DNA of 45,181 nt from an uncultured Erysipelotrichaceae bacterium. GTDB lineage: Bacteria; Bacillota_I; Bacilli_A; Erysipelotrichales; Erysipelotrichaceae. The stretch is from contig CADABS010000020.1 in the NCBI GenBank assembly GCA_902786245.1, positions 1-45,181 of the forward strand, in the 5' to 3' direction. Shown here in pieces: positions 1 to 45,181 of the stretch. The stretch's first letter is position 1; the number at the start of each line of letters is the position of its first letter. Under the pieces are notes generated by a model, which was not told where the DNA came from, did not search any database, and was given only the letters and a program-made list of their open reading frames with translations. A program made the translations under genes and the position numbers.

Positions 1-98
1 GAATTTCGAACCGCCGTATACCGAACGGTACGTACGGGTGGTGTGAGAGGTCGGAGCTAAGTAAAGGCGGAAACTTTACTTAGTTCCTCCTACTCGAT
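1..98 (+). mobile_element. 3' end of a group II intron (domains V and VI), class C type
   Basis: Bases 11-41 fold as domain V: CCGCCGUAUACC pairs with GGUACGUACGG-GUGG around a GAAC tetraloop, with the usual two-base bulge (C31 G32). The catalytic triad position reads CGC (12-14) rather than AGC, which is the mark of bacterial class C introns. Domain VI follows: a 14-bp stem (53-66 with 74-87, one G-U) carried on GAGAGG (45-50) paired with CCTACTC (89-95), leaving A92 bulged. A92 is the seventh base from the likely 3' end at T98 (CTCGAT), as expected for a branch-point A. One extra G (36-38 is GGG) may bulge in domain V. The 5' part and any reverse transcriptase lie outside the window. Class C introns usually insert just after terminators, so the rpsO terminator is a likely target site (inference). 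Confidence 0.85.
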
Positions 99-126
99 TT
101 GCTTTCAAGACTTCTTGTGATATGAT
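99..126 (+). promoter_or_regulatory. Promoter of pnp, directly after the intron
   Basis: TTGCTT (99-104), 16-bp spacer, TATGAT (121-126) preceded by an extended -10 TG (118-119). It starts at the first base after the predicted intron end, so pnp does not need readthrough from the intron. Confidence 0.6.
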
Positions 127-184
127 AGTCACGTTGAAATTTTGAAAGAGAAGACGAAAAGTAGATTAGAGGTTAAACGTTAAG

Positions 185-2431
185 ATGGAGAAGTTCAAGA
201 AGAGCTGGGATTTCCACGGCCGTACGATTACCGTGGAAAACGGCGAAATTGCCAAGCAGGCAGGCGGATCGGTCATGGTCCGCTACAATGATACAGTTGT
301 GCTGTCAACCGCAACTGCAAGCAACCAGGCCAAGGACACGGATTTCTTTCCGCTGACTGTCCTGTATCAGGAAAAGATGTACGCTGCCGGCAAGATCCCG
401 GGCGGATTCCTGCGCCGGGAAGGCAGACCGAGTGAGCACGCGACTCTGACAGCGCGCCTGATCGACCGTCCGATCCGTCCGCTGTTTGCGGAAGGATTCC
501 GCAATGAGGTACAGGTAGTCAATACCGTATTCTCCTGCGATCCGGACTGTTCCAGTGAGATGACATCGATCTTCGGTTCATCGCTGGCACTGTGCGTATC
601 GGATATTCCGTTCAACGGACCGGTTGCCGGTGTTCAGGTTGCCAGAGTTGACGGCGAATATGTCATCAACCCGAGCGTTGAAGAAAGCGAAAGAGCAGAT
701 CTGCATCTGACGGTTGCCGGTACAAAGGCAGCCATCAACATGGTTGAAGCAGGCGCCAAGGAAGTATCCGAAGAGGATATGCTGACAGCGCTGCAGATCG
801 GCCATGATGCGATCAAAGAACTGTGTGCGATCGAAGAAGAAGTCATCGCCGCATGCGCCAAGGAAAAGATGGAAGTCGTTCTCTATGAGATCGACCCGAC
901 TGTCAAGGCATATGTCGATGAACACGGTGCCGACCGTATCCGCGAAGCAGTTTCCATCAAGGGAAAACTGGAACGCTACGGCAAGATCGATGAGATCATC
1001 GCCGAGATGGAAGAGGGCGTCGGCGCTCTGGAATGGGCAGATGACGCAGCCAGAACAAAGGCTGTCAAGCAGGCCCATGAATACGGTGTTGAGGTCGAGG
1101 CAGGCGAAGTACGCCGTCTGATCTCGGAAGAAAAGATCCGTCCGGACGGAAGAGCGCTCGATGAGCTGCGTCCGCTGGATTCGCAGGTCGACCTGCTGCC
1201 CAGAGCCCATGGCTCTGCCATGTTCACCCGCGGTGAGACACAGGTCATGTCCATTACGACGCTCGGTCCGCTGAGCGATGCCCAGATCATCGATGATCTG
1301 ACGACGGAAACAGAAAAGAGATTCATGCATCAGTACAACTTCCCGCCGTTCTCGGTCGGTGAAGTCGGCCGCATGGGTTCCCCGGGCAGACGTGAAATCG
1401 GACACGGTGCGCTGGGTGAAAGAGCACTTGCCCAGGTTCTGCCGGATGAAGATGAATTCCCGTATGCGATCCGTACATGCGCGGAAGTTCTCGAATCCAA
1501 CGGTTCGAGCTCCCAGGCTTCAATCTGTGCCGGCACGATGTCTCTGATGGCAGCCGGTGTTCCGATCAAGGCCATGGTCGCAGGTGTTGCGATGGGTCTG
1601 ATCACAGTCGGCGATACATACTCGATCCTGACGGATATCCAGGGTATGGAAGACCACTACGGCGATATGGACTTCAAAGTCGCCGGTACAAGAAACGGTA
1701 TCACTGCACTGCAGATGGATATCAAGGTTACAGGCATTTCCCAGGAGATCATGCGCGAGGCGCTTGCCCAGGCCCATAAGGGACGCATGGAGATCCTTGA
1801 CAATATGGAAACAGCAATCAGCGAACCGAGACCGGAAGTTTCCAAGTATGCGCCGAAGATGGATATGATGATGATCCCGGTCGACAAGATCCGCGTTGTC
1901 ATCGGCAAGGGCGGCGAACAGATCGACAAGATCATCGAGGAATGCAACGATGTCAAGATCGATATCGAAGATGACGGCAGATGCATCATCTACCATACCG
2001 ACCGCGAAAGCATCAACAAGGCTAAGCAGATCATCGAAGACCTGATCCGTGAGGCAAAGGTCGGCGATGTCTACGATGCGACAGTCAGTGAAGTACGTGA
2101 TTCCTTCGCGTTTGTCACGCTGTTTGCTGGAACCGATGCTCTGCTGCATGTATCCGAGATCGCATGGGAGAGAGTCGAGAACATCCGCGATGTTCTGCAT
2201 GTCGGCGATACCGTCAAGGTCAAGGTCATCAACATCGATGACGCCGGCAAGGTCAAGGTATCTGCCCGCGAATGCATCGAAAAGCCGGAAGGCTGGCAGG
2301 AACCGAAGAAGCAGAACCGCTCCGGAAACCGCAATGGCGCACCGAGACGGAATTCTTCCTTCCGCGATAAGGAACAGGCGGACAGCGGCAATGTCGAACG
2401 CCGTGTGTTCCGTAAAAAAGAAAGCGAATAA
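185..2431 (+). CDS. pnp: Polynucleotide phosphorylase (PNPase)
   Basis: Phosphorolytic 3'-5' exoribonuclease and RNA polymerase activity in mRNA decay and RNA quality control; cytosolic trimer. The 748-residue length is normal. Domains in order: first RNase PH-like core (about 1-215), helical linker, second catalytic RNase PH core (about 315-545, with FTRGETQ and the [10 protein letters not shown] stretch), KH domain ([12 protein letters not shown] near 570), S1 domain (from VGDVYDATV near 625 to about 695), then a basic Arg/Asn/Lys-rich tail (700-748) that may help bind RNA. The ATG at 185 follows AGAGG at 168-172, a rather long spacing of 12. In most Firmicutes rpsO precedes pnp; here an intron end occupies the upstream side. 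A terminator follows directly. Confidence 0.98.
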
Positions 2432-2453
2432 GAAGGTTTAAAACCTTCTTTTT
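2430..2453 (+). terminator. Rho-independent terminator after pnp
   Basis: AAGAAGGTTT (2430-2439) pairs with AAACCTTCTT (2441-2450), followed by T's; it overlaps the pnp stop codon. The next gene starts only about 20 bases later with no obvious promoter, so termination may be partial. Confidence 0.7.
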
Positions 2454-2471
2454 CGGTTAAGGAGATCAGTT

Positions 2472-3131
2472 ATGAGAATGCGTAAAAAGAAATGGGCGGA
2501 TCCCTGGCTTGAAGCACACGCGGATTACGCACTGGCTGATCCGTCAGACATGGCGGGCAGATGGAAACAGCTGCTCGGCTGTGAAAAGCTGCATGTCGAG
2601 ATCGGCACCGGCAAGGGCGATTATCTCAATACGATGGCTGCCATGTATCCGGAAGAGGGCTGGGTCGGTATTGAAAAAGACCGCAGTGCGGCAGCGGTGG
2701 CTGCCCGCAAGGCCATTGAGGCGGAGAATCCCGATCTGCATAACAAGCGGATGATCGTACATGCGGCCGAGGATATGGAAAACTGGTTCGCCCCCGGGGA
2801 GATCGATGTGATCCATCTGAATTTCTCCGATCCCTGGCCGAAGAAATATACCCATAAGCGCCGCCTTTCCAGCGCTTCCTTTCTGCAGATGTACAAGACC
2901 CTTCTTTCAGAAAACGGAACGGTCCGGATGAAGACGGACAACCAGGCGCTGTTTGAGGATTCAGTCCTGTATTTCCTGCAGAACGGATTTACCCTGACGG
3001 AGTTTTCCGTCAATTACCGGCGTGAGCCGCATGAAGAAGATGCGGTCACGGAATATGAACAGCGGTTTATGGATCTGGGCCAGCCGATCTATATGCTTAC
3101 AGCAGCCAGGGCGGACTCTGTGGTAGAATGA
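2472..3131 (+). CDS. trmB: tRNA (guanine-N7)-methyltransferase TrmB
   Basis: SAM-dependent enzyme making m7G46 in the variable loop of tRNAs. The 219-residue protein has the SAM-binding motif EIGTGKGDYL (about residues 43-52) and the family signature FSDPWPKKYTHKRRL (about 117-131), which carries catalytic and tRNA-contacting residues. Ribosome site AAGGAGA lies about 8 bases before the ATG. It sits 40 bases after pnp and 15 bases before a lipoprotein gene with which it is probably cotranscribed. In B. subtilis the orthologue ytmQ lies in the same broad neighbourhood as murC, ytxG/H, ccpA and tyrS, all of which are in this window. Confidence 0.96.
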   Translation: MRMRKKKWADPWLEAHADYALADPSDMAGRWKQLLGCEKLHVEIGTGKGDYLNTMAAMYPEEGWVGIEKDRSAAAVAARKAIEAENPDLHNKRMIVHAAEDMENWFAPGEIDVIHLNFSDPWPKKYTHKRRLSSASFLQMYKTLLSENGTVRMKTDNQALFEDSVLYFLQNGFTLTEFSVNYRREPHEEDAVTEYEQRFMDLGQPIYMLTAARADSVVE

Positions 3132-3146
3132 TTCCGGAGGAACCCT

Positions 3147-3923
3147 ATGGCCAGAGTAAAAAGACTTGCCGTCTGGCTGTGCATTGCCTTATGCGGATGC
3201 GCACCGAAGCAGATCGATGTGCAGACGAAGCTGAATGAAGCCATCGCTTCCGAGCAGGCACTGACACCGCACCGGCCGTCTTACAATAAAAAATACTATT
3301 CATATTATATTGAGCCGTCGACCGGACGTCTGGATGCGTCTGCTTCCAGCAATCTTTTTGCCTATGGCAGCAGCCGTTTCCTGATGAATCTGAATGTCGA
3401 GGCGGTACAGAGCGGCCAGGCGGTTTCCCTGCACAGTCCGCAGAGCGCACTGGCATCGGCGGAAGGTTCCTATATCGATGAAGCGGGCAGCGAGCATCCG
3501 TTTGCGGCAGCGGTGTATGAAGAGGGCGGCAGAGCTGTCAGTATTCTGCATACGGCCTATATGGATTTCTGCGGCATCGGGTATCTTTCCGATGCCCCGG
3601 GTCTGATCGGACAGATGCTGAAGATCGCCCGGACCGTACGGGTGAGCAGCGAAGCGGTGGCGGAGGATTTCCGGGCCCGCGACCAGATCACCTATGAAGG
3701 AACGACCGTGCAGCTGTTCGATTATATCGCTCCGGAGAGCGGATCGATCGAGGAGCTGTTCATGGATGGCCAGGGCGTCGGCGATTTTTCGGAGACGGAC
3801 TTTATCACACCGTCTTCTTTCGGCGGTGAAGAGGACGTACCGCCATCCGAAGAGCAGGTGCAGCCGGAAGCAGAGACAGAAAAAGAACCGGCAGAACCGC
3901 AGAAGGAAGAGGATGATCATTGA
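3147..3923 (+). CDS. Uncharacterised lipoprotein with acidic C-terminal tail
   Basis: Short basic N-terminus and hydrophobic stretch ending in the lipobox LCGC (Cys about residue 18) predict lipid anchoring outside the membrane. The mature part is Tyr/Ser-rich near the start (NKKYYSYYIEPSTGR) and continues as a mixed globular region to about 225; the last 35 residues are a Glu/Pro-rich acidic tail. No catalytic motif is recognised. The ribosome site GGAGG lies about 8 bases before the ATG. It follows trmB by 15 bases, suggesting one transcript. I do not recognise the family; 258 residues. Confidence 0.8.
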   Translation: MARVKRLAVWLCIALCGCAPKQIDVQTKLNEAIASEQALTPHRPSYNKKYYSYYIEPSTGRLDASASSNLFAYGSSRFLMNLNVEAVQSGQAVSLHSPQSALASAEGSYIDEAGSEHPFAAAVYEEGGRAVSILHTAYMDFCGIGYLSDAPGLIGQMLKIARTVRVSSEAVAEDFRARDQITYEGTTVQLFDYIAPESGSIEELFMDGQGVGDFSETDFITPSSFGGEEDVPPSEEQVQPEAETEKEPAEPQKEEDDH

Positions 3924-3930
3924 TTTTTCC

Positions 3931-3959
3931 TTAACAATCGCGGTTAAATAGAATAAAAT
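3931..3959 (+). promoter_or_regulatory. Promoter of the proline-rich acidic protein gene
   Basis: TTAACA (3931-3936), 17-bp spacer, TAAAAT (3954-3959), about 30 bases before the start codon. Confidence 0.55.
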
Positions 3960-3990
3960 GGTAACTGTATTGTAAGGAAGGGAATTTTTT

Positions 3991-4830
3991 ATGCTGAAGA
4001 AGTTACAGAATCTGCTGTTTGAAGAAGAGGAATATGAAGAAGAAGCACAGCCTGCTGAGCCTGTACAGGTCCAGACACCCGCTCCGGCACCGGAACCGGT
4101 TAAACCGGCAGAACCTGTAACCGCGCCTGCGCCGGTACAGCCTGTGCAGGAAGAACCCAAGGCACCGGCCATGCAGAGAATCGATGTTACCCAGTCGATT
4201 CCCGTACAGGAGCCTGTCCGTCCGGCAGCGCCGAGAAACGAATCTGTATTCCGGGAACCGGAAACGGCGAGACCTTCTGTTTCGCTCGGCATTACGGCAG
4301 ATGATAACAGAGCACCGGAGCGCAAGCCGGCACCGAAACCGGCAAGACCTGCACCGAAGCCTGTCCGCAAGGAAGAAAAGCCTGCCCGTCCTGCCTATCA
4401 GTTCCAGCCTGTCATCAGCCCGATCTTCGGTGTCGATGAAAAGGATATGAATGCCCTGAAGACAACGACTTCCAAGATCACGGAAGCGGAAAAGGCAAAG
4501 ACCGACAAGAATGTCACACCGATCATTTCCCCGATGTACGGCATGAATGCCGAGGATGTTCCGTCTTCCATCCAGAAGACCGTTGAAAAGTCCAATGCCC
4601 AGGAACAGCTGCGCATTACACCGGATAAGATCGCAGCCGAGGAAGAGATCCCCGAGTTCTCGCTCGATGATATTCTGGCTGTACACGATGAGGAATATGC
4701 GGATGAAGAACAGCAGGAAGCAGCGGAAGATACAGCTTCTCTGTTCCCGGATCTCAACCTCTGGGATGATGAACCGGAAGATCTGCAGGATCAGACCGTA
4801 GTGATCGACCGTCCGAAAGACGCGGAGTAA
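3991..4830 (+). CDS. Proline-rich, acidic, probably disordered cytoplasmic protein
   Basis: 279 residues without signal peptide or membrane segment. The N-terminal 140 residues are low-complexity (Pro/Ala/Glu/Lys). Two related motifs stand out: PVISPIFGVDEKD (about residues 138-150) and PIISPMYGMNAED (about 174-186), spaced about 36 residues apart, each preceded by disordered sequence. The C-terminal 60 residues are very acidic (IPEFSLDDILAVHDEEYADEE). The repeated ISPI/M-F/Y-G motif looks like a short linear binding element or two halves of a degenerate repeat. It has its own promoter and terminator. I cannot assign a function; a scaffold or adaptor role is only a guess. Confidence 0.8.
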   Translation: MLKKLQNLLFEEEEYEEEAQPAEPVQVQTPAPAPEPVKPAEPVTAPAPVQPVQEEPKAPAMQRIDVTQSIPVQEPVRPAAPRNESVFREPETARPSVSLGITADDNRAPERKPAPKPARPAPKPVRKEEKPARPAYQFQPVISPIFGVDEKDMNALKTTTSKITEAEKAKTDKNVTPIISPMYGMNAEDVPSSIQKTVEKSNAQEQLRITPDKIAAEEEIPEFSLDDILAVHDEEYADEEQQEAAEDTASLFPDLNLWDDEPEDLQDQTVVIDRPKDAE

Positions 4831-4840
4831 GAACACACAG

Positions 4841-4865
4841 GAAGAGCAGATGCTCTTCTTTTTTT
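4841..4865 (+). terminator. Rho-independent terminator
   Basis: GAAGAGC (4841-4847), loop AGAT, GCTCTTC (4852-4858), then a run of T's to 4865. Confidence 0.85.
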
Positions 4866-4882
4866 ATGCGCTTCTGATTGCA

Positions 4883-4897
4883 TGTTAAGCGCTACCA
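4883..4897 (+). promoter_or_regulatory. cre-like (CcpA/LacI-type) operator candidate
   Basis: TGTTAAGCGCTACCA has an AGCGCT core and matches the CcpA cre consensus (TGWAANCGNTNWCA) at 13 of 14 positions if one extra T in the left half is allowed. It lies just upstream of the -35 of the operon that encodes the CcpA-like regulator, so autoregulation is plausible. The one-base insertion makes this uncertain. Confidence 0.35.
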
Positions 4898-4903
4898 TCC
4901 GTA

Positions 4904-4932
4904 TTGAAAATATTTTCAGAGCGATTTATAAT
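4904..4932 (+). promoter_or_regulatory. Promoter of the ytxG-like/ytxH-like/ccpA operon, with palindrome
   Basis: TTGAAA (4904-4909), 17-bp spacer, perfect TATAAT (4927-4932). A perfect 14-bp palindrome TGAAAATATTTTCA (4905-4918) covers most of the -35 and the start of the spacer, a good position for a repressor site. Confidence 0.75.
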
Positions 4933-4959
4933 TTGATTTAGGTGAAGGAGATTTACAGT

Positions 4960-5364
4960 ATGGATGAATTACTTGCAGCACTTCAGAACGTATCATCACA
5001 GGTGCTTCCGATCGCCGGAGCAGTTGCACTGATTTTCCTGTGTGTGCTTCTGAAGAAAATCTGGGCGCTGATCGACAGTCTGACAGCGACCGTCAAGGGT
5101 CTTGATCCAACCCTGAAAAAAGTTGATCTGAGCATGGAAAAGGTACAGGCACCGCTGGATACAGTCGTCCGGTACAGCCATACCATGGATAAAGTCCACG
5201 ATAAGACTGCGGAAGCCTTCGGGAAGGCGGCAGACTTCGCTTCCGAGAACATCGATAATATCAAGGATTTTGTTCAGGAAAAGATCAGCAAAGGAGAAGA
5301 TTCCGTAGAAGATATCATTGCGGCTGCGGAAAAGAAAATCGAGGAGGAAACAGGGAATGAGTGA
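4960..5364 (+). CDS. DUF948-like membrane-anchored protein (YtxG-like)
   Basis: 134 residues: one N-terminal membrane segment (about 17-36) and then an amphipathic helical domain with heptad-like spacing and an acidic end (EEETGNE). This layout fits the YtxG/DUF948 family. The ATG at 4960 is preferred because AAGGAG (4945-4950) sits 9 bases upstream; an upstream in-frame GTG at 4942 would run into that ribosome site. The next gene starts inside its last codons. In B. subtilis ytxG, ytxH and ccpA lie in the same order nearby, supporting the assignment. Its molecular role is not known to me; a general-stress or envelope-associated role is suggested by the Bacillus homologues. Confidence 0.75.
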   Translation: MDELLAALQNVSSQVLPIAGAVALIFLCVLLKKIWALIDSLTATVKGLDPTLKKVDLSMEKVQAPLDTVVRYSHTMDKVHDKTAEAFGKAADFASENIDNIKDFVQEKISKGEDSVEDIIAAAEKKIEEETGNE

Positions 5365-6277
5365 AGAGAACAGGACAGTCAGCGACGTCTCTGAAAAGAC
5401 AGAAGAGACCGTTGAAAAAGTAGATATTGCGGATGCGGACGAACCGATTGAAGCAATCGAAAAGACAGTGGAAGATCTGAAAAAGAAGATTCAGGAACTG
5501 GCGGCTGAAGATGCGGAAGAACCTGCAGAAGAGACAGCCGATGACGATAATTATGAAATTCCTGAATTCATCACACCGGAACAGAAAGAAAAGATCGAAG
5601 ATATCAAAGACACAACGGTAAACAAGGTCAGCGAAGGCATCGGTACAATCAAGAATGCCGCAAATGAAGCCTTGAGCAATCCGGAAGTGCAGAAGACGAT
5701 CAGCTTCATCAAGGGCAATGCCCGCAAGGCAGTCGAAGCCGCCAAGGACAAGATCGACGATCTGCGTGAAAACAAAAATGTCGCAGAAGCCGAAGACAAG
5801 ACAAAAGAGGCGCTGAAGAACATTTCCGACGCTGCAGCCAAGACCGGAAAGAACGTTCAGGAAAAGCTGACGGAAGGTACGAAAAACCTGACGAAGAGCG
5901 TTGACGAATTCGTCAATAAGCCGGAAGTGCAGGAAGCTGTCGCAAAGGCACGCACAACGGTTGCGGAAGCCGGCAAAAAGGCATCGGCGATGTTCGGCGG
6001 ACTGCTGGCAAGCCTGAAAAAGGGCAAAGAGAAAGCAGAAGATGCCATTGAAGAATCAGCCGAAGAAGTAAAAGAAGAAGTCTCTGAAGCACCGGAAGAG
6101 ATCAAGGAAGAAGTCGCTGAGGCAAAGGACGAAGTCTGCGAAAAGGCAGAGGAAGTCACGGCTGCTGCGGAAGACGTCAAAGAGGAAGTCTGCGACAAAG
6201 CCGAAGAGGCAAAGGAAGAGGTCTGCGAAAAAGCAGAGGAAGCCGCTGAAACAATCAAAGACACAGCCGGTGAGTAA
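5357..6277 (+). CDS. Long helical YtxH-like protein with LEA-type repeats
   Basis: 306 residues, almost wholly predicted helix and coiled coil, very rich in Lys, Glu and Ala. Residues 1-70 are acidic. The centre has two related segments starting NPEVQKTISFIK and KPEVQEAVAKAR. The last 90 residues consist of repeating 11-residue-like units (EEVKEEV, DEVCEKAEE, EEVCDKAEE, EEVCEKAEE) resembling late-embryogenesis-abundant or apolipoprotein repeats; three of these units carry a Cys at the same place. The ATG at 5357 (GGAGG at 5342-5346) overlaps the previous gene by 8 bases, so translation is probably coupled. A function in stress tolerance or membrane association is inferred from composition and from the YtxH synteny only. 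Confidence 0.75.
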   Translation: MSEENRTVSDVSEKTEETVEKVDIADADEPIEAIEKTVEDLKKKIQELAAEDAEEPAEETADDDNYEIPEFITPEQKEKIEDIKDTTVNKVSEGIGTIKNAANEALSNPEVQKTISFIKGNARKAVEAAKDKIDDLRENKNVAEAEDKTKEALKNISDAAAKTGKNVQEKLTEGTKNLTKSVDEFVNKPEVQEAVAKARTTVAEAGKKASAMFGGLLASLKKGKEKAEDAIEESAEEVKEEVSEAPEEIKEEVAEAKDEVCEKAEEVTAAAEDVKEEVCDKAEEAKEEVCEKAEEAAETIKDTAGE

Positions 6278-6294
6278 GAACGGAGGACCGCACG

Positions 6295-7287
6295 ATGAAA
6301 AGAGTGACGATCTACGATGTCGCCAAGGAGGCCGGTGTTTCACTGGCAACGGTTTCCAGGGTCATCAACGGCTCCAATGTCGTCAAGGGTCCGACCAGGG
6401 ACCGGGTGCAGGCCGCGGTTGAAAAGCTCGGCTATAAGCCCAATGCGATCGCCCAGGGTCTTGCGCTGCAGAAAACAACGACCATCGGACTGGTTGTGCC
6501 GGAGGCGAGTTTTACCTATACCGGACAGATTATCAACGGTCTGATCGATGTGGCGAAGATCTACAATTACAACATCATGCTGCATACGATCACGGCCGGC
6601 ATTACGGATTTCAATTCGGTATTTGAAGATATCATCAAGTCGCACGTGGACGGTGTGATCATCTACAATAACCGGAATTACATATCCGAGATGGAAACCC
6701 TGGCGAATTACAGCATTCCGATCGTCGTGATCGGAAATCCGATCCGCGGGGAGAAGATCTGCAGTGTGCATGTCGATATCGAAAAGGCTGTTTTTGAGCT
6801 GACATCGAAATATCTGGAAGAGGGCAAGGATAAGATTGCGATCATCGAAGACCGCAAGAACCAGTATTCCTGCAGCCGGATGGTCAGCGGCGCAAGCAAA
6901 GCCTTTGAGGCAAAGGGCAAGAAGTTCGACGGCTATCTGGAGATTCCGGATGATACAAGAACGAGCTACGCATTCCTCAGCCGCTGGCTGAAGAATCATT
7001 CCTATGATCTGATGATCGGCAACCGCGATTCCCAGGCGATGGCAATCGTCAATGCGTCGCGGGAAAACGGCATTTCGATTCCGGATGATATGGAAGTGGT
7101 CTGCGTCATCGATACCAAGTACAATACGATGATGCGGCCGCAGATCTCGAGTTTTTCGATTCCTTCCTATGATCTGGGAGCGGTTTCGATGCGGGTCATG
7201 ACCAAGATGCTGCAGAATGAAGCGGAAGCGGATAAGACGATTGAACTGTCCTATCTGTTTACACCGCGTCAGACGACCAAAGACTGA
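6295..7287 (+). CDS. ccpA: LacI-family catabolite regulator, CcpA-type
   Basis: 330 residues. The N-terminal helix-turn-helix and hinge are clear (VTIYDVAKEAGVSLATVSR, then GYKPNAIAQGLA), followed by a periplasmic-binding-protein-like effector domain. The C-terminal stretch MMRPQISSFSIPSYDLGAV and the ending TPRQTTKD align well with CcpA proteins (MVRPQL...YDIGAVAMR, FRQSTK). CcpA binds cre sites when complexed with HPr phosphorylated on Ser46 and controls carbon catabolite repression. Placement after ytxG- and ytxH-like genes matches B. subtilis, strengthening the call over a generic LacI repressor. Ribosome site GGAGG lies 9 bases before the ATG; the gene is 17 bases after the YtxH-like gene and ends with a strong terminator. 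Confidence 0.85.
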   Translation: MKRVTIYDVAKEAGVSLATVSRVINGSNVVKGPTRDRVQAAVEKLGYKPNAIAQGLALQKTTTIGLVVPEASFTYTGQIINGLIDVAKIYNYNIMLHTITAGITDFNSVFEDIIKSHVDGVIIYNNRNYISEMETLANYSIPIVVIGNPIRGEKICSVHVDIEKAVFELTSKYLEEGKDKIAIIEDRKNQYSCSRMVSGASKAFEAKGKKFDGYLEIPDDTRTSYAFLSRWLKNHSYDLMIGNRDSQAMAIVNASRENGISIPDDMEVVCVIDTKYNTMMRPQISSFSIPSYDLGAVSMRVMTKMLQNEAEADKTIELSYLFTPRQTTKD

Positions 7288-7301
7288 GTTTCAGAAATCA
7301 G

Positions 7302-7337
7302 GGCAGTACTGCATATACAGTACTGTCTTTTCTTTTT
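7302..7337 (+). terminator. Rho-independent terminator after ccpA
   Basis: GGCAGTACTG (7302-7311), loop CATATA, CAGTACTGTC (7318-7327), then TTTTCTTTTT. Confidence 0.9.
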
Positions 7338-7380
7338 GGTTCGCATTACCGAAAGTGATCTGACAGTCACCATTTATGAA

Positions 7381-7409
7381 TTGATTGGCTTCCCGGTGCT
7401 GTCTAAGAT
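7381..7409 (+). promoter_or_regulatory. Candidate promoter of the small NTF2-like gene
   Basis: TTGATT (7381-7386), 17-bp spacer, TAAGAT (7404-7409). The start point would fall just before the ribosome site. Confidence 0.4.
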
Positions 7410-7431
7410 GAATGTGAGCGGGGGAGTGACG

Positions 7432-7800
7432 ATGAAGGAAGAAGAAAAGCTGCGGCAACTGTATGAAGATATGTATGCCGCAATGATATGCAAAGACGAA
7501 GCTGCGCTGATGCGTATGCATGAGAGTTCTTTTGTGCTGATACATATGACCGGTCTGCATCAGGACCGTGACACATATATACATGCGGTGATGGATGGAA
7601 CATTGAATTATTACTCTGCCAGGACGAAGGATCTCTCTGTGCATGTGCATGGAGACAGTGCCGTCATGACGGGCAGATCGCTGATCAGTGCAGCGGTATT
7701 CGGCAGCGGCAGGCATACATGGAGACTGCAGCTGTGCATACAGGCGCAGAAAAGGGAAAACGTCTGGAAACTGATGAAAGCAGAGGCTTCCGCCTGGTAA
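7432..7800 (+). CDS. SnoaL/DUF4440-like (NTF2-fold) small protein
   Basis: 122 residues beginning at ATG 7432, chosen because GGGGAG (7421-7426) precedes it; longer in-frame starts to 7336 would read through the terminator region and lack a ribosome site. The layout fits the NTF2-like superfamily: N-terminal helices with LRQLYEDMYAAMICKDEAALMRMH, then SSFVLIHMTGLHQDRDTYIHAVMDGTLNYY, then three to four strands ending WRLQLCIQAQKRENVWKLMKAEAS. Such proteins are often ketosteroid-isomerase-like enzymes or binding proteins of unknown substrate. It stands alone between ccpA and a sugar deacetylase gene. Confidence 0.7.
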   Translation: MKEEEKLRQLYEDMYAAMICKDEAALMRMHESSFVLIHMTGLHQDRDTYIHAVMDGTLNYYSARTKDLSVHVHGDSAVMTGRSLISAAVFGSGRHTWRLQLCIQAQKRENVWKLMKAEASAW

Positions 7801-7844
7801 AAGGAACAGCAGGCGCCCGGATAGAAGTATGCGTGAATGTAAAG

Positions 7845-7891
7845 TATAATAAATGCAGAACATCCGGACACGGAAAACGCGTGCCCGGGCA
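7845..7891 (+). promoter_or_regulatory. -10-like box and leader hairpin before the YdjC/ChbG-type gene
   Basis: TATAAT at 7845-7850 without a convincing -35. Downstream, CCGGACACG (7863-7871) can pair with CGTGCCCGG (7879-7887) with one mismatch, and TGCCCGGGCA (7882-7891) is a palindrome; both lie in the presumed leader. Confidence 0.3.
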
Positions 7892-7911
7892 TAGAAAGGG
7901 AGAAATCATTT

Positions 7912-8724
7912 ATGAAGCTGTTTGTACAGGCAGATGACTATGGTATGACGGCCGGTGTTACCGACGGTATTGTCGCATCCGGCCGCGACGGTATCCTAAC
8001 TCAGACGGGTCTGTTTACGAATATGCCGTCCACAGAGTATGCAGTAAAGCGCTGGAAGGCGGAAATCCCGCATGTGCTGCTCGGTCAGGATCTGAATCTT
8101 TCGACCGGCAGACCTCTGAGCGATCCCGCATTGATTCCGTCTCTGGTACAGGCGGACGGTTCCTTTCTGACCAGCCGCATGCACCGGCAGAAACAGAAGG
8201 AAGATCCGGACCATGTCCGCTATGAAGACGCATATCTGGAATACGACAACCAGGTAAAGCGGTTCATCGAACTGGTCGGCGAAGTACCGGGCTATATCGG
8301 CGGCCATGCCTTCTCCAATGATGTAACAACGAAAGCGCTGAATGATATCATTGCCAAATACGGCGCAAGAAATGCGATGAAGCTGATTCCGATCGATTCC
8401 AAAGACGTGATCCGGGTCGGCGGCTGGTCGAATCCGAAGCTGAATCCGGACGGTTCCTATGATTACAGCATCATGACCCAGCTGGAACAGGATCCTCTGC
8501 AGATGTATATTGACGGACAGCTGACAAAGCTGGAGGAACTGGCGGATCAGGACTGTCTGGTCATGATCCATACCCATGCCGGCTTCCTTGACAGGGATCT
8601 GTATAAGCTTTCTTCCTTCACCGGCGTTCGGGTGATGGAGGCAGGTTTCCTGTGCTCGCAGCAGATGAAGGACTTCGTCCGCGATCATCAGATCGAACTG
8701 GTGAATTACAGTTATTTTGACTGA
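7912..8724 (+). CDS. YdjC/ChbG-family carbohydrate deacetylase
   Basis: 270 residues of the polysaccharide-deacetylase-like YdjC/ChbG family, which removes N-acetyl groups from di- or oligosaccharides (for example diacetylchitobiose derivatives). Metal-site motifs visible: ADDYGM (about residues 7-12), the GQDLNLSTGRPLSDP stretch in place of the usual G-x-H-x-N-L-T segment, GGHAFSND (about 127-134) and IHTHAGFLD (about 220-228). The usual His in G-x-H-L appears to be Gln (GQDLNL), so one metal ligand may be altered. GAAAGGGAG precedes the ATG by about 9 bases. It is cytoplasmic (no signal peptide) and has no sugar transporter beside it. Confidence 0.85.
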   Translation: MKLFVQADDYGMTAGVTDGIVASGRDGILTQTGLFTNMPSTEYAVKRWKAEIPHVLLGQDLNLSTGRPLSDPALIPSLVQADGSFLTSRMHRQKQKEDPDHVRYEDAYLEYDNQVKRFIELVGEVPGYIGGHAFSNDVTTKALNDIIAKYGARNAMKLIPIDSKDVIRVGGWSNPKLNPDGSYDYSIMTQLEQDPLQMYIDGQLTKLEELADQDCLVMIHTHAGFLDRDLYKLSSFTGVRVMEAGFLCSQQMKDFVRDHQIELVNYSYFD

Positions 8725-8730
8725 TCTCAA

Positions 8731-8758
8731 TTGACAAAACAGCCGGGAATGATAAAAT
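8731..8758 (+). promoter_or_regulatory. Promoter of the T-box-tyrS unit
   Basis: Perfect TTGACA (8731-8736), 16-bp spacer, TAAAAT (8753-8758). Confidence 0.75.
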
Positions 8759-8763
8759 CGTTA

Positions 8764-8981
8764 CTGCGTTGAACAGGAAAAGTAGCAGAAAGAAACGGCT
8801 GTACTAGAGACGCCCCGGAAGGTGAAAGGGGACGGCGGTTCTGATGTGAATACACCTGGGAGCTTCCGGCCTCAAAAGACCGGACGTGTGCGCCTGCGTT
8901 AAAGGCATAGATGAGTGCCCGCAAGGGAACTAAGGTGGTACCGCGCTGAAGGCGTCCTTAGATGATATGAGGACGTCTTTT
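8764..8981 (+). ncRNA. T-box leader, tyrosine-specific
   Basis: The leader has the T-box sequence AAGGTGGTACCGCG (about 8931-8944), whose UGGU pairs with the ACCA end of uncharged tRNA. Stem I carries an AGTAG motif near 8781 and, on its 3' side, GAA-TAC with GGGAGC following; the specifier codon is UAC (8851-8853), Tyr. The terminator is GGCGTCCT (8951-8958) pairing with AGGACGTC (8970-8977) followed by T's, and the T-box sequence can form the competing antiterminator. Uncharged tRNA-Tyr is expected to allow readthrough into tyrS. Confidence 0.93.
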
Positions 8982-9005
8982 ATATACGTCCGTCAGGAGG
9001 AGAAC

Positions 9006-10241
9006 ATGAGCGAAACAATGACATTCTATGAAGAACTGGTATGGCGCGGACTGGTCCAGGATATTTCCAGTCCCGAACTGATCGACAAGCTGAATGAAGG
9101 CGGTCTGACATTCTACATCGGCACCGACCCGACGGCGGATTCGATGCACATCGGACATTATTCATCATTTCTGATTTCCAAGCGTCTGGCCCAGCACGGA
9201 CATCATCCGCTGCTTCTGGTCGGCGGTGCGACCGGTCTGATCGGCGACCCGAAACCGGATGCCGAACGGCCGATGATCACCTATGAGGAAGTCGCAAAGA
9301 ATATCGAAGGCCTGAAGAAACAGGCAGAATCGATCTTCGGCTTTGAAGTCGTCAATAACTATGACTGGACAAAGGACATCAACGTCATCGACTTCCTGCG
9401 CGATTACGGCAAGTACTTCAACGTCAATTACATGCTGGCAAAGGACAAGGTCAAGTCGAGAATGGAAACCGGCATTACGTTTGCGGAATTCAGCTATATG
9501 ATCCTGCAGGCACTGGATTTCCTCTGGCTGTTTGAAAACAGAAACTGCGTACTGCAGGTGGCCGGCTCCGACCAGTGGGGCAATATCACTTCCGGCATCG
9601 AGCTGATCCGCAAGAAGCTGGATAAGACAGCCTACGGCATGGTCATGCCGCTGGTCACGGATTCCACCGGCAAGAAGTTCGGCAAGACCGAAGGAAACGC
9701 GCTCTGGCTCGACAAGAACAAGACGAGTTCCTATGAACTCTATCAGTATCTGATCAACCTGGAAGATTCGATGATCATCGATTATCTGAAGAAACTGACA
9801 TTCCTGACACCGGAAGAAATCATGGAAATCGAAAAGCAGCATAATGAGGCACCGCATCTGCGCATTGCCCATAAGGCGCTGGCAAAGGATATCATCACGG
9901 GTCTGCACGGTGAAGAGGAATACAACAAGGCAGTCCAGATTTCCCAGGCGCTGTTCGGCGGAGATCTGACGGGTCTGAAAGCGGAAGACATCATGCAGAT
10001 CGCAAAGCAGGTGCCGACGGTACAGATCGAAGAGGGCATGACGCTGATTGATCTTTTGACATCGACAAAGACATGTTCCAGCCGCCGCGAGGCAAGAGAA
10101 ATGCTGGCAGCCGGTGCGATCTCCATCAACAATATCCGCCACAGCGATGAAAACGAGATCATCACAAAGGATCTTGCCATCGATGAAAAGGTATTCATTC
10201 TCCGCAAGGGCAAGAAGAAATACTCGATCATGACTTTCTAA
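9006..10241 (+). CDS. tyrS: Tyrosyl-tRNA synthetase
   Basis: Class Ic aminoacyl-tRNA synthetase charging tRNA-Tyr, 411 residues. The HIGH signature is HIGHYSS (about 48-54), the KMSKS equivalent is KFGKTEGN (about 224-231), as in bacterial TyrRS type 1, and the C-terminal S4-like RNA-binding domain follows (about 345-405). GDPKPDAER and ITFAEFSYMILQ are also family hallmarks. The ATG at 9006 is preferred because AGGAGGAG precedes it; an in-frame ATG at 8967 lies inside the T-box terminator. Regulated by the tyrosine T-box directly upstream. Confidence 0.97.
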   Translation: MSETMTFYEELVWRGLVQDISSPELIDKLNEGGLTFYIGTDPTADSMHIGHYSSFLISKRLAQHGHHPLLLVGGATGLIGDPKPDAERPMITYEEVAKNIEGLKKQAESIFGFEVVNNYDWTKDINVIDFLRDYGKYFNVNYMLAKDKVKSRMETGITFAEFSYMILQALDFLWLFENRNCVLQVAGSDQWGNITSGIELIRKKLDKTAYGMVMPLVTDSTGKKFGKTEGNALWLDKNKTSSYELYQYLINLEDSMIIDYLKKLTFLTPEEIMEIEKQHNEAPHLRIAHKALAKDIITGLHGEEEYNKAVQISQALFGGDLTGLKAEDIMQIAKQVPTVQIEEGMTLIDLLTSTKTCSSRREAREMLAAGAISINNIRHSDENEIITKDLAIDEKVFILRKGKKKYSIMTF

Positions 10242-10263
10242 AACAGCCACAGGCTGTTTTTTT
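10242..10263 (+). terminator. Rho-independent terminator after tyrS
   Basis: AACAGCC (10242-10248), loop ACA, GGCTGTT (10252-10258), then T's to 10263. Confidence 0.85.
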
Positions 10264-10266
10264 GTA

Positions 10267-10275
10267 TGCTATAAT
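10267..10275 (+). promoter_or_regulatory. Extended -10 promoter
   Basis: TGC followed by a perfect TATAAT (10270-10275), just after the tyrS terminator; a -35 would fall in the terminator hairpin and is not evident. Confidence 0.5.
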
Positions 10276-10294
10276 TTTTTCTGAGGTATTCGGA

Positions 10295-10813
10295 ATGATT
10301 CGGAAAAGAATTCTGGCCGCAGCGGCAGCGCTTCTTCTGCTGACCGGCTGTACAGGCCGTAAAAATACAGATACAGGCATGGTCAATTATGAGGCATATT
10401 TTCATGCGGTAGAAAGCAATGCCAAGTTTGAGGAGAGCAGCAGATACTATACGCTGAGCACGGAAATGAATGCGATGCCGGACGGTACATACCGGTATTA
10501 TGTGATCGTGGATGATCCGCAGATCGCGATGTATGAGATCAAGGTCCTGGCAGTGGAGAAGGATGCGACATTCGAGAAATCCGTCAAGATGATGCCGTCT
10601 TCCGGCATCCTGGATGATGCGGTCGCGATGATTCCCGGCCAGGTGAACAGCGAAGGCGGCTTTGTCAAAGGCATTGCCCTGAGCGGCGAATGCACGGAAC
10701 CGCAGATCACGCTGTCGGTTCTGGTTGCCTGGAAGGACAAAAACGGACAGAAGGAGACAAGGGAGTTTCTGACCGTCACTGCCGCTGTTGAGGAAGCGCA
10801 GGCCGGCTCATGA
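10295..10813 (+). CDS. Uncharacterised lipoprotein upstream of a MurJ-like flippase
   Basis: 172 residues. Hydrophobic N-terminus ending in the lipobox LLTGC (Cys about residue 19) predicts a surface-anchored lipoprotein. The mature region looks like a single beta-rich domain (alternating hydrophobics in YRYYVIVDDPQIAMYEIKVLAV and EPQITLSVLVAW). The ATG at 10295 follows GAGG at 10283-10286; earlier in-frame starts overlap the promoter. It overlaps the next gene by ATGA, so the two are translationally coupled, which suggests a link to the envelope transporter. No family recognised. Confidence 0.8.
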   Translation: MIRKRILAAAAALLLLTGCTGRKNTDTGMVNYEAYFHAVESNAKFEESSRYYTLSTEMNAMPDGTYRYYVIVDDPQIAMYEIKVLAVEKDATFEKSVKMMPSSGILDDAVAMIPGQVNSEGGFVKGIALSGECTEPQITLSVLVAWKDKNGQKETREFLTVTAAVEEAQAGS

Positions 10814-12378
10814 AGAGAAGAGGTTCTGCAGGTGCAGGGGCACCGGATACATTCATCCATGATCTGCTTTCTGTCATTACCGGAATTGTTTTCGGCGCGC
10901 TTGTGACCCGTACTGCGGGAAGCAGCGCGCTGTTTGTCTTTGCATTTGTCTGCGTGCATCTGCGGCTGGTCCGGCAGATCCTGCTGGGCGGTCCGGCATT
11001 CGGCGCCGACGGTACGGTTGCCCTGCAGCTGCGGAAGAAAGACTGGAAGTCGGTGCTGTTCATCCAGCGCTATGCCATCGTGATCCAGGTGCTGTTTACA
11101 CTTCTGCTTGCGGCAGGTGTATACGGGCTGATCCGCTTTGTGCCGGGGATCCTGCCGGGCATGGAAAAAGCAGCGGAAACGCTGGAAATGCTGGAGAAAG
11201 CAGCCCTGCCATGTGCCGCGGCAGTACTGGCCATGGGCATTGAAACATTATATGCAGGCATGCTGGAAGGCCTGAACCGGATGCGCACATGCATGATCGC
11301 ACAGCTGACGCAGGTCATCGTGCGCTGCGGCGGAATGATCGCCGTATGGCATCTGGCCGCAGGCAAGCCGGGAGCGGTATGGGTCAGCGGTTTCCTGTAC
11401 AGCGTCTGTGCCGGTGCACTGGGTGCTTCCGTGTATATGCATCTTGCGCTGCAGAAGGCAGGGGAAGCGCTGCAGAAAAACGCGCAGAACCAGAGCCGGG
11501 CGGCATCGCCGAGAAAGAAGGTCCGCAGCCTGTTCTATGCATGGTTCGGATCCTCAATGGGCATCGCTCTGTGCATCGGACTGATGACTGCGGTTCCGTT
11601 CTGGATCGCATTGTACAGGGGATTTGATCAGGCAGGTCTTGCCTTTATGCAGGGCGGCGCCGGACTGCTGTTCTGGCTGCCGTTTCTGGCGGTATACGGG
11701 GTCGGCGAAGACGGATTCGCTTCCGCAGCCAAAGCATCGGGCAGCCGCAATGGCGATGCGCTGCGTGCATCCTGGCTGCTGTGTGCAGGCAGATATCTCT
11801 ATATTGCCGTACCCATCGGTTTTTCCGTGATCGTACTGGCACCGCAGCTGATGCATATTCTCTTTGATATGAAATCTTCTGCTTTCGAGCTGATCGTGAT
11901 TCTGCAGGGGGCAGACGGCGTTGTGCAGGGACTGATCGCGCTGATCGCGAAGCTGATGATCATCCTGCAGTTCGGCGGATCATGCGTTCTCTATCTTTTT
12001 GTCGGACTGCTGATCAGAAGCGGTCTGACCTGGGTGCTTGTAAACAATATGGGAATCTGGGGCATGTATCTGGCCGGATGGATCAGTGCCCTGGCAGTGC
12101 TGTTCCTGTGTATGGCAAAGCTCCATAACCGGTTTGAATTCAGCGGTATGCGCACATTCCTGCATCTGCTCAAGATCCTGGCCGCATGCATGTGCATGAA
12201 CGGTCTGTATGCGGCGGCGGAAATGGCCGGATTCGCAGGTCTTGCATCGACGGCCGGTGCTTCGCTGGTGCAGTTTGCCGTGATCCTTGCCGGCGGTGCA
12301 GCGGTCTATTATCTGATCAGCCGGATCATGCAGGTGCCCCAGGCACTGTATCCTTCCAGACGCAGGAGGCAGTCATGA
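10810..12378 (+). CDS. MurJ-like lipid II / oligosaccharide flippase (MOP family, YtgP-type)
   Basis: 522 residues with about 12-14 hydrophobic segments throughout and few charged loops, typical of the MVF/polysaccharide-transporter branch of the MOP exporter superfamily. The start region LSVITGIVFGALVTRTAGSSALFVFAFV resembles the first helices of that family. In B. subtilis the homologue YtgP/MurJ, which moves lipid II across the membrane, lies next to an RsuA-type pseudouridine synthase, exactly as here; this synteny is the main reason for preferring MurJ over a capsule flippase. Overlaps of 4 bases on both sides (lipoprotein upstream, pseudouridine synthase downstream) make a tight three-gene unit. 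Confidence 0.75.
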   Translation: MKRRGSAGAGAPDTFIHDLLSVITGIVFGALVTRTAGSSALFVFAFVCVHLRLVRQILLGGPAFGADGTVALQLRKKDWKSVLFIQRYAIVIQVLFTLLLAAGVYGLIRFVPGILPGMEKAAETLEMLEKAALPCAAAVLAMGIETLYAGMLEGLNRMRTCMIAQLTQVIVRCGGMIAVWHLAAGKPGAVWVSGFLYSVCAGALGASVYMHLALQKAGEALQKNAQNQSRAASPRKKVRSLFYAWFGSSMGIALCIGLMTAVPFWIALYRGFDQAGLAFMQGGAGLLFWLPFLAVYGVGEDGFASAAKASGSRNGDALRASWLLCAGRYLYIAVPIGFSVIVLAPQLMHILFDMKSSAFELIVILQGADGVVQGLIALIAKLMIILQFGGSCVLYLFVGLLIRSGLTWVLVNNMGIWGMYLAGWISALAVLFLCMAKLHNRFEFSGMRTFLHLLKILAACMCMNGLYAAAEMAGFAGLASTAGASLVQFAVILAGGAAVYYLISRIMQVPQALYPSRRRRQS

Positions 12379-13076
12379 TGCGTCTGGACCGGTTTCTGGC
12401 AAACAGCGGTGCCGGAACGAGAAATGAAGTCAAAAAGATGATCCGTGAGGGTCTGGTGGAAGTCAACGGCACAAGGGCGAAGAAGGGGTCGGAACAGGTG
12501 GATGAAAACAATGATGTAATCACCCTGGAAGGTTCCGTGATCCGCTACAGCCGCTATGTCTATTTCATGCTGAACAAGCCGCAGGGCTGTATCAGCGCCA
12601 CCGAAGGGAATATGCCGACGGTCATGGATCTGATCGCAGAGCCGTATAATGACATGTTTCCGTGCGGCCGTCTCGATAAGGATACGGAAGGCCTGCTGCT
12701 GATCACCAATGACGGACCGCTGGCCCATGCCCTGCTTTCGCCTTCAAGACATGTCGAAAAGGAATACTATGTCAGACTGCGCGATCCCATCGGAGAGGAC
12801 TATGTACAGAAACTGGCTGCCGGGATGAAAGTCGACGGGGATCTGCAATGCCAGCCGGCGGTCATGAAACCGATTGATGCTTATACATGCACGGTCATTC
12901 TGAAAGAAGGAAAGTTTCATGAGATCAAGCGGCTGTTTGCCGCACTGGGCAATGAAGTTGTCTTTCTGAAGCGTCTGCGCATGAAAAACCTGGTGCTGGA
13001 TGAAGACCTTGCACCAGGTGAATACAGACCTTTATATGAAGAGGAAATCGAAGATCTCAGAGAATCTCAGGAGTAA
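12375..13076 (+). CDS. rsuA: RsuA-family 16S rRNA pseudouridine synthase
   Basis: S4 domain at the start (MRLDRFLANSGAGTRNEVKKMIREGLVEVNG), then a pseudouridine synthase core with the catalytic-Asp signature GRLDKDTEGLLLITND (about residues 96-111) and KEGKFHEIKRLF. RsuA-type enzymes make pseudouridine 516 in 16S rRNA. Two adjacent ATGs (12375 and 12378) share the site AGGAGG at 12364-12369; spacing favours 12378 slightly. It overlaps the flippase gene by 4 bases. Its 3' end overlaps the convergent ispH gene by 20 bases with no terminator between, so the two transcripts must overlap. Confidence 0.92.
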   Translation: MMRLDRFLANSGAGTRNEVKKMIREGLVEVNGTRAKKGSEQVDENNDVITLEGSVIRYSRYVYFMLNKPQGCISATEGNMPTVMDLIAEPYNDMFPCGRLDKDTEGLLLITNDGPLAHALLSPSRHVEKEYYVRLRDPIGEDYVQKLAAGMKVDGDLQCQPAVMKPIDAYTCTVILKEGKFHEIKRLFAALGNEVVFLKRLRMKNLVLDEDLAPGEYRPLYEEEIEDLRESQE

Positions 13077-13962
13077 TGGCTTCCGGCTGTTTCCAGATGC
13101 CGGTTTCGGCATATTCTTTGAGAAAACGGATGACCTGAGCTGTCAGAGCGTTCGGGGTGGAGGAACCGCTTGTCACCGCGATGCGCTCTTTTTCTCTGAT
13201 CATATCCTCGCGGATATCCTGTACCGTTTCGATCAGGTATGCCTGCGGGATGCCGCTGTTGAGGGCGATCGTGCGCAGCTGCGAGGAATTGTTGGAGCGG
13301 GGATCGCCGACGACAAAGAGCACATCGCAGTTTTTCAGGTTCATGACCGCTTCCTGACGGACCCTTGTTGCGCTGCAGATTTCCTCTGAGATCACCGCGT
13401 CCGGAAACCGTCTCAGACATGCCTGAATGATCTTTTCCGTATCGAGAATGCTCAGGGTCGTCTGGGTGGTGATCAGGATATTGTGCAGCTGCGGCAGGGC
13501 ATCAACATCGTCCGTGTTTGTGATCAGATGTACGCGCGGGCTGAGGCTGACGGTTCCTTCGGACTCGGGATGGTTCTTTTTGCCGATATAGATGACATCC
13601 CCGTGCCGGCAGTGGTCTTTGACGATGGTATGGGTCTTGAGCACATCGGCACAGGAGGCATCGACCACGGTCAGTCCTTTGGCTTCTGCTTTCTTCCGTA
13701 CATCGTCGGATACGCCGTGGGCAGTAAAGATGACGACACCTTCATCGATCATATCCAGCAGTTCAAGTCTGGTCTTTGCCGGGTCTTCGACAAAGCGGAT
13801 GCCGAGGTTGCGGCAGGCTTCGACGACATAGCGGTTATGAACGATCATGCCGAGCATGGTCACTGGTCTGTCGGGATACTGGCGGATGGTGTTTCCGGCG
13901 GTCCGGATCGCCCGGATGACGCCCTGGCAGTAGCCCCGGGGTACAACTGAAATGATTTCCAT
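13057..13962 (-). CDS. ispH: 4-hydroxy-3-methylbut-2-enyl diphosphate reductase
   Basis: Last step of the MEP isoprenoid pathway: reduces HMBPP to IPP and DMAPP using a [4Fe-4S] cluster. The three cluster cysteines are in place: GYCQGV (Cys12), DASCADV (Cys104) and EEICSAT (Cys196). Other family stretches seen are GMIVHNRYVV, FTAHGVSD and the C-terminal VTSGSSTPNALTAQVI (substrate-binding Ser-x-Asn). 301 residues; ATG at 13962 chosen over 13992 because GGAG lies 8 bases before it and the first conserved residues follow at once. The upstream cyclase-like gene ends 2 bases before this start, so the pair is coupled. ispG lies 5 kb away on the same strand. Confidence 0.97.
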   Translation of the reverse strand: MEIISVVPRGYCQGVIRAIRTAGNTIRQYPDRPVTMLGMIVHNRYVVEACRNLGIRFVEDPAKTRLELLDMIDEGVVIFTAHGVSDDVRKKAEAKGLTVVDASCADVLKTHTIVKDHCRHGDVIYIGKKNHPESEGTVSLSPRVHLITNTDDVDALPQLHNILITTQTTLSILDTEKIIQACLRRFPDAVISEEICSATRVRQEAVMNLKNCDVLFVVGDPRSNNSSQLRTIALNSGIPQAYLIETVQDIREDMIREKERIAVTSGSSTPNALTAQVIRFLKEYAETGIWKQPEAITPEIL

Positions 13963-13964
13963 GT

Positions 13965-15083
13965 TTATTCTCCGTATTCTCCGTATTCGCATCCGGTGTT
14001 TTCACAGCGGATGACATCGATCAGTTTTCCGTGTCTGTACAGTCGCACTTCTCCTGTTCCTGTGCCGCCGTTCCAGAGCCTCCGGTGCCGTTTTTCACCG
14101 TCGGGACTTTCATAATTGATCAGCAGCATCTCATCTTTGGGACAGTGAACATCCGTGATCATCCGGCCATCGGCGGATGACTGGTCGATATGCCAGTATA
14201 CTTCATCGCTGCTCTCGCCGCAGCGGAAAGATGTCCGTGTCATTTCATGCAGTTTGGAAAAATTGAATTCGTATTCCTGTCCTTCATACCAGAAGGCGCT
14301 GAGCAGTTTGCCTTCCATGGCAAGCGGACCGATCTTCGGCCTGCCGCCGCCGATATCAAAGACGCTGTTATTCAGTTTTCTGCCGGTAAGCATGCTTGTC
14401 AGATTGCAGCTCGACAGCCAGATCCAGGGGGAGATGAAGTCTTTACCCCAGTTTTTGTCGGCATAGCCCCAGCATGTGTCCGGTTCAATGAACCAGGTTT
14501 TTCCATTGCACACAACGGTGCCGCTGTACAGCGTCTTCATGCCTTCGGCATGCCAGAACATTTCAAACGCATTGGCTTTGCGCAGGGGAGAAGATGCGCC
14601 GTATCCGACGTTGAATGCGATCTGTTTATCAATTGCAAGGTTCCATTCCATATCGCCGCTGCAGCACATCCATTCCGGATGTGCTGCGGCTTCTTCTTCG
14701 GTGATATGAATCGCTCCCCGGGTCATCGTTTCATTCAGAAAACAGTCTTCTGCCTGAATGGAGAAGCCTTCGTCATACAGAATCTGTATATTCTTCCAGC
14801 CGAAGAAACGGTGCAGCTGGAATGCGTTTTTTCCCCACATGCCGGCTTTTACCATCAGATAAGACGGACGGATGCCCTTTGCCTTGTTCTCAGGCAGCTG
14901 TCCGAAGACAGGCTGCTGTTCCCCCAGAGCGGGATTGCAGGTGAAGAATTCAATGAAGAACGCGCGTTTTTCGCCGTCGGCAGCTGTTCCGCTGAATGAA
15001 TGCCACCACCAGTCATACCCGCAGGATGCCCGTGAGCCATGGAGCTGGAACGCGTCGCGCGTCAGGTCGGATCGGTTGAACAT
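13965..15083 (-). CDS. Tocopherol-cyclase-like protein
   Basis: 372 residues, no signal peptide. The sequence fits the tocopherol cyclase / AttH-CrtC-like lipocalin-type superfamily: MFNRSDLTRDAFQLHGSR, GYDWWWHSFSG, FIEFFTCNPALGE, VKAGMWGKNAFQLHRFFGW, and above all CWGYADKNWGKDF with SPWIWLSSCNL. Plant members cyclise prenylated quinols; roles in anaerobic Firmicutes are not established. It ends 2 bases before ispH, an isoprenoid gene, so a prenylated substrate is an attractive inference. ATG 15083 follows AAGAAGG; a longer in-frame reading to 15620 would cross into the murC region and is rejected. The C-terminus ends in a short nine-base tandem repeat (GEYGEYG-type). Confidence 0.78.
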   Translation of the reverse strand: MFNRSDLTRDAFQLHGSRASCGYDWWWHSFSGTAADGEKRAFFIEFFTCNPALGEQQPVFGQLPENKAKGIRPSYLMVKAGMWGKNAFQLHRFFGWKNIQILYDEGFSIQAEDCFLNETMTRGAIHITEEEAAAHPEWMCCSGDMEWNLAIDKQIAFNVGYGASSPLRKANAFEMFWHAEGMKTLYSGTVVCNGKTWFIEPDTCWGYADKNWGKDFISPWIWLSSCNLTSMLTGRKLNNSVFDIGGGRPKIGPLAMEGKLLSAFWYEGQEYEFNFSKLHEMTRTSFRCGESSDEVYWHIDQSSADGRMITDVHCPKDEMLLINYESPDGEKRHRRLWNGGTGTGEVRLYRHGKLIDVIRCENTGCEYGEYGE

Positions 15084-15147
15084 ATATGCCTTCTTTCTTA
15101 CTTCTCTATTGTATACGCTTTTCGTTGTGTTTGCAGAAGGCATATAT
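15082..15147 (-). repeat. Widely spaced inverted repeat around the cyclase-ispH promoter
   Basis: ATATATGCCTTCT (15082-15094) and AGAAGGCATATAT (15135-15147) are perfect 13-base inverted copies about 53 bp centre to centre. A minus-strand -10 box TACAAT lies between them (15113-15108). One arm covers the ribosome site and start codon, the other the region upstream of -35. Confidence 0.6.
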
Positions 15148-15204
15148 ACCTGACAAACGCAGCTGGGCTGTCTCAAAGCGGACATTGCGGTGAGACCGGT
15201 GTTC

Positions 15205-15233
15205 TTTTCATCAGGGTGCTGAAATGTTAGAAT
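15205..15233 (+). promoter_or_regulatory. Promoter of murC
   Basis: TTTTCA (15205-15210), 17-bp spacer, TAGAAT (15228-15233) with an extended TG (15225-15226). Confidence 0.6.
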
Positions 15234-15260
15234 ACATTGGAACAAAGAGAGGTAAGCAAC

Positions 15261-16667
15261 ATGGTACAGATACAGTTTGATCAGCCGCTGCGTACGCATT
15301 TTATCGGCATCGGCGGCACTTCGATGAGCGGCCTGGCTGAGTATCTTGTCCGTTTCGGCTTTACGGTGACCGGATCGGACAGTGCCCATTCGAAATATAC
15401 AGATCATCTGGAGTCGCTGGGGGTGAAGATCGGCTATCCCCAGAAGCCGGAGAATATTCCCGCGGATACGGAGCTGGTCGTATACAGCGCTGCGATCCAT
15501 CCCGGCAATCCGGAATATGATGAAGCGGAAAGACGCGGCATCCCGATGATGGTGCGGGCGGATCTGCTCGGCCAGATCATGAAAAACTATAAACATGCGA
15601 TCAATGTTTCGGGAACGCATGGAAAAACAACGACAACATCGATGATCACGGAGATCCTGCTGGCGGCAGGACTGGATCCGAGCGTTGAGATCGGCGGTGT
15701 GCTCGATGATATCGGCGGCAATATGCGGGTCGGTGCGGACAATGAGACGATCGTTGTCGAAGCCTGCGAATATACGAATTCATTCCTGTCATTCTTCCCG
15801 ACGACAGCAGTCATTCTGAATGTCGAAGCCGACCATCTCGATTTTTTCAAAGATCTCGATGATATCCGCCATTCTTTCCGGAAATTCGCGGAACTTCTGC
15901 CGGAAGGCGGTCTTTTGGTCATCAATCAGGATATTGAAAACTGGCAGTATTTCAATGAAGGACTCAATATCCGTACGGTGACATTCTCTTCCGGCAGCGA
16001 AGGGGACTATACCGCTAAGGATATTGTCTATGACGAATATGTACGGCCTTCGTTTACGGTCGTTGAAAGAGGCAGGGAACTGGGCCGGATCCGGCTCGGT
16101 GTATCGGGTGAGCATAATGTCTGGAATGCGCTGGCGGCGATCGCGGCGGTATCGGATCTGGATGTTCCGTTTGAAGCGCTGCAGAGAGCATTTGAAAAGT
16201 ATACCGGGACGCAGCGGCGTTTTGATATCCGGGGTACCGTCAACGGGTTTACGGTCATGGATGACTATGCCCATCACCCGCAGGAAGTCGATGCGGTGCT
16301 GAAGACGCTGAAGCAGTATCCTCACCGCAAGCTGTGGGCAGTGCAGCAGCCCCATACATATTCCCGTACAAAACTTCTGATGGATGACTTCGCAGAGGTT
16401 CTTTCGCAGGCGGATGCGGTCATTGTCTGCGATATCTTTGCGGCAAGAGAGACGGATACGCTCGGCGTAACGGCAGAACAGCTGGTAGAGAAGCTCCGGG
16501 AAAAAGGCACGGAAACGTATTACTGTCCGACCTTTGATGATATTGAGAAATTTGTCGTGGAGAACTGTCAGAGCGGCGATGTCGTCGTGACCCTGGGCTG
16601 CGGCAATATCAATATCGTTGCGGACCGGATCGTCGACCGTCACGGCACAAGAACAGAAAAGAAATGA
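15261..16667 (+). CDS. murC: UDP-N-acetylmuramate--L-alanine ligase
   Basis: Cytosolic Mur ligase adding L-Ala to UDP-MurNAc, 468 residues. Rossmann-like first domain HFIGIGGTSMSGLAEYL (UDP-binding), ATP-binding P-loop GTHGKTTTTSM (about 117-127), the EACEYTNSF segment, the GEHNVWNALAA signature, and the C-terminal MDDYAHHPQEV motif. ATG 15261 is favoured because GAGAGG lies 8 bases upstream; an in-frame TTG at 15237 lies within the promoter region. The gene stands alone between a divergent promoter region and the helicase gene; in Bacillus murC neighbours ytxG/ytxH. Confidence 0.97.
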   Translation: MVQIQFDQPLRTHFIGIGGTSMSGLAEYLVRFGFTVTGSDSAHSKYTDHLESLGVKIGYPQKPENIPADTELVVYSAAIHPGNPEYDEAERRGIPMMVRADLLGQIMKNYKHAINVSGTHGKTTTTSMITEILLAAGLDPSVEIGGVLDDIGGNMRVGADNETIVVEACEYTNSFLSFFPTTAVILNVEADHLDFFKDLDDIRHSFRKFAELLPEGGLLVINQDIENWQYFNEGLNIRTVTFSSGSEGDYTAKDIVYDEYVRPSFTVVERGRELGRIRLGVSGEHNVWNALAAIAAVSDLDVPFEALQRAFEKYTGTQRRFDIRGTVNGFTVMDDYAHHPQEVDAVLKTLKQYPHRKLWAVQQPHTYSRTKLLMDDFAEVLSQADAVIVCDIFAARETDTLGVTAEQLVEKLREKGTETYYCPTFDDIEKFVVENCQSGDVVVTLGCGNINIVADRIVDRHGTRTEKK

Positions 16668-16668
16668 G

Positions 16669-16694
16669 AACACAGAGATCTGTGTTTTCTTTCG
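16669..16694 (+). terminator. Weak terminator after murC
   Basis: AACACAG (16669-16675), loop AGAT, CTGTGTT (16680-16686), followed by TTTTCTTT. Short stem, so partial readthrough into the helicase gene is likely. Confidence 0.6.
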
Positions 16695-16704
16695 GGGAGG
16701 TACT

Positions 16705-18069
16705 ATGAAACGTTTTGAAGATTTCAATCTGAAAAAGACGACGATGTCGTTTATTCAGGCAAATCATTTTAAAGAGCCGACACCGATCCAGGAACAGGTG
16801 ATTCCTTCGGCGGTCCGCGGCAAGGATATTATCGGTCTTTCGGCGACCGGTTCGGGCAAGACGCATGCCTATCTGATTCCCGTCATGGAGCGGATCGATC
16901 CGCAGCGGGATGAATGCCAGGCGGTGATCACTGCCCCGACCCGGGAACTGGCAGTGCAGATCTATGATATGGCAAAGGGCATGAGCGAGGCGGATCCGGG
17001 CATCCGGGTGCGTCTGGTCATCGGCGGCAAGGAGCGTACGCATGATCTGGAACAGATCGAAAAGGAACAGCCGCATGTCGTCATCGGTACGCCAGGCAGG
17101 ATCCGCGACCTGTTTCTGAGCAGCGGCGTTCTGCGCATTGACAAAGCGGATATCCTGGTCGTTGATGAAGCGGATATGACCCTGGAATACGGATTCCTCG
17201 ATGATATCGACGCATTTGCCGGCAGACTTTCGGAAGATCTGCAGATGATGGCATTTTCGGCGACGATGCCGGAACAGCTCAAGCCGTTCCTGCGCAAATA
17301 CATGTCGCATCCGCTGACATTCCAGATCGGCGAGAAGGTGCGCTTCAATCCGGATATCACGCATGTACTGGTACCGTGCTACCATCATTCCTATGCCGAG
17401 ACGATCCTGTCGATCCTGCCGGGATTCAATCCCTATGTATGTCTGATCTTCGCCAATACCAGAGCAGAGGCTTCTTCCATTGCCGAAGAACTCCGGCAGA
17501 ACGGTGTTGCGGTCAGTGAGATCCATGGCGATCTGACCAGCCGGCAGAGAAGGCAGGCGATGAAATCCATCGCGGCTGCGGAGCATACCTATGTTGTTGC
17601 GACCGACCTTGCGGCCAGAGGCATCGATATCGGCGAAGTCACGCATATCATTTCCTGCGGTTTCCCGGAGGATCTTGAATACTATATCCACCGGGCCGGA
17701 CGTACGGGCCGAGCCGGCAGCACCGGCATCTGCTATGCCCTGTACAAGGAGAGCGATGACCTTGCCATCCGTTCGCTGAAGAAGCGGGGCATCCGCTTTG
17801 AGCACAGAAGATACAGGAACGGTTCCTGGCAGGATCTGCGTCCGTACGGACAGAAGTTCAGACGGAAGGAAGATGAAACGGAGAAGGCGATTTCGCGGAT
17901 GATGACGGGCAAAAAGGAAAAGGTCAAGCCCGGCTACAAGAAGAAAAGAGCAGCCGCGATCGAGCGTCTGCAGAGAAAGAAGCGCCAGGAGATGATCCGT
18001 TCCAAGATCAAAGAAGAAAAGAAGGCTATGTACCGGGAAAGAGCGCGCAAAGAGAGGGAAGAGGGATGA
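16705..18069 (+). CDS. cshB: DEAD-box ATP-dependent RNA helicase (CshB-like)
   Basis: 454 residues with the ordered helicase motifs: Q motif TPIQEQVIP, motif I SATGSGKT (about 46-53), PTRELAVQI, TPGRIRDL, DEAD in VVDEADMTLEYG (about 154), SAT, then the second RecA domain with ATDLAARGIDI and YIHRAGRTGRAG (about 327-338). The C-terminal 80 residues are strongly basic (RRKEDETEKA... KKKRAAAIERLQRKK), a likely RNA-binding tail. The order cshB-nfo with ispG and ispH nearby is the B. subtilis arrangement (yqfR-yqfS), which supports CshB, a cold-shock and RNA-remodelling helicase. ATG 16705 follows GGGGAGG. Overlaps nfo by 4 bases. Confidence 0.92.
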   Translation: MKRFEDFNLKKTTMSFIQANHFKEPTPIQEQVIPSAVRGKDIIGLSATGSGKTHAYLIPVMERIDPQRDECQAVITAPTRELAVQIYDMAKGMSEADPGIRVRLVIGGKERTHDLEQIEKEQPHVVIGTPGRIRDLFLSSGVLRIDKADILVVDEADMTLEYGFLDDIDAFAGRLSEDLQMMAFSATMPEQLKPFLRKYMSHPLTFQIGEKVRFNPDITHVLVPCYHHSYAETILSILPGFNPYVCLIFANTRAEASSIAEELRQNGVAVSEIHGDLTSRQRRQAMKSIAAAEHTYVVATDLAARGIDIGEVTHIISCGFPEDLEYYIHRAGRTGRAGSTGICYALYKESDDLAIRSLKKRGIRFEHRRYRNGSWQDLRPYGQKFRRKEDETEKAISRMMTGKKEKVKPGYKKKRAAAIERLQRKKRQEMIRSKIKEEKKAMYRERARKEREEG

Positions 18070-18923
18070 TCCTCGGCTGTCATGTACAGATGAAGGCGCC
18101 GGATTTTGTGGAAGGAAGCGTGAAAGAAGCGCTGTCCTACAAAGCGGACGCCCTGATGCTGTATACCGGTGCACCCCAGAATACAAAGCGCAGACCGGTG
18201 GAAGAGATGCATGTTTCCCAGGCCAGAGCCCTGATGGAAGAAAACGGGATCCCGATGGACAGAATGATCATCCATGCCCCGTATATCATCAATCCCGCCA
18301 ATTCAATCAAGCCTGAGGTAGCGGAGCTGGCAGTGGAGTTTCTGGAAAAGGAACTGCAGCGGACCGCTGCGATCGGTGCAAAGTATATGGTTCTCCATCC
18401 CGGCAGCTATACGACGGCAGATCTGGAAACCGGCATTGCCACAGCCATCCGCCGGCTCAATGCGGTCGGAGACTATCCGGAAAACACCGTCGTGTGTCTG
18501 GAGACGATGGCAGGCAAGGGCAGCGAGATCGGCTACCGTTTTGAGCAGATCGCACAAATCCTGGAAGGTGTATCGCATCCGGAGCATTTCGGGGTTTGCT
18601 TTGATACATGCCATACCAATGATGCCGGCTATGATCTGCGTGACTTTGATGCGGTCCTGGATGAATTCGATCATGTGATCGGTCTTTCCCGTCTCCATGT
18701 GATCCATCTCAATGATTCAAAAAATGCCATGGGTGCCCGCAAGGACAGACATGCCAATATCGGCCAGGGTACACTGGGGTTTGATCTGCTCCGCAGCATT
18801 GCCGCAAATGAAAGGATCAGCGGTATACCGCTCATTCTGGAAACGCCGTATATCGGCGGCAGGCCGCCCTATGGCGAAGAAATCGCAATGTTACGATCAG
18901 GCGTTTATACACCGCTGGAATGA
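18066..18923 (+). CDS. nfo: Endonuclease IV (AP endonuclease)
   Basis: 285 residues, the normal length for this zinc-dependent enzyme that cuts DNA 5' to abasic sites in base-excision repair. TIM-barrel metal-ligand motifs are visible: GCHVQM, MIIHAPYIINPANS, MVLHPGSY, VCLETMAGKGSEIG, GVCFDTCHTNDAGYD, RLHVIHLNDSKNAMGARKDRHANIGQG, and LILETPYIG. The start codon overlaps the end of cshB (ATGA), and the GAGGGATG context gives a ribosome site. A terminator stem starts inside its last codons. Confidence 0.96.
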   Translation: MILGCHVQMKAPDFVEGSVKEALSYKADALMLYTGAPQNTKRRPVEEMHVSQARALMEENGIPMDRMIIHAPYIINPANSIKPEVAELAVEFLEKELQRTAAIGAKYMVLHPGSYTTADLETGIATAIRRLNAVGDYPENTVVCLETMAGKGSEIGYRFEQIAQILEGVSHPEHFGVCFDTCHTNDAGYDLRDFDAVLDEFDHVIGLSRLHVIHLNDSKNAMGARKDRHANIGQGTLGFDLLRSIAANERISGIPLILETPYIGGRPPYGEEIAMLRSGVYTPLE

Positions 18924-18937
18924 CCGGCGGTTTTTTT
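18911..18937 (+). terminator. Terminator of cshB-nfo
   Basis: ACCGCTGG (18911-18918), loop AATGA, CCGGCGGT (18924-18931), then seven T's. The stem's left arm is inside the nfo coding end. Confidence 0.8.
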
Positions 18938-18942
18938 CATTG

Positions 18943-18970
18943 AAAAAGGCTTCAGCCTGTGGCTGAAACC
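18943..18970 (-). terminator. Terminator of ispG
   Basis: On the minus strand GGTTTCAGCC (18970-18961), loop ACA, GGCTGAAGCC (18957-18948), then TTTTT. It directly abuts the oppositely oriented nfo terminator. Confidence 0.85.
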
Positions 18971-18971
18971 C

Positions 18972-20033
18972 TCATTCGCCTCTGCAGATCTTTTCGATCT
19001 CGTTTTTCAGTGCGTCTGCCAGTTCTTCCTGGGGTACGGAGCGTACCAGCTGTCCTTTCCGGAAGAGCAGGCCTGTTTCATGGCCGCCGGCAACGCCGAC
19101 ATCGGCCCGGGAAGCTTCCTGCATGCCGTTGACCGGACAGCCCATGACCGCGACCGTGATGTCTGCCCGTACGGTCCTGAGATAATCCTCCATTTCCTTT
19201 ACCAGCGGCAGCATATCATACTGGATGCGTCCGCAGGTCGGACAGGCAATCAGATCGGGAACGCCTTCGATCAGTCCGAAACAGCGCAGCAGCTGCTTTG
19301 CGATAGGCAGTTCATCGGCCGGATCGCCGGATACGGATACCCGGACCGTATCGCCGATGCCGTCATACAGCAGGGTTCCCAGGGCCGCGGAAGACTTGAC
19401 GGCGCTTTCGGCAATGCCGCCGGCTTCGGTCACGCCAAGATGCAGCGGATAGGGGAAAGTCTTTGCGGCTGCCCGGTAGGCTTCAATGGTCAGCGGGACA
19501 TTCGAGGATTTGAAGGAAAGGCAGATATCATGGAAATCCAGGTCTTCCAGGATCGATACATGGTACTGTGCACTTTCGATCATTGCCTCAGGGCAGGGTC
19601 CGCCGTATTTCCGCAGCACTTCTTTTTCCAGCGAACCGGAATTGATGCCGATGCGGATCGGGATATTCTTTGCTTTGCATGCATTGACAACGGCTTCGAC
19701 ATTCTTTCTTTCGCCGATGTTGCCGGGGTTGATGCGGATCGCATCCGCGCCGTGCTCCACCGAAAGCAGGGCAAGACGGTAGTTGAAGTGAATATCCGCA
19801 ACGACCGGGATATGGATCTTTTTCTTAATGGCAGAGATCGCTCTGGCATCTTCTTCATCGAGGACGGCGGTGCGGATGATCTCGCATCCTTCTTCTTCCA
19901 GACGCAGAATCTGGGCTGCGGCTTCTTCGATGTTTTTGGCGGGTATATTCGTCATGGACTGCAGAACACAGCGGTCCTGGCCGCCGATCTGCACATTGCC
20001 GACATAGATCGGTCTTGTTTCTGTACGTTTCAT
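18972..20033 (-). CDS. ispG: (E)-4-hydroxy-3-methylbut-2-enyl-diphosphate synthase
   Basis: Sixth step of the MEP pathway, converting MEcPP to HMBPP, the substrate of IspH encoded 5 kb to the left. 353 residues. N-terminal TIM-barrel stretches QSMTNIPAKN, ADIHFNYRLAL, RINPGNIG and RIGINSGSLEKE are diagnostic; the C-terminal [4Fe-4S] domain shows ACPTCGR and MGCPVNGMQEA (about residues 264 and 297). AGGAGA lies about 8 bases before the ATG. Single-gene transcript with its own terminator and a divergent promoter region shared with rpmG. Confidence 0.97.
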   Translation of the reverse strand: MKRTETRPIYVGNVQIGGQDRCVLQSMTNIPAKNIEEAAAQILRLEEEGCEIIRTAVLDEEDARAISAIKKKIHIPVVADIHFNYRLALLSVEHGADAIRINPGNIGERKNVEAVVNACKAKNIPIRIGINSGSLEKEVLRKYGGPCPEAMIESAQYHVSILEDLDFHDICLSFKSSNVPLTIEAYRAAAKTFPYPLHLGVTEAGGIAESAVKSSAALGTLLYDGIGDTVRVSVSGDPADELPIAKQLLRCFGLIEGVPDLIACPTCGRIQYDMLPLVKEMEDYLRTVRADITVAVMGCPVNGMQEASRADVGVAGGHETGLLFRKGQLVRSVPQEELADALKNEIEKICRGE

Positions 20034-20073
20034 AGTTCAGTCTCCTGTACTGCAATTATCGCACTGTTTCCTG

Positions 20074-20151
20074 ATTATACAAAATACCGTAAACGGGAAA
20101 TTGTACGAATTGCATGATTCTTGTGCATTTTAAAATTGTTTATGTTATACT
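20074..20151. promoter_or_regulatory. Divergent promoter region between ispG and rpmG
   Basis: Minus strand: TATAAT (20079-20074) serves ispG; its -35 is weak. Plus strand: extended -10 TGT-TATACT (20143-20151) serves rpmG. Confidence 0.5.
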
Positions 20152-20180
20152 TCTGTCGTTGACTGCAGGAGGTGAATGTC

Positions 20181-20333
20181 ATGCCCAGAGAAAATATTAC
20201 TTTCAAGTGCTCGGAATGCGGTGAAGAAAACTACATCGGCACAAGAAATAAGCGTAAGCATCCGGAAAAGATGCAGATCAAGAAGTACTGCCCGCGCTGC
20301 AACAAAGTTACTGAGCATAAGGAGAAGAAATAA
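20181..20333 (+). CDS. rpmG: 50S ribosomal protein L33
   Basis: A 50-residue protein starting [18 protein letters not shown] and ending VTEHKEKK. Two CxxC pairs (KCSEC and YCPRC) show it is the zinc-binding form of L33. The conserved NKRKHPEKM... KKYCPRCNK core is typical. AGGAGGTG (20168-20175) precedes the ATG. It has its own extended -10 promoter and terminator. Confidence 0.95.
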
Positions 20334-20350
20334 CCTTCAGGGTTATTTTT
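20328..20350 (+). terminator. Terminator after rpmG
   Basis: AAATAACC (20328-20335), loop TTCAG, GGTTATTT (20341-20348) with a T run; overlaps the rpmG stop codon. Confidence 0.75.
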
Positions 20351-20362
20351 TTGTAAAAACGG

Positions 20363-20953
20363 ATGAAAATCGATATTCTGCCGATCGGACTGTACCAGGA
20401 AAACAGCTATGTCCTGCATGATCACGGCCATGTGCTGTTCATCGATCCGGGCCGCTATGCAAAGACCATCGCGGAAGCCGTAAACAGAGATGAGACCGTG
20501 GACGGGATACTGCTGACACACGGCCATGAGGATCATACCGGGGCAGCAGATGATCTTGCGGATATGTTTGAGACGGATATCTATATGCATGAAAACGATC
20601 TGGCTCTGACCGATCCGGCTTATGCGAAAATGGCAGGATACTGCGCACCGGTGTATCATACAGTGAAGCCGCTGTCGGCGAAGATGAAAATCGGCGTCTT
20701 TGACATCGAAGTCATCGAGACACCCGGCCATACCGCCGGAAGCGTCTGTTTCCGCTACCGCAATCTGCTGTTTACCGGCGATACGCTGTTTGCCTCGGAT
20801 ATCGGCAGAACCGATCTGTATTCCGGCGATGAAGAAGAGATGATGCGTTCGCTGCAGAAGTTCTATGCACTGCCGCATGATCTGCGGGTGCTTCCCGGAC
20901 ACGGTCCGTGCTCAACAATCGGACTGGAACTGCAGAGAAATCCGTATCTGTAA
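20363..20953 (+). CDS. MBL-fold metallo-hydrolase (glyoxalase II-like, YqgX-type)
   Basis: 196 residues with the metallo-beta-lactamase zinc motif LTHGHEDHTG (about 51-60), then ETPGHTAGSVCF (about 124-135), LFTGDTLFASDIGRTDL (about 139-155) and a final VLPGHGPCSTIG. This is the compact hydroxyacylglutathione-hydrolase-like form seen just upstream of comG in Bacillus (yqgX). Substrate unknown; thioester hydrolysis is the family expectation. No clear ribosome site is seen in the T-rich stretch before the ATG, so translation may depend on readthrough or be weak. The next gene follows after 11 bases. Confidence 0.87.
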   Translation: MKIDILPIGLYQENSYVLHDHGHVLFIDPGRYAKTIAEAVNRDETVDGILLTHGHEDHTGAADDLADMFETDIYMHENDLALTDPAYAKMAGYCAPVYHTVKPLSAKMKIGVFDIEVIETPGHTAGSVCFRYRNLLFTGDTLFASDIGRTDLYSGDEEEMMRSLQKFYALPHDLRVLPGHGPCSTIGLELQRNPYL

Positions 20954-20964
20954 CAGGAGGGAAA

Positions 20965-21744
20965 ATGAAACGTCTGACCATTGCGCTGTGCGCTGTCATA
21001 CTGGCAGCCGGATGCGCGGATAAAAAAGAAGATCCGGATGAGAAAGAACCGGAAATCGTCGACCGTATTTCCATCAGTGAAACGGACTTTACCCAGACCC
21101 AGGCTGAAGCAATCCTGAAGAAAGCGGTGAATGATCACTGCGGCTCCACGGCCTGCACCGTGACTTCGACATCGATTGTCAATGATTCCATCATCGGCAC
21201 TTATACGTATACGGAAAATGATGTGATCACCGAAGGAAAGGCAACGCTTTCCAATGTCGCGGTCAATCCGAATGATGCGGCGATCGTCTATTTCGGAAGC
21301 ACCGAGTTCAATGACGGCATGCGCACGGTTGAACCGGAACCGGCTGAGACCGCTGCCGATGATGCAAAGGAACCGGAGAAAAAGGATGATAAACCGGCTT
21401 CTTCCGGCACCGAAGATCCTTCGATCCCGCATGTGATCATCGATGAATCCATGTTAAGCAATCCGTCCCAGCCGGATCAGGTGCTCTATGACCAGGACAG
21501 AAAGAGTCTGACGCTGTTCTATTCGACCGGCGGAACGAGAAGCTACACAGGTACGCTGCTGGGTGAAGGAACGCTGCGGATCGTCATTCTCGATGCGGAC
21601 CAGAAGGTCATCAAGGAAGTCGTCAATGCATCTGCGGCAGGTGAATTCAGCGGCTCCGTGCATCTCGAGAAGGGCTTCTATCTGCAGTATTTCGAATCGA
21701 GCGGCGCCGGTGCGGAACTGTACTGGCATACCGATCTTGACTGA
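20965..21744 (+). CDS. Uncharacterised lipoprotein
   Basis: 259 residues with signal peptide and lipobox LAAGC (Cys about residue 17). A short acidic linker follows (DKKEDPDEKEPE), then a small alpha/beta domain (about 33-120, with two Cys in DHCGSTACTV that could form a disulphide), a disordered Glu/Lys/Pro-rich spacer (about 125-155), and a C-terminal beta-rich domain (about 165-259) ending GAELYWHTDLD. AGGAGG lies a few bases before ATG 20965. Lies between the MBL hydrolase and the comG operon; no function can be assigned. Confidence 0.8.
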   Translation: MKRLTIALCAVILAAGCADKKEDPDEKEPEIVDRISISETDFTQTQAEAILKKAVNDHCGSTACTVTSTSIVNDSIIGTYTYTENDVITEGKATLSNVAVNPNDAAIVYFGSTEFNDGMRTVEPEPAETAADDAKEPEKKDDKPASSGTEDPSIPHVIIDESMLSNPSQPDQVLYDQDRKSLTLFYSTGGTRSYTGTLLGEGTLRIVILDADQKVIKEVVNASAAGEFSGSVHLEKGFYLQYFESSGAGAELYWHTDLD

Positions 21745-21755
21745 GAAGAGAATGG

Positions 21756-21784
21756 AACCGGGGAAAATTTTCCCGGTTTTTTTT
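21756..21784 (+). terminator. Strong Rho-independent terminator
   Basis: AACCGGG (21756-21762) pairs with CCCGGTT (21772-21778); AAAA/TTTT inside can extend the stem; eight T's follow. Confidence 0.9.
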
Positions 21785-21792
21785 GCGCCTTT

Positions 21793-21819
21793 TTGACTCT
21801 GCAGGAGAATACATATTCT
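21793..21819 (+). promoter_or_regulatory. Candidate comG promoter
   Basis: TTGACT (21793-21798) and TATTCT (21814-21819) with a short 15-bp spacer. The palindrome GAATA-CA-TATTC (21807-21818) overlaps the -10, a possible site for a competence regulator or an alternative sigma factor. Confidence 0.35.
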
Positions 21820-21832
21820 GACGGAGGAAAAC

Positions 21833-22822
21833 ATGAAAGAACGACTGATACAGATCCTGCGGGCTGCCAATGCCTGGAATGTGACGGATATCCATTTCGG
21901 CATCTCCCAGAACAGCGGCAGGAAAGTAACGATTGAAATGCGGGTGGACGGCAGGATCCGCCAGCTGAAAGAAGATCCGGATGATCTGCGCCTGTTTCAC
22001 TATCTGATGTACCGGGCTGATCTCGATCTGTCCGGGGCGATGGAGCCGCAGACGGGACGCTTTGAGGAAACGGTCGACGGCAGGAGGATGTCGCTGCGCT
22101 TTGCCCTGGTATCGAGCTATTACGTCACCAGCGGGGTGCTGCGCATTCTCAACAGCAGGGATTCTCTGCAGGTAAGGGCACTGACCCATGATGAGGAAGC
22201 AGCGGACTGGCTGCAGGACATTACTGCTCATCCCTGCGGTCTGTTCATCCTGTCCGGACCGACTTCTTCGGGCAAGACGACTTCGCTGTATACGATCCTC
22301 AACGCGGCGGAAGATAAAAGGATCTTTACCCTGGAAGATCCGGTGGAAGTCGTCAATGAGCGCTATGTGCAGCTGCAGGTCAATGAGAAGCGCCATTTTA
22401 CCTATGATGACGGCATCCGTCAGCTGATGCGCCATGACCCGGACATCATCATGATCGGTGAGGTCCGCGACAGTACGACGGCCGCAATGGCTGTGCGCTC
22501 GGCATTGACCGGCCATCTGGTCGTGACCAGTCTGCACAGCTTCAGCTGCGTCAGTGCCATTCACCGGATGATGGATCTCGGGGTGCAGGAATACCAGCTG
22601 CGCGATGTGCTCACCGGCATCAGCTGCCAGCGTCTGTTCGACTGTCCCCAGGGCGGACGGACAGGAATCTATGAATGGATGGACAGAAAGGAGATCGGAT
22701 ATTACTTCGACCATGGCAGAACATCGGAAAACTTCAGGCCTCTGGCGGAAAGCATCCGTCAGGAACGCGCAGCCGGGACGATCGATGCAGATCAGGCAGA
22801 AGCGGAACTGGCTGGATCGTGA
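21833..22822 (+). CDS. comGA: Competence pilus assembly ATPase ComGA
   Basis: Type II secretion / type IV pilus ATPase of the GspE-PilB superfamily that powers assembly of the transformation pilus; peripheral on the inner membrane face. 329 residues, the short ComGA form. N-terminal domain ends near VLRILNS; Walker A GPTSSGKTT (about 142-150), the Asp box TLEDPVE (about 164-170), Walker B DIIMIGEVRD (about 203-212) and the His box VTSLHSFS. No zinc tetra-cysteine motif is seen. GGAGG lies 7 bases before the ATG. First gene of the comG operon; overlaps comGB by 38 bases. Confidence 0.95.
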   Translation: MKERLIQILRAANAWNVTDIHFGISQNSGRKVTIEMRVDGRIRQLKEDPDDLRLFHYLMYRADLDLSGAMEPQTGRFEETVDGRRMSLRFALVSSYYVTSGVLRILNSRDSLQVRALTHDEEAADWLQDITAHPCGLFILSGPTSSGKTTSLYTILNAAEDKRIFTLEDPVEVVNERYVQLQVNEKRHFTYDDGIRQLMRHDPDIIMIGEVRDSTTAAMAVRSALTGHLVVTSLHSFSCVSAIHRMMDLGVQEYQLRDVLTGISCQRLFDCPQGGRTGIYEWMDRKEIGYYFDHGRTSENFRPLAESIRQERAAGTIDADQAEAELAGS

Positions 22823-23783
22823 AACCTGCGAAAGTCTCAATGCACTGCTGAATAATGGCTTTGCCCTGCGCCAGGCCGCAGAGATCCTTGCGGACCGCAG
22901 AAATGAAGCGGTATTCCAGCAGATCCTTGCCCGTCTGGAAAACGGCGAAGAGGCAGAGTCTTTTCTGCATCTGTACTTATGCACAGACCTGCGTCCGGTA
23001 TTTTCAATCTATGTCCGCTATATGCCGCTTGCCGATGCGCTTGATCTTTCGGTGAAGCTGACAAAGCAGGATGGCGAACAGAAAAGAATCCTGATGAAAG
23101 GCATCTTCTATCCGCTCGGACTATTGGCTTCGTCCATGGCCGGCATCCTGCTGTTCTGCCGTTTCATCCTGCCGGTCATGCTGGGACTGATGGAGAGCTT
23201 CCATATGGAACAGGGCGGCTTTGCGCTGATGGCCGTATGGATCCGCACCGTTACCTATGCATCTGCGGGTCTGTTTCTGGTACTGGCTATCTGCACGGCA
23301 GTTCTGACTGATCGTAAAAGAATTGCCCGGACCTACCGGTTTCTGGCCATTCATTTTCCTGCCAGTCTGCCGGTCCAGTATGCATCCCGCGATTTTACCA
23401 GATTCTATCTGGAATGCCTGCGCAGAGGCCTATCCACCCGGCGGATCCTGCAGATGCTTGCAGGTCTTGAAACAAAGCCGTTAGTCGCCTGTATTGCGGA
23501 AGAAGCAGACCGGCTGCTTGATGAAGGCGATGCCTTTGAAGAAGCGGTGAAACATGCCGGCATGGAACCGGCTCTGGCCGGATTCTTCCGGATTGCTGTC
23601 TATGCCGGAGACTGCGAAGGGATCCTGGAAGGGTATCTGGCCATGTTCAAAGTCCGGACCGAGAAGCAGATCAGAAACTTCTCCCGGATCGTACAGGCGA
23701 TTTCCTACGGCGCAGTCGGACTGATGATCGTTCTTGTCTATTCGGTGCTGATGGTGCCGATGCGCATGCTTTCCGAAATCTGA
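22785..23783 (+). CDS. comGB: Competence pilus inner-membrane platform protein ComGB
   Basis: GspF/PilC-type polytopic platform protein that partners ComGA. 332 residues with three strongly hydrophobic segments: about 107-130, 150-175 and near the C-terminus (about 305-328), each following a cytoplasmic four-helix domain in the usual duplicated arrangement. ATG 22785 was chosen as the first start that keeps the N-terminal domain (RQKRNWLDRETCESLNALL); it lies inside comGA with only a weak ribosome site, so coupling to comGA translation is likely. Longer in-frame readings to 22605 would be within comGA and are rejected. Confidence 0.88.
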   Translation: MQIRQKRNWLDRETCESLNALLNNGFALRQAAEILADRRNEAVFQQILARLENGEEAESFLHLYLCTDLRPVFSIYVRYMPLADALDLSVKLTKQDGEQKRILMKGIFYPLGLLASSMAGILLFCRFILPVMLGLMESFHMEQGGFALMAVWIRTVTYASAGLFLVLAICTAVLTDRKRIARTYRFLAIHFPASLPVQYASRDFTRFYLECLRRGLSTRRILQMLAGLETKPLVACIAEEADRLLDEGDAFEEAVKHAGMEPALAGFFRIAVYAGDCEGILEGYLAMFKVRTEKQIRNFSRIVQAISYGAVGLMIVLVYSVLMVPMRMLSEI

Positions 23784-23796
23784 AAGGAGAGGACAG

Positions 23797-24105
23797 ATGA
23801 AAAAGAAAAAAAGCAGAAAAGGGTTCACGCTTCTGGAGATGACGATCGTCGTGCTGATCATTTCAGTGCTGTTTCTTCTGACGGTGCCGAATATCCAGAA
23901 GACGCTGGAAATCGTATCTTCCAAAGGATGCAAGGCAATCGAAAAAGTCGCAGATGCGGCCATCCTTGAATACAAACTGGAATACGGCAGTTTCCCCGGC
24001 AGCGTTTCCGATCTGGTATCGGCCGGCCTGCTTTCCGAGGAACAATTGACCTGCGACGGGTCGCGGAATCTAGTGATCATTGACGGACAGGCATATGTCG
24101 AATAA
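23797..24105 (+). CDS. comGC: Major competence pseudopilin ComGC
   Basis: 102-residue class III prepilin: basic leader, then the prepilin-peptidase site KGFTLLEM (cut between Gly and Phe, Glu at +5), then a hydrophobic helix TIVVLIISVLFLLTV. Two cysteines (GCKAIEK and LTCDG) could form the disulphide known for ComGC. AAAGGAGAGG precedes the ATG. It is the main subunit of the DNA-uptake pilus. Overlaps comGD by 11 bases. Confidence 0.95.
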   Translation: MKKKKSRKGFTLLEMTIVVLIISVLFLLTVPNIQKTLEIVSSKGCKAIEKVADAAILEYKLEYGSFPGSVSDLVSAGLLSEEQLTCDGSRNLVIIDGQAYVE

Positions 24106-24424
24106 GGGATTCACATTGCTGGAAATGTGCACGGTGATGCTTGTGATTTCCATCATGAGCCTGACCGTACTGCCGGCCGGTACCTTTCAGGAAGGACAGT
24201 GGTATACCTTTGCGGACAGATATTTCCATGCCCAGGCACAGGCCATGGCGCAAAGCAGAGAAACAGCCTTCAGCGATGAAAGCGGCGAAGTGCCTCTGAT
24301 CCGCTTCAATCACAAAGGCAATGTTTCCCAGGCGATGACCCTGACGATGGGGAAGAAAGGACGCAGCGTGATCATTGAACTGGGCGGCGGCAGGCTGGTG
24401 TATCCGGAAAGGAGAAACAGATGA
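24095..24424 (+). CDS. comGD: Minor competence pseudopilin ComGD
   Basis: 109 residues starting MSNKGFTLLEMCTV, a very short leader followed by the prepilin cleavage site and hydrophobic helix VMLVISIMSLTVL. The mature domain is short and ends in basic residues. ATG 24095 is chosen to give a leader of normal length; 24080 is an in-frame alternative. Overlaps comGC upstream and the next gene by 4 bases (ATGA). Confidence 0.85.
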   Translation: MSNKGFTLLEMCTVMLVISIMSLTVLPAGTFQEGQWYTFADRYFHAQAQAMAQSRETAFSDESGEVPLIRFNHKGNVSQAMTLTMGKKGRSVIIELGGGRLVYPERRNR

Positions 24425-24627
24425 TCCTGAGCGATGCCCTGGTATCGGCAGCGGTAACGCTGATTGCGGCCGTGATGATATCCGCCTGTCTGCAGGTACA
24501 GGGCAATATGTACAGGATCAGCGGCAGAGTCCTGCAGGAAATCGAAGAAACAGCAGCGCAGTCGCTGCGGGAGACAGAGATATGCGAAGGCGTCTGTACC
24601 ATGGACGAAGAGGATATGCAACCCTGA
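24421..24627 (+). CDS. comGE: Putative ComGE-type minor pseudopilin, leaderless
   Basis: 68 residues: hydrophobic N-terminus MILSDALVSAAVTLIAAVMISACLQ, then a short helical acidic domain. Position and size suit ComGE, but no Gly-Phe cleavage site precedes the helix. If the initiator Met is taken as residue 1, Asp sits at +5 where pseudopilins have Glu, as if the gene encodes an already mature pseudopilin. The start overlaps comGD (ATGA). Homology is by position and pattern only. Confidence 0.6.
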   Translation: MILSDALVSAAVTLIAAVMISACLQVQGNMYRISGRVLQEIEETAAQSLRETEICEGVCTMDEEDMQP

Positions 24628-25112
24628 GCGGTGTGCTTGCGGCGCTGCTGATCGTTTCGATCCTGATGCCGGTGCTGATCATCTGTGCCGGCAGTGCTTC
24701 AAAACTGCTGGAACATGATGAGAGAGTCCAGGATGAGATCGCAATGGGACAGCTGCGGCGGATCTTTCTGCTTGCCTATGACACACAGATCAGCAGTACG
24801 CAGATCGGTTTTACCTATCAGGGCCGGCAGATGCGGCTGTCCTGTGTCAACGGAAGTCTGATCGTCCAGCCCGGCACCTGGATCTTTCTGACGGATCTCG
24901 ACAGCTGTTCATTCTTCATGGAAGATGAAATCGTTTATGTCCGCGCCATGCGGGAAGGAGAGACATCCGATTATGTTCTGTACAGACAGCCGCAGAGGCT
25001 TTATCAGCGCGCCGTTTCTGGCCGTGTTCCTGTTCCTTTCGATGGTATGCGCCTGCTTTGCGCAGAATATGCAGCTGCGCGCACAGACCTGGGCCGATCT
25101 GCAGAAACATAA
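24582..25112 (+). CDS. comGF: ComGF-like minor pseudopilin
   Basis: 176 residues: basic leader MRRRLYHGRRG, possible cleavage before Tyr (RGYATLSGVLAALLI), hydrophobic helix, then a beta-rich domain with Cys pairs (LSCVNG, DSCSFF) and FLTDLDSCSF. Glu at +5 is replaced. The position between ComGE- and ComGG-like genes supports ComGF. It overlaps comGE by 46 bases and the next gene by 140 bases in another frame. Its last 47 residues (RQPQRLYQRAV onward) lie wholly in the overlap and look less like folded protein, so they may be an extension beyond an ancestral stop. Confidence 0.65.
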   Translation: MRRRLYHGRRGYATLSGVLAALLIVSILMPVLIICAGSASKLLEHDERVQDEIAMGQLRRIFLLAYDTQISSTQIGFTYQGRQMRLSCVNGSLIVQPGTWIFLTDLDSCSFFMEDEIVYVRAMREGETSDYVLYRQPQRLYQRAVSGRVPVPFDGMRLLCAEYAAARTDLGRSAET

Positions 25113-25356
25113 CGAACTGTTTCTCGAGGAGAGCGCTGTCATCGGCGCTCTCCGCTGCATGATCGAAAAAGATGCACTGCAGGAAGGACCGTTTCAGGCC
25201 GGTTCTTATGAATGCACGCTGCAGATCAGCGGCCAGATTCTGTTTGTAACGGTATATACCTATCCCTGCGACAGCTTTGAGATCCGCATGGATCCGGACT
25301 CGAAACAGCTTTACGAATGTACTGCGCTGCGCGCCATAAAGGCATACGGCAATTGA
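24973..25356 (+). CDS. comGG: ComGG-like minor pseudopilin
   Basis: 127 residues from ATG 24973, with AAGGAGAG about 12 bases upstream (inside comGF). Leader MFCTDSRRGF with a possible cleavage after Gly, then hydrophobic ISAPFLAVFLFLSMVCACF and a small mixed domain. As in other ComGG proteins the Glu+5 is missing and Pro is present. It ends at the efp promoter, whose -35 overlaps its stop codon. Family assignment rests mainly on its position as last gene of comG. Confidence 0.65.
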   Translation: MFCTDSRRGFISAPFLAVFLFLSMVCACFAQNMQLRAQTWADLQKHNELFLEESAVIGALRCMIEKDALQEGPFQAGSYECTLQISGQILFVTVYTYPCDSFEIRMDPDSKQLYECTALRAIKAYGN

Positions 25357-25380
25357 CAAATATGCCTGTTTCAATACAAT
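25353..25380 (+). promoter_or_regulatory. Promoter of efp
   Basis: TTGACA (25353-25358), 16-bp spacer, TACAAT (25375-25380); overlaps the last codon of comGG. Confidence 0.75.
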
Positions 25381-25407
25381 TAAACTGATAGGCTGGAGTG
25401 TAAAACT

Positions 25408-25965
25408 ATGGTTATTGTAAATGATTTGAAACCGGGCATGACCTTTGAGAACGAAGGCAACATCCTGACAGTTCTGAATATTGATCATAACAAGACGGCA
25501 ATGCGTCAGATGATCATCAAGGTCAAAGTCAGAAATGTCCGCACAGGCGTCATCAACGAAATCTCATTCACGGGCGGCGACAAAGTCGAGCTGGCGCATC
25601 TGGAAAGAAGACAGATGAATTACCTGTATGATGACGGAACAAATCTCGTCTTCATGGATGAGAATTCCGGAGATCAGGTTGAGGTTCCGAAAGACAGGCT
25701 TGACTGGGAAATGAAATTCCTGAAGTTCAACGAGTCCGTAAACATCTCAATGCTGGAAAATGAAGTACTCGGCATCATCCTGCCGGATAAGGTAGAGCTG
25801 CAGATCGTCGAATGCGAACAGGCGGTCAAGGGCGATACAGCGACTTCCGCATCAAAGAACGCAGTACTGGAAACAGGACTGGAAATCAAGGTACCGCTGT
25901 TTATCCAGAACGGGGAAACGGTCATCGTTTCCACAGCGGATGGAAAGTACTCTGGAAGAGCGTAA
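25408..25965 (+). CDS. efp: Elongation factor P with a non-canonical tip (Met32)
   Basis: EF-P rescues ribosomes stalled at proline stretches. 185 residues, with the normal three-domain layout: VNDLKPGMTFENEGN, VRNVRTGVINEISFTGGDKV, middle domain with YLYDDGTNLVFMD, and C-terminal OB domain ending SGRA. The conserved loop that reads H-x-K-P-G-K-G in B. subtilis aligns without gaps to HNKTAMRQM here, so residue 32, normally a modified Lys or Arg, is Met (codon 25501-25503) and the PGKG turn is lost. Thus the known lysine or arginine modification cannot occur at that residue. GGAGTG precedes the ATG. It has its own promoter and follows comG as in the broader Bacillus layout. Confidence 0.93.
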   Translation: MVIVNDLKPGMTFENEGNILTVLNIDHNKTAMRQMIIKVKVRNVRTGVINEISFTGGDKVELAHLERRQMNYLYDDGTNLVFMDENSGDQVEVPKDRLDWEMKFLKFNESVNISMLENEVLGIILPDKVELQIVECEQAVKGDTATSASKNAVLETGLEIKVPLFIQNGETVIVSTADGKYSGRA

Positions 25966-25976
25966 GCGCAAAACGG

Positions 25977-26003
25977 AATGTGCTGAAAAGCACATTTTGT
26001 TAC
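25977..26003 (+). terminator. Terminator after efp
   Basis: AATGTGCT (25977-25984), loop GAAA, AGCACATT (25989-25996), then TTGTTACTT; T tract is imperfect. Confidence 0.65.
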
Positions 26004-26025
26004 TTCAGGCGAAAGGGGAAAGTGT

Positions 26026-27516
26026 ATGAGCAGAACATATTCCGGCGCGAAAAGAAAGCGTTCCAATACACCTGCGGCAGCCCGCAGGCGCGCAGTGGAA
26101 TTCAGACATGCAAGATATGCGCACAAACCTGCGGCACAGCCGGTGATCCGGCCGCAGTCCTTTGGTATTTCCGCCGATGAACCGACAGTACCTGCAACAG
26201 ATACAGTGACGATCCTGACGGAAAGAGCAGAAAAAAATCCGCTGGAAGATAAATTTGCAGGATTCATGGCAAAGGCGGCATCGCTGTTCAATATCGTCAA
26301 AGACAAGATCATCGATATGATCGAACCGGAAGAAAACCGGGAAGATACCGCTGCCGTACCGGAAGAAACAGAAGAAGCCGGTGAACTCCTGAAGAATCTG
26401 ACCGATGAGATTCCTTCGGAAGAACAGGCAGAAGAAACAATCAGAGAAGAAGCAGCACCGTTCCCTGAAGAAGAACCGGAAACTGCAGAACCTGCCGTCA
26501 TTGAAGAAGAAACAGAAACAGCAGTACTGGAAGAAACACCTGCCGAAGAAGCTGAAACTGAAACAGTATCTGAAGAAGAACCGGCTGTAGCAGAAGAAAC
26601 AGCAGCTCCGGAAGAGGAAGTACCTGCTGTAACTGCAGAACCTGCTGAAGAAACTGAAACCGCTATTCAGGAAGAAGTTTCTGCTGAAACAGCATCTGAA
26701 GAAGAACCTGCTGAGACAGCAGAAGAAACAGCGGTACAGGAAGAAACACCTGCCGAAGAGACTGAAACAGAAACAGTTGCTGAAGAAACTGCTGTGACTG
26801 AAGAAGAACCGGACAGATCATTGTCGGGACGCTGGCAGGCATTCCGGGCTGAAAGACGCAGAAAGAAGAATGCAGTTCTGGATGCGATCATTGATACGCC
26901 GCGGTCCAATATCTTCCAGATGATCCTGCGTCCGGGTCTGGCGATGACAAAATCCGGATCGGTGGATTATCCGGTGCTGAGCCAGGTATCGGTATGCATC
27001 GTCAATATCTTCAAATGGGGAGCTTTCGGTACATTTATCGCGATGGTCATCCGTTCTCTGATCGAAGTATATCCGTTCTCAATCGCCCAGATGAATTTCA
27101 CTAAGACAGCAAGTCTGGCCGCAAGGATCGGTGTATTCGGACTGGCAGCGGAGTATTTCTCCTATATCCTGATCTCGACTGTCTGCGGACTGCTGCGGAG
27201 GCAGCTGTCTCTGGCCAAGATCCTCGATGTGCAGGCAAGATCTGCCGTGGCTGTCGGAGCGATGTTTGTCATTGCCTGTGTGCTGCTGAGCAGAAACCTG
27301 GCAGTCAGCTGTGCAGTATTCATTACCGGCGCAATGCTCGGTCTGATGCTGAAGGGATACGGCTTGGACCTTGTCATGAAAGACCGTTTCTCGAAGACAC
27401 AGCAGCTGTTCCTGACAGCGGTATGCATCATGCTGTGCGTGATCGCATCGTTCGCATATTTCCGCTTTGTCAGCGGCGATATCGTGCGGATCTTCGAAAA
27501 TATTCTGAATATCTGA
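26026..27516 (+). CDS. Membrane protein with long Glu-rich low-complexity arm
   Basis: 496 residues in three parts. Residues 1-60 are basic and Ala/Arg-rich (YSGAKRKRSN, AARRRAVEFRHARYAHK). Residues about 105-265 are a near-continuous acidic stretch of Glu/Thr/Ala/Pro with imperfect units such as EETPAEE and EEPAETAEE. The last 200 residues form a membrane domain with about five or six hydrophobic segments (from NIFQMILRPGLAM, through WGAFGTFIAMVI, SAVAVGAMFVIACVLL, to LTAVCIMLCVIASFAYF). It resembles Yip1-type or zinc-ribbon-associated membrane domains only loosely; I do not recognise it. GAAAGGGG lies before the ATG; own terminator follows. Confidence 0.75.
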   Translation: MSRTYSGAKRKRSNTPAAARRRAVEFRHARYAHKPAAQPVIRPQSFGISADEPTVPATDTVTILTERAEKNPLEDKFAGFMAKAASLFNIVKDKIIDMIEPEENREDTAAVPEETEEAGELLKNLTDEIPSEEQAEETIREEAAPFPEEEPETAEPAVIEEETETAVLEETPAEEAETETVSEEEPAVAEETAAPEEEVPAVTAEPAEETETAIQEEVSAETASEEEPAETAEETAVQEETPAEETETETVAEETAVTEEEPDRSLSGRWQAFRAERRRKKNAVLDAIIDTPRSNIFQMILRPGLAMTKSGSVDYPVLSQVSVCIVNIFKWGAFGTFIAMVIRSLIEVYPFSIAQMNFTKTASLAARIGVFGLAAEYFSYILISTVCGLLRRQLSLAKILDVQARSAVAVGAMFVIACVLLSRNLAVSCAVFITGAMLGLMLKGYGLDLVMKDRFSKTQQLFLTAVCIMLCVIASFAYFRFVSGDIVRIFENILNI

Positions 27517-27543
27517 GAAAAGGCGCAGTGCCTTTTCTTTTTT
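27517..27543 (+). terminator. Terminator
   Basis: AAAAGGC (27518-27524), loop GCAGT, GCCTTTT (27530-27536), then C and a long T run. Confidence 0.85.
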
Positions 27544-27555
27544 TGTGCATATCTG

Positions 27556-27584
27556 TTGCATATGTGTGTATGCAAAACTATAAT
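27556..27584 (+). promoter_or_regulatory. Promoter of ribU, with inverted repeat
   Basis: TTGCAT (27556-27561), 17-bp spacer, TATAAT (27579-27584). TTGCATA (27556-27562) and TATGCAA (27569-27575) form an inverted repeat over the -35 and spacer. Confidence 0.7.
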
Positions 27585-27597
27585 GAGTACGATAAAA

Positions 27598-27761
27598 CTC
27601 AGGGCTGGGTGAAATTCCCGACCGGCGGTATACCCCGCGAGCCGTTTGGCTGAACCGGTCTGATTCCGGTGGCGACAGTAAAGTCTGGATGGAAGAGATG
27701 TTTATCTTTATTCTGTATTGCAGTTTACCCGGAGGTTTTTATCACAGAGCCTCCGTTTTTT
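27598..27761 (+). ncRNA. FMN riboswitch (RFN element) with terminator
   Basis: The conserved RFN blocks are present in order: CAGGGCTGGGTGAAATTCCCGACCGGCGGT-type start (from about 27600), CCCCGCGAGCC, then CTGAACCGGTCTGATTCCGGTGGCGACAGT and AAAGTCTGGATGGAAGAGA (to about 27698). The expression platform holds CGGAGG (27730-27735) pairing with CCTCCG (27750-27755) followed by T's. FMN binding is expected to switch off ribU by termination. Confidence 0.95.
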
Positions 27762-27788
27762 ATACGGGAGGCGAAAGGAGAAAACCAG

Positions 27789-28391
27789 ATGACAACAAAA
27801 ACAGGTACATTTTCAACAAACATGATCGCCAAAATCGCTATGCTCTCCGCTGTCGCATTCGTACTGATGCTGATTGAATTCCCGATTCCTGTCGCACCGA
27901 GCTTCTACAAGCTTGATTTCTCGGAAGCTGCCGTACTGATCGGCGGATTCGCACTCGGACCTGCTGCGGCGGTATGCATCGAAGCGACCAAGGTCGTTCT
28001 GAATCTTCTGTTCACCGGAACGATGACGATGTATGTCGGTGAGTTTGCCAATTTCCTGATCGGCTGTGCATTATGCGTTCCGGCTTCGATCATGTACAGA
28101 AACAACAAGAGCCGGGCAACGGCGCTGAAGGGAATGGCTGTCGGTACGGTCGCAATGGCTGCGGCGGGCGTCATTCTGAATTACTTCCTGCTGCTGCCGG
28201 CGTATGTATCGATTGCCAAGTTCCCGATGGAAGCGATCCTCGGGGCAGGGCAGGCGATCTTCCCGTTCATCACGAACAAGTTCACGTTTGTGCTTGCCTG
28301 TGTAACGCCGTTCAATCTGATCAAGGGTGTCCTGGTCAGTGCGGTGACACTGATTCTGTACAAGCATGTATCGCCGCTGCTGCACAAATAA
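27789..28391 (+). CDS. ribU: Riboflavin ECF transporter substrate-binding subunit RibU
   Basis: S component of an energy-coupling-factor transporter, about six membrane helices, 200 residues. Typical features: an N-terminal basic/Thr-rich stretch, MLSAVAFVLMLIEFPIPVAPSFYKLDFSEAAVLIGGFALGP (substrate-facing region), and KVVLNLLFTGTMTMYVGEFANFLIG. ATG 27789 has AAAGGAG upstream; a longer in-frame reading from 27669 would translate the riboswitch and is rejected. The FMN riboswitch upstream fixes riboflavin as the substrate. The ECF ATPases and T component are not in the window. Confidence 0.96.
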   Translation: MTTKTGTFSTNMIAKIAMLSAVAFVLMLIEFPIPVAPSFYKLDFSEAAVLIGGFALGPAAAVCIEATKVVLNLLFTGTMTMYVGEFANFLIGCALCVPASIMYRNNKSRATALKGMAVGTVAMAAAGVILNYFLLLPAYVSIAKFPMEAILGAGQAIFPFITNKFTFVLACVTPFNLIKGVLVSAVTLILYKHVSPLLHK

Positions 28392-28398
28392 GCTTCAG

Positions 28399-28420
28399 AG
28401 CCGGATTTTCCGGCTTTTTT
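28399..28420 (+). terminator. Terminator after ribU
   Basis: AGCCGG (28399-28404), loop ATTTT, CCGGCT (28410-28415), then T's. Confidence 0.85.
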
Positions 28421-28452
28421 GTCGGGCTCCTGCGCTTGCGGCAGATTCCTTA

Positions 28453-28461
28453 TGGTATAAT
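28453..28461 (+). promoter_or_regulatory. Extended -10 promoter
   Basis: TGG followed by TATAAT (28456-28461); no good -35 at the standard distance. Confidence 0.5.
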
Positions 28462-28484
28462 AAAACGGATTATGGAGATACAGT

Positions 28485-29393
28485 ATGGCAAATCTTTCAC
28501 GGACAGAAAAATACAAGGAGCTTCGCGATAAGCTCCAGCACGATAACGGATCCGAACTCAGCACCAGAGAACTGTCCCGTTTTGAAAAGCGCCTGAATCA
28601 TATCGATGCGGAAAACTTTGCCGCTCCGAAAGAGTATCAGGAGGAACACGAGGCGGTTCACGGCCGCAAGGCACCGGCAGAATCAGTGATGCCGGAAACA
28701 AAGCCCGAACCGAAACCGGCGGAACCGGGTTTCGATTTCAGTTCGCTGTTTGAAGACAATGAAAATGACAGCGCTGCCGACAATGATTTCCTGGATCAGT
28801 ATATCCGGGAGGTCAAGCAGTACAATATCGATCAGGGCAATGCCCTCAGCGAGAACACGAGTCTGAATATTCTGCGCCAGATGGGAAATCTACCCCAGAG
28901 CAGCCAGACTTCTGCACCGCTGCGTCCGTATCCTGCGGAAAAGCCTGCACCGGTACAGAAAAAGCCGGAGCCGGTGCGTCAGGATACAGCGGATATCCCG
29001 TTTACCCGGCCTGCACCCAAACCGCAGCCCAAGCCGCAGGTGAAGCAGGAACAGACAGACGAACTGCCTGTGCTGAAGCCGATCACGGCGGATTCTTCGA
29101 CGATGTCGCGGGATGATATCATGGCGGAGGTGCAGAATCTTGTGAACAATGCCAAGCCGGGCCATCAGGCCCCGCCGGCAAAGCAGGAGGATGATACAAG
29201 GCGTCAGCTGCTCAATGAGACGACCCAGATGCGGGCCCAGCTGGATGATTATGAAGACAATCTCAGCGAAGTCAATGACAGGATGCAGCAGACCAATAGG
29301 ATCCTGCATATGGTTCTGATCGTACTGATTGCGGCGATGCTCGTCGTATTCGGTCTGGTTATTTATTTCATCGTATTGGCAAGAGGTGTGTAA
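28485..29393 (+). CDS. Tail-anchored protein with disordered Pro/Lys-rich middle
   Basis: 302 residues. N-terminal helical region (LSRTEKYKELRDKLQHD... ELSRFEKRLNHID), a disordered centre rich in Pro, Lys and Gln (about 60-220), a short coiled-coil segment with MRAQLDDYEDNLSEVNDRMQQTNRIL (about 240-268), and a single C-terminal membrane helix MVLIVLIAAMLVVFGLVIYFIVL (about 272-296). Topology suggests a cytoplasmic protein anchored at its tail. It is 2 bases before cmk and probably heads the cmk-der-gpsA-HD transcript. No family recognised. Confidence 0.8.
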   Translation: MANLSRTEKYKELRDKLQHDNGSELSTRELSRFEKRLNHIDAENFAAPKEYQEEHEAVHGRKAPAESVMPETKPEPKPAEPGFDFSSLFEDNENDSAADNDFLDQYIREVKQYNIDQGNALSENTSLNILRQMGNLPQSSQTSAPLRPYPAEKPAPVQKKPEPVRQDTADIPFTRPAPKPQPKPQVKQEQTDELPVLKPITADSSTMSRDDIMAEVQNLVNNAKPGHQAPPAKQEDDTRRQLLNETTQMRAQLDDYEDNLSEVNDRMQQTNRILHMVLIVLIAAMLVVFGLVIYFIVLARGV

Positions 29394-29395
29394 TT

Positions 29396-30073
29396 ATGAA
29401 AATCAATATTGCGATTGACGGCCCCAGTGCAGCCGGTAAAAGCACGATCGCCAAGCTTCTGGCGAAGAAACTCGGATATGTTCATCTGGATACAGGCGCA
29501 ATGTACCGCTGTACGGCGCTGAAGGCCAAAAAGGAAGGCATTGCCCTGGACGATGAAGCAGGTGTATGCGCAATGCTGGAGAAAACGGATATCACGCTGA
29601 CGCCGGAAGGAGAAGTCTTCCTTGACGGGGAGAATGTATCCGATGCGATCCGTACGGATGAGATCTCACTGGCAGCCAGTGCGGTTTCCAAAATGAAGAA
29701 GGTCAGAGAAGATCTTGTTGCCCGTCAGCAGAAAATGGCAGAGGACAAGGGTTTCATCATGGACGGCAGAGATATCGGCACGGTCGTGCTCAAGGATGCG
29801 GAAGTCAAGATTTTCATGACGGCTTCGGCCGAGGCAAGAGCGATGCGCCGCTACCTGCAGAACAAGGAAAAGGGTCTGCCGCTCAGCAATGTCGAAACGA
29901 TTGCCGAAGAGATCAGACAGCGCGATTACGAAGATACGCACCGTGCGAATTCGCCGCTGCGCAAAGCGGATGACGCAGTCGAACTGGATACTTCGGAACT
30001 GACGATCGATGAAGTCGTCGCAGCGATGATGCGCATTGTGGAACCCGCTATTGCCGGGGAGAAGCAGGGATGA
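29396..30073 (+). CDS. cmk: Cytidylate kinase
   Basis: Phosphorylates CMP and dCMP. 225 residues, with the P-loop [12 protein letters not shown] (about 9-20), the LDTGAMYRC segment, [11 protein letters not shown] (about 122-132), and [27 protein letters not shown] near the lid. AGAGGTG lies in the end of the previous gene. Overlaps der by 4 bases. The cmk-der-gpsA order is the Bacillus one with rpsA-like and fni genes missing. Confidence 0.97.
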
Positions 30074-31383
30074 ATAGTGGAATGATCGCGATCGTAGGCA
30101 GGCCGAATGTCGGCAAGTCTACGATTTTTAACCGGATTGCGGGAGAGAGGGTATCCATCGTCGAAGACACTGCCGGCGTGACCCGCGACCGCATTTACAC
30201 AAAGGGCGAATGGACGGGAAAGACATTCCGTCTGATCGATACCGGGGGTATCCAGCTGGCCGACCAGCCCTATCAGGAAGAGATCCGGGCCCAGGTCCAG
30301 ATTGCGATGCAGGAGGCAGATGTCATCCTGATGGTCACGGACGGCAAGACCGGTCTGACCGATGATGACCGCTATATTGCCTCGATCCTGCAGAGACAGG
30401 ACAAGCCGGTCGTTCTGGCTGTCAATATGATCGATGACCAGAGCCGTCTGATGAATATCTATGAGTTCTACAATCTCGGACTGGGCGATCCGATCGCCTG
30501 TTCCGGTGTTCACGGCATCGGTATCGGCGATGTGCTGGATGCCTGTCTGGCTGCCATGCCCGAGGAAAAGATGGAAGAAGAAAACGAAGGAATCCGGATC
30601 GCTGTCATCGGCGAGCCGAATGTCGGCAAGTCTTCTCTCGTCAATGCCATTCTGAAAGAAGAGCGCTCGATCGTTTCGAATGTCCAGGGAACGACCCGGG
30701 ACGCTGTCGATACGCCGTTTGAATACGACGGAAAGAAATACGTCATCGTCGATACCGCCGGTATCCGCAAGCGGGGCAAGGTCTGGGAATCAATCGAGAA
30801 GTATTCCGTACTGCGGGCAATGACCGCCATTGAACGGTGTGATGTATGTCTGTTCCTGATCGACGGCGAAGCCGGCATCCGGGAACAGGACAAGCACGTT
30901 GCCGGCTATGCGTCAGAAGCAGGCAAGCCGGTCGTCATCGTCGTCAATAAATGGGACGCCGTGGAAAAAGACGATAAGACCATGAACCGGTTCACGGAAA
31001 AGATCCGCACCGAGTTTGCCTATCTTTCCTATGCGCCGATCGTCTATGTCAGCGCCCTGACGAAGCAGAGAGTCAATACGATCCTGCCGGAAGTCGACCG
31101 AGTCTATGAAAATGCATCGCGGCGGATCCCGACGAACATTCTCAATGAAGTGATCATGGATTCGCAGGTGACCAACCCGGCACCGGCCCGCAACGGCAAG
31201 CGTTTCCGGGTCTACTACGGCACCCAGGTATCGGCCAATCCGCCGACCTTCGTGCTCTCCTGCAACGATCCCAAGCTCATGCATTTCTCCTATCAGAGAT
31301 TCCTGGAGAATACGCTGCGGAATGCCTTTGATCTGGAAGGCACACCGATCCGGATCATTGTCCGCAAGAAGGTGTCGGAATGA
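30070..31383 (+). CDS. der: Ribosome-assembly GTPase Der (EngA)
   Basis: Tandem GTPase needed for 50S subunit maturation. 437 residues. First G domain: GRPNVGKST (about 9-17), [17 protein letters not shown]; second G domain: GEPNVGKSS (about 179-187), [23 protein letters not shown]; then the C-terminal KH-like domain ending IRIIVRKK. Overlaps cmk and gpsA by 4 bases each, indicating coupled translation. Confidence 0.98.
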
Positions 31384-32408
31384 AAACGGCAGTTCTCGGA
31401 ACAGGCAGCTGGGGTACTGCGCTTGCCCAGGTTCTGGCAGATAACGGCCGGGAAGTAATCATGTGGGGCATCAGCAGCGAAGAAGCCGAAGATATTTCGC
31501 TGCGCCACCATAACACAAAGTATTTCGAGGCGCCTGTTCATGAAAATGTAAAGGCAACCTGTGATATTTCCTGTGTTGAGGATGCGGATCTCATCCTCTG
31601 TGCCGTGCCGACGGCAGCCCTGGAATCCGTCATTACGCAGGCGATGGCATATGTCACAAAGCCGGTGATCTGGATCAATGTCGCCAAGGGTTTCCATCCC
31701 ATCAGCCACAAGCGTCTCAGCGTCGTCATTGAAGAAACCGTGCCGGCGGAAAAAAGAAGGGCAGTCGTATCGCTGATCGGACCTTCGCATGCGGAAGAAG
31801 TCATTATCCGCCGGCTGACCGTGATCAATGCGGTATCGGAGAATGAAGAAGCAGCGAAGGAAGTACAGGAGCTCTTCTCCAATTCCTATTTCCGGGTATA
31901 CCGCAATACCGATGTCATCGGGGCGGAGACCGGCGTCGCGCTCAAGAATATCATGGCCATTGCCAGCGGCATTCTCGAAGGCATCGGCCAGGGCGATAAC
32001 GCAAAGGCTGCGCTGATGACCCGGGGTCTTGCCGAGATGACCCGCTATGGCGTGAAGGTCGGGGGAAAGTTTGAAACATTCCTGGGACTCGACGGGGTCG
32101 GCGATCTGATCGTTACCTGCTCCTCCAGACATTCCCGGAACTTCATGGCCGGCTATGCCATCGGCAGAGCCAACAGCGCCGAGCAGTTTCTGAAGGAAAA
32201 CAAAAAGACCGTGGAAGGGATTCCTGCCTGCAAAGCCGTGCATGAAGAGGCGGTGCGCATGGGCCTGGAAATGCCGATCACGGATCAGGTATATGCTGTT
32301 CTGTATGAAGGAAAAGCGCCGAAGGATGCCCTGGAGCAGCTGATGGCGAGAGATCTGCGGGCGGAGGGAGAAACCAACTACAGCCGCAGTCCGGAGGCGG
32401 AGAGTTGA
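31380..32408 (+). CDS. gpsA: NAD(P)-dependent glycerol-3-phosphate dehydrogenase
   Basis: Makes sn-glycerol 3-phosphate from DHAP for phospholipid synthesis. 342 residues; dinucleotide fold [17 protein letters not shown] (about 7-23), IGPSHAEEV, the catalytic-Lys segment [27 protein letters not shown], and the [18 protein letters not shown] substrate loop. Overlaps der upstream and the HD-domain gene downstream by 4 bases. Confidence 0.97.
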
Positions 32409-32944
32409 CAAAGATCATCGGTTCCAAACAGACATTTCTCGAGGCGGACAATGAAACCGCCATGGAGTTTCTCAATACGGTTGCGGATATCACCCGGGTC
32501 CCGGAATACCGGAAACTGATGGAATATACGCACCATAACAGCACGACCCGCTTTCAGCACTGCCTCAATGTCGCCTGGTATTCCTTTCTCTGGTGCAAAA
32601 ACGGAAATCTGGACTATGTCAGCGCAGCCAGAGGGGGAATGCTGCATGACTTCTATCTCTATGACACAAAGGAATTCCGCAAGACCGGGGCCAGCCATAA
32701 CGTCGTGCATCCCCGCCAGGCGCTCTCCAATGCGAAGAAATACTTCGAAGTGAATGAGATCATGGAAGACTGCATACTCAATCACATGTGGCCTTCCGGC
32801 AAGGGCAAGCCGCATACGGTTGAAGGATTCGTCGTATCCGCTGCCGATAAATACTGTGCATCCCTGGAATGGGGATCGAAGAAAGCACAGCAGATCGTAC
32901 CGCTGATCCGGGAACTGATCGGCGAAGGCGATGAAGAACAGTGA
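32405..32944 (+). CDS. HD-domain phosphohydrolase
   Basis: 179 residues. Metal-binding HD pattern: RFQHCLNVAWYSF (first His), GMLHDFYLYD (His-Asp pair), then HVVHPRQAL and LNHMWP (further His). The size and pattern match the small HD proteins following gpsA or other housekeeping genes in Firmicutes; nucleotide or phosphate-ester hydrolysis is the family expectation. The start is TTG, overlapping the gpsA stop (TTGA), supported by GGAGG about 8 bases upstream. Confidence 0.85.
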   Translation: MTKIIGSKQTFLEADNETAMEFLNTVADITRVPEYRKLMEYTHHNSTTRFQHCLNVAWYSFLWCKNGNLDYVSAARGGMLHDFYLYDTKEFRKTGASHNVVHPRQALSNAKKYFEVNEIMEDCILNHMWPSGKGKPHTVEGFVVSAADKYCASLEWGSKKAQQIVPLIRELIGEGDEEQ

Positions 32945-32969
32945 ACCGCAGAGATGCGGTTTTCTTTTT
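32944..32969 (+). terminator. Terminator of the cmk-der-gpsA-HD operon
   Basis: AACCGCA (32944-32950), loop GAGA, TGCGGTT (32955-32961), then TTCTTTTT. Confidence 0.85.
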
Positions 32970-33028
32970 GTTTCTGCACCGCAGACGCTGAAAAAAATGA
33001 AACATGCATACATTCATGAGCGCGTACA

Positions 33029-33057
33029 TTGTTGAATATACGGAAACCAAGTATAAT
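33029..33057 (+). promoter_or_regulatory. Promoter of the GH4 gene
   Basis: TTGTTG (33029-33034), 17-bp spacer, TATAAT (33052-33057). I looked for a cre site and saw none that was convincing. Confidence 0.6.
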
Positions 33058-33087
33058 TTAGATATCATAAGGAGAAAATAAAACATC

Positions 33088-34485
33088 ATGGAAAAGAAAC
33101 CCGTTAAAATCGTAACGATCGGCGGCGGCTCCAGCTATACGCCGGAACTCATGGAAGGCTTTATCAAGCGCTATGAAGAACTGCCAATCAGAGAGATCTG
33201 GCTCTGCGACATCGAAGACGGCAGGGAAAAGCTCGAGATCGTCGGTGCCATGGCCCAGCGCATGTGGGATGCCACACCGTATGATGTCAAGGTCCATCTG
33301 ACATTGAACCGCAGAGAAGCTCTGCCGGATGCGGACTTCGTCACGACCCAGTTCCGTGTCGGTCTGCTCAATGCCCGTATCAAGGATGAGCGCATTCCGC
33401 TGTCCTATGGCATGCTCGGTCAGGAAACCAACGGTGCCGGCGGCATGTTCAAGGCATTCCGTACGATCCCGGTCATCCTCGGCATCATCGAAGATATGAA
33501 GGAACTCTGCCCGAATGCATGGCTGATCAACTTCACCAATCCGTCCGGCATGGTCACCGAAGCAGCGATCAAATGGGGCGGCTGGAAGAAGACTGTCGGT
33601 CTGTGCAATGTGCCGGTAGGCGCACTGCTCAAAGAACCGCCGCAGTTCGGTCTGACCGAGCGTGAATGCATTCATCAGTTTGCAGGTCTCAACCATTTCC
33701 ATTATCACAGAGTATCGGATCAGGCCGGCAATGACCTGACCGACAAGCTGATCGACAATATGTATGATCCGACCGTCGATGACGGAACACCTGCCAATAT
33801 CTTTGAATGCAAGTTCCTCAAGGATCACCTCAAGCAGATCCAGCTGATTCCGTGCGGATACCACCGCTATTACTACATGCACGATGAAATGCTCAAGCAT
33901 GCCATCGAAGAATTCAATACGGTCGGCACCAGAGCCCAGCAGGTCAAGCAGACCGAAGCGGAACTGTTCGAACTGTACAAGGATCCGAATCTGAACTATA
34001 AACCGGAACAGCTCTCCAAGAGAGGCGGCGCGCATTACTCTGATGCGGCATGCGAATGCATCTCTTCCATCTACAATGACAAGAGAACGCATATGGTCGT
34101 TTCCACCCAGAACAACGGCGCGATCGCCGATCTGCCGTATGACTGTATCGTTGAGATTTCTTCGATCATCACCGGCAGAGGACCGATGCCGCTGACATGG
34201 GGCAGCTTCCATCCGTCTGAAAGAGGCTGGGTCCAGATCATGAAGGCCATGGAAGAATGCACGATCGAAGCAGCCATCACCGGCAACTACGGTCTGGCAC
34301 TGGCGGCGTTCGAAATGAACCCGCAGGTCGAACACGGCAAGGTTGCCCAGACAGTCCTGGATGAACTGCTTGTTGCCCACGAGAAGTATCTGCCGCAGTT
34401 TGCGGATAAGATCGCCGAGCTCAAGGCAGCCGGTGTCTATCCGAAAGATCCTGTCGTCCAGGATCTGCTCGCAAACGGATTATGA
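33088..34485 (+). CDS. Glycoside hydrolase family 4, 6-phospho-beta-glucosidase-like
   Basis: NAD- and metal-dependent GH4 enzyme that splits phosphorylated disaccharides taken up by PTS. 465 residues. NAD fold IGGGSSYTPELMEGF (about 11-25), LCDIEDG, TTQFRVGLLNARIKDERIPL, QETNGAGGMFKAFRTIPV, INFTNPSGMVTEA, GLCNVPVG (metal-ligand Cys about 173) and AGLNHFHYHRV (metal-ligand His about 202). These match the 6-phospho-beta-glucosidase branch (LicH/CelF-like) better than alpha-glucosidases. AAGGAG is 13 bases from the ATG, a long spacing. No PTS genes are adjacent, so the inducing sugar is unknown. Confidence 0.92.
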   Translation: MEKKPVKIVTIGGGSSYTPELMEGFIKRYEELPIREIWLCDIEDGREKLEIVGAMAQRMWDATPYDVKVHLTLNRREALPDADFVTTQFRVGLLNARIKDERIPLSYGMLGQETNGAGGMFKAFRTIPVILGIIEDMKELCPNAWLINFTNPSGMVTEAAIKWGGWKKTVGLCNVPVGALLKEPPQFGLTERECIHQFAGLNHFHYHRVSDQAGNDLTDKLIDNMYDPTVDDGTPANIFECKFLKDHLKQIQLIPCGYHRYYYMHDEMLKHAIEEFNTVGTRAQQVKQTEAELFELYKDPNLNYKPEQLSKRGGAHYSDAACECISSIYNDKRTHMVVSTQNNGAIADLPYDCIVEISSIITGRGPMPLTWGSFHPSERGWVQIMKAMEECTIEAAITGNYGLALAAFEMNPQVEHGKVAQTVLDELLVAHEKYLPQFADKIAELKAAGVYPKDPVVQDLLANGL

Positions 34486-34492
34486 TCCGCAG

Positions 34493-34518
34493 GCCGGGGA
34501 GTCCGCTCCCCGGCTTTT
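34493..34518 (+). terminator. Terminator after the GH4 gene
   Basis: GCCGGGGAG (34493-34501), loop TCCG, CTCCCCGGC (34506-34514), then TTTT. Confidence 0.9.
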
Positions 34519-34534
34519 CCTCATATAAAGGGCT

Positions 34535-35587
34535 ATGACATTTCAGATACGCAATGACAAACTGGAGAAATACGAAGGACGTGATACGCATGTAGCGGTT
34601 CCGGAAGGAATCGTTTCCATTGCGGATTACGCTTTTTACGGTGCTGCAGACATGAAGCAGATCACGCTGCCTTCCTCATTGAAGGAAATCGGATCCAATG
34701 CCTTCTATGACTGCGAAGCCCTGCAAGAAGTACGGATGCCCGATAGCGTAGCGTATATCGGCAGTGCACTGTTTTCCCGCTGCCATGGACTGAAGAAGGT
34801 CATACTTTCGGATGCGCTGACATCGCTGCCGAAGATCCTGTTCTATCAATGCGATGCTCTTGAGGAAATACAGTTCCCGCGGAATCTGAAAAAGATCTCC
34901 CGGGCCTGTTTCCAGCAGGCCCATGGTCTGAAGAATGTGCTTCTGCCCGACAGAGTCGAAGTCATTGAAGAAAATGCCTTCGATGACTGCACTGGCCTGG
35001 AACAGATCCATCTTCCCGCGCATCTGAAGACACTCGGAAACAATGTATTCTATCAATGTTCTTCCCTGAAAGAACTGAATCTGCCGGAATCTCTTGTAAA
35101 CATCGGAACCGGTGCTTTTGAGACAAGGGGAAGGCTGCGGCTGATTGTTCCGGAAGGTCTGCATATCCATCCGAAGATGCTCGACAACAACTGGAATATG
35201 TACTGGAACTTCGGCTCCAACGGCCGCTATAACGGAAAGAACGAAGAGAATTACAATCTCGTCAGGTCCGTTATTCCCGATGTAACGCTGCGGGAATGGA
35301 AGCCGGCTGCCCGCTGTATTCTCTGTATCAACTATCTGGAATCCGGCAGTACGGACAATCCGGAATATGACACCTGGATCAAAGACAATCATGCAGTCCT
35401 GCTGGATACATGCCTGAAAGAAAAGCGCTATGATGCGCTGTATGCGGGATGTAAGAGAAATGCATTTCCCCCGGAGAGTATTTCCAATGCCCTGATGCAT
35501 ATACAGGATCCGGCTGTCAAAGCAAAGATCATGGCCCTGGATCATGCGAAAGAAGAAAGTCTGGAAGATCTGTTTGATCTGCTGTAG
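34535..35587 (+). CDS. Cytoplasmic BspA-type leucine-rich-repeat protein
   Basis: 350 residues. About eight LRR_5 (BspA/Treponema pallidum type) repeats of 22-23 residues span roughly 20-215, with the pattern ITLPSSLKEIGSNAFYDC, VRMPDSVAYIGSALFSRC, IQFPRNLKKISRACFQQA, IHLPAHLKTLGNNVFYQC, LNLPESLVNIGTGAFE. The remaining 135 residues are helical and Cys-containing, with repeats of ARCILCINYLE type. There is no signal peptide, unlike most BspA-type surface proteins, so it is likely a cytosolic binding protein. The start has no real ribosome site (AAAGGG only 2 bases away); TATAAA at 34524-34529 would place transcription at about the ATG, so a leaderless message is possible. It directly precedes VWA and MoxR genes. 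Confidence 0.85.
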   Translation: MTFQIRNDKLEKYEGRDTHVAVPEGIVSIADYAFYGAADMKQITLPSSLKEIGSNAFYDCEALQEVRMPDSVAYIGSALFSRCHGLKKVILSDALTSLPKILFYQCDALEEIQFPRNLKKISRACFQQAHGLKNVLLPDRVEVIEENAFDDCTGLEQIHLPAHLKTLGNNVFYQCSSLKELNLPESLVNIGTGAFETRGRLRLIVPEGLHIHPKMLDNNWNMYWNFGSNGRYNGKNEENYNLVRSVIPDVTLREWKPAARCILCINYLESGSTDNPEYDTWIKDNHAVLLDTCLKEKRYDALYAGCKRNAFPPESISNALMHIQDPAVKAKIMALDHAKEESLEDLFDLL

Positions 35588-35601
35588 AAAAGAGAAAAGA
35601 C

Positions 35602-37035
35602 ATGGATGAAGAACTGCAGGCGGTCGCTGAAGACATATTCAGAGATGTCATCGCCTCATTGACATTGCGGCTGCGGTTTATGGACATTGCCCTGAACCGT
35701 TTCATCTTCGTACCGGATGCGGTCGATTACCGCTGTGACGGCAGGTTCTTTCATTATTCTCCGGTCGCCGTGATCAAGACCTTCCGCAATGACCGCAATG
35801 CCCTGGCAAGGGGATATCTGCACAGTGTCCTGCACTGTGTTTTCCAGCATCCGTTCTTTGCGGAAAACCAGAGGCCTTCGCTCTATGATCTTGCCTGCGA
35901 TATCGAAACCGAAAACGTGATCCTATCGCTTGGCATTGAGAGTCTTGAAAGCAGAAAAGATGAAGACATGCGCAGGGCGATTGCCTGGCTGCGGGAAAGG
36001 GTACCCGTCTTTACCGCCGCCTCGATCTGCCGGTATCTGGAAACAATCGAGAATGACCGGGTGAAATGGATGAGCCAGATCTTCCGCTTTGACATGCATG
36101 AAGACTGGTATCATCTGCGCAATGTCACCGGATCAAGAGAACAGCTCTATGGCGAAGAAAACCGCGATGATCCGGCCGCTGCCGGAAACAATCTGTTTGA
36201 AGGGGCATCGCACGATACCGGTGAAAAGAGTCCGCTGCAGGGAAAAGAAGAAGATGCGCTGATAGAGAAGACGGCAAACCGTCTGAAAGACTGGCAGGAG
36301 ATTTCCGAGAAAATCGAAATGGATCTCGAACTGTTCCAAAAGGAAAACGGAAATACCGAAGCACTGGTACAGTCGCTGAAGCAGCTGCACCGGGAGAAAT
36401 ACGATTACGGTACGTTCCTGAAAAAGTTCATGCGCAGCGGCGAAAAGATGCAGATCAATGATGCCGAATTTGAGCCGATTTTCTATACCTACGGACTTTC
36501 GCTCTACGGCAATCTGCCGCTGATCGAAGCGCTGGAAACCAAAGAGACAGCCGGGATCAGGGAACTGGTCATTGCCATCGATACATCGGGTTCCGTGCAG
36601 GGAGATATCGTTCAGTCCTTTCTGCAGAAAACCTATGATCTGCTGATGCAGAGGGAACACTTCTTTGGCAGGTATACGGTATATATCATACAGTGCGATA
36701 TGGTCATCCGCGATATCGCCGTGATCGACAGCAGGCAGAAGTTTGAGGCCTATATCCAAGATACCGGGATCAAGGGTCTTGGCGGAACGGATTTCCGGCC
36801 GGTATTCCGCTGGATCGATGAACAGATCCGGAGCGGTGCCATGCGCCGTCTGCAGGGACTGCTGTATTACACCGACGGCGACGGAGCCTATCCGGGACAG
36901 AAACCGCCGTACAAGACCGCATTTCTGTTTCCGCCCGGAAACAAAGACATAAATGTACCGCCATGGGCAATCAGATACAATCTGGAAGAAGGAGAAACCG
37001 CACATGCATATTCAGGACGCGAAGAATCAGATTAA
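35602..37035 (+). CDS. VWA-domain protein with degenerate metallopeptidase-like N-terminus
   Basis: 477 residues. The N-terminal part (about 1-160) has LHSVLHCVFQHPFF (about 72-85), the DUF2201-type position where peptidases carry HExxH; here the Glu is Ser, so catalysis is unlikely. The centre is charged and partly coiled coil. The C-terminal von Willebrand A domain has an intact MIDAS: DTSGS (about 326-330), the Thr in GLGGTDFRPVF (about 392-402) and Asp in YYTDGDG. Such proteins pair with MoxR-type ATPases as substrate adaptors. ATG 35602 has only a weak GAGAAAAGA site. It overlaps the ATPase gene by 32 bases. Confidence 0.85.
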   Translation: MDEELQAVAEDIFRDVIASLTLRLRFMDIALNRFIFVPDAVDYRCDGRFFHYSPVAVIKTFRNDRNALARGYLHSVLHCVFQHPFFAENQRPSLYDLACDIETENVILSLGIESLESRKDEDMRRAIAWLRERVPVFTAASICRYLETIENDRVKWMSQIFRFDMHEDWYHLRNVTGSREQLYGEENRDDPAAAGNNLFEGASHDTGEKSPLQGKEEDALIEKTANRLKDWQEISEKIEMDLELFQKENGNTEALVQSLKQLHREKYDYGTFLKKFMRSGEKMQINDAEFEPIFYTYGLSLYGNLPLIEALETKETAGIRELVIAIDTSGSVQGDIVQSFLQKTYDLLMQREHFFGRYTVYIIQCDMVIRDIAVIDSRQKFEAYIQDTGIKGLGGTDFRPVFRWIDEQIRSGAMRRLQGLLYYTDGDGAYPGQKPPYKTAFLFPPGNKDINVPPWAIRYNLEEGETAHAYSGREESD

Positions 37036-38458
37036 AAACGCAGTGCTGGCATACAGCGCCAGAGATCCCTACGGGCATCTGCGCATCCCCGTGAACAAGC
37101 AGAGACCGGTATTCCTGGTCGGTGCACCGGGTATCGGAAAAACCGCGATCGTTGAGCAGATCGCGCAGGAACTCGACCTTGCCTATGTTTCCTATTCCAT
37201 GACCCATCATACAAGGCAGAGCGCCCTGGGTCTGCCGTATATCACGGAAAAGCAGTACGGCGGGGAAACATACAGCGTATCGGAATATACGATGAGCGAG
37301 ATCCTTTCCAGCGTCTATGACGAAATGGAGAAGACGGGCAGAAAGCAGGGCATCCTGTTTCTCGATGAGATCAACTGCGTCTCCGAGACGCTGGCACCGT
37401 CGATGCTGCAGTTTCTGCAGTACAAGACATTCGGAAGACACCGGGTGCCGGACGGCTGGATCGTCGTCACGGCAGGCAATCCGCCGGAATACAACGACGC
37501 GGTCAGAGAATATGACATCGCCATGCTCGACCGTCTCAAGAAGATCGAAGTGGAACCGGATTATGAAGTATGGAAGAACTTTGCGGCAGAGACCGGCATC
37601 CATCCGGTGATCCTTTCCTATCTCTCGATCCGTCCCAATCATTTCTACAAAGTACAGGCAACCGTGGACGGCAAGAGTTTTGTCACGGCCCGTTCCTGGG
37701 ATGATCTGGGACAGATGATCACGCTGTATGAGGAGATGGGCATTCCCGTGGATAACAAGCTGATTCCCCAGTATATCCAGGATGAAGAGATCGCCCGCGA
37801 CTTTGCCAATTATTATGATCTCTACCGCAAATACCAGTCCGATTACAGACTTCCCGAGATCCTTGCCGGCAGAGCCCCGCAGGAGATCATCGAAAGGGCA
37901 AAGAACGCACCGTTCGATGAGCGTCTCTCCCTGATCTCCCTGATCATTTCTTCGCTCACGGATACCCTGGGCAATCTGATGATCCGGGAAGATGCCATGC
38001 GCAGAGTCCTGCTCGATGTCAAAGGAAAAGACATCGATCCCGATCTGCTCGATGAACTGATCGAACAGTACAATGCGGAAAGCGAAAAGACAGGCACTGC
38101 GGCAGAAGTGGAAACCGCATCCGAAGCCGGTCTGATCGCGGAATCGCTGGTCATGGAAGCAGATCCGAAAGACGCATTGAGAACGATGATTGCAGATCTC
38201 AAAGAAGACATGGAAAGCGGCAGTGCCGTCCTGGACAATGTATTTACGTTCTTCGAGGACTGCTTTGCCGGAAAATCGCAGGAGATGCTTATACTGGTCA
38301 GCGAACTGACCGTCCGCAAGCTCGTCTCGAGGTTTATCTACAGCCATGGCTGTGAGAAATACCAGATGTACAATGAACAGCTGCTGTTTGAAAAGACAGG
38401 CTCGGCGATCGATGAGCGGATCGATGCTCTGCATCTGCTGGAAATCGAAGAGGAATAA
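37004..38458 (+). CDS. MoxR-type AAA+ ATPase
   Basis: 484 residues. AAA+ core with Walker A GAPGIGKTAIVEQ (about 39-51), the MoxR-like VSYSMTHHTRQSALGLPYI loop, Walker B GILFLDEINCV (about 112-122), sensor 1 VTAGNPPEYN, and MLDRLKKIEVEPDY arginine-finger region. The C-terminal half is helical and acidic, perhaps for contact with partners. ATG 37004 has AAGGAG upstream and overlaps the VWA gene by 32 bases; the in-frame 36953 start is less likely. MoxR-VWA pairs act as chaperones or metal-insertion machines for specific clients; the client here is unknown, but the LRR protein is a candidate. Confidence 0.88.
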   Translation: MHIQDAKNQIKNAVLAYSARDPYGHLRIPVNKQRPVFLVGAPGIGKTAIVEQIAQELDLAYVSYSMTHHTRQSALGLPYITEKQYGGETYSVSEYTMSEILSSVYDEMEKTGRKQGILFLDEINCVSETLAPSMLQFLQYKTFGRHRVPDGWIVVTAGNPPEYNDAVREYDIAMLDRLKKIEVEPDYEVWKNFAAETGIHPVILSYLSIRPNHFYKVQATVDGKSFVTARSWDDLGQMITLYEEMGIPVDNKLIPQYIQDEEIARDFANYYDLYRKYQSDYRLPEILAGRAPQEIIERAKNAPFDERLSLISLIISSLTDTLGNLMIREDAMRRVLLDVKGKDIDPDLLDELIEQYNAESEKTGTAAEVETASEAGLIAESLVMEADPKDALRTMIADLKEDMESGSAVLDNVFTFFEDCFAGKSQEMLILVSELTVRKLVSRFIYSHGCEKYQMYNEQLLFEKTGSAIDERIDALHLLEIEEE

Positions 38459-38461
38459 ATC

Positions 38462-38908
38462 ATGGCAGAAATCACCAGCAGTGTACAGATCGTGCTGCCC
38501 CAGCATTGCAACGGGTATGCAAAGCCGCGTCTGTTCGGAGGACAGCTGATGACATGGATCGATGTCATCGCAGCGGTTGCCGCAAGAAGATTTACCGGAT
38601 GTCCGGTGACGACGCTGTGCGTTGACAACCTGACATTTCTGGAAGCGGCATATCTCAACGATACCGTCGTCCAGGAGGCATGCGTTACCTGGAGCGGCAG
38701 AACATCCCTGGAAGTCAGAGTCGATACCTATGTCGAACGGCTGAACGGCGAAAGAAAAAAGATCAACCGGGCATACTGTGTATTCGTAGCTCTGGATGAC
38801 AATGATCAGCCGTATGAATTCGGACGTAAATTCGTACCGGAAACCGAAGAAGAAGCAGATGAATACGCAGCCGCAGAAGCGCGCAGATGGATCCGCAAAA
38901 ACCGTTAG
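38462..38908 (+). CDS. Hotdog-fold acyl-CoA thioesterase
   Basis: 148 residues of the BACH/YciA-type hotdog family: PQHCNGYAKPRLFGGQLMTWIDVIAAVAARRFTG holds the N-x-x-x-x-x-x-FGG-x-hydrophobic-x-x-x-D catalytic helix pattern, and the second half is the antiparallel sheet ending in a basic helix. It hydrolyses acyl-CoA thioesters, substrate length unknown. It starts 3 bases after the MoxR gene (GAGG at 9 bases), so it is on the same transcript, though a functional link is not obvious. Confidence 0.87.
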   Translation: MAEITSSVQIVLPQHCNGYAKPRLFGGQLMTWIDVIAAVAARRFTGCPVTTLCVDNLTFLEAAYLNDTVVQEACVTWSGRTSLEVRVDTYVERLNGERKKINRAYCVFVALDDNDQPYEFGRKFVPETEEEADEYAAAEARRWIRKNR

Positions 38909-38916
38909 AAACAGGC

Positions 38917-38942
38917 AAAGCCGGCAGAAACGCCGGCTTTCT
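38917..38942 (+). terminator. Terminator of the LRR-VWA-MoxR-thioesterase unit
   Basis: AAAGCCGGC (38917-38925), loop AGAAAC, GCCGGCTTT (38932-38940), then CTT. Marks the end of the core region. Confidence 0.85.
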
Positions 38943-38957
38943 TCCGTTTTGTGACTG

Positions 38958-38994
38958 TAAACTATGTTTCCGTTCTTCGCAAACTATGTTTCCG
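38958..38994. repeat. 14-bp direct repeat, possible insertion-sequence end
   Basis: AAACTATGTTTCCG occurs at 38959-38972 and 38981-38994 (period 22). It follows the core terminator directly and covers the 3' end of the next gene. Repeats of this kind are seen at IS ends; no transposase is left here. Confidence 0.5.
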
Positions 38995-39472
38995 ACTCTT
39001 GCAAAATATTTATCTGCTGCGTTTCAATGACAGCTCTTTCCATTTTAACAAGATACTCTGCAGTTCCTTCTTCAAGTTTCTTTGTATCTGTAAGGTGAAA
39101 ACCGTGTGCCTCATAAAAACGAATCGCATCAGTGTTCTTCTCGATCGCCCACAGAAATGTGACCGGATAGTGTTCTTTGGCGTATTCGATCAATGCAGTT
39201 CCTATACCCTGATTCTGAAAGAAATAATCGACATATAATTCGGCGATTTCATTTCCCTCTATATGGATCAGTCCTTTTACGATCCCGTCATCATATACAA
39301 GCATATGATTCAGGATGCCGCTTTCAAGGTATTTCTTCGCTACAGGAAGCACCTGCAGTTCGCCGAATGAATAGGCGTCGTCCTGAAATATCGGACGGAA
39401 CTTCATCCGTTTCACAAAAACAAGGATCTCCGCAACTCTTGATGCATCTTCTTCTTTTGCTCTTCTGATCAT
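38984..39472 (-). CDS. GNAT-family N-acetyltransferase
   Basis: 162 residues beginning MIRRAKEEDASRVAEI. The acetyl-CoA-binding motif A is AELYVDYFFQNQGIGTALIEYAKEH, followed by WAIEKNTDAIRFYEAHGF, the usual C-terminal signature. Substrate unknown. An in-frame ATG at 39490 is an alternative start. The last ~15 residues (TQQINILQESET) are encoded across the direct repeat and probably replace the original tail. First gene of the AT-richer accessory region, convergent with the core operon. Confidence 0.85.
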   Translation of the reverse strand: MIRRAKEEDASRVAEILVFVKRMKFRPIFQDDAYSFGELQVLPVAKKYLESGILNHMLVYDDGIVKGLIHIEGNEIAELYVDYFFQNQGIGTALIEYAKEHYPVTFLWAIEKNTDAIRFYEAHGFHLTDTKKLEEGTAEYLVKMERAVIETQQINILQESET

Positions 39473-39566
39473 GTATGCTCCATTCTCCAAAAACTCCGAT
39501 ATCCCGACAAATGGGAATGATGCCGGTCAGCACGCATTTCTTTATGCCTTCTGCGGGTGCTGATGC

Positions 39567-39828
39567 TTATCTGTTGCCGCCTGCGTATTCACCGCAGCAT
39601 ATATCCAGCACCGTACGGGAGGGTTCCACCATTGCGTCTTCGTATTGTACGGTCCATCGAGGTGTCTTTTGTATCTCTCCGCTAAAAACATCCATACTGT
39701 CAATGGTTTCTCCGCTTTTGATCGGAAACCCGTTTTCAAACTGATAGCTGGCGATATTATACGCATAAGCAGCGACATGACTTGGTTTTAAGCTCCCTGT
39801 AGTAGTTTTCTGTTTTGAACTTATTCAT
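39567..39828 (-). pseudogene. Small frameshifted gene of unknown family
   Basis: ATG at 39828 starts MNKFKTENYYRELKTK, then the frame is lost; reading one base over continues SHVAAYAYNIASYQFENGF, PIKSGETIDSMDVFSG, EIQKTPRWTVQYEDAMV and VLDICCGEYAGGNR to a stop at 39567. The two parts join without a gap in the two frames, so a single-base deletion near 39781 is likely. The restored product would be about 87 residues. I do not recognise the family. Confidence 0.6.
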
Positions 39829-39881
39829 AGTTCTATCCCCATAAACTGGAATTGATCAATTGTCTCCAATGGTCCGTATCC

Positions 39882-40771
39882 TTATTTCTGTGTTATTTCA
39901 TATGTGTCCTTCTCAATAGAAAGATCAAATTCTTTTTTCTCTCCACTCGGCGACTCCAGTACGAGAACGGTCTTGCCGGCCTTCTTTAAATCGGCGTGCA
40001 CGAAAAATCGGCGTGCACGAAATAGTCTTTTACGCTATCTAGATATATTATTTTTACATTGCCGTATGTTTCGTCTGCAAGAGTAACCTGATAGGTATCA
40101 TCAAATACATGATCTTCACTGTTGCCCAGGATCTCCGTACTGTATACAGGCGGGTTTATAAGACCGATGACAGTCAGGATAATGACAGCGATTCCGCCGA
40201 TCACTGCTCCGGCTGTTTTGATCTTTCTGTCTTCAAATATCATCACAGGATACATGATCATCATGCAGGCACAGAACAGGCAAATAAGGATATACCTTGG
40301 TACATTAAACAGAAAATCCGAAAAATAAGTCTGATAGGAATAACCTGTCAGTACAATCATCGGCAATAGGATGAGATACCCCCACCATTTTCCTTTTTTC
40401 ATATAATAACCGATATAACCCATCGGAAGACAAAGAAGTGTCCAGATGAACCAATATCTGTAATATGTGAATATTCTCCATCCGTACGTATTAAAAGGTA
40501 CTTGAATCAAATAGACCAGCGGTTGGGAAATCAGGAAAAAAACAAAACATTTCAATGCGGAATCAATATTGGATTTGCTGTTCATGATAATAATGATGCC
40601 AAACAGTATCCATACTTCAAATGTTACCGTAATCGCATTGAAGGAAGTATAGTGAAGTTCCGGAATCATCGCAATCACTGCGGTCAGAATTCCCGCAGCT
40701 ATTGCGGATATAATCAATTCCGGCCACGTCAGATTTATTCCGCCGAACAATTTTTTCAGTGTTTTTATCAT
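39882..40771 (-). pseudogene. Membrane protein with C-terminus broken by a 17-bp duplication
   Basis: The readable frame (40771 to a stop at 39986) gives 261 residues: start MIKTLKKLFGGINL, then about seven membrane segments (LIISAIAAGILTAVIAMI to AVIGGIAVIILTVIGLI), then a C-terminal beta-type domain. It ends abruptly at YFVHADFSCTPI because a 17-bp unit is duplicated at 39988-40021. Removing one copy restores HADLKKAGKTVLVLESPSGE and EFDLSIEKDTYEITQK up to a stop at 39882. GAGG lies 8 bases before the ATG. Last gene of the four-gene unit; it may still make a membrane part. Function unknown. Confidence 0.75.
39988..40021. repeat. Perfect 17-bp tandem duplication
   Basis: AAATCGGCGTGCACGAA occurs twice in direct succession (39988-40004 and 40005-40021) and shifts the reading frame of the membrane protein gene. 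Confidence 0.95.
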
Positions 40772-40784
40772 AATAATTACCTCG

Positions 40785-41330
40785 TCAAGCATCAGCCGAT
40801 ATTGTTAAACCAGATTCCTTTAAAACTATTTCTGCCTCTGCATGAGTCAGCGGCAAACCGTAATTTGTTTCCACCATAAACTTTCCTTTTTTCTCAATGG
40901 ATCCGGTATCACAAGCAGAGTTTTCTCTGATTTCTGCGGCGCGCTTCAGTGCACGCTCATTATATTTTCCGCAGATATCGCGTATGTACCGGACCATGTC
41001 GCAAAACCCGCCGAGCCTGTCCTCGTCGGGCGCCTGCGCGAGCCAGTCGCACCAGAGGTCTTCAGGGACTTTGCGGACCACGTCCTCTTTTTTGCAGCCG
41101 GTATACTTTTCTATATAATAAGGGCCCTTCGTCCACTCTCCCACGGGCTTTATAAGCTCAAACAAAAGCTCTTTCATGAATTCCTTCAAGGCGAATCTCA
41201 CGAAAGGCCGACCCGGCTGAAGGAACGCTCTTGCATCTTCGGTACAGCCGTCTTCAAGACTCAGCGGAACGTAAAGATCGAGTTTTTCGGTCGCTAGGTC
41301 GAATATCCTTTTTTCTTCGGTTTTTTCCAT
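40785..41330 (-). CDS. Uncharacterised protein of 181 residues
   Basis: No signal peptide or membrane segment; mixed helical composition with several aromatic and Cys residues (LEDGCTEDARAFLQPGRPFVRFALKEF, EDLWCDWLAQAPDEDRLGGFC). The end (NYGLPLTHAEAEIVLKESG) looks like a separate short helix pair. AGGTG precedes the ATG. It lies between the 480-residue protein (29-base gap) and the membrane protein (13-base gap) on the same strand, so the three are probably cotranscribed with the XRE gene. No family recognised. Confidence 0.75.
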   Translation of the reverse strand: MEKTEEKRIFDLATEKLDLYVPLSLEDGCTEDARAFLQPGRPFVRFALKEFMKELLFELIKPVGEWTKGPYYIEKYTGCKKEDVVRKVPEDLWCDWLAQAPDEDRLGGFCDMVRYIRDICGKYNERALKRAAEIRENSACDTGSIEKKGKFMVETNYGLPLTHAEAEIVLKESGLTISADA

Positions 41331-41359
41331 TTTTCACCTGCGAAGATTCCAATACGTTT

Positions 41360-42802
41360 TTAATACCCGAGAAATTTTTTCAGGTCTTTGTCCGGCATAA
41401 GCTCTTTTTTACCGAGACCGAAGGAGTATTCCGGAACGATCTTCAGATAGCGGTCAAGGAATTCTTCATAAGTTTTTGCCTCGAAGCAGTAAGGTGTTAT
41501 GAAAAATTCCCTGCTTCCGCCGGCCGTACGGTCTCCCGCCGTCACACTGACCTTGTAGTCGCCCGACTGCAGCTTATAGAAAACATATTGTTCGAGGTTC
41601 CATCCGTGCAGACTGATGTGTCCGAATTCAGGAGAATAACTTGCCACTGTCTCATTTGCCTGAAGCGCCGCGCTTTGATAGTCGTACTCAACAGTCTCTA
41701 TAAACCTTTCGGCGCTTTCAACGTCGTACACGGAATACTTGCTTTCATTTCCATATTTTCTGACGAATTCAAGGTCTCCGTCTACCTTGCGTATATCATA
41801 CTGCCAGCCTTTTTTGAGAATCTTTTTATCAAGCCAGTGATAATCTTTTTTGACGTTATTGAAAGCCTTTTCGAGATATACGTCTATATCCGTGCCAAAC
41901 TTGAATTTTTCTTCCGGATTTGAGTTTTTAACAGTATCGTGTGTGTATCTGCAAAGGAAATCAACAAACTCGTCCGCGGTTGCACCTTCCGTCCATGGAG
42001 TCACGATATCGGAATCGTCATAATAACTTTTGCTGATCTGACCAAAAACGTATTTGCCATGAAGACGCGCGATCTGCCAGACGGGCGTCTCTTTCTTCAT
42101 CATCGTCAGAGTAGCCCAGCAGAACTCTTCACGCAGCTTTTCCAGCGCTTTCTCGTAATATGCGTTGATATCCATGCCGTATTTGAACAGCTCCGGGTCG
42201 GCAGAAGGATTCTTATTGAGTTTCTTTTCACGTTTTTTCTCATTCTCACGTTCCAGCTCCATCGCAAAGAACTGATCGGTGCTGAGAGGAGTCCACGCCC
42301 ACACCTCATCCGAACTGTGGCTTCCCAGAGCGGGCGCATAAATAAAAGCGCCTCCGGCCTCGTGCCGCCATTTGTTCCATCTGCCCGCCGAAAGAGTTCC
42401 GTTCTTCATGATCAGAAGACAGTACTGTTCTTCCTTCGGGTTCTTTCTATCGGTAAAAGACTTAAAGCCGTCAAACTGAACGTTTCGGCAGCCTTCTTCT
42501 TGCGGTCCGAGATTTATCAGTCCGATTTCTTCATCTTCAAGGCACTCGGTAAGATCGTAACGCTTAAGAGAATGCCATCTCTCCACTTCCTCTGATCCTA
42601 TCGTGTCGGCGGTACCGCGGATGAATTGTCCGGATGTTGATTTTTTGCTGCGGTAATCATCGGGCTGCCATTCGCCGGCGGTGTAGTCGCCGTTCTTCAG
42701 CTCAAGCAGGCAGAACTCTCCGTACTGCGGCATGTGATTCGCTTCGACGAGATGAAATTCGTTGAACGATAGTATGAGACTTTTATAATCAGCAGTAAAC
42801 AT
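41360..42802 (-). CDS. 480-residue protein of duplicated modules, unknown function
   Basis: No signal peptide. Two internal duplications are visible. Module A: QYGEFCLLELKNGDYTAGEW and KEEQYCLLIMKNGTLSAGRW (about 25-45 and 125-145), each followed by a region ending in a Trp-rich stretch (ERWHSL; VWAWTPL). Module B: FKYGMDINAYYEKALEKLRE and FKFGTDIDVYLEKAFNNVKK (about 208 and 302), each continuing for about 90 residues. A unique C-terminal domain (about 390-480) follows, starting near the SYSPEFGHISLHGW stretch. GGAGG precedes ATG 42802. The layout A-A-B-B-C suggests a binding or effector protein. Not recognised. Confidence 0.78.
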   Translation of the reverse strand: MFTADYKSLILSFNEFHLVEANHMPQYGEFCLLELKNGDYTAGEWQPDDYRSKKSTSGQFIRGTADTIGSEEVERWHSLKRYDLTECLEDEEIGLINLGPQEEGCRNVQFDGFKSFTDRKNPKEEQYCLLIMKNGTLSAGRWNKWRHEAGGAFIYAPALGSHSSDEVWAWTPLSTDQFFAMELERENEKKREKKLNKNPSADPELFKYGMDINAYYEKALEKLREEFCWATLTMMKKETPVWQIARLHGKYVFGQISKSYYDDSDIVTPWTEGATADEFVDFLCRYTHDTVKNSNPEEKFKFGTDIDVYLEKAFNNVKKDYHWLDKKILKKGWQYDIRKVDGDLEFVRKYGNESKYSVYDVESAERFIETVEYDYQSAALQANETVASYSPEFGHISLHGWNLEQYVFYKLQSGDYKVSVTAGDRTAGGSREFFITPYCFEAKTYEEFLDRYLKIVPEYSFGLGKKELMPDKDLKKFLGY

Positions 42803-42826
42803 GGTTTTTCCTCCACAAACAGGAAG

Positions 42827-43363
42827 CTATTTTGTACGTATAGCAAACAAAAGGATCCCCATCACAGTAAACGTGAATGCTGCCAGTATACATCCGTAGA
42901 TCTTCCTGTTTCTGACATCCTCTTCTGAAAACAGATAAAACAAGGAAACGACGATTCCTGAAGACAATAATCCGAAAAAGACGGAACCGCCTGTATTACC
43001 GAATCCTCCGGCATAGAATAGAAACCCGGTAAGCAGGGTCACGGCAACTACGATCCCGCTGACGGTCTTCTCCTGAATGCGGCTGTTTTTCCTTTCGATC
43101 TCTACAGAATCATGAACAAGCTTCATAATATCGTCAGCTTCGATATTCTCGTCCGGGTCACCGCAGGCAAACAGATTCAAAACACTGATCCCCAGAGCTG
43201 ACGCAAGCGCTTCGATATTTTCGATATCCGGATACCCGACACATCTTTCCCATCTGCTGACCGCTTTCGGTGTCACATTCAGCTTCTCAGCAAGGTCTTT
43301 CTGGGTCATATTCCGCTCTTTTCTTTTTTCTGTGATATATGCGCCAAATTGCTCAATATTCAT
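42827..43363 (-). CDS. XRE-family regulator with C-terminal membrane domain
   Basis: 178 residues. Helix-turn-helix: MNIEQFGAYITEKRKERNMTQKDLAEKLNVTPKAVSRWERCVGYPDIENIEALASALGIS-type HTH_3 domain (about 1-62). A short linker follows, then three hydrophobic segments (SGIVVAVTLLTGFLFYAG; VFFGLLSSGIVVSLFYLF; YGCILAAFTFTVMGILLF). ATG 43363 has GGAGGTG upstream; an in-frame start at 43411 is rejected. It heads the unit and is likely to sense a membrane signal and control the genes that follow 24 bases later. Such fused regulators often sit beside transport or defence genes. Confidence 0.88.
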   Translation of the reverse strand: MNIEQFGAYITEKRKERNMTQKDLAEKLNVTPKAVSRWERCVGYPDIENIEALASALGISVLNLFACGDPDENIEADDIMKLVHDSVEIERKNSRIQEKTVSGIVVAVTLLTGFLFYAGGFGNTGGSVFFGLLSSGIVVSLFYLFSEEDVRNRKIYGCILAAFTFTVMGILLFAIRTK

Positions 43364-43477
43364 TATAAGCACCTCCACAATCAGCGTATGTATCTGCCGG
43401 AAAGGAGTCAACCGACGAATCGTTTACACCAGGAATCAATCCATTATACCCCGATTTATCTCTCTGTATTTATTATA

Positions 43478-43503
43478 CAAAAACAGGACCGCTGCAGTCC
43501 TGT
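43478..43503 (-). terminator. Terminator of the second GNAT gene
   Basis: On the minus strand ACAGGAC (43503-43497), loop TGCAGCG, GTCCTGT (43489-43483), then TTTTT. A TATAAT box for the XRE gene (minus, 43477-43472) directly follows. Confidence 0.75.
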
Positions 43504-43576
43504 ATGTTGGTATTGGCGGAGCTGAGGAGAGTTCAGCAGAACCTGTGATCATCACGAGAATTCGATCTGCCGGAAT

Positions 43577-44023
43577 TTATCTGTGAATGTACATGTGTGA
43601 CATTTCCGGCTCACCGTCCCCCTGAACCATACAAAGAAACTTCCATCCGTACCGCTCATAGAAACCGACATGATTGGTAACAAGATATACCGGGTTGATT
43701 CCTTTTTGACCAAGATCGTTCACTGTCATGTTCAGGAGATTTCCTGCGATTCCCTGATTCCGGTACTCTTCTTCGGTGTACACTGCACAGATATTCGGGG
43801 ATAGATCCTTCCGGTTATGGAAGTCGTTTTCAATAACGCCCATGCCGCCGACGATCCTGTCTTCATCCAGACAGAGATACCAGCCAAATTCTGTTTTTCC
43901 GCGCAGATAAGCATCCATACAGTCCAAATATGCTTCTTTCGGGACGCCCCACTTGGTGTGAAACCAATCCGCTGCATATTCTTTCAGATCCGGCATTTCC
44001 CGAAGCGTTATATATTTCAGCAC
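43577..44023 (-). CDS. GNAT-family N-acetyltransferase
   Basis: 148 residues with the family motif A YTEEEYRNQGIAGNLLNMTVNDL and the C-terminal NHVGFYERYGWKFL. The N-terminal part (YAADWFHTKWGVPKEAYLDCM) resembles stand-alone GNATs often annotated as acting on small molecules. Start is GTG 44023: a TAA lies in frame two codons upstream and GGAGG is 6 bases away. Followed by a terminator. Confidence 0.85.
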   Translation of the reverse strand: MLKYITLREMPDLKEYAADWFHTKWGVPKEAYLDCMDAYLRGKTEFGWYLCLDEDRIVGGMGVIENDFHNRKDLSPNICAVYTEEEYRNQGIAGNLLNMTVNDLGQKGINPVYLVTNHVGFYERYGWKFLCMVQGDGEPEMSHMYIHR

Positions 44024-44049
44024 ACATTACCTCCACAAATCCCGATTGC

Positions 44050-44252
44050 CTATCTCTTTCTGTTCAGGATCGCCTGCTCTGCTTCCTTGCGAGTAGGGTA
44101 GATCCTGGACTCTCTTACTTTAATACCGCCACCGTTTTCAAAGATTATGGTGTAGAAGCCTCCTGCATATCTCTGCACCGTGGATTCTTTGATCAGATGT
44201 GTATTGCCGCCCGTTAAGAATACATGCTGTCCCGGTTATACTTGCGTTCCAT
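44050..44252 (-). pseudogene. Small frameshifted gene (restored length about 67 residues)
   Basis: ATG 44252 with GAGGTGAAGC upstream starts MERKY and is soon closed by stops; one base over, the frame reads PGQHVFLTGGNTHLIKES, YAGGFYTIIFENGGGIKV and YPTRKEAEQAILNRKR to a stop at 44050. A single-base deletion near 44235 explains both. The YAGGFYTI/GGGIKVRESR pattern resembles small proteins I associate with mobile elements, but no family is named. Confidence 0.6.
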
Positions 44253-44561
44253 GCTTCACCTCAAGAATATTATACAGTCCGGATGAGCGGGGTAACAGTG
44301 CCTATCAGACTGTATGTACTTAAGAGAAAAGATCCTGATTCATCACAGAAACAGGATCTTTGCTGCATATAATATTAATGCTGTTTTCGCTGTCTGAGGC
44401 CCCAGTAAGTTGTTACATATTCTTACAACTTATTGCCATTTTGGGGACAAATTGGGCCTTTGCGGGGTCAGGGGACAGGAATTAAACTGAGGTTGCACAA
44501 AAGCAAATGTTGTTTTAAGTGATTAGTATTCTTCTCAGGATTTTAATACAATGAAGTAAGA
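44253..44561. other. Gene-free stretch with two hairpin-forming repeats
   Basis: No coding sequence seen. AAAAGATCCTG (44327-44337) with CAGGATCTTT (44352-44361) is a terminator-like hairpin. CAGTAAGTTGT (44403-44413) with ACAACTTATTG (44425-44435) is an 11-bp inverted repeat. GGGGTCAGGGGACAGG (44464-44479) is a G-rich stretch like those at mobile-element ends. Confidence 0.6.
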
Positions 44562-45181
44562 TTAGTTGTTTAAAAGTATATGTTTTAATTCGTCGAACGT
44601 AACTATCGGAAATTTGACCGTCTTATAATATGACGAGAATACTTTGTTTACTACCATGTAAGGCATTATCTTAAAACTATTTGTATCAGAGAATCCCTTC
44701 GATGCAAAAAAACTGTTGGCGACAGAAGTAAAATAGTCAATTCTGAGTTGAAATTTCTCATCATACTTTTTTTTATCGAAAAAATTTTTCTGTTGGCAGC
44801 TATGTTCAAATACTGAACCTATTGGTTTAAGAACTTTGCATTCAATAACATATATTTCTTTTCGAGTAACATTTAAACCAATTACATCATAGTCTCCCAG
44901 AACATTAATGGATGGATGATTGCCATTTCTGTCTTCTCGACGCAAATCAATATCATGTTTAGCATATTCACATCCAGCACTTTTTAAAAGAGATTCAACG
45001 TCTGAAGATAAAAGATGTTCATAATGGTTTTTCCAATCGTTTAATACCTGACAAGTTTTTTCTGAGGCTTCATCAAGAAGTATGGGCAGATTTAAGAAGC
45101 CTGTAAGGTAAATCCACCGGTATATCTGAACATCTCAGAAAGATCATATCGATCATATTCTGTATATTTCGAAATCCATAT
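44562..45181 (-). pseudogene. PD-(D/E)XK nuclease-like gene, frameshifted and cut by the window edge
   Basis: The continuous frame ends at 44562 and runs upstream past TTG 44945 through SSDVESLLKSAGCEYAKHDI and GFLNLPILLDEASEKTCQVL to about 45103. There the frame breaks: one base over, KYTEYDRYDLSEMFRYTG and GFTLQ continue to the window edge, joined by an apparent one-base deletion near 45099-45103. The core motif GDYDVIGLNVTRKEIYVIECKVL has the D-(x)n-ExK layout of restriction-like nucleases (here E-C-K). A defence or mobile-element nuclease is possible; the full gene lies outside. Real start not in window. Confidence 0.55.

Follow-up and report, generated by a model that had tools for sequence, protein, structure and literature searches.

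A conserved elongation factor P with a methionine tip, the sole EF-P found in many related gut bacteria, probably works without the usual modification

To act on the P-site tRNA, elongation factor P (EF-P) is commonly held to require a lysine or arginine tip residue, modified in most cases, which normally extends into the catalytic center of the ribosome. The Lys-type EF-P of Bacillus subtilis and Staphylococcus aureus carries 5-aminopentanol, and the Arg-type EF-P of Pseudomonas and Neisseria is rhamnosylated by EarP. Two precedents exist for an unmodified active tip: EfpL (YeiP), an EF-P paralog whose Arg33 was shown to be unmodified in Escherichia coli (PMC11611912), and actinobacterial EF-P, which PMC11381351 singles out as an exception. 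Methionine tips as such are already known from tallies in the literature. In Volkwein et al. 2019 they make up 0.77% of 1166 EF-P sequences and never co-occur with proline at position -2 (PMC6544042), and they are also mentioned in PMC11611912. The main-text passages of the former count Met tips but assign them to no clade, say nothing of sole copies or a partner paralog, and contain no work on the function of a native Met-tip protein. Our search of the open-access literature found no description of a Met-tip clade with an invariant loop, frequent sole-copy status and a Lys-type partner with apparent modification genes, and turned up neither work on how a native Met-tip EF-P functions nor structure, binding or activity data for one.

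The window analyzed here is a 45,181-nucleotide contig from an uncultured Erysipelotrichaceae bacterium, and its efp1 gene (positions 25408 to 25965, forward strand) encodes a Met-tip EF-P of 185 residues that begins MVIVNDLKPG. The open reading frame is intact, and both domain content (PF08207, PF01132 and PF09285, that is, all three EF-P domains) and a score of 209.5 bits to TIGR00038 (cut-off 185.8) place the product in EF-P. By phmmer, residues 1 to 184 align without a gap to residues 1 to 184 of 6rk3, the best solved EF-P, and Met32 lies opposite the K of PGKG. The β3-β4 loop is of normal length and reads H27 N28 K29 T30 A31 M32 R33 Q34 M35; codons 28 to 35 occupy positions 25489 to 25512, and the ATG of codon 32 occupies positions 25501 to 25503, all on the forward strand and in gap-free alignment with PGKG-type solved EF-Ps. 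The initial annotation had put Met32 at the modified position and called the rest of the protein intact, and both statements held. We conclude that efp1 encodes a genuine, intact EF-P with methionine where a modified lysine or arginine is usual.

The efp1 product differs from each described type. It shares domains and loop length with Lys-type EF-P but has T30-A31-M32 in place of P-G-K, lacking both the tip lysine and the proline at -2. Like Arg-type EF-P it has a seven-residue loop without proline at -2, and its nearest clade relatives are Arg tipped, but its own tip is Met32. EarP (PF10093) was found in 0 of 60 genomes and in 0 of 113 family genomes, in searches for which no control genome has the family, and is likely absent. 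EfpL resembles the model proposed below for efp1 in working with an unmodified tip, but its loop exceeds seven residues and its tip is arginine, and the efp1 product scored below the cut-offs of both EfpL models, NF003392 and TIGR02178 (128 of 216 bits and 111.5 of 264 bits). The Met-tip proteins counted in PMC6544042 share its tip residue and likewise lack proline at -2 (T30 in efp1).

Relatives were gathered from 33 further loci in a genome-contig scan and from whole-genome searches across genus, family, order and class. The tips of 191 distinct EF-Ps were methionine in 82, lysine in 62, arginine in 46 and glutamine in 1. N28, K29, T30, A31, M32 and M35 were 100% conserved in the 82 distinct Met-tip sequences, while Arg33 and Gln34 each occurred in 89%; position 33 was alanine in 9 of the 82 (about 11%) and in some proteins from other families. 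Lys29 was invariant in Lys-tip and Arg-tip EF-Ps as well. Every extracted genus-mate ortholog had the same Met tip as efp1. Synonymous sites in the loop codons varied freely (AAT/AAC, AAA/AAG and all four GCN), and the median pairwise dN/dS was about 0.08 over 26 pairs with usable dS, a rough figure, as the Nei-Gojobori estimates of dS were often near saturation. Thus, efp1 is under strong purifying selection.

A tree built with the loop columns excluded placed efp1 in a clade with the EF-Ps of a sister family, which have Arg tips (NKTARAAA, NKQGRLSG), and with Arg-tip EF-Ps from genomes that read TGA as sense (Mycoplasma type). Loci of the Mycoplasma type and related ones in the clade of the Met type carried the tips SGRGQ, SGRQQ, TGRAQ and QGRGQ (L205, L206, L207 and L208, respectively). 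Within the family of efp1, that clade holds Met tips, Arg tips and one Gln tip; the last, HNKTAQRQM (L167, genome G334), has Met-tip proteins of the Erysipelothrix-like kind as its sister. By pattern search, NKTAMxxM also turned up in four further families of the class (f8, f19, f29 and f30). Four tip-state changes were needed on the careful tree and seven once those families were added, so the count varies with the sample; the deep branches are weakly supported. Met and Arg tips have thus interchanged more than once. The efp1 product is best explained as a probable member of an Arg-tip lineage with methionine at the tip. No PGKG ortholog fell in the efp1 clade; PGKG copies formed another clade. 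A third, highly divergent EF-P-like protein, about 25% identical, was seen in two genus-mates (L104:959-1528, reverse strand, and G026:C59:33544-34044); the L104 copy, which has an ABC transporter ATPase gene as its neighbor, has a T-P-G-N-E loop, with asparagine at the apparent tip and proline at -2.

No candidate modifying enzyme is encoded beside efp1. Upstream lies a comG-type operon (21833 to 25356, forward strand) with a ComGA-like T2SSE ATPase (PF00437), a ComGB-like T2SSF protein (PF00482) and small pilin-like open reading frames. Downstream, a conserved forward-strand segment (27669 to 32408) holds an ECF transporter S component, a 302-residue open reading frame and cmk, der and gpsA, the last three named by sequence reading. 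ComGA-like and ComGC-like genes accompanied efp1 in 28 of 33 long related loci. The chromosomal location of efp1 is stable, and the comG operon is a conserved neighborhood that is no part of the mechanism. Between the two segments, positions 26026 to 27516 encode a protein of 496 residues with a long acidic stretch rich in Glu, Ala and Thr and a hydrophobic C-terminal half; it had no Pfam match and was present in 15 of 33 long related loci. EpmA (TIGR00462) scored over the cut-off in 0 of 113 genomes and in 2 of 14 controls, with the E. coli control matching. Mollicutes were reported to have no homologs of the EF-P modification enzymes then known (PMC4014445). The initial annotation had argued that the known enzymes could not act on methionine, and we agree. 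To our knowledge, their chemistry needs lysine or arginine, and methionine is unsuited to known acylation or glycosylation.

The initial annotation had noted the absence of a PGKG loop, which is correct for efp1 but not for the genome, where the search that it had proposed for another efp and for modification genes turned up a second copy and, beside it, candidate modification genes. A second efp (G000:C31:4951-5511) encodes 187 residues with the loop HVKPGKGAA and Lys32; its product is 37% identical to that of efp1 and groups with Lys-type EF-Ps, apart from the efp1 clade. Directly 3' of it lie a FabG-like short-chain reductase gene and, on the opposite strand, a gene for a PF06838 pyridoxal phosphate (PLP) enzyme (501 bits). 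We take PF06838 to be the domain of B. subtilis YnbB. The reductase scored 176.5 bits against the YmfI model NF047420, under its cut-off of 238, and we infer the label YmfI-like from position and family. In the stretch L105:3528-7549 (G000:C31), the PGKG efp is flanked by a PnuC-like membrane protein, the FabG-like reductase and the PF06838 enzyme. The PGKG efp adjoined the reductase in 9 of 9 other genomes of the order, with the PLP enzyme nearby in 8 of the 9, and the recurring set has the look of a modification cassette that either moves between genomes or has been lost repeatedly. Moreover, among 114 family genomes, YnbB was found in 43 of 45 with a second EF-P, as judged from EF-P match counts per genome, but in only 1 of the 69 that lack one (Fisher p about 1e-27, uncorrected for relatedness), and Met-only genomes lacked it. 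Lys-type EF-P and YnbB are thus gained or lost together. The second efp with its neighbors apparently forms a modification cassette of its own, of the 5-aminopentanol type.

In many relatives, the Met-tip protein is the only EF-P found. Among the 39 single-EF-P family genomes that were at least 95% complete and for which the sequence was in hand, the tip was methionine in 25, arginine in 13 and glutamine in 1; incompleteness of metagenome-assembled genomes could hide second copies in some, but hardly in all 25. Three genomes with a sole EF-P are single contigs (G303 and G339, Met; G334, Gln). Two genomes (G276 and G328) matched neither EF-P nor an otherwise universal LysRS-like model, and these negatives probably reflect missing sequence and are uninformative. 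A known client is kept as well: the IPPPNVTG motif of ValS, which needs EF-P for efficient synthesis, was present in 12 of 12 genomes tested, including Met-only ones and that of efp1. B. subtilis and E. coli can live without EF-P, so retention of PPP in ValS does not prove EF-P activity.

What the methionine does can be read in several ways. The assembly that contains the window is a draft in 102 contigs, and an error in sequencing or assembly, or decay of the gene into a pseudogene, might have produced the odd codon. The frame is intact, the loop recurs in tens of independent genomes and dN/dS is low; with loop residues invariant in 82 sequences while synonymous positions vary freely, chance and base error are excluded, and we regard this reading as refuted, with practically no probability left to it. 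Both of the observations that the initial annotation had named as fatal to its own proposal, a sequencing error and relatives with PGKG, were looked for and failed to appear, the orthologs having Met, Arg or Gln. It had also offered Arg33, one residue along, as a substitute tip. That arginine is indeed frequent in Met-tip sequences and is present in efp1, but the loop is of normal length and aligns without gaps, alanine takes the place of Arg33 in the NKTAMAKM proteins of four single-EF-P genomes (G303, G307, G320 and G358) and of further families, and Met32 is never lost where position 33 is alanine. The AMAKM loops rule out Arg33 as the working tip, and we judge such a role very improbable. 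A modification by an undescribed enzyme elsewhere in the loop, for example on Lys29, or an altered Met32, for example an oxidized one, would be in keeping with the fact that most characterized EF-Ps need modification and that the enzymes have been discovered lineage by lineage. The invariance of Lys29 extends to Lys- and Arg-tip EF-Ps, however, and so calls for no explanation peculiar to the Met type. Genes for an enzyme are not linked to efp1, and the chemical unsuitability of methionine also counts against the idea, which we consider improbable, if less so than the Arg33 reading.

A loss of polyproline rescue is harder to set aside, and we hold it unlikely but deserving of real weight. The Met-tip EF-P might keep only a tip-independent function, that is, E-site binding, stabilization of the P-site tRNA and cooperation with the ABCF ATPase YfmR/Uup, and leave polyproline to factors of the YfmR or YebC type or, in genomes that have it, to the PGKG paralog. 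Published mutants are the strongest arguments against a working Met tip. The K32A variant of B. subtilis EF-P does not support polyproline translation but does rescue an efp yfmR double mutant (PMC11381351), and E. coli EF-P K34M is inactive in a polyproline-dependent reporter (PMC6544042). The K34M methionine, however, sat in a PGxG loop, versus NKTAMxxM here, and the residues around the tip matter (PMC6544042). Matches to ABC_tran_CTD, the C-terminal domain of the Uup/YfmR type, occurred in 12 of 12 tested genomes, 9 of them over the cut-off, as this reading would have it, but such matches do not discriminate between readings. Moreover, a tip without a function should drift, whereas none of the 82 distinct sequences departs from Met32 or Met35 and Arg and Gln are the only residues with which the tip alternates. 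Met-only genomes also retain PPP in ValS.

We favor the reading that the Met-tip EF-P works unmodified, with confidence somewhat above even, and the strongest argument for it combines two findings, that Met32 and Met35 never vary and that the protein is often the sole copy. As many related gut bacteria yielded no other EF-P, the protein probably works without the usual modification. The efp1 product would bind the ribosome, Met32 would make contact there, and Pro-Pro bond formation would be aided without any posttranslational modification, by an EF-P with a hydrophobic tip. In genomes like this one, a Lys-tip EF-P with apparent genes for a 5-aminopentanol-type modification would work in parallel. 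Of the three options in the initial annotation, the unmodified factor thus gains most, with no EarP or EpmA found and YnbB tracking the PGKG paralog; Arg33 is left unsupported, given alanine in 9 of 82 sequences in which Met32 and Met35 never change, and another role keeps some weight.

More broadly, an EF-P subfamily spread across several families of one class may promote Pro-Pro bonds with an uncharged, unmodified methionine tip, a proposition that we put forward with slightly less than even confidence. If it is true, EF-P could act without a positive charge, and without a long modified side chain, at the peptidyl-transferase center. A native, conserved and often sole Met-tip EF-P offers a natural experiment on the role of the tip, and genomes that encode both a Met-tip EF-P and a Lys-tip EF-P with apparent modification genes of its own allow the two to be compared within one organism.

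Follow-up and report, generated by a model that had tools for sequence, protein, structure and literature searches.

The leucine-rich repeat (LRR) protein encoded beside a VWA protein and a MoxR-type AAA+ ATPase in an uncultured Erysipelotrichaceae bacterium is supported, by comparison of gene neighborhoods, as a dedicated and conserved partner of the MoxR-VWA pair. We consider a MoxR-VWA remodeling machine with a dedicated, exchangeable LRR adaptor to be the best explanation of this arrangement, at a probability of roughly 0.55. The window, i.e., the whole 45,181-nucleotide stretch of DNA analyzed here, comes from a 2.75-Mb genome, in which it forms contig 20, and its cassette consists of the BspA-type LRR, VWA, MoxR-type AAA+ and thioesterase genes in that order:

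33088..34485, + strand: GH4 glycosidase gene (PF02056/PF11975)
34535..35587, + strand: LRR adaptor candidate, 350 aa (PF13306, 187.6 bits; cut-off, 27.7)
35602..37035, + strand: VWA protein, 477 aa (PF09967/DUF2201 at residues 322-461, 47.5 bits)
37004..38458, + strand: MoxR-type AAA+ ATPase (AAA_5, 38.6 bits; bpMoxR, 28.0 bits; cut-off, 27)
38462..38908, + strand: hotdog thioesterase (PF03061, 4HBT), probably co-transcribed
38917..38940, + strand: terminator-like hairpin 3' of the thioesterase gene, by consensus match only

Organization of the cassette and its proteins

The four genes are separated by 14 bp (LRR-VWA), -32 bp (VWA-AAA+) and 3 bp (AAA+-thioesterase). The mechanical open reading frame (ORF) call for the AAA+ gene begins at 36953; the start is the ATG at 37004, preceded by AGGAG, so that the VWA-AAA+ overlap is exactly 32 bp. 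The single gene string with this overlap, as described in the initial annotation, was thus confirmed by the ORFs, the start codon and Pfam. The upstream neighbors of the cassette are cmk-, der- and gpsA-like genes (so called from their sequences), an HD-domain gene and the GH4 gene; these neighbors are housekeeping genes. A Pfam scan of the window proteins returned the LRR, DUF2201 and AAA/thioesterase families only, with no VMAP, iSTAND, FtsH or beta-propeller domain.

The LRR protein contains eight 23-residue BspA-type repeats (LRR_5) at about residues 15-200, a conserved loop of low model confidence at about residues 217-245, and a C-terminal helical module at about residues 255-345 that is followed by the tail DLFDLL. 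Its AlphaFold model has a mean pLDDT of 89.4, with a strand period of 23 residues. No signal-like segment was seen on inspection of the N-terminus, which fits the cytosolic location proposed earlier, and no DUF4132 domain was detected by Pfam scan. The MoxR-type protein has the Walker A motif GAPGIGKT, the Walker B motif GILFLDEIN and the signature THHTRQSALGLP; GAPGIGKT, GILFLDEIN and TAGNP are conserved in the MoxR alignment, and the Walker A, Walker B and sensor 1 elements of an AAA+ core are therefore all present in the window protein.

Linkage of the LRR gene to the VWA-MoxR pair

A search of 316 genomes of the order found the VWA protein in 45, and the LRR gene adjoins the VWA-MoxR pair in 47 of the 49 loci with enough flanking sequence, a hand count that excludes loci cut by a contig end and in which the LRR_5 match of L086 is below the Pfam cut-off. 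Flanks were read and doubtful neighbors scanned with Pfam; most of the relatives are draft metagenome assemblies, and human fecal contigs filed as phage records were included. The linkage spans two families of the order as well as these fecal contigs. Only L087 and L117 lack an adjoining LRR gene, with none nearby in L117. The fecal contigs (L112-L118; MT837836 and similar) are scaffolds deposited as "Bacteriophage sp." and flagged UNVERIFIED; they resemble bacterial chromosome fragments, carrying, e.g., Mur-ligase and sortase genes.

In the window's clade, as in several more, the LRR gene is upstream of the pair; it is between the VWA and MoxR genes in L090, L098 and L102, and downstream in L085, L091 and L092, while in L086 and L088/L089 it is fused to DUF4132 (a weak match in L088). 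These positions change within a single VWA clade (100/100 support). Because the linkage survives re-ordering of the genes, common inheritance of one gene block does not suffice to explain it. The check in relatives that the initial annotation had set for its dedicated LRR partner was thereby run, and the LRR gene stayed linked while gene order varied. Chance adjacency is also unlikely in the window genome, since it has only three LRR_5 matches, within two genes.

Phylum- and class-wide profile searches recovered members of the order only, in a GTDB phylum that excludes most Clostridia. A contig scan with a single protein returned close relatives only, the nearest named ones being Erysipelotrichaceae metagenome assemblies; a viral scan gave one distant match, and the plasmid matches were generic MoxR pairs. 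At L133:3214-5536, a generic pair whose HExxH motif is intact is immediately preceded by two LRR_5 genes without the tail. As that genome has 12 LRR_5 matches, chance is possible there, and adjacency alone can mislead. Generic HExxH VWA-MoxR pairs of other Bacillota (L105, L106, L127, L129 and L130) adjoin a gene for a 1100-1250-aa SNF2/ResIII-type helicase, possibly forming a defence-like triple.

A shared C-terminal module and tail

The partner proteins of other clades have very different LRR parts, and what they have in common is the C-terminal module and an acidic-hydrophobic tail (FDLL, FEDF, FEL, LDW and similar). A fixed tail pattern was present in 31 of 39 linked LRR proteins. Of 516 other proteins encoded at these loci, 22 had it as well (additional LRR partners and MoxR proteins are among them), and it occurred in 1 of 37 unlinked LRR_5 proteins elsewhere in the same genomes, a set that includes the LRR array of genome G102 described below. 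The pattern was written after the sequences had been seen, and the 37 fresh controls are therefore the fairer comparison. The tail is absent from both LRR proteins of L085 and from one LRR protein of L088/L089, and five members of the window's clade fail the strict pattern. Acidic-hydrophobic ends also occur on some MoxR (LLEI, LLEF, EFEF) and VWA proteins (DLEIL, HEFE).

A profile of the module was made from distant partners only, leaving out the window's clade and the array. Members of the window's clade were matched at the corresponding C-terminal position with E-values of 3e-5 to 3.7 at Z=1000, values that, like the others given for this profile, stem from small searches. The clade members outranked all 19 controls (best control E-value, 9.3); the match of the window protein itself is weak (0.11 at Z=1000), and the result is convincing only for the clade as a whole. 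The G102 array was matched at 1e-13 to 1e-22. In this genome, L087 is a second VWA-MoxR pair, without an LRR neighbor, and its contig carries, 66 kb from the pair, 14 tandem LRR genes with the module (mean identity, 46%), preceded by five DUF4132 proteins, four of them with DUF6273 and LRR_5:

L162:3173-15396, L139:1296-3290 and L140/L141 (G102:C15 3-60 kb): G102 array region

In the array, the module continues into a longer acidic end, so that most members miss the strict tail pattern. Because 66 kb separate the array from the pair, we infer, rather than observe, that its LRR proteins serve L087. A TIR-domain protein gene and a Cas6 gene lie close upstream of the L087 pair (L087:2347-4741).

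The LRR genes show dN/dS values of 0.06-0.24 in close pairs where dS was measurable, and their dN exceeds that of VWA and MoxR about 1.5- to 2-fold and that of GH4 roughly tenfold or more. As far as the coding sequences tell, the LRR protein is under functional constraint yet fast-evolving, with no gene-wide sign of positive selection. An arms race was considered as a reading of the fast LRR divergence; the gene-level dN/dS gives it no support.

A rebuilt zincin-like site in the VWA protein

The VWA protein has an N-terminal zincin-like site (H74, H78, H83, D100 and E104) and a C-terminal VWA domain with intact MIDAS residues (DTSGS, T396 and D425), of which the DxSxS, T and D are invariant in the VWA alignment. 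Nothing follows the VWA domain, which covers residues 322-461 of 477. At the place of the HExxH catalytic motif the window protein reads HSVLH. All LRR-linked members have the form HxxxHxxxxH...DxxxE, with the three histidines and the aspartate invariant, whereas 12 of 13 generic pairs have HExxHxxxxH...DxxxN (L104 has HQ); the LRR-linked proteins have thus lost a glutamate at position 75 and gained one at position 104, where generic members have asparagine. The VWA proteins of this type form one clade, and the branch dividing it from the generic ones has 100/100 support.

The initial annotation had called this peptidase-like domain dead. The loss of the catalytic glutamate stands, but the three histidines are kept and a new glutamate is fixed; judged from these alignments, the site is rebuilt, neither simply dead nor decayed. 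A structural or regulatory metal may be bound there, or the general base may have shifted. The AlphaFold model of the VWA protein is of high confidence over most of residues 1-165, and Foldseek with this model returned VWA-type domains only, leaving the N-terminal domain unmatched; PF13203 had no match in the window's own genome. In genome G040 the VWA gene is split between two frames (L088:5438-6804), and it is intact in the relative L089.

Neighboring enzymes

All 17 flanked loci of the window's clade have the GH4 gene next to the cassette (one gene apart in L075 and L076), and in L079 and L082 it is downstream instead of upstream. Neighbor comparison found no GH4 gene in L083/L084, and the distant loci likewise showed none. 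Across 70 genomes of the genus, 19 have both GH4 and the cassette, 46 have neither and 5 are discordant. Relative to the window, GH4 is 90-96% identical, whereas LRR (34-53%), VWA (55-63%) and MoxR (58-66%) are less so at comparable fourfold-site divergence. As a housekeeping yardstick, Der is 77-86% identical within the genus and 60% outside it; GH4 is 90-96% identical even in cassette-bearing genera where Der is only 60%, an unusually strong constraint. Recent transfer was considered as the source of the GH4 conservation and is not supported, given the 37-83% difference at fourfold sites.

Xanthine-dehydrogenase-family genes lie next to the LRR-DUF4132 gene and the pair in L088/L089, which recalls the enzyme-maturation roles of MoxR-VWA systems, e.g., CoxD/CoxE. 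The remaining cassette neighbors have no common theme. The thioesterase gene was not found by tblastn in 19 compared loci and is not conserved in relatives, in keeping with the earlier suggestion that it just rides along.

Comparison with known systems

MoxR-vWA ternary systems with VMAP, iSTAND, FtsH or a beta-propeller as third component have been described (eLife 2020, PMC7159879), and the cassette resembles them in joining a MoxR and vWA core to a conserved third gene. Unlike in those systems, the third component in the window combines LRRs with a helical module and tail and has no VMAP, STAND, FtsH or propeller domain, and the vWA protein has no C-terminal effector. A search of that text for "LRR" and "leucine-rich" found LRR mentioned once, and a full-text search of open-access papers found none that combines MoxR and VWA with an LRR partner of this kind. 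The description of the locus as a candidate new system was therefore too strong: the class of a MoxR-vWA core with a third component is already described, and what is new is an LRR protein with this module as the third component.

Generic DUF2201 and MoxR pairs share with the window the two-gene core and the HxxxHxxxxH...D frame, but they differ in the site residues given above and in having an LRR gene directly adjacent in 1 of 13 cases. NorQ-NorD (and CbbQ-CbbO) likewise combine a MoxR ring with a VWA partner whose C-terminal residues are important for docking; they have a known client and no LRR partner. The Escherichia coli genes yehI-yehL-yehP (DUF4132, MoxR and VWA) are like the LRR-DUF4132 fusions of L086 and L088, except that the window LRR protein lacks DUF4132 and YehI lacks the tail. 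Rea1/Midasin is an AAA+ machine whose VWA-type MIDAS binds a ligand protein, Rsa4 or Ytm1 (PMC6624252), although Rea1 is a single giant protein that acts in ribosome assembly.

Proposed mechanism and alternative explanations

By analogy to NorQ-NorD and Rea1, MoxR would form an ATP-driven ring and the VWA protein would be the co-chaperone that couples this ring to a target. The ring most likely pulls or twists the VWA protein while the LRR protein brings the target, which would be recognized by the variable face of the repeats. The conserved module and tail would dock the LRR protein to the core, at the VWA MIDAS or the ring. A plausible seat for the tail is suggested by NorD, which no longer co-purifies with the NorQ ring when its last two residues are removed (PMC13036017), or by the Rea1 MIDAS, which binds ligand proteins integrin-fashion (PMC6624252). 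The initial annotation had left open whether the LRR protein is a recognition subunit or a client; we prefer the former because the module and tail persist while the LRR part varies, and because 14 such genes form an array in one genome. A more elaborate form, which we put forward tentatively, is a zincin-like VWA co-chaperone with a repurposed site, into which interchangeable LRR adaptors are plugged via the common module and tail, one in most genomes and many in some, rather like the F-box LRR proteins of SCF ligases. A nearby enzyme may serve as the client, namely GH4 for the window's clade and, for a different clade, an enzyme of the xanthine dehydrogenase family; this is a weaker claim than that of the adaptor.

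The adaptor reading was weighed against an anti-phage conflict system of the ternary type, in which the LRR protein would detect the invader and the core would set off a response. The described ternary systems have been proposed as conflict systems (PMC7159879), and the patchy occurrence (45 of 316 genomes), the expanded array in G102 and the TIR and Cas6 genes near L087 would suit this role. However, neither the VWA nor the LRR protein has an effector domain in Pfam, PADLOC gave weak generic AAA matches only, the window neighbors are housekeeping genes, and selection is purifying gene-wide (dN/dS of at most 0.24 where measurable); we regard such a system as improbable, if the strongest of the competitors. 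Somewhat less probable still is a dedicated maturation factor for a neighboring metallo- or redox enzyme, here GH4, bound by the LRR protein. The constant presence of GH4 on either side of the close-clade cassettes, its co-occurrence across the genus and the genes adjoining L088/L089 speak for it, but GH4 is 90-96% identical while its supposed binder has diverged to 34-53% identity at similar synonymous divergence, GH4 was not seen in L083/L084 or the distant loci, and the other neighbors are unrelated.

That the rebuilt site is an active peptidase, with the general base moved from HExxH to E104 and substrates delivered by the LRR protein, seems doubtful in the extreme: the invariant histidines and aspartate and the exchange of glutamate 75 for glutamate 104 in all LRR-linked members are compatible with it, yet E104 could equally be a metal ligand. 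An LRR gene that merely rides along, or is adjacent by accident, is largely refuted. Some of these genomes are rich in BspA-type LRR genes, but accident would have to account for linkage in 47 of 49 loci under changing gene order, for the shared module and tail, and for a window genome with only two LRR_5 genes.

For most MoxR-VWA pairs, we know of neither the clients nor any way of choosing them. The loss of the catalytic glutamate together with the gain of a new one presents a clear case in which to ask whether a peptidase site has been turned into a metal switch. An LRR partner with a docking-like end would offer a handle on such pairs, with the LRR part serving to fish for the client and the tail to map the docking.
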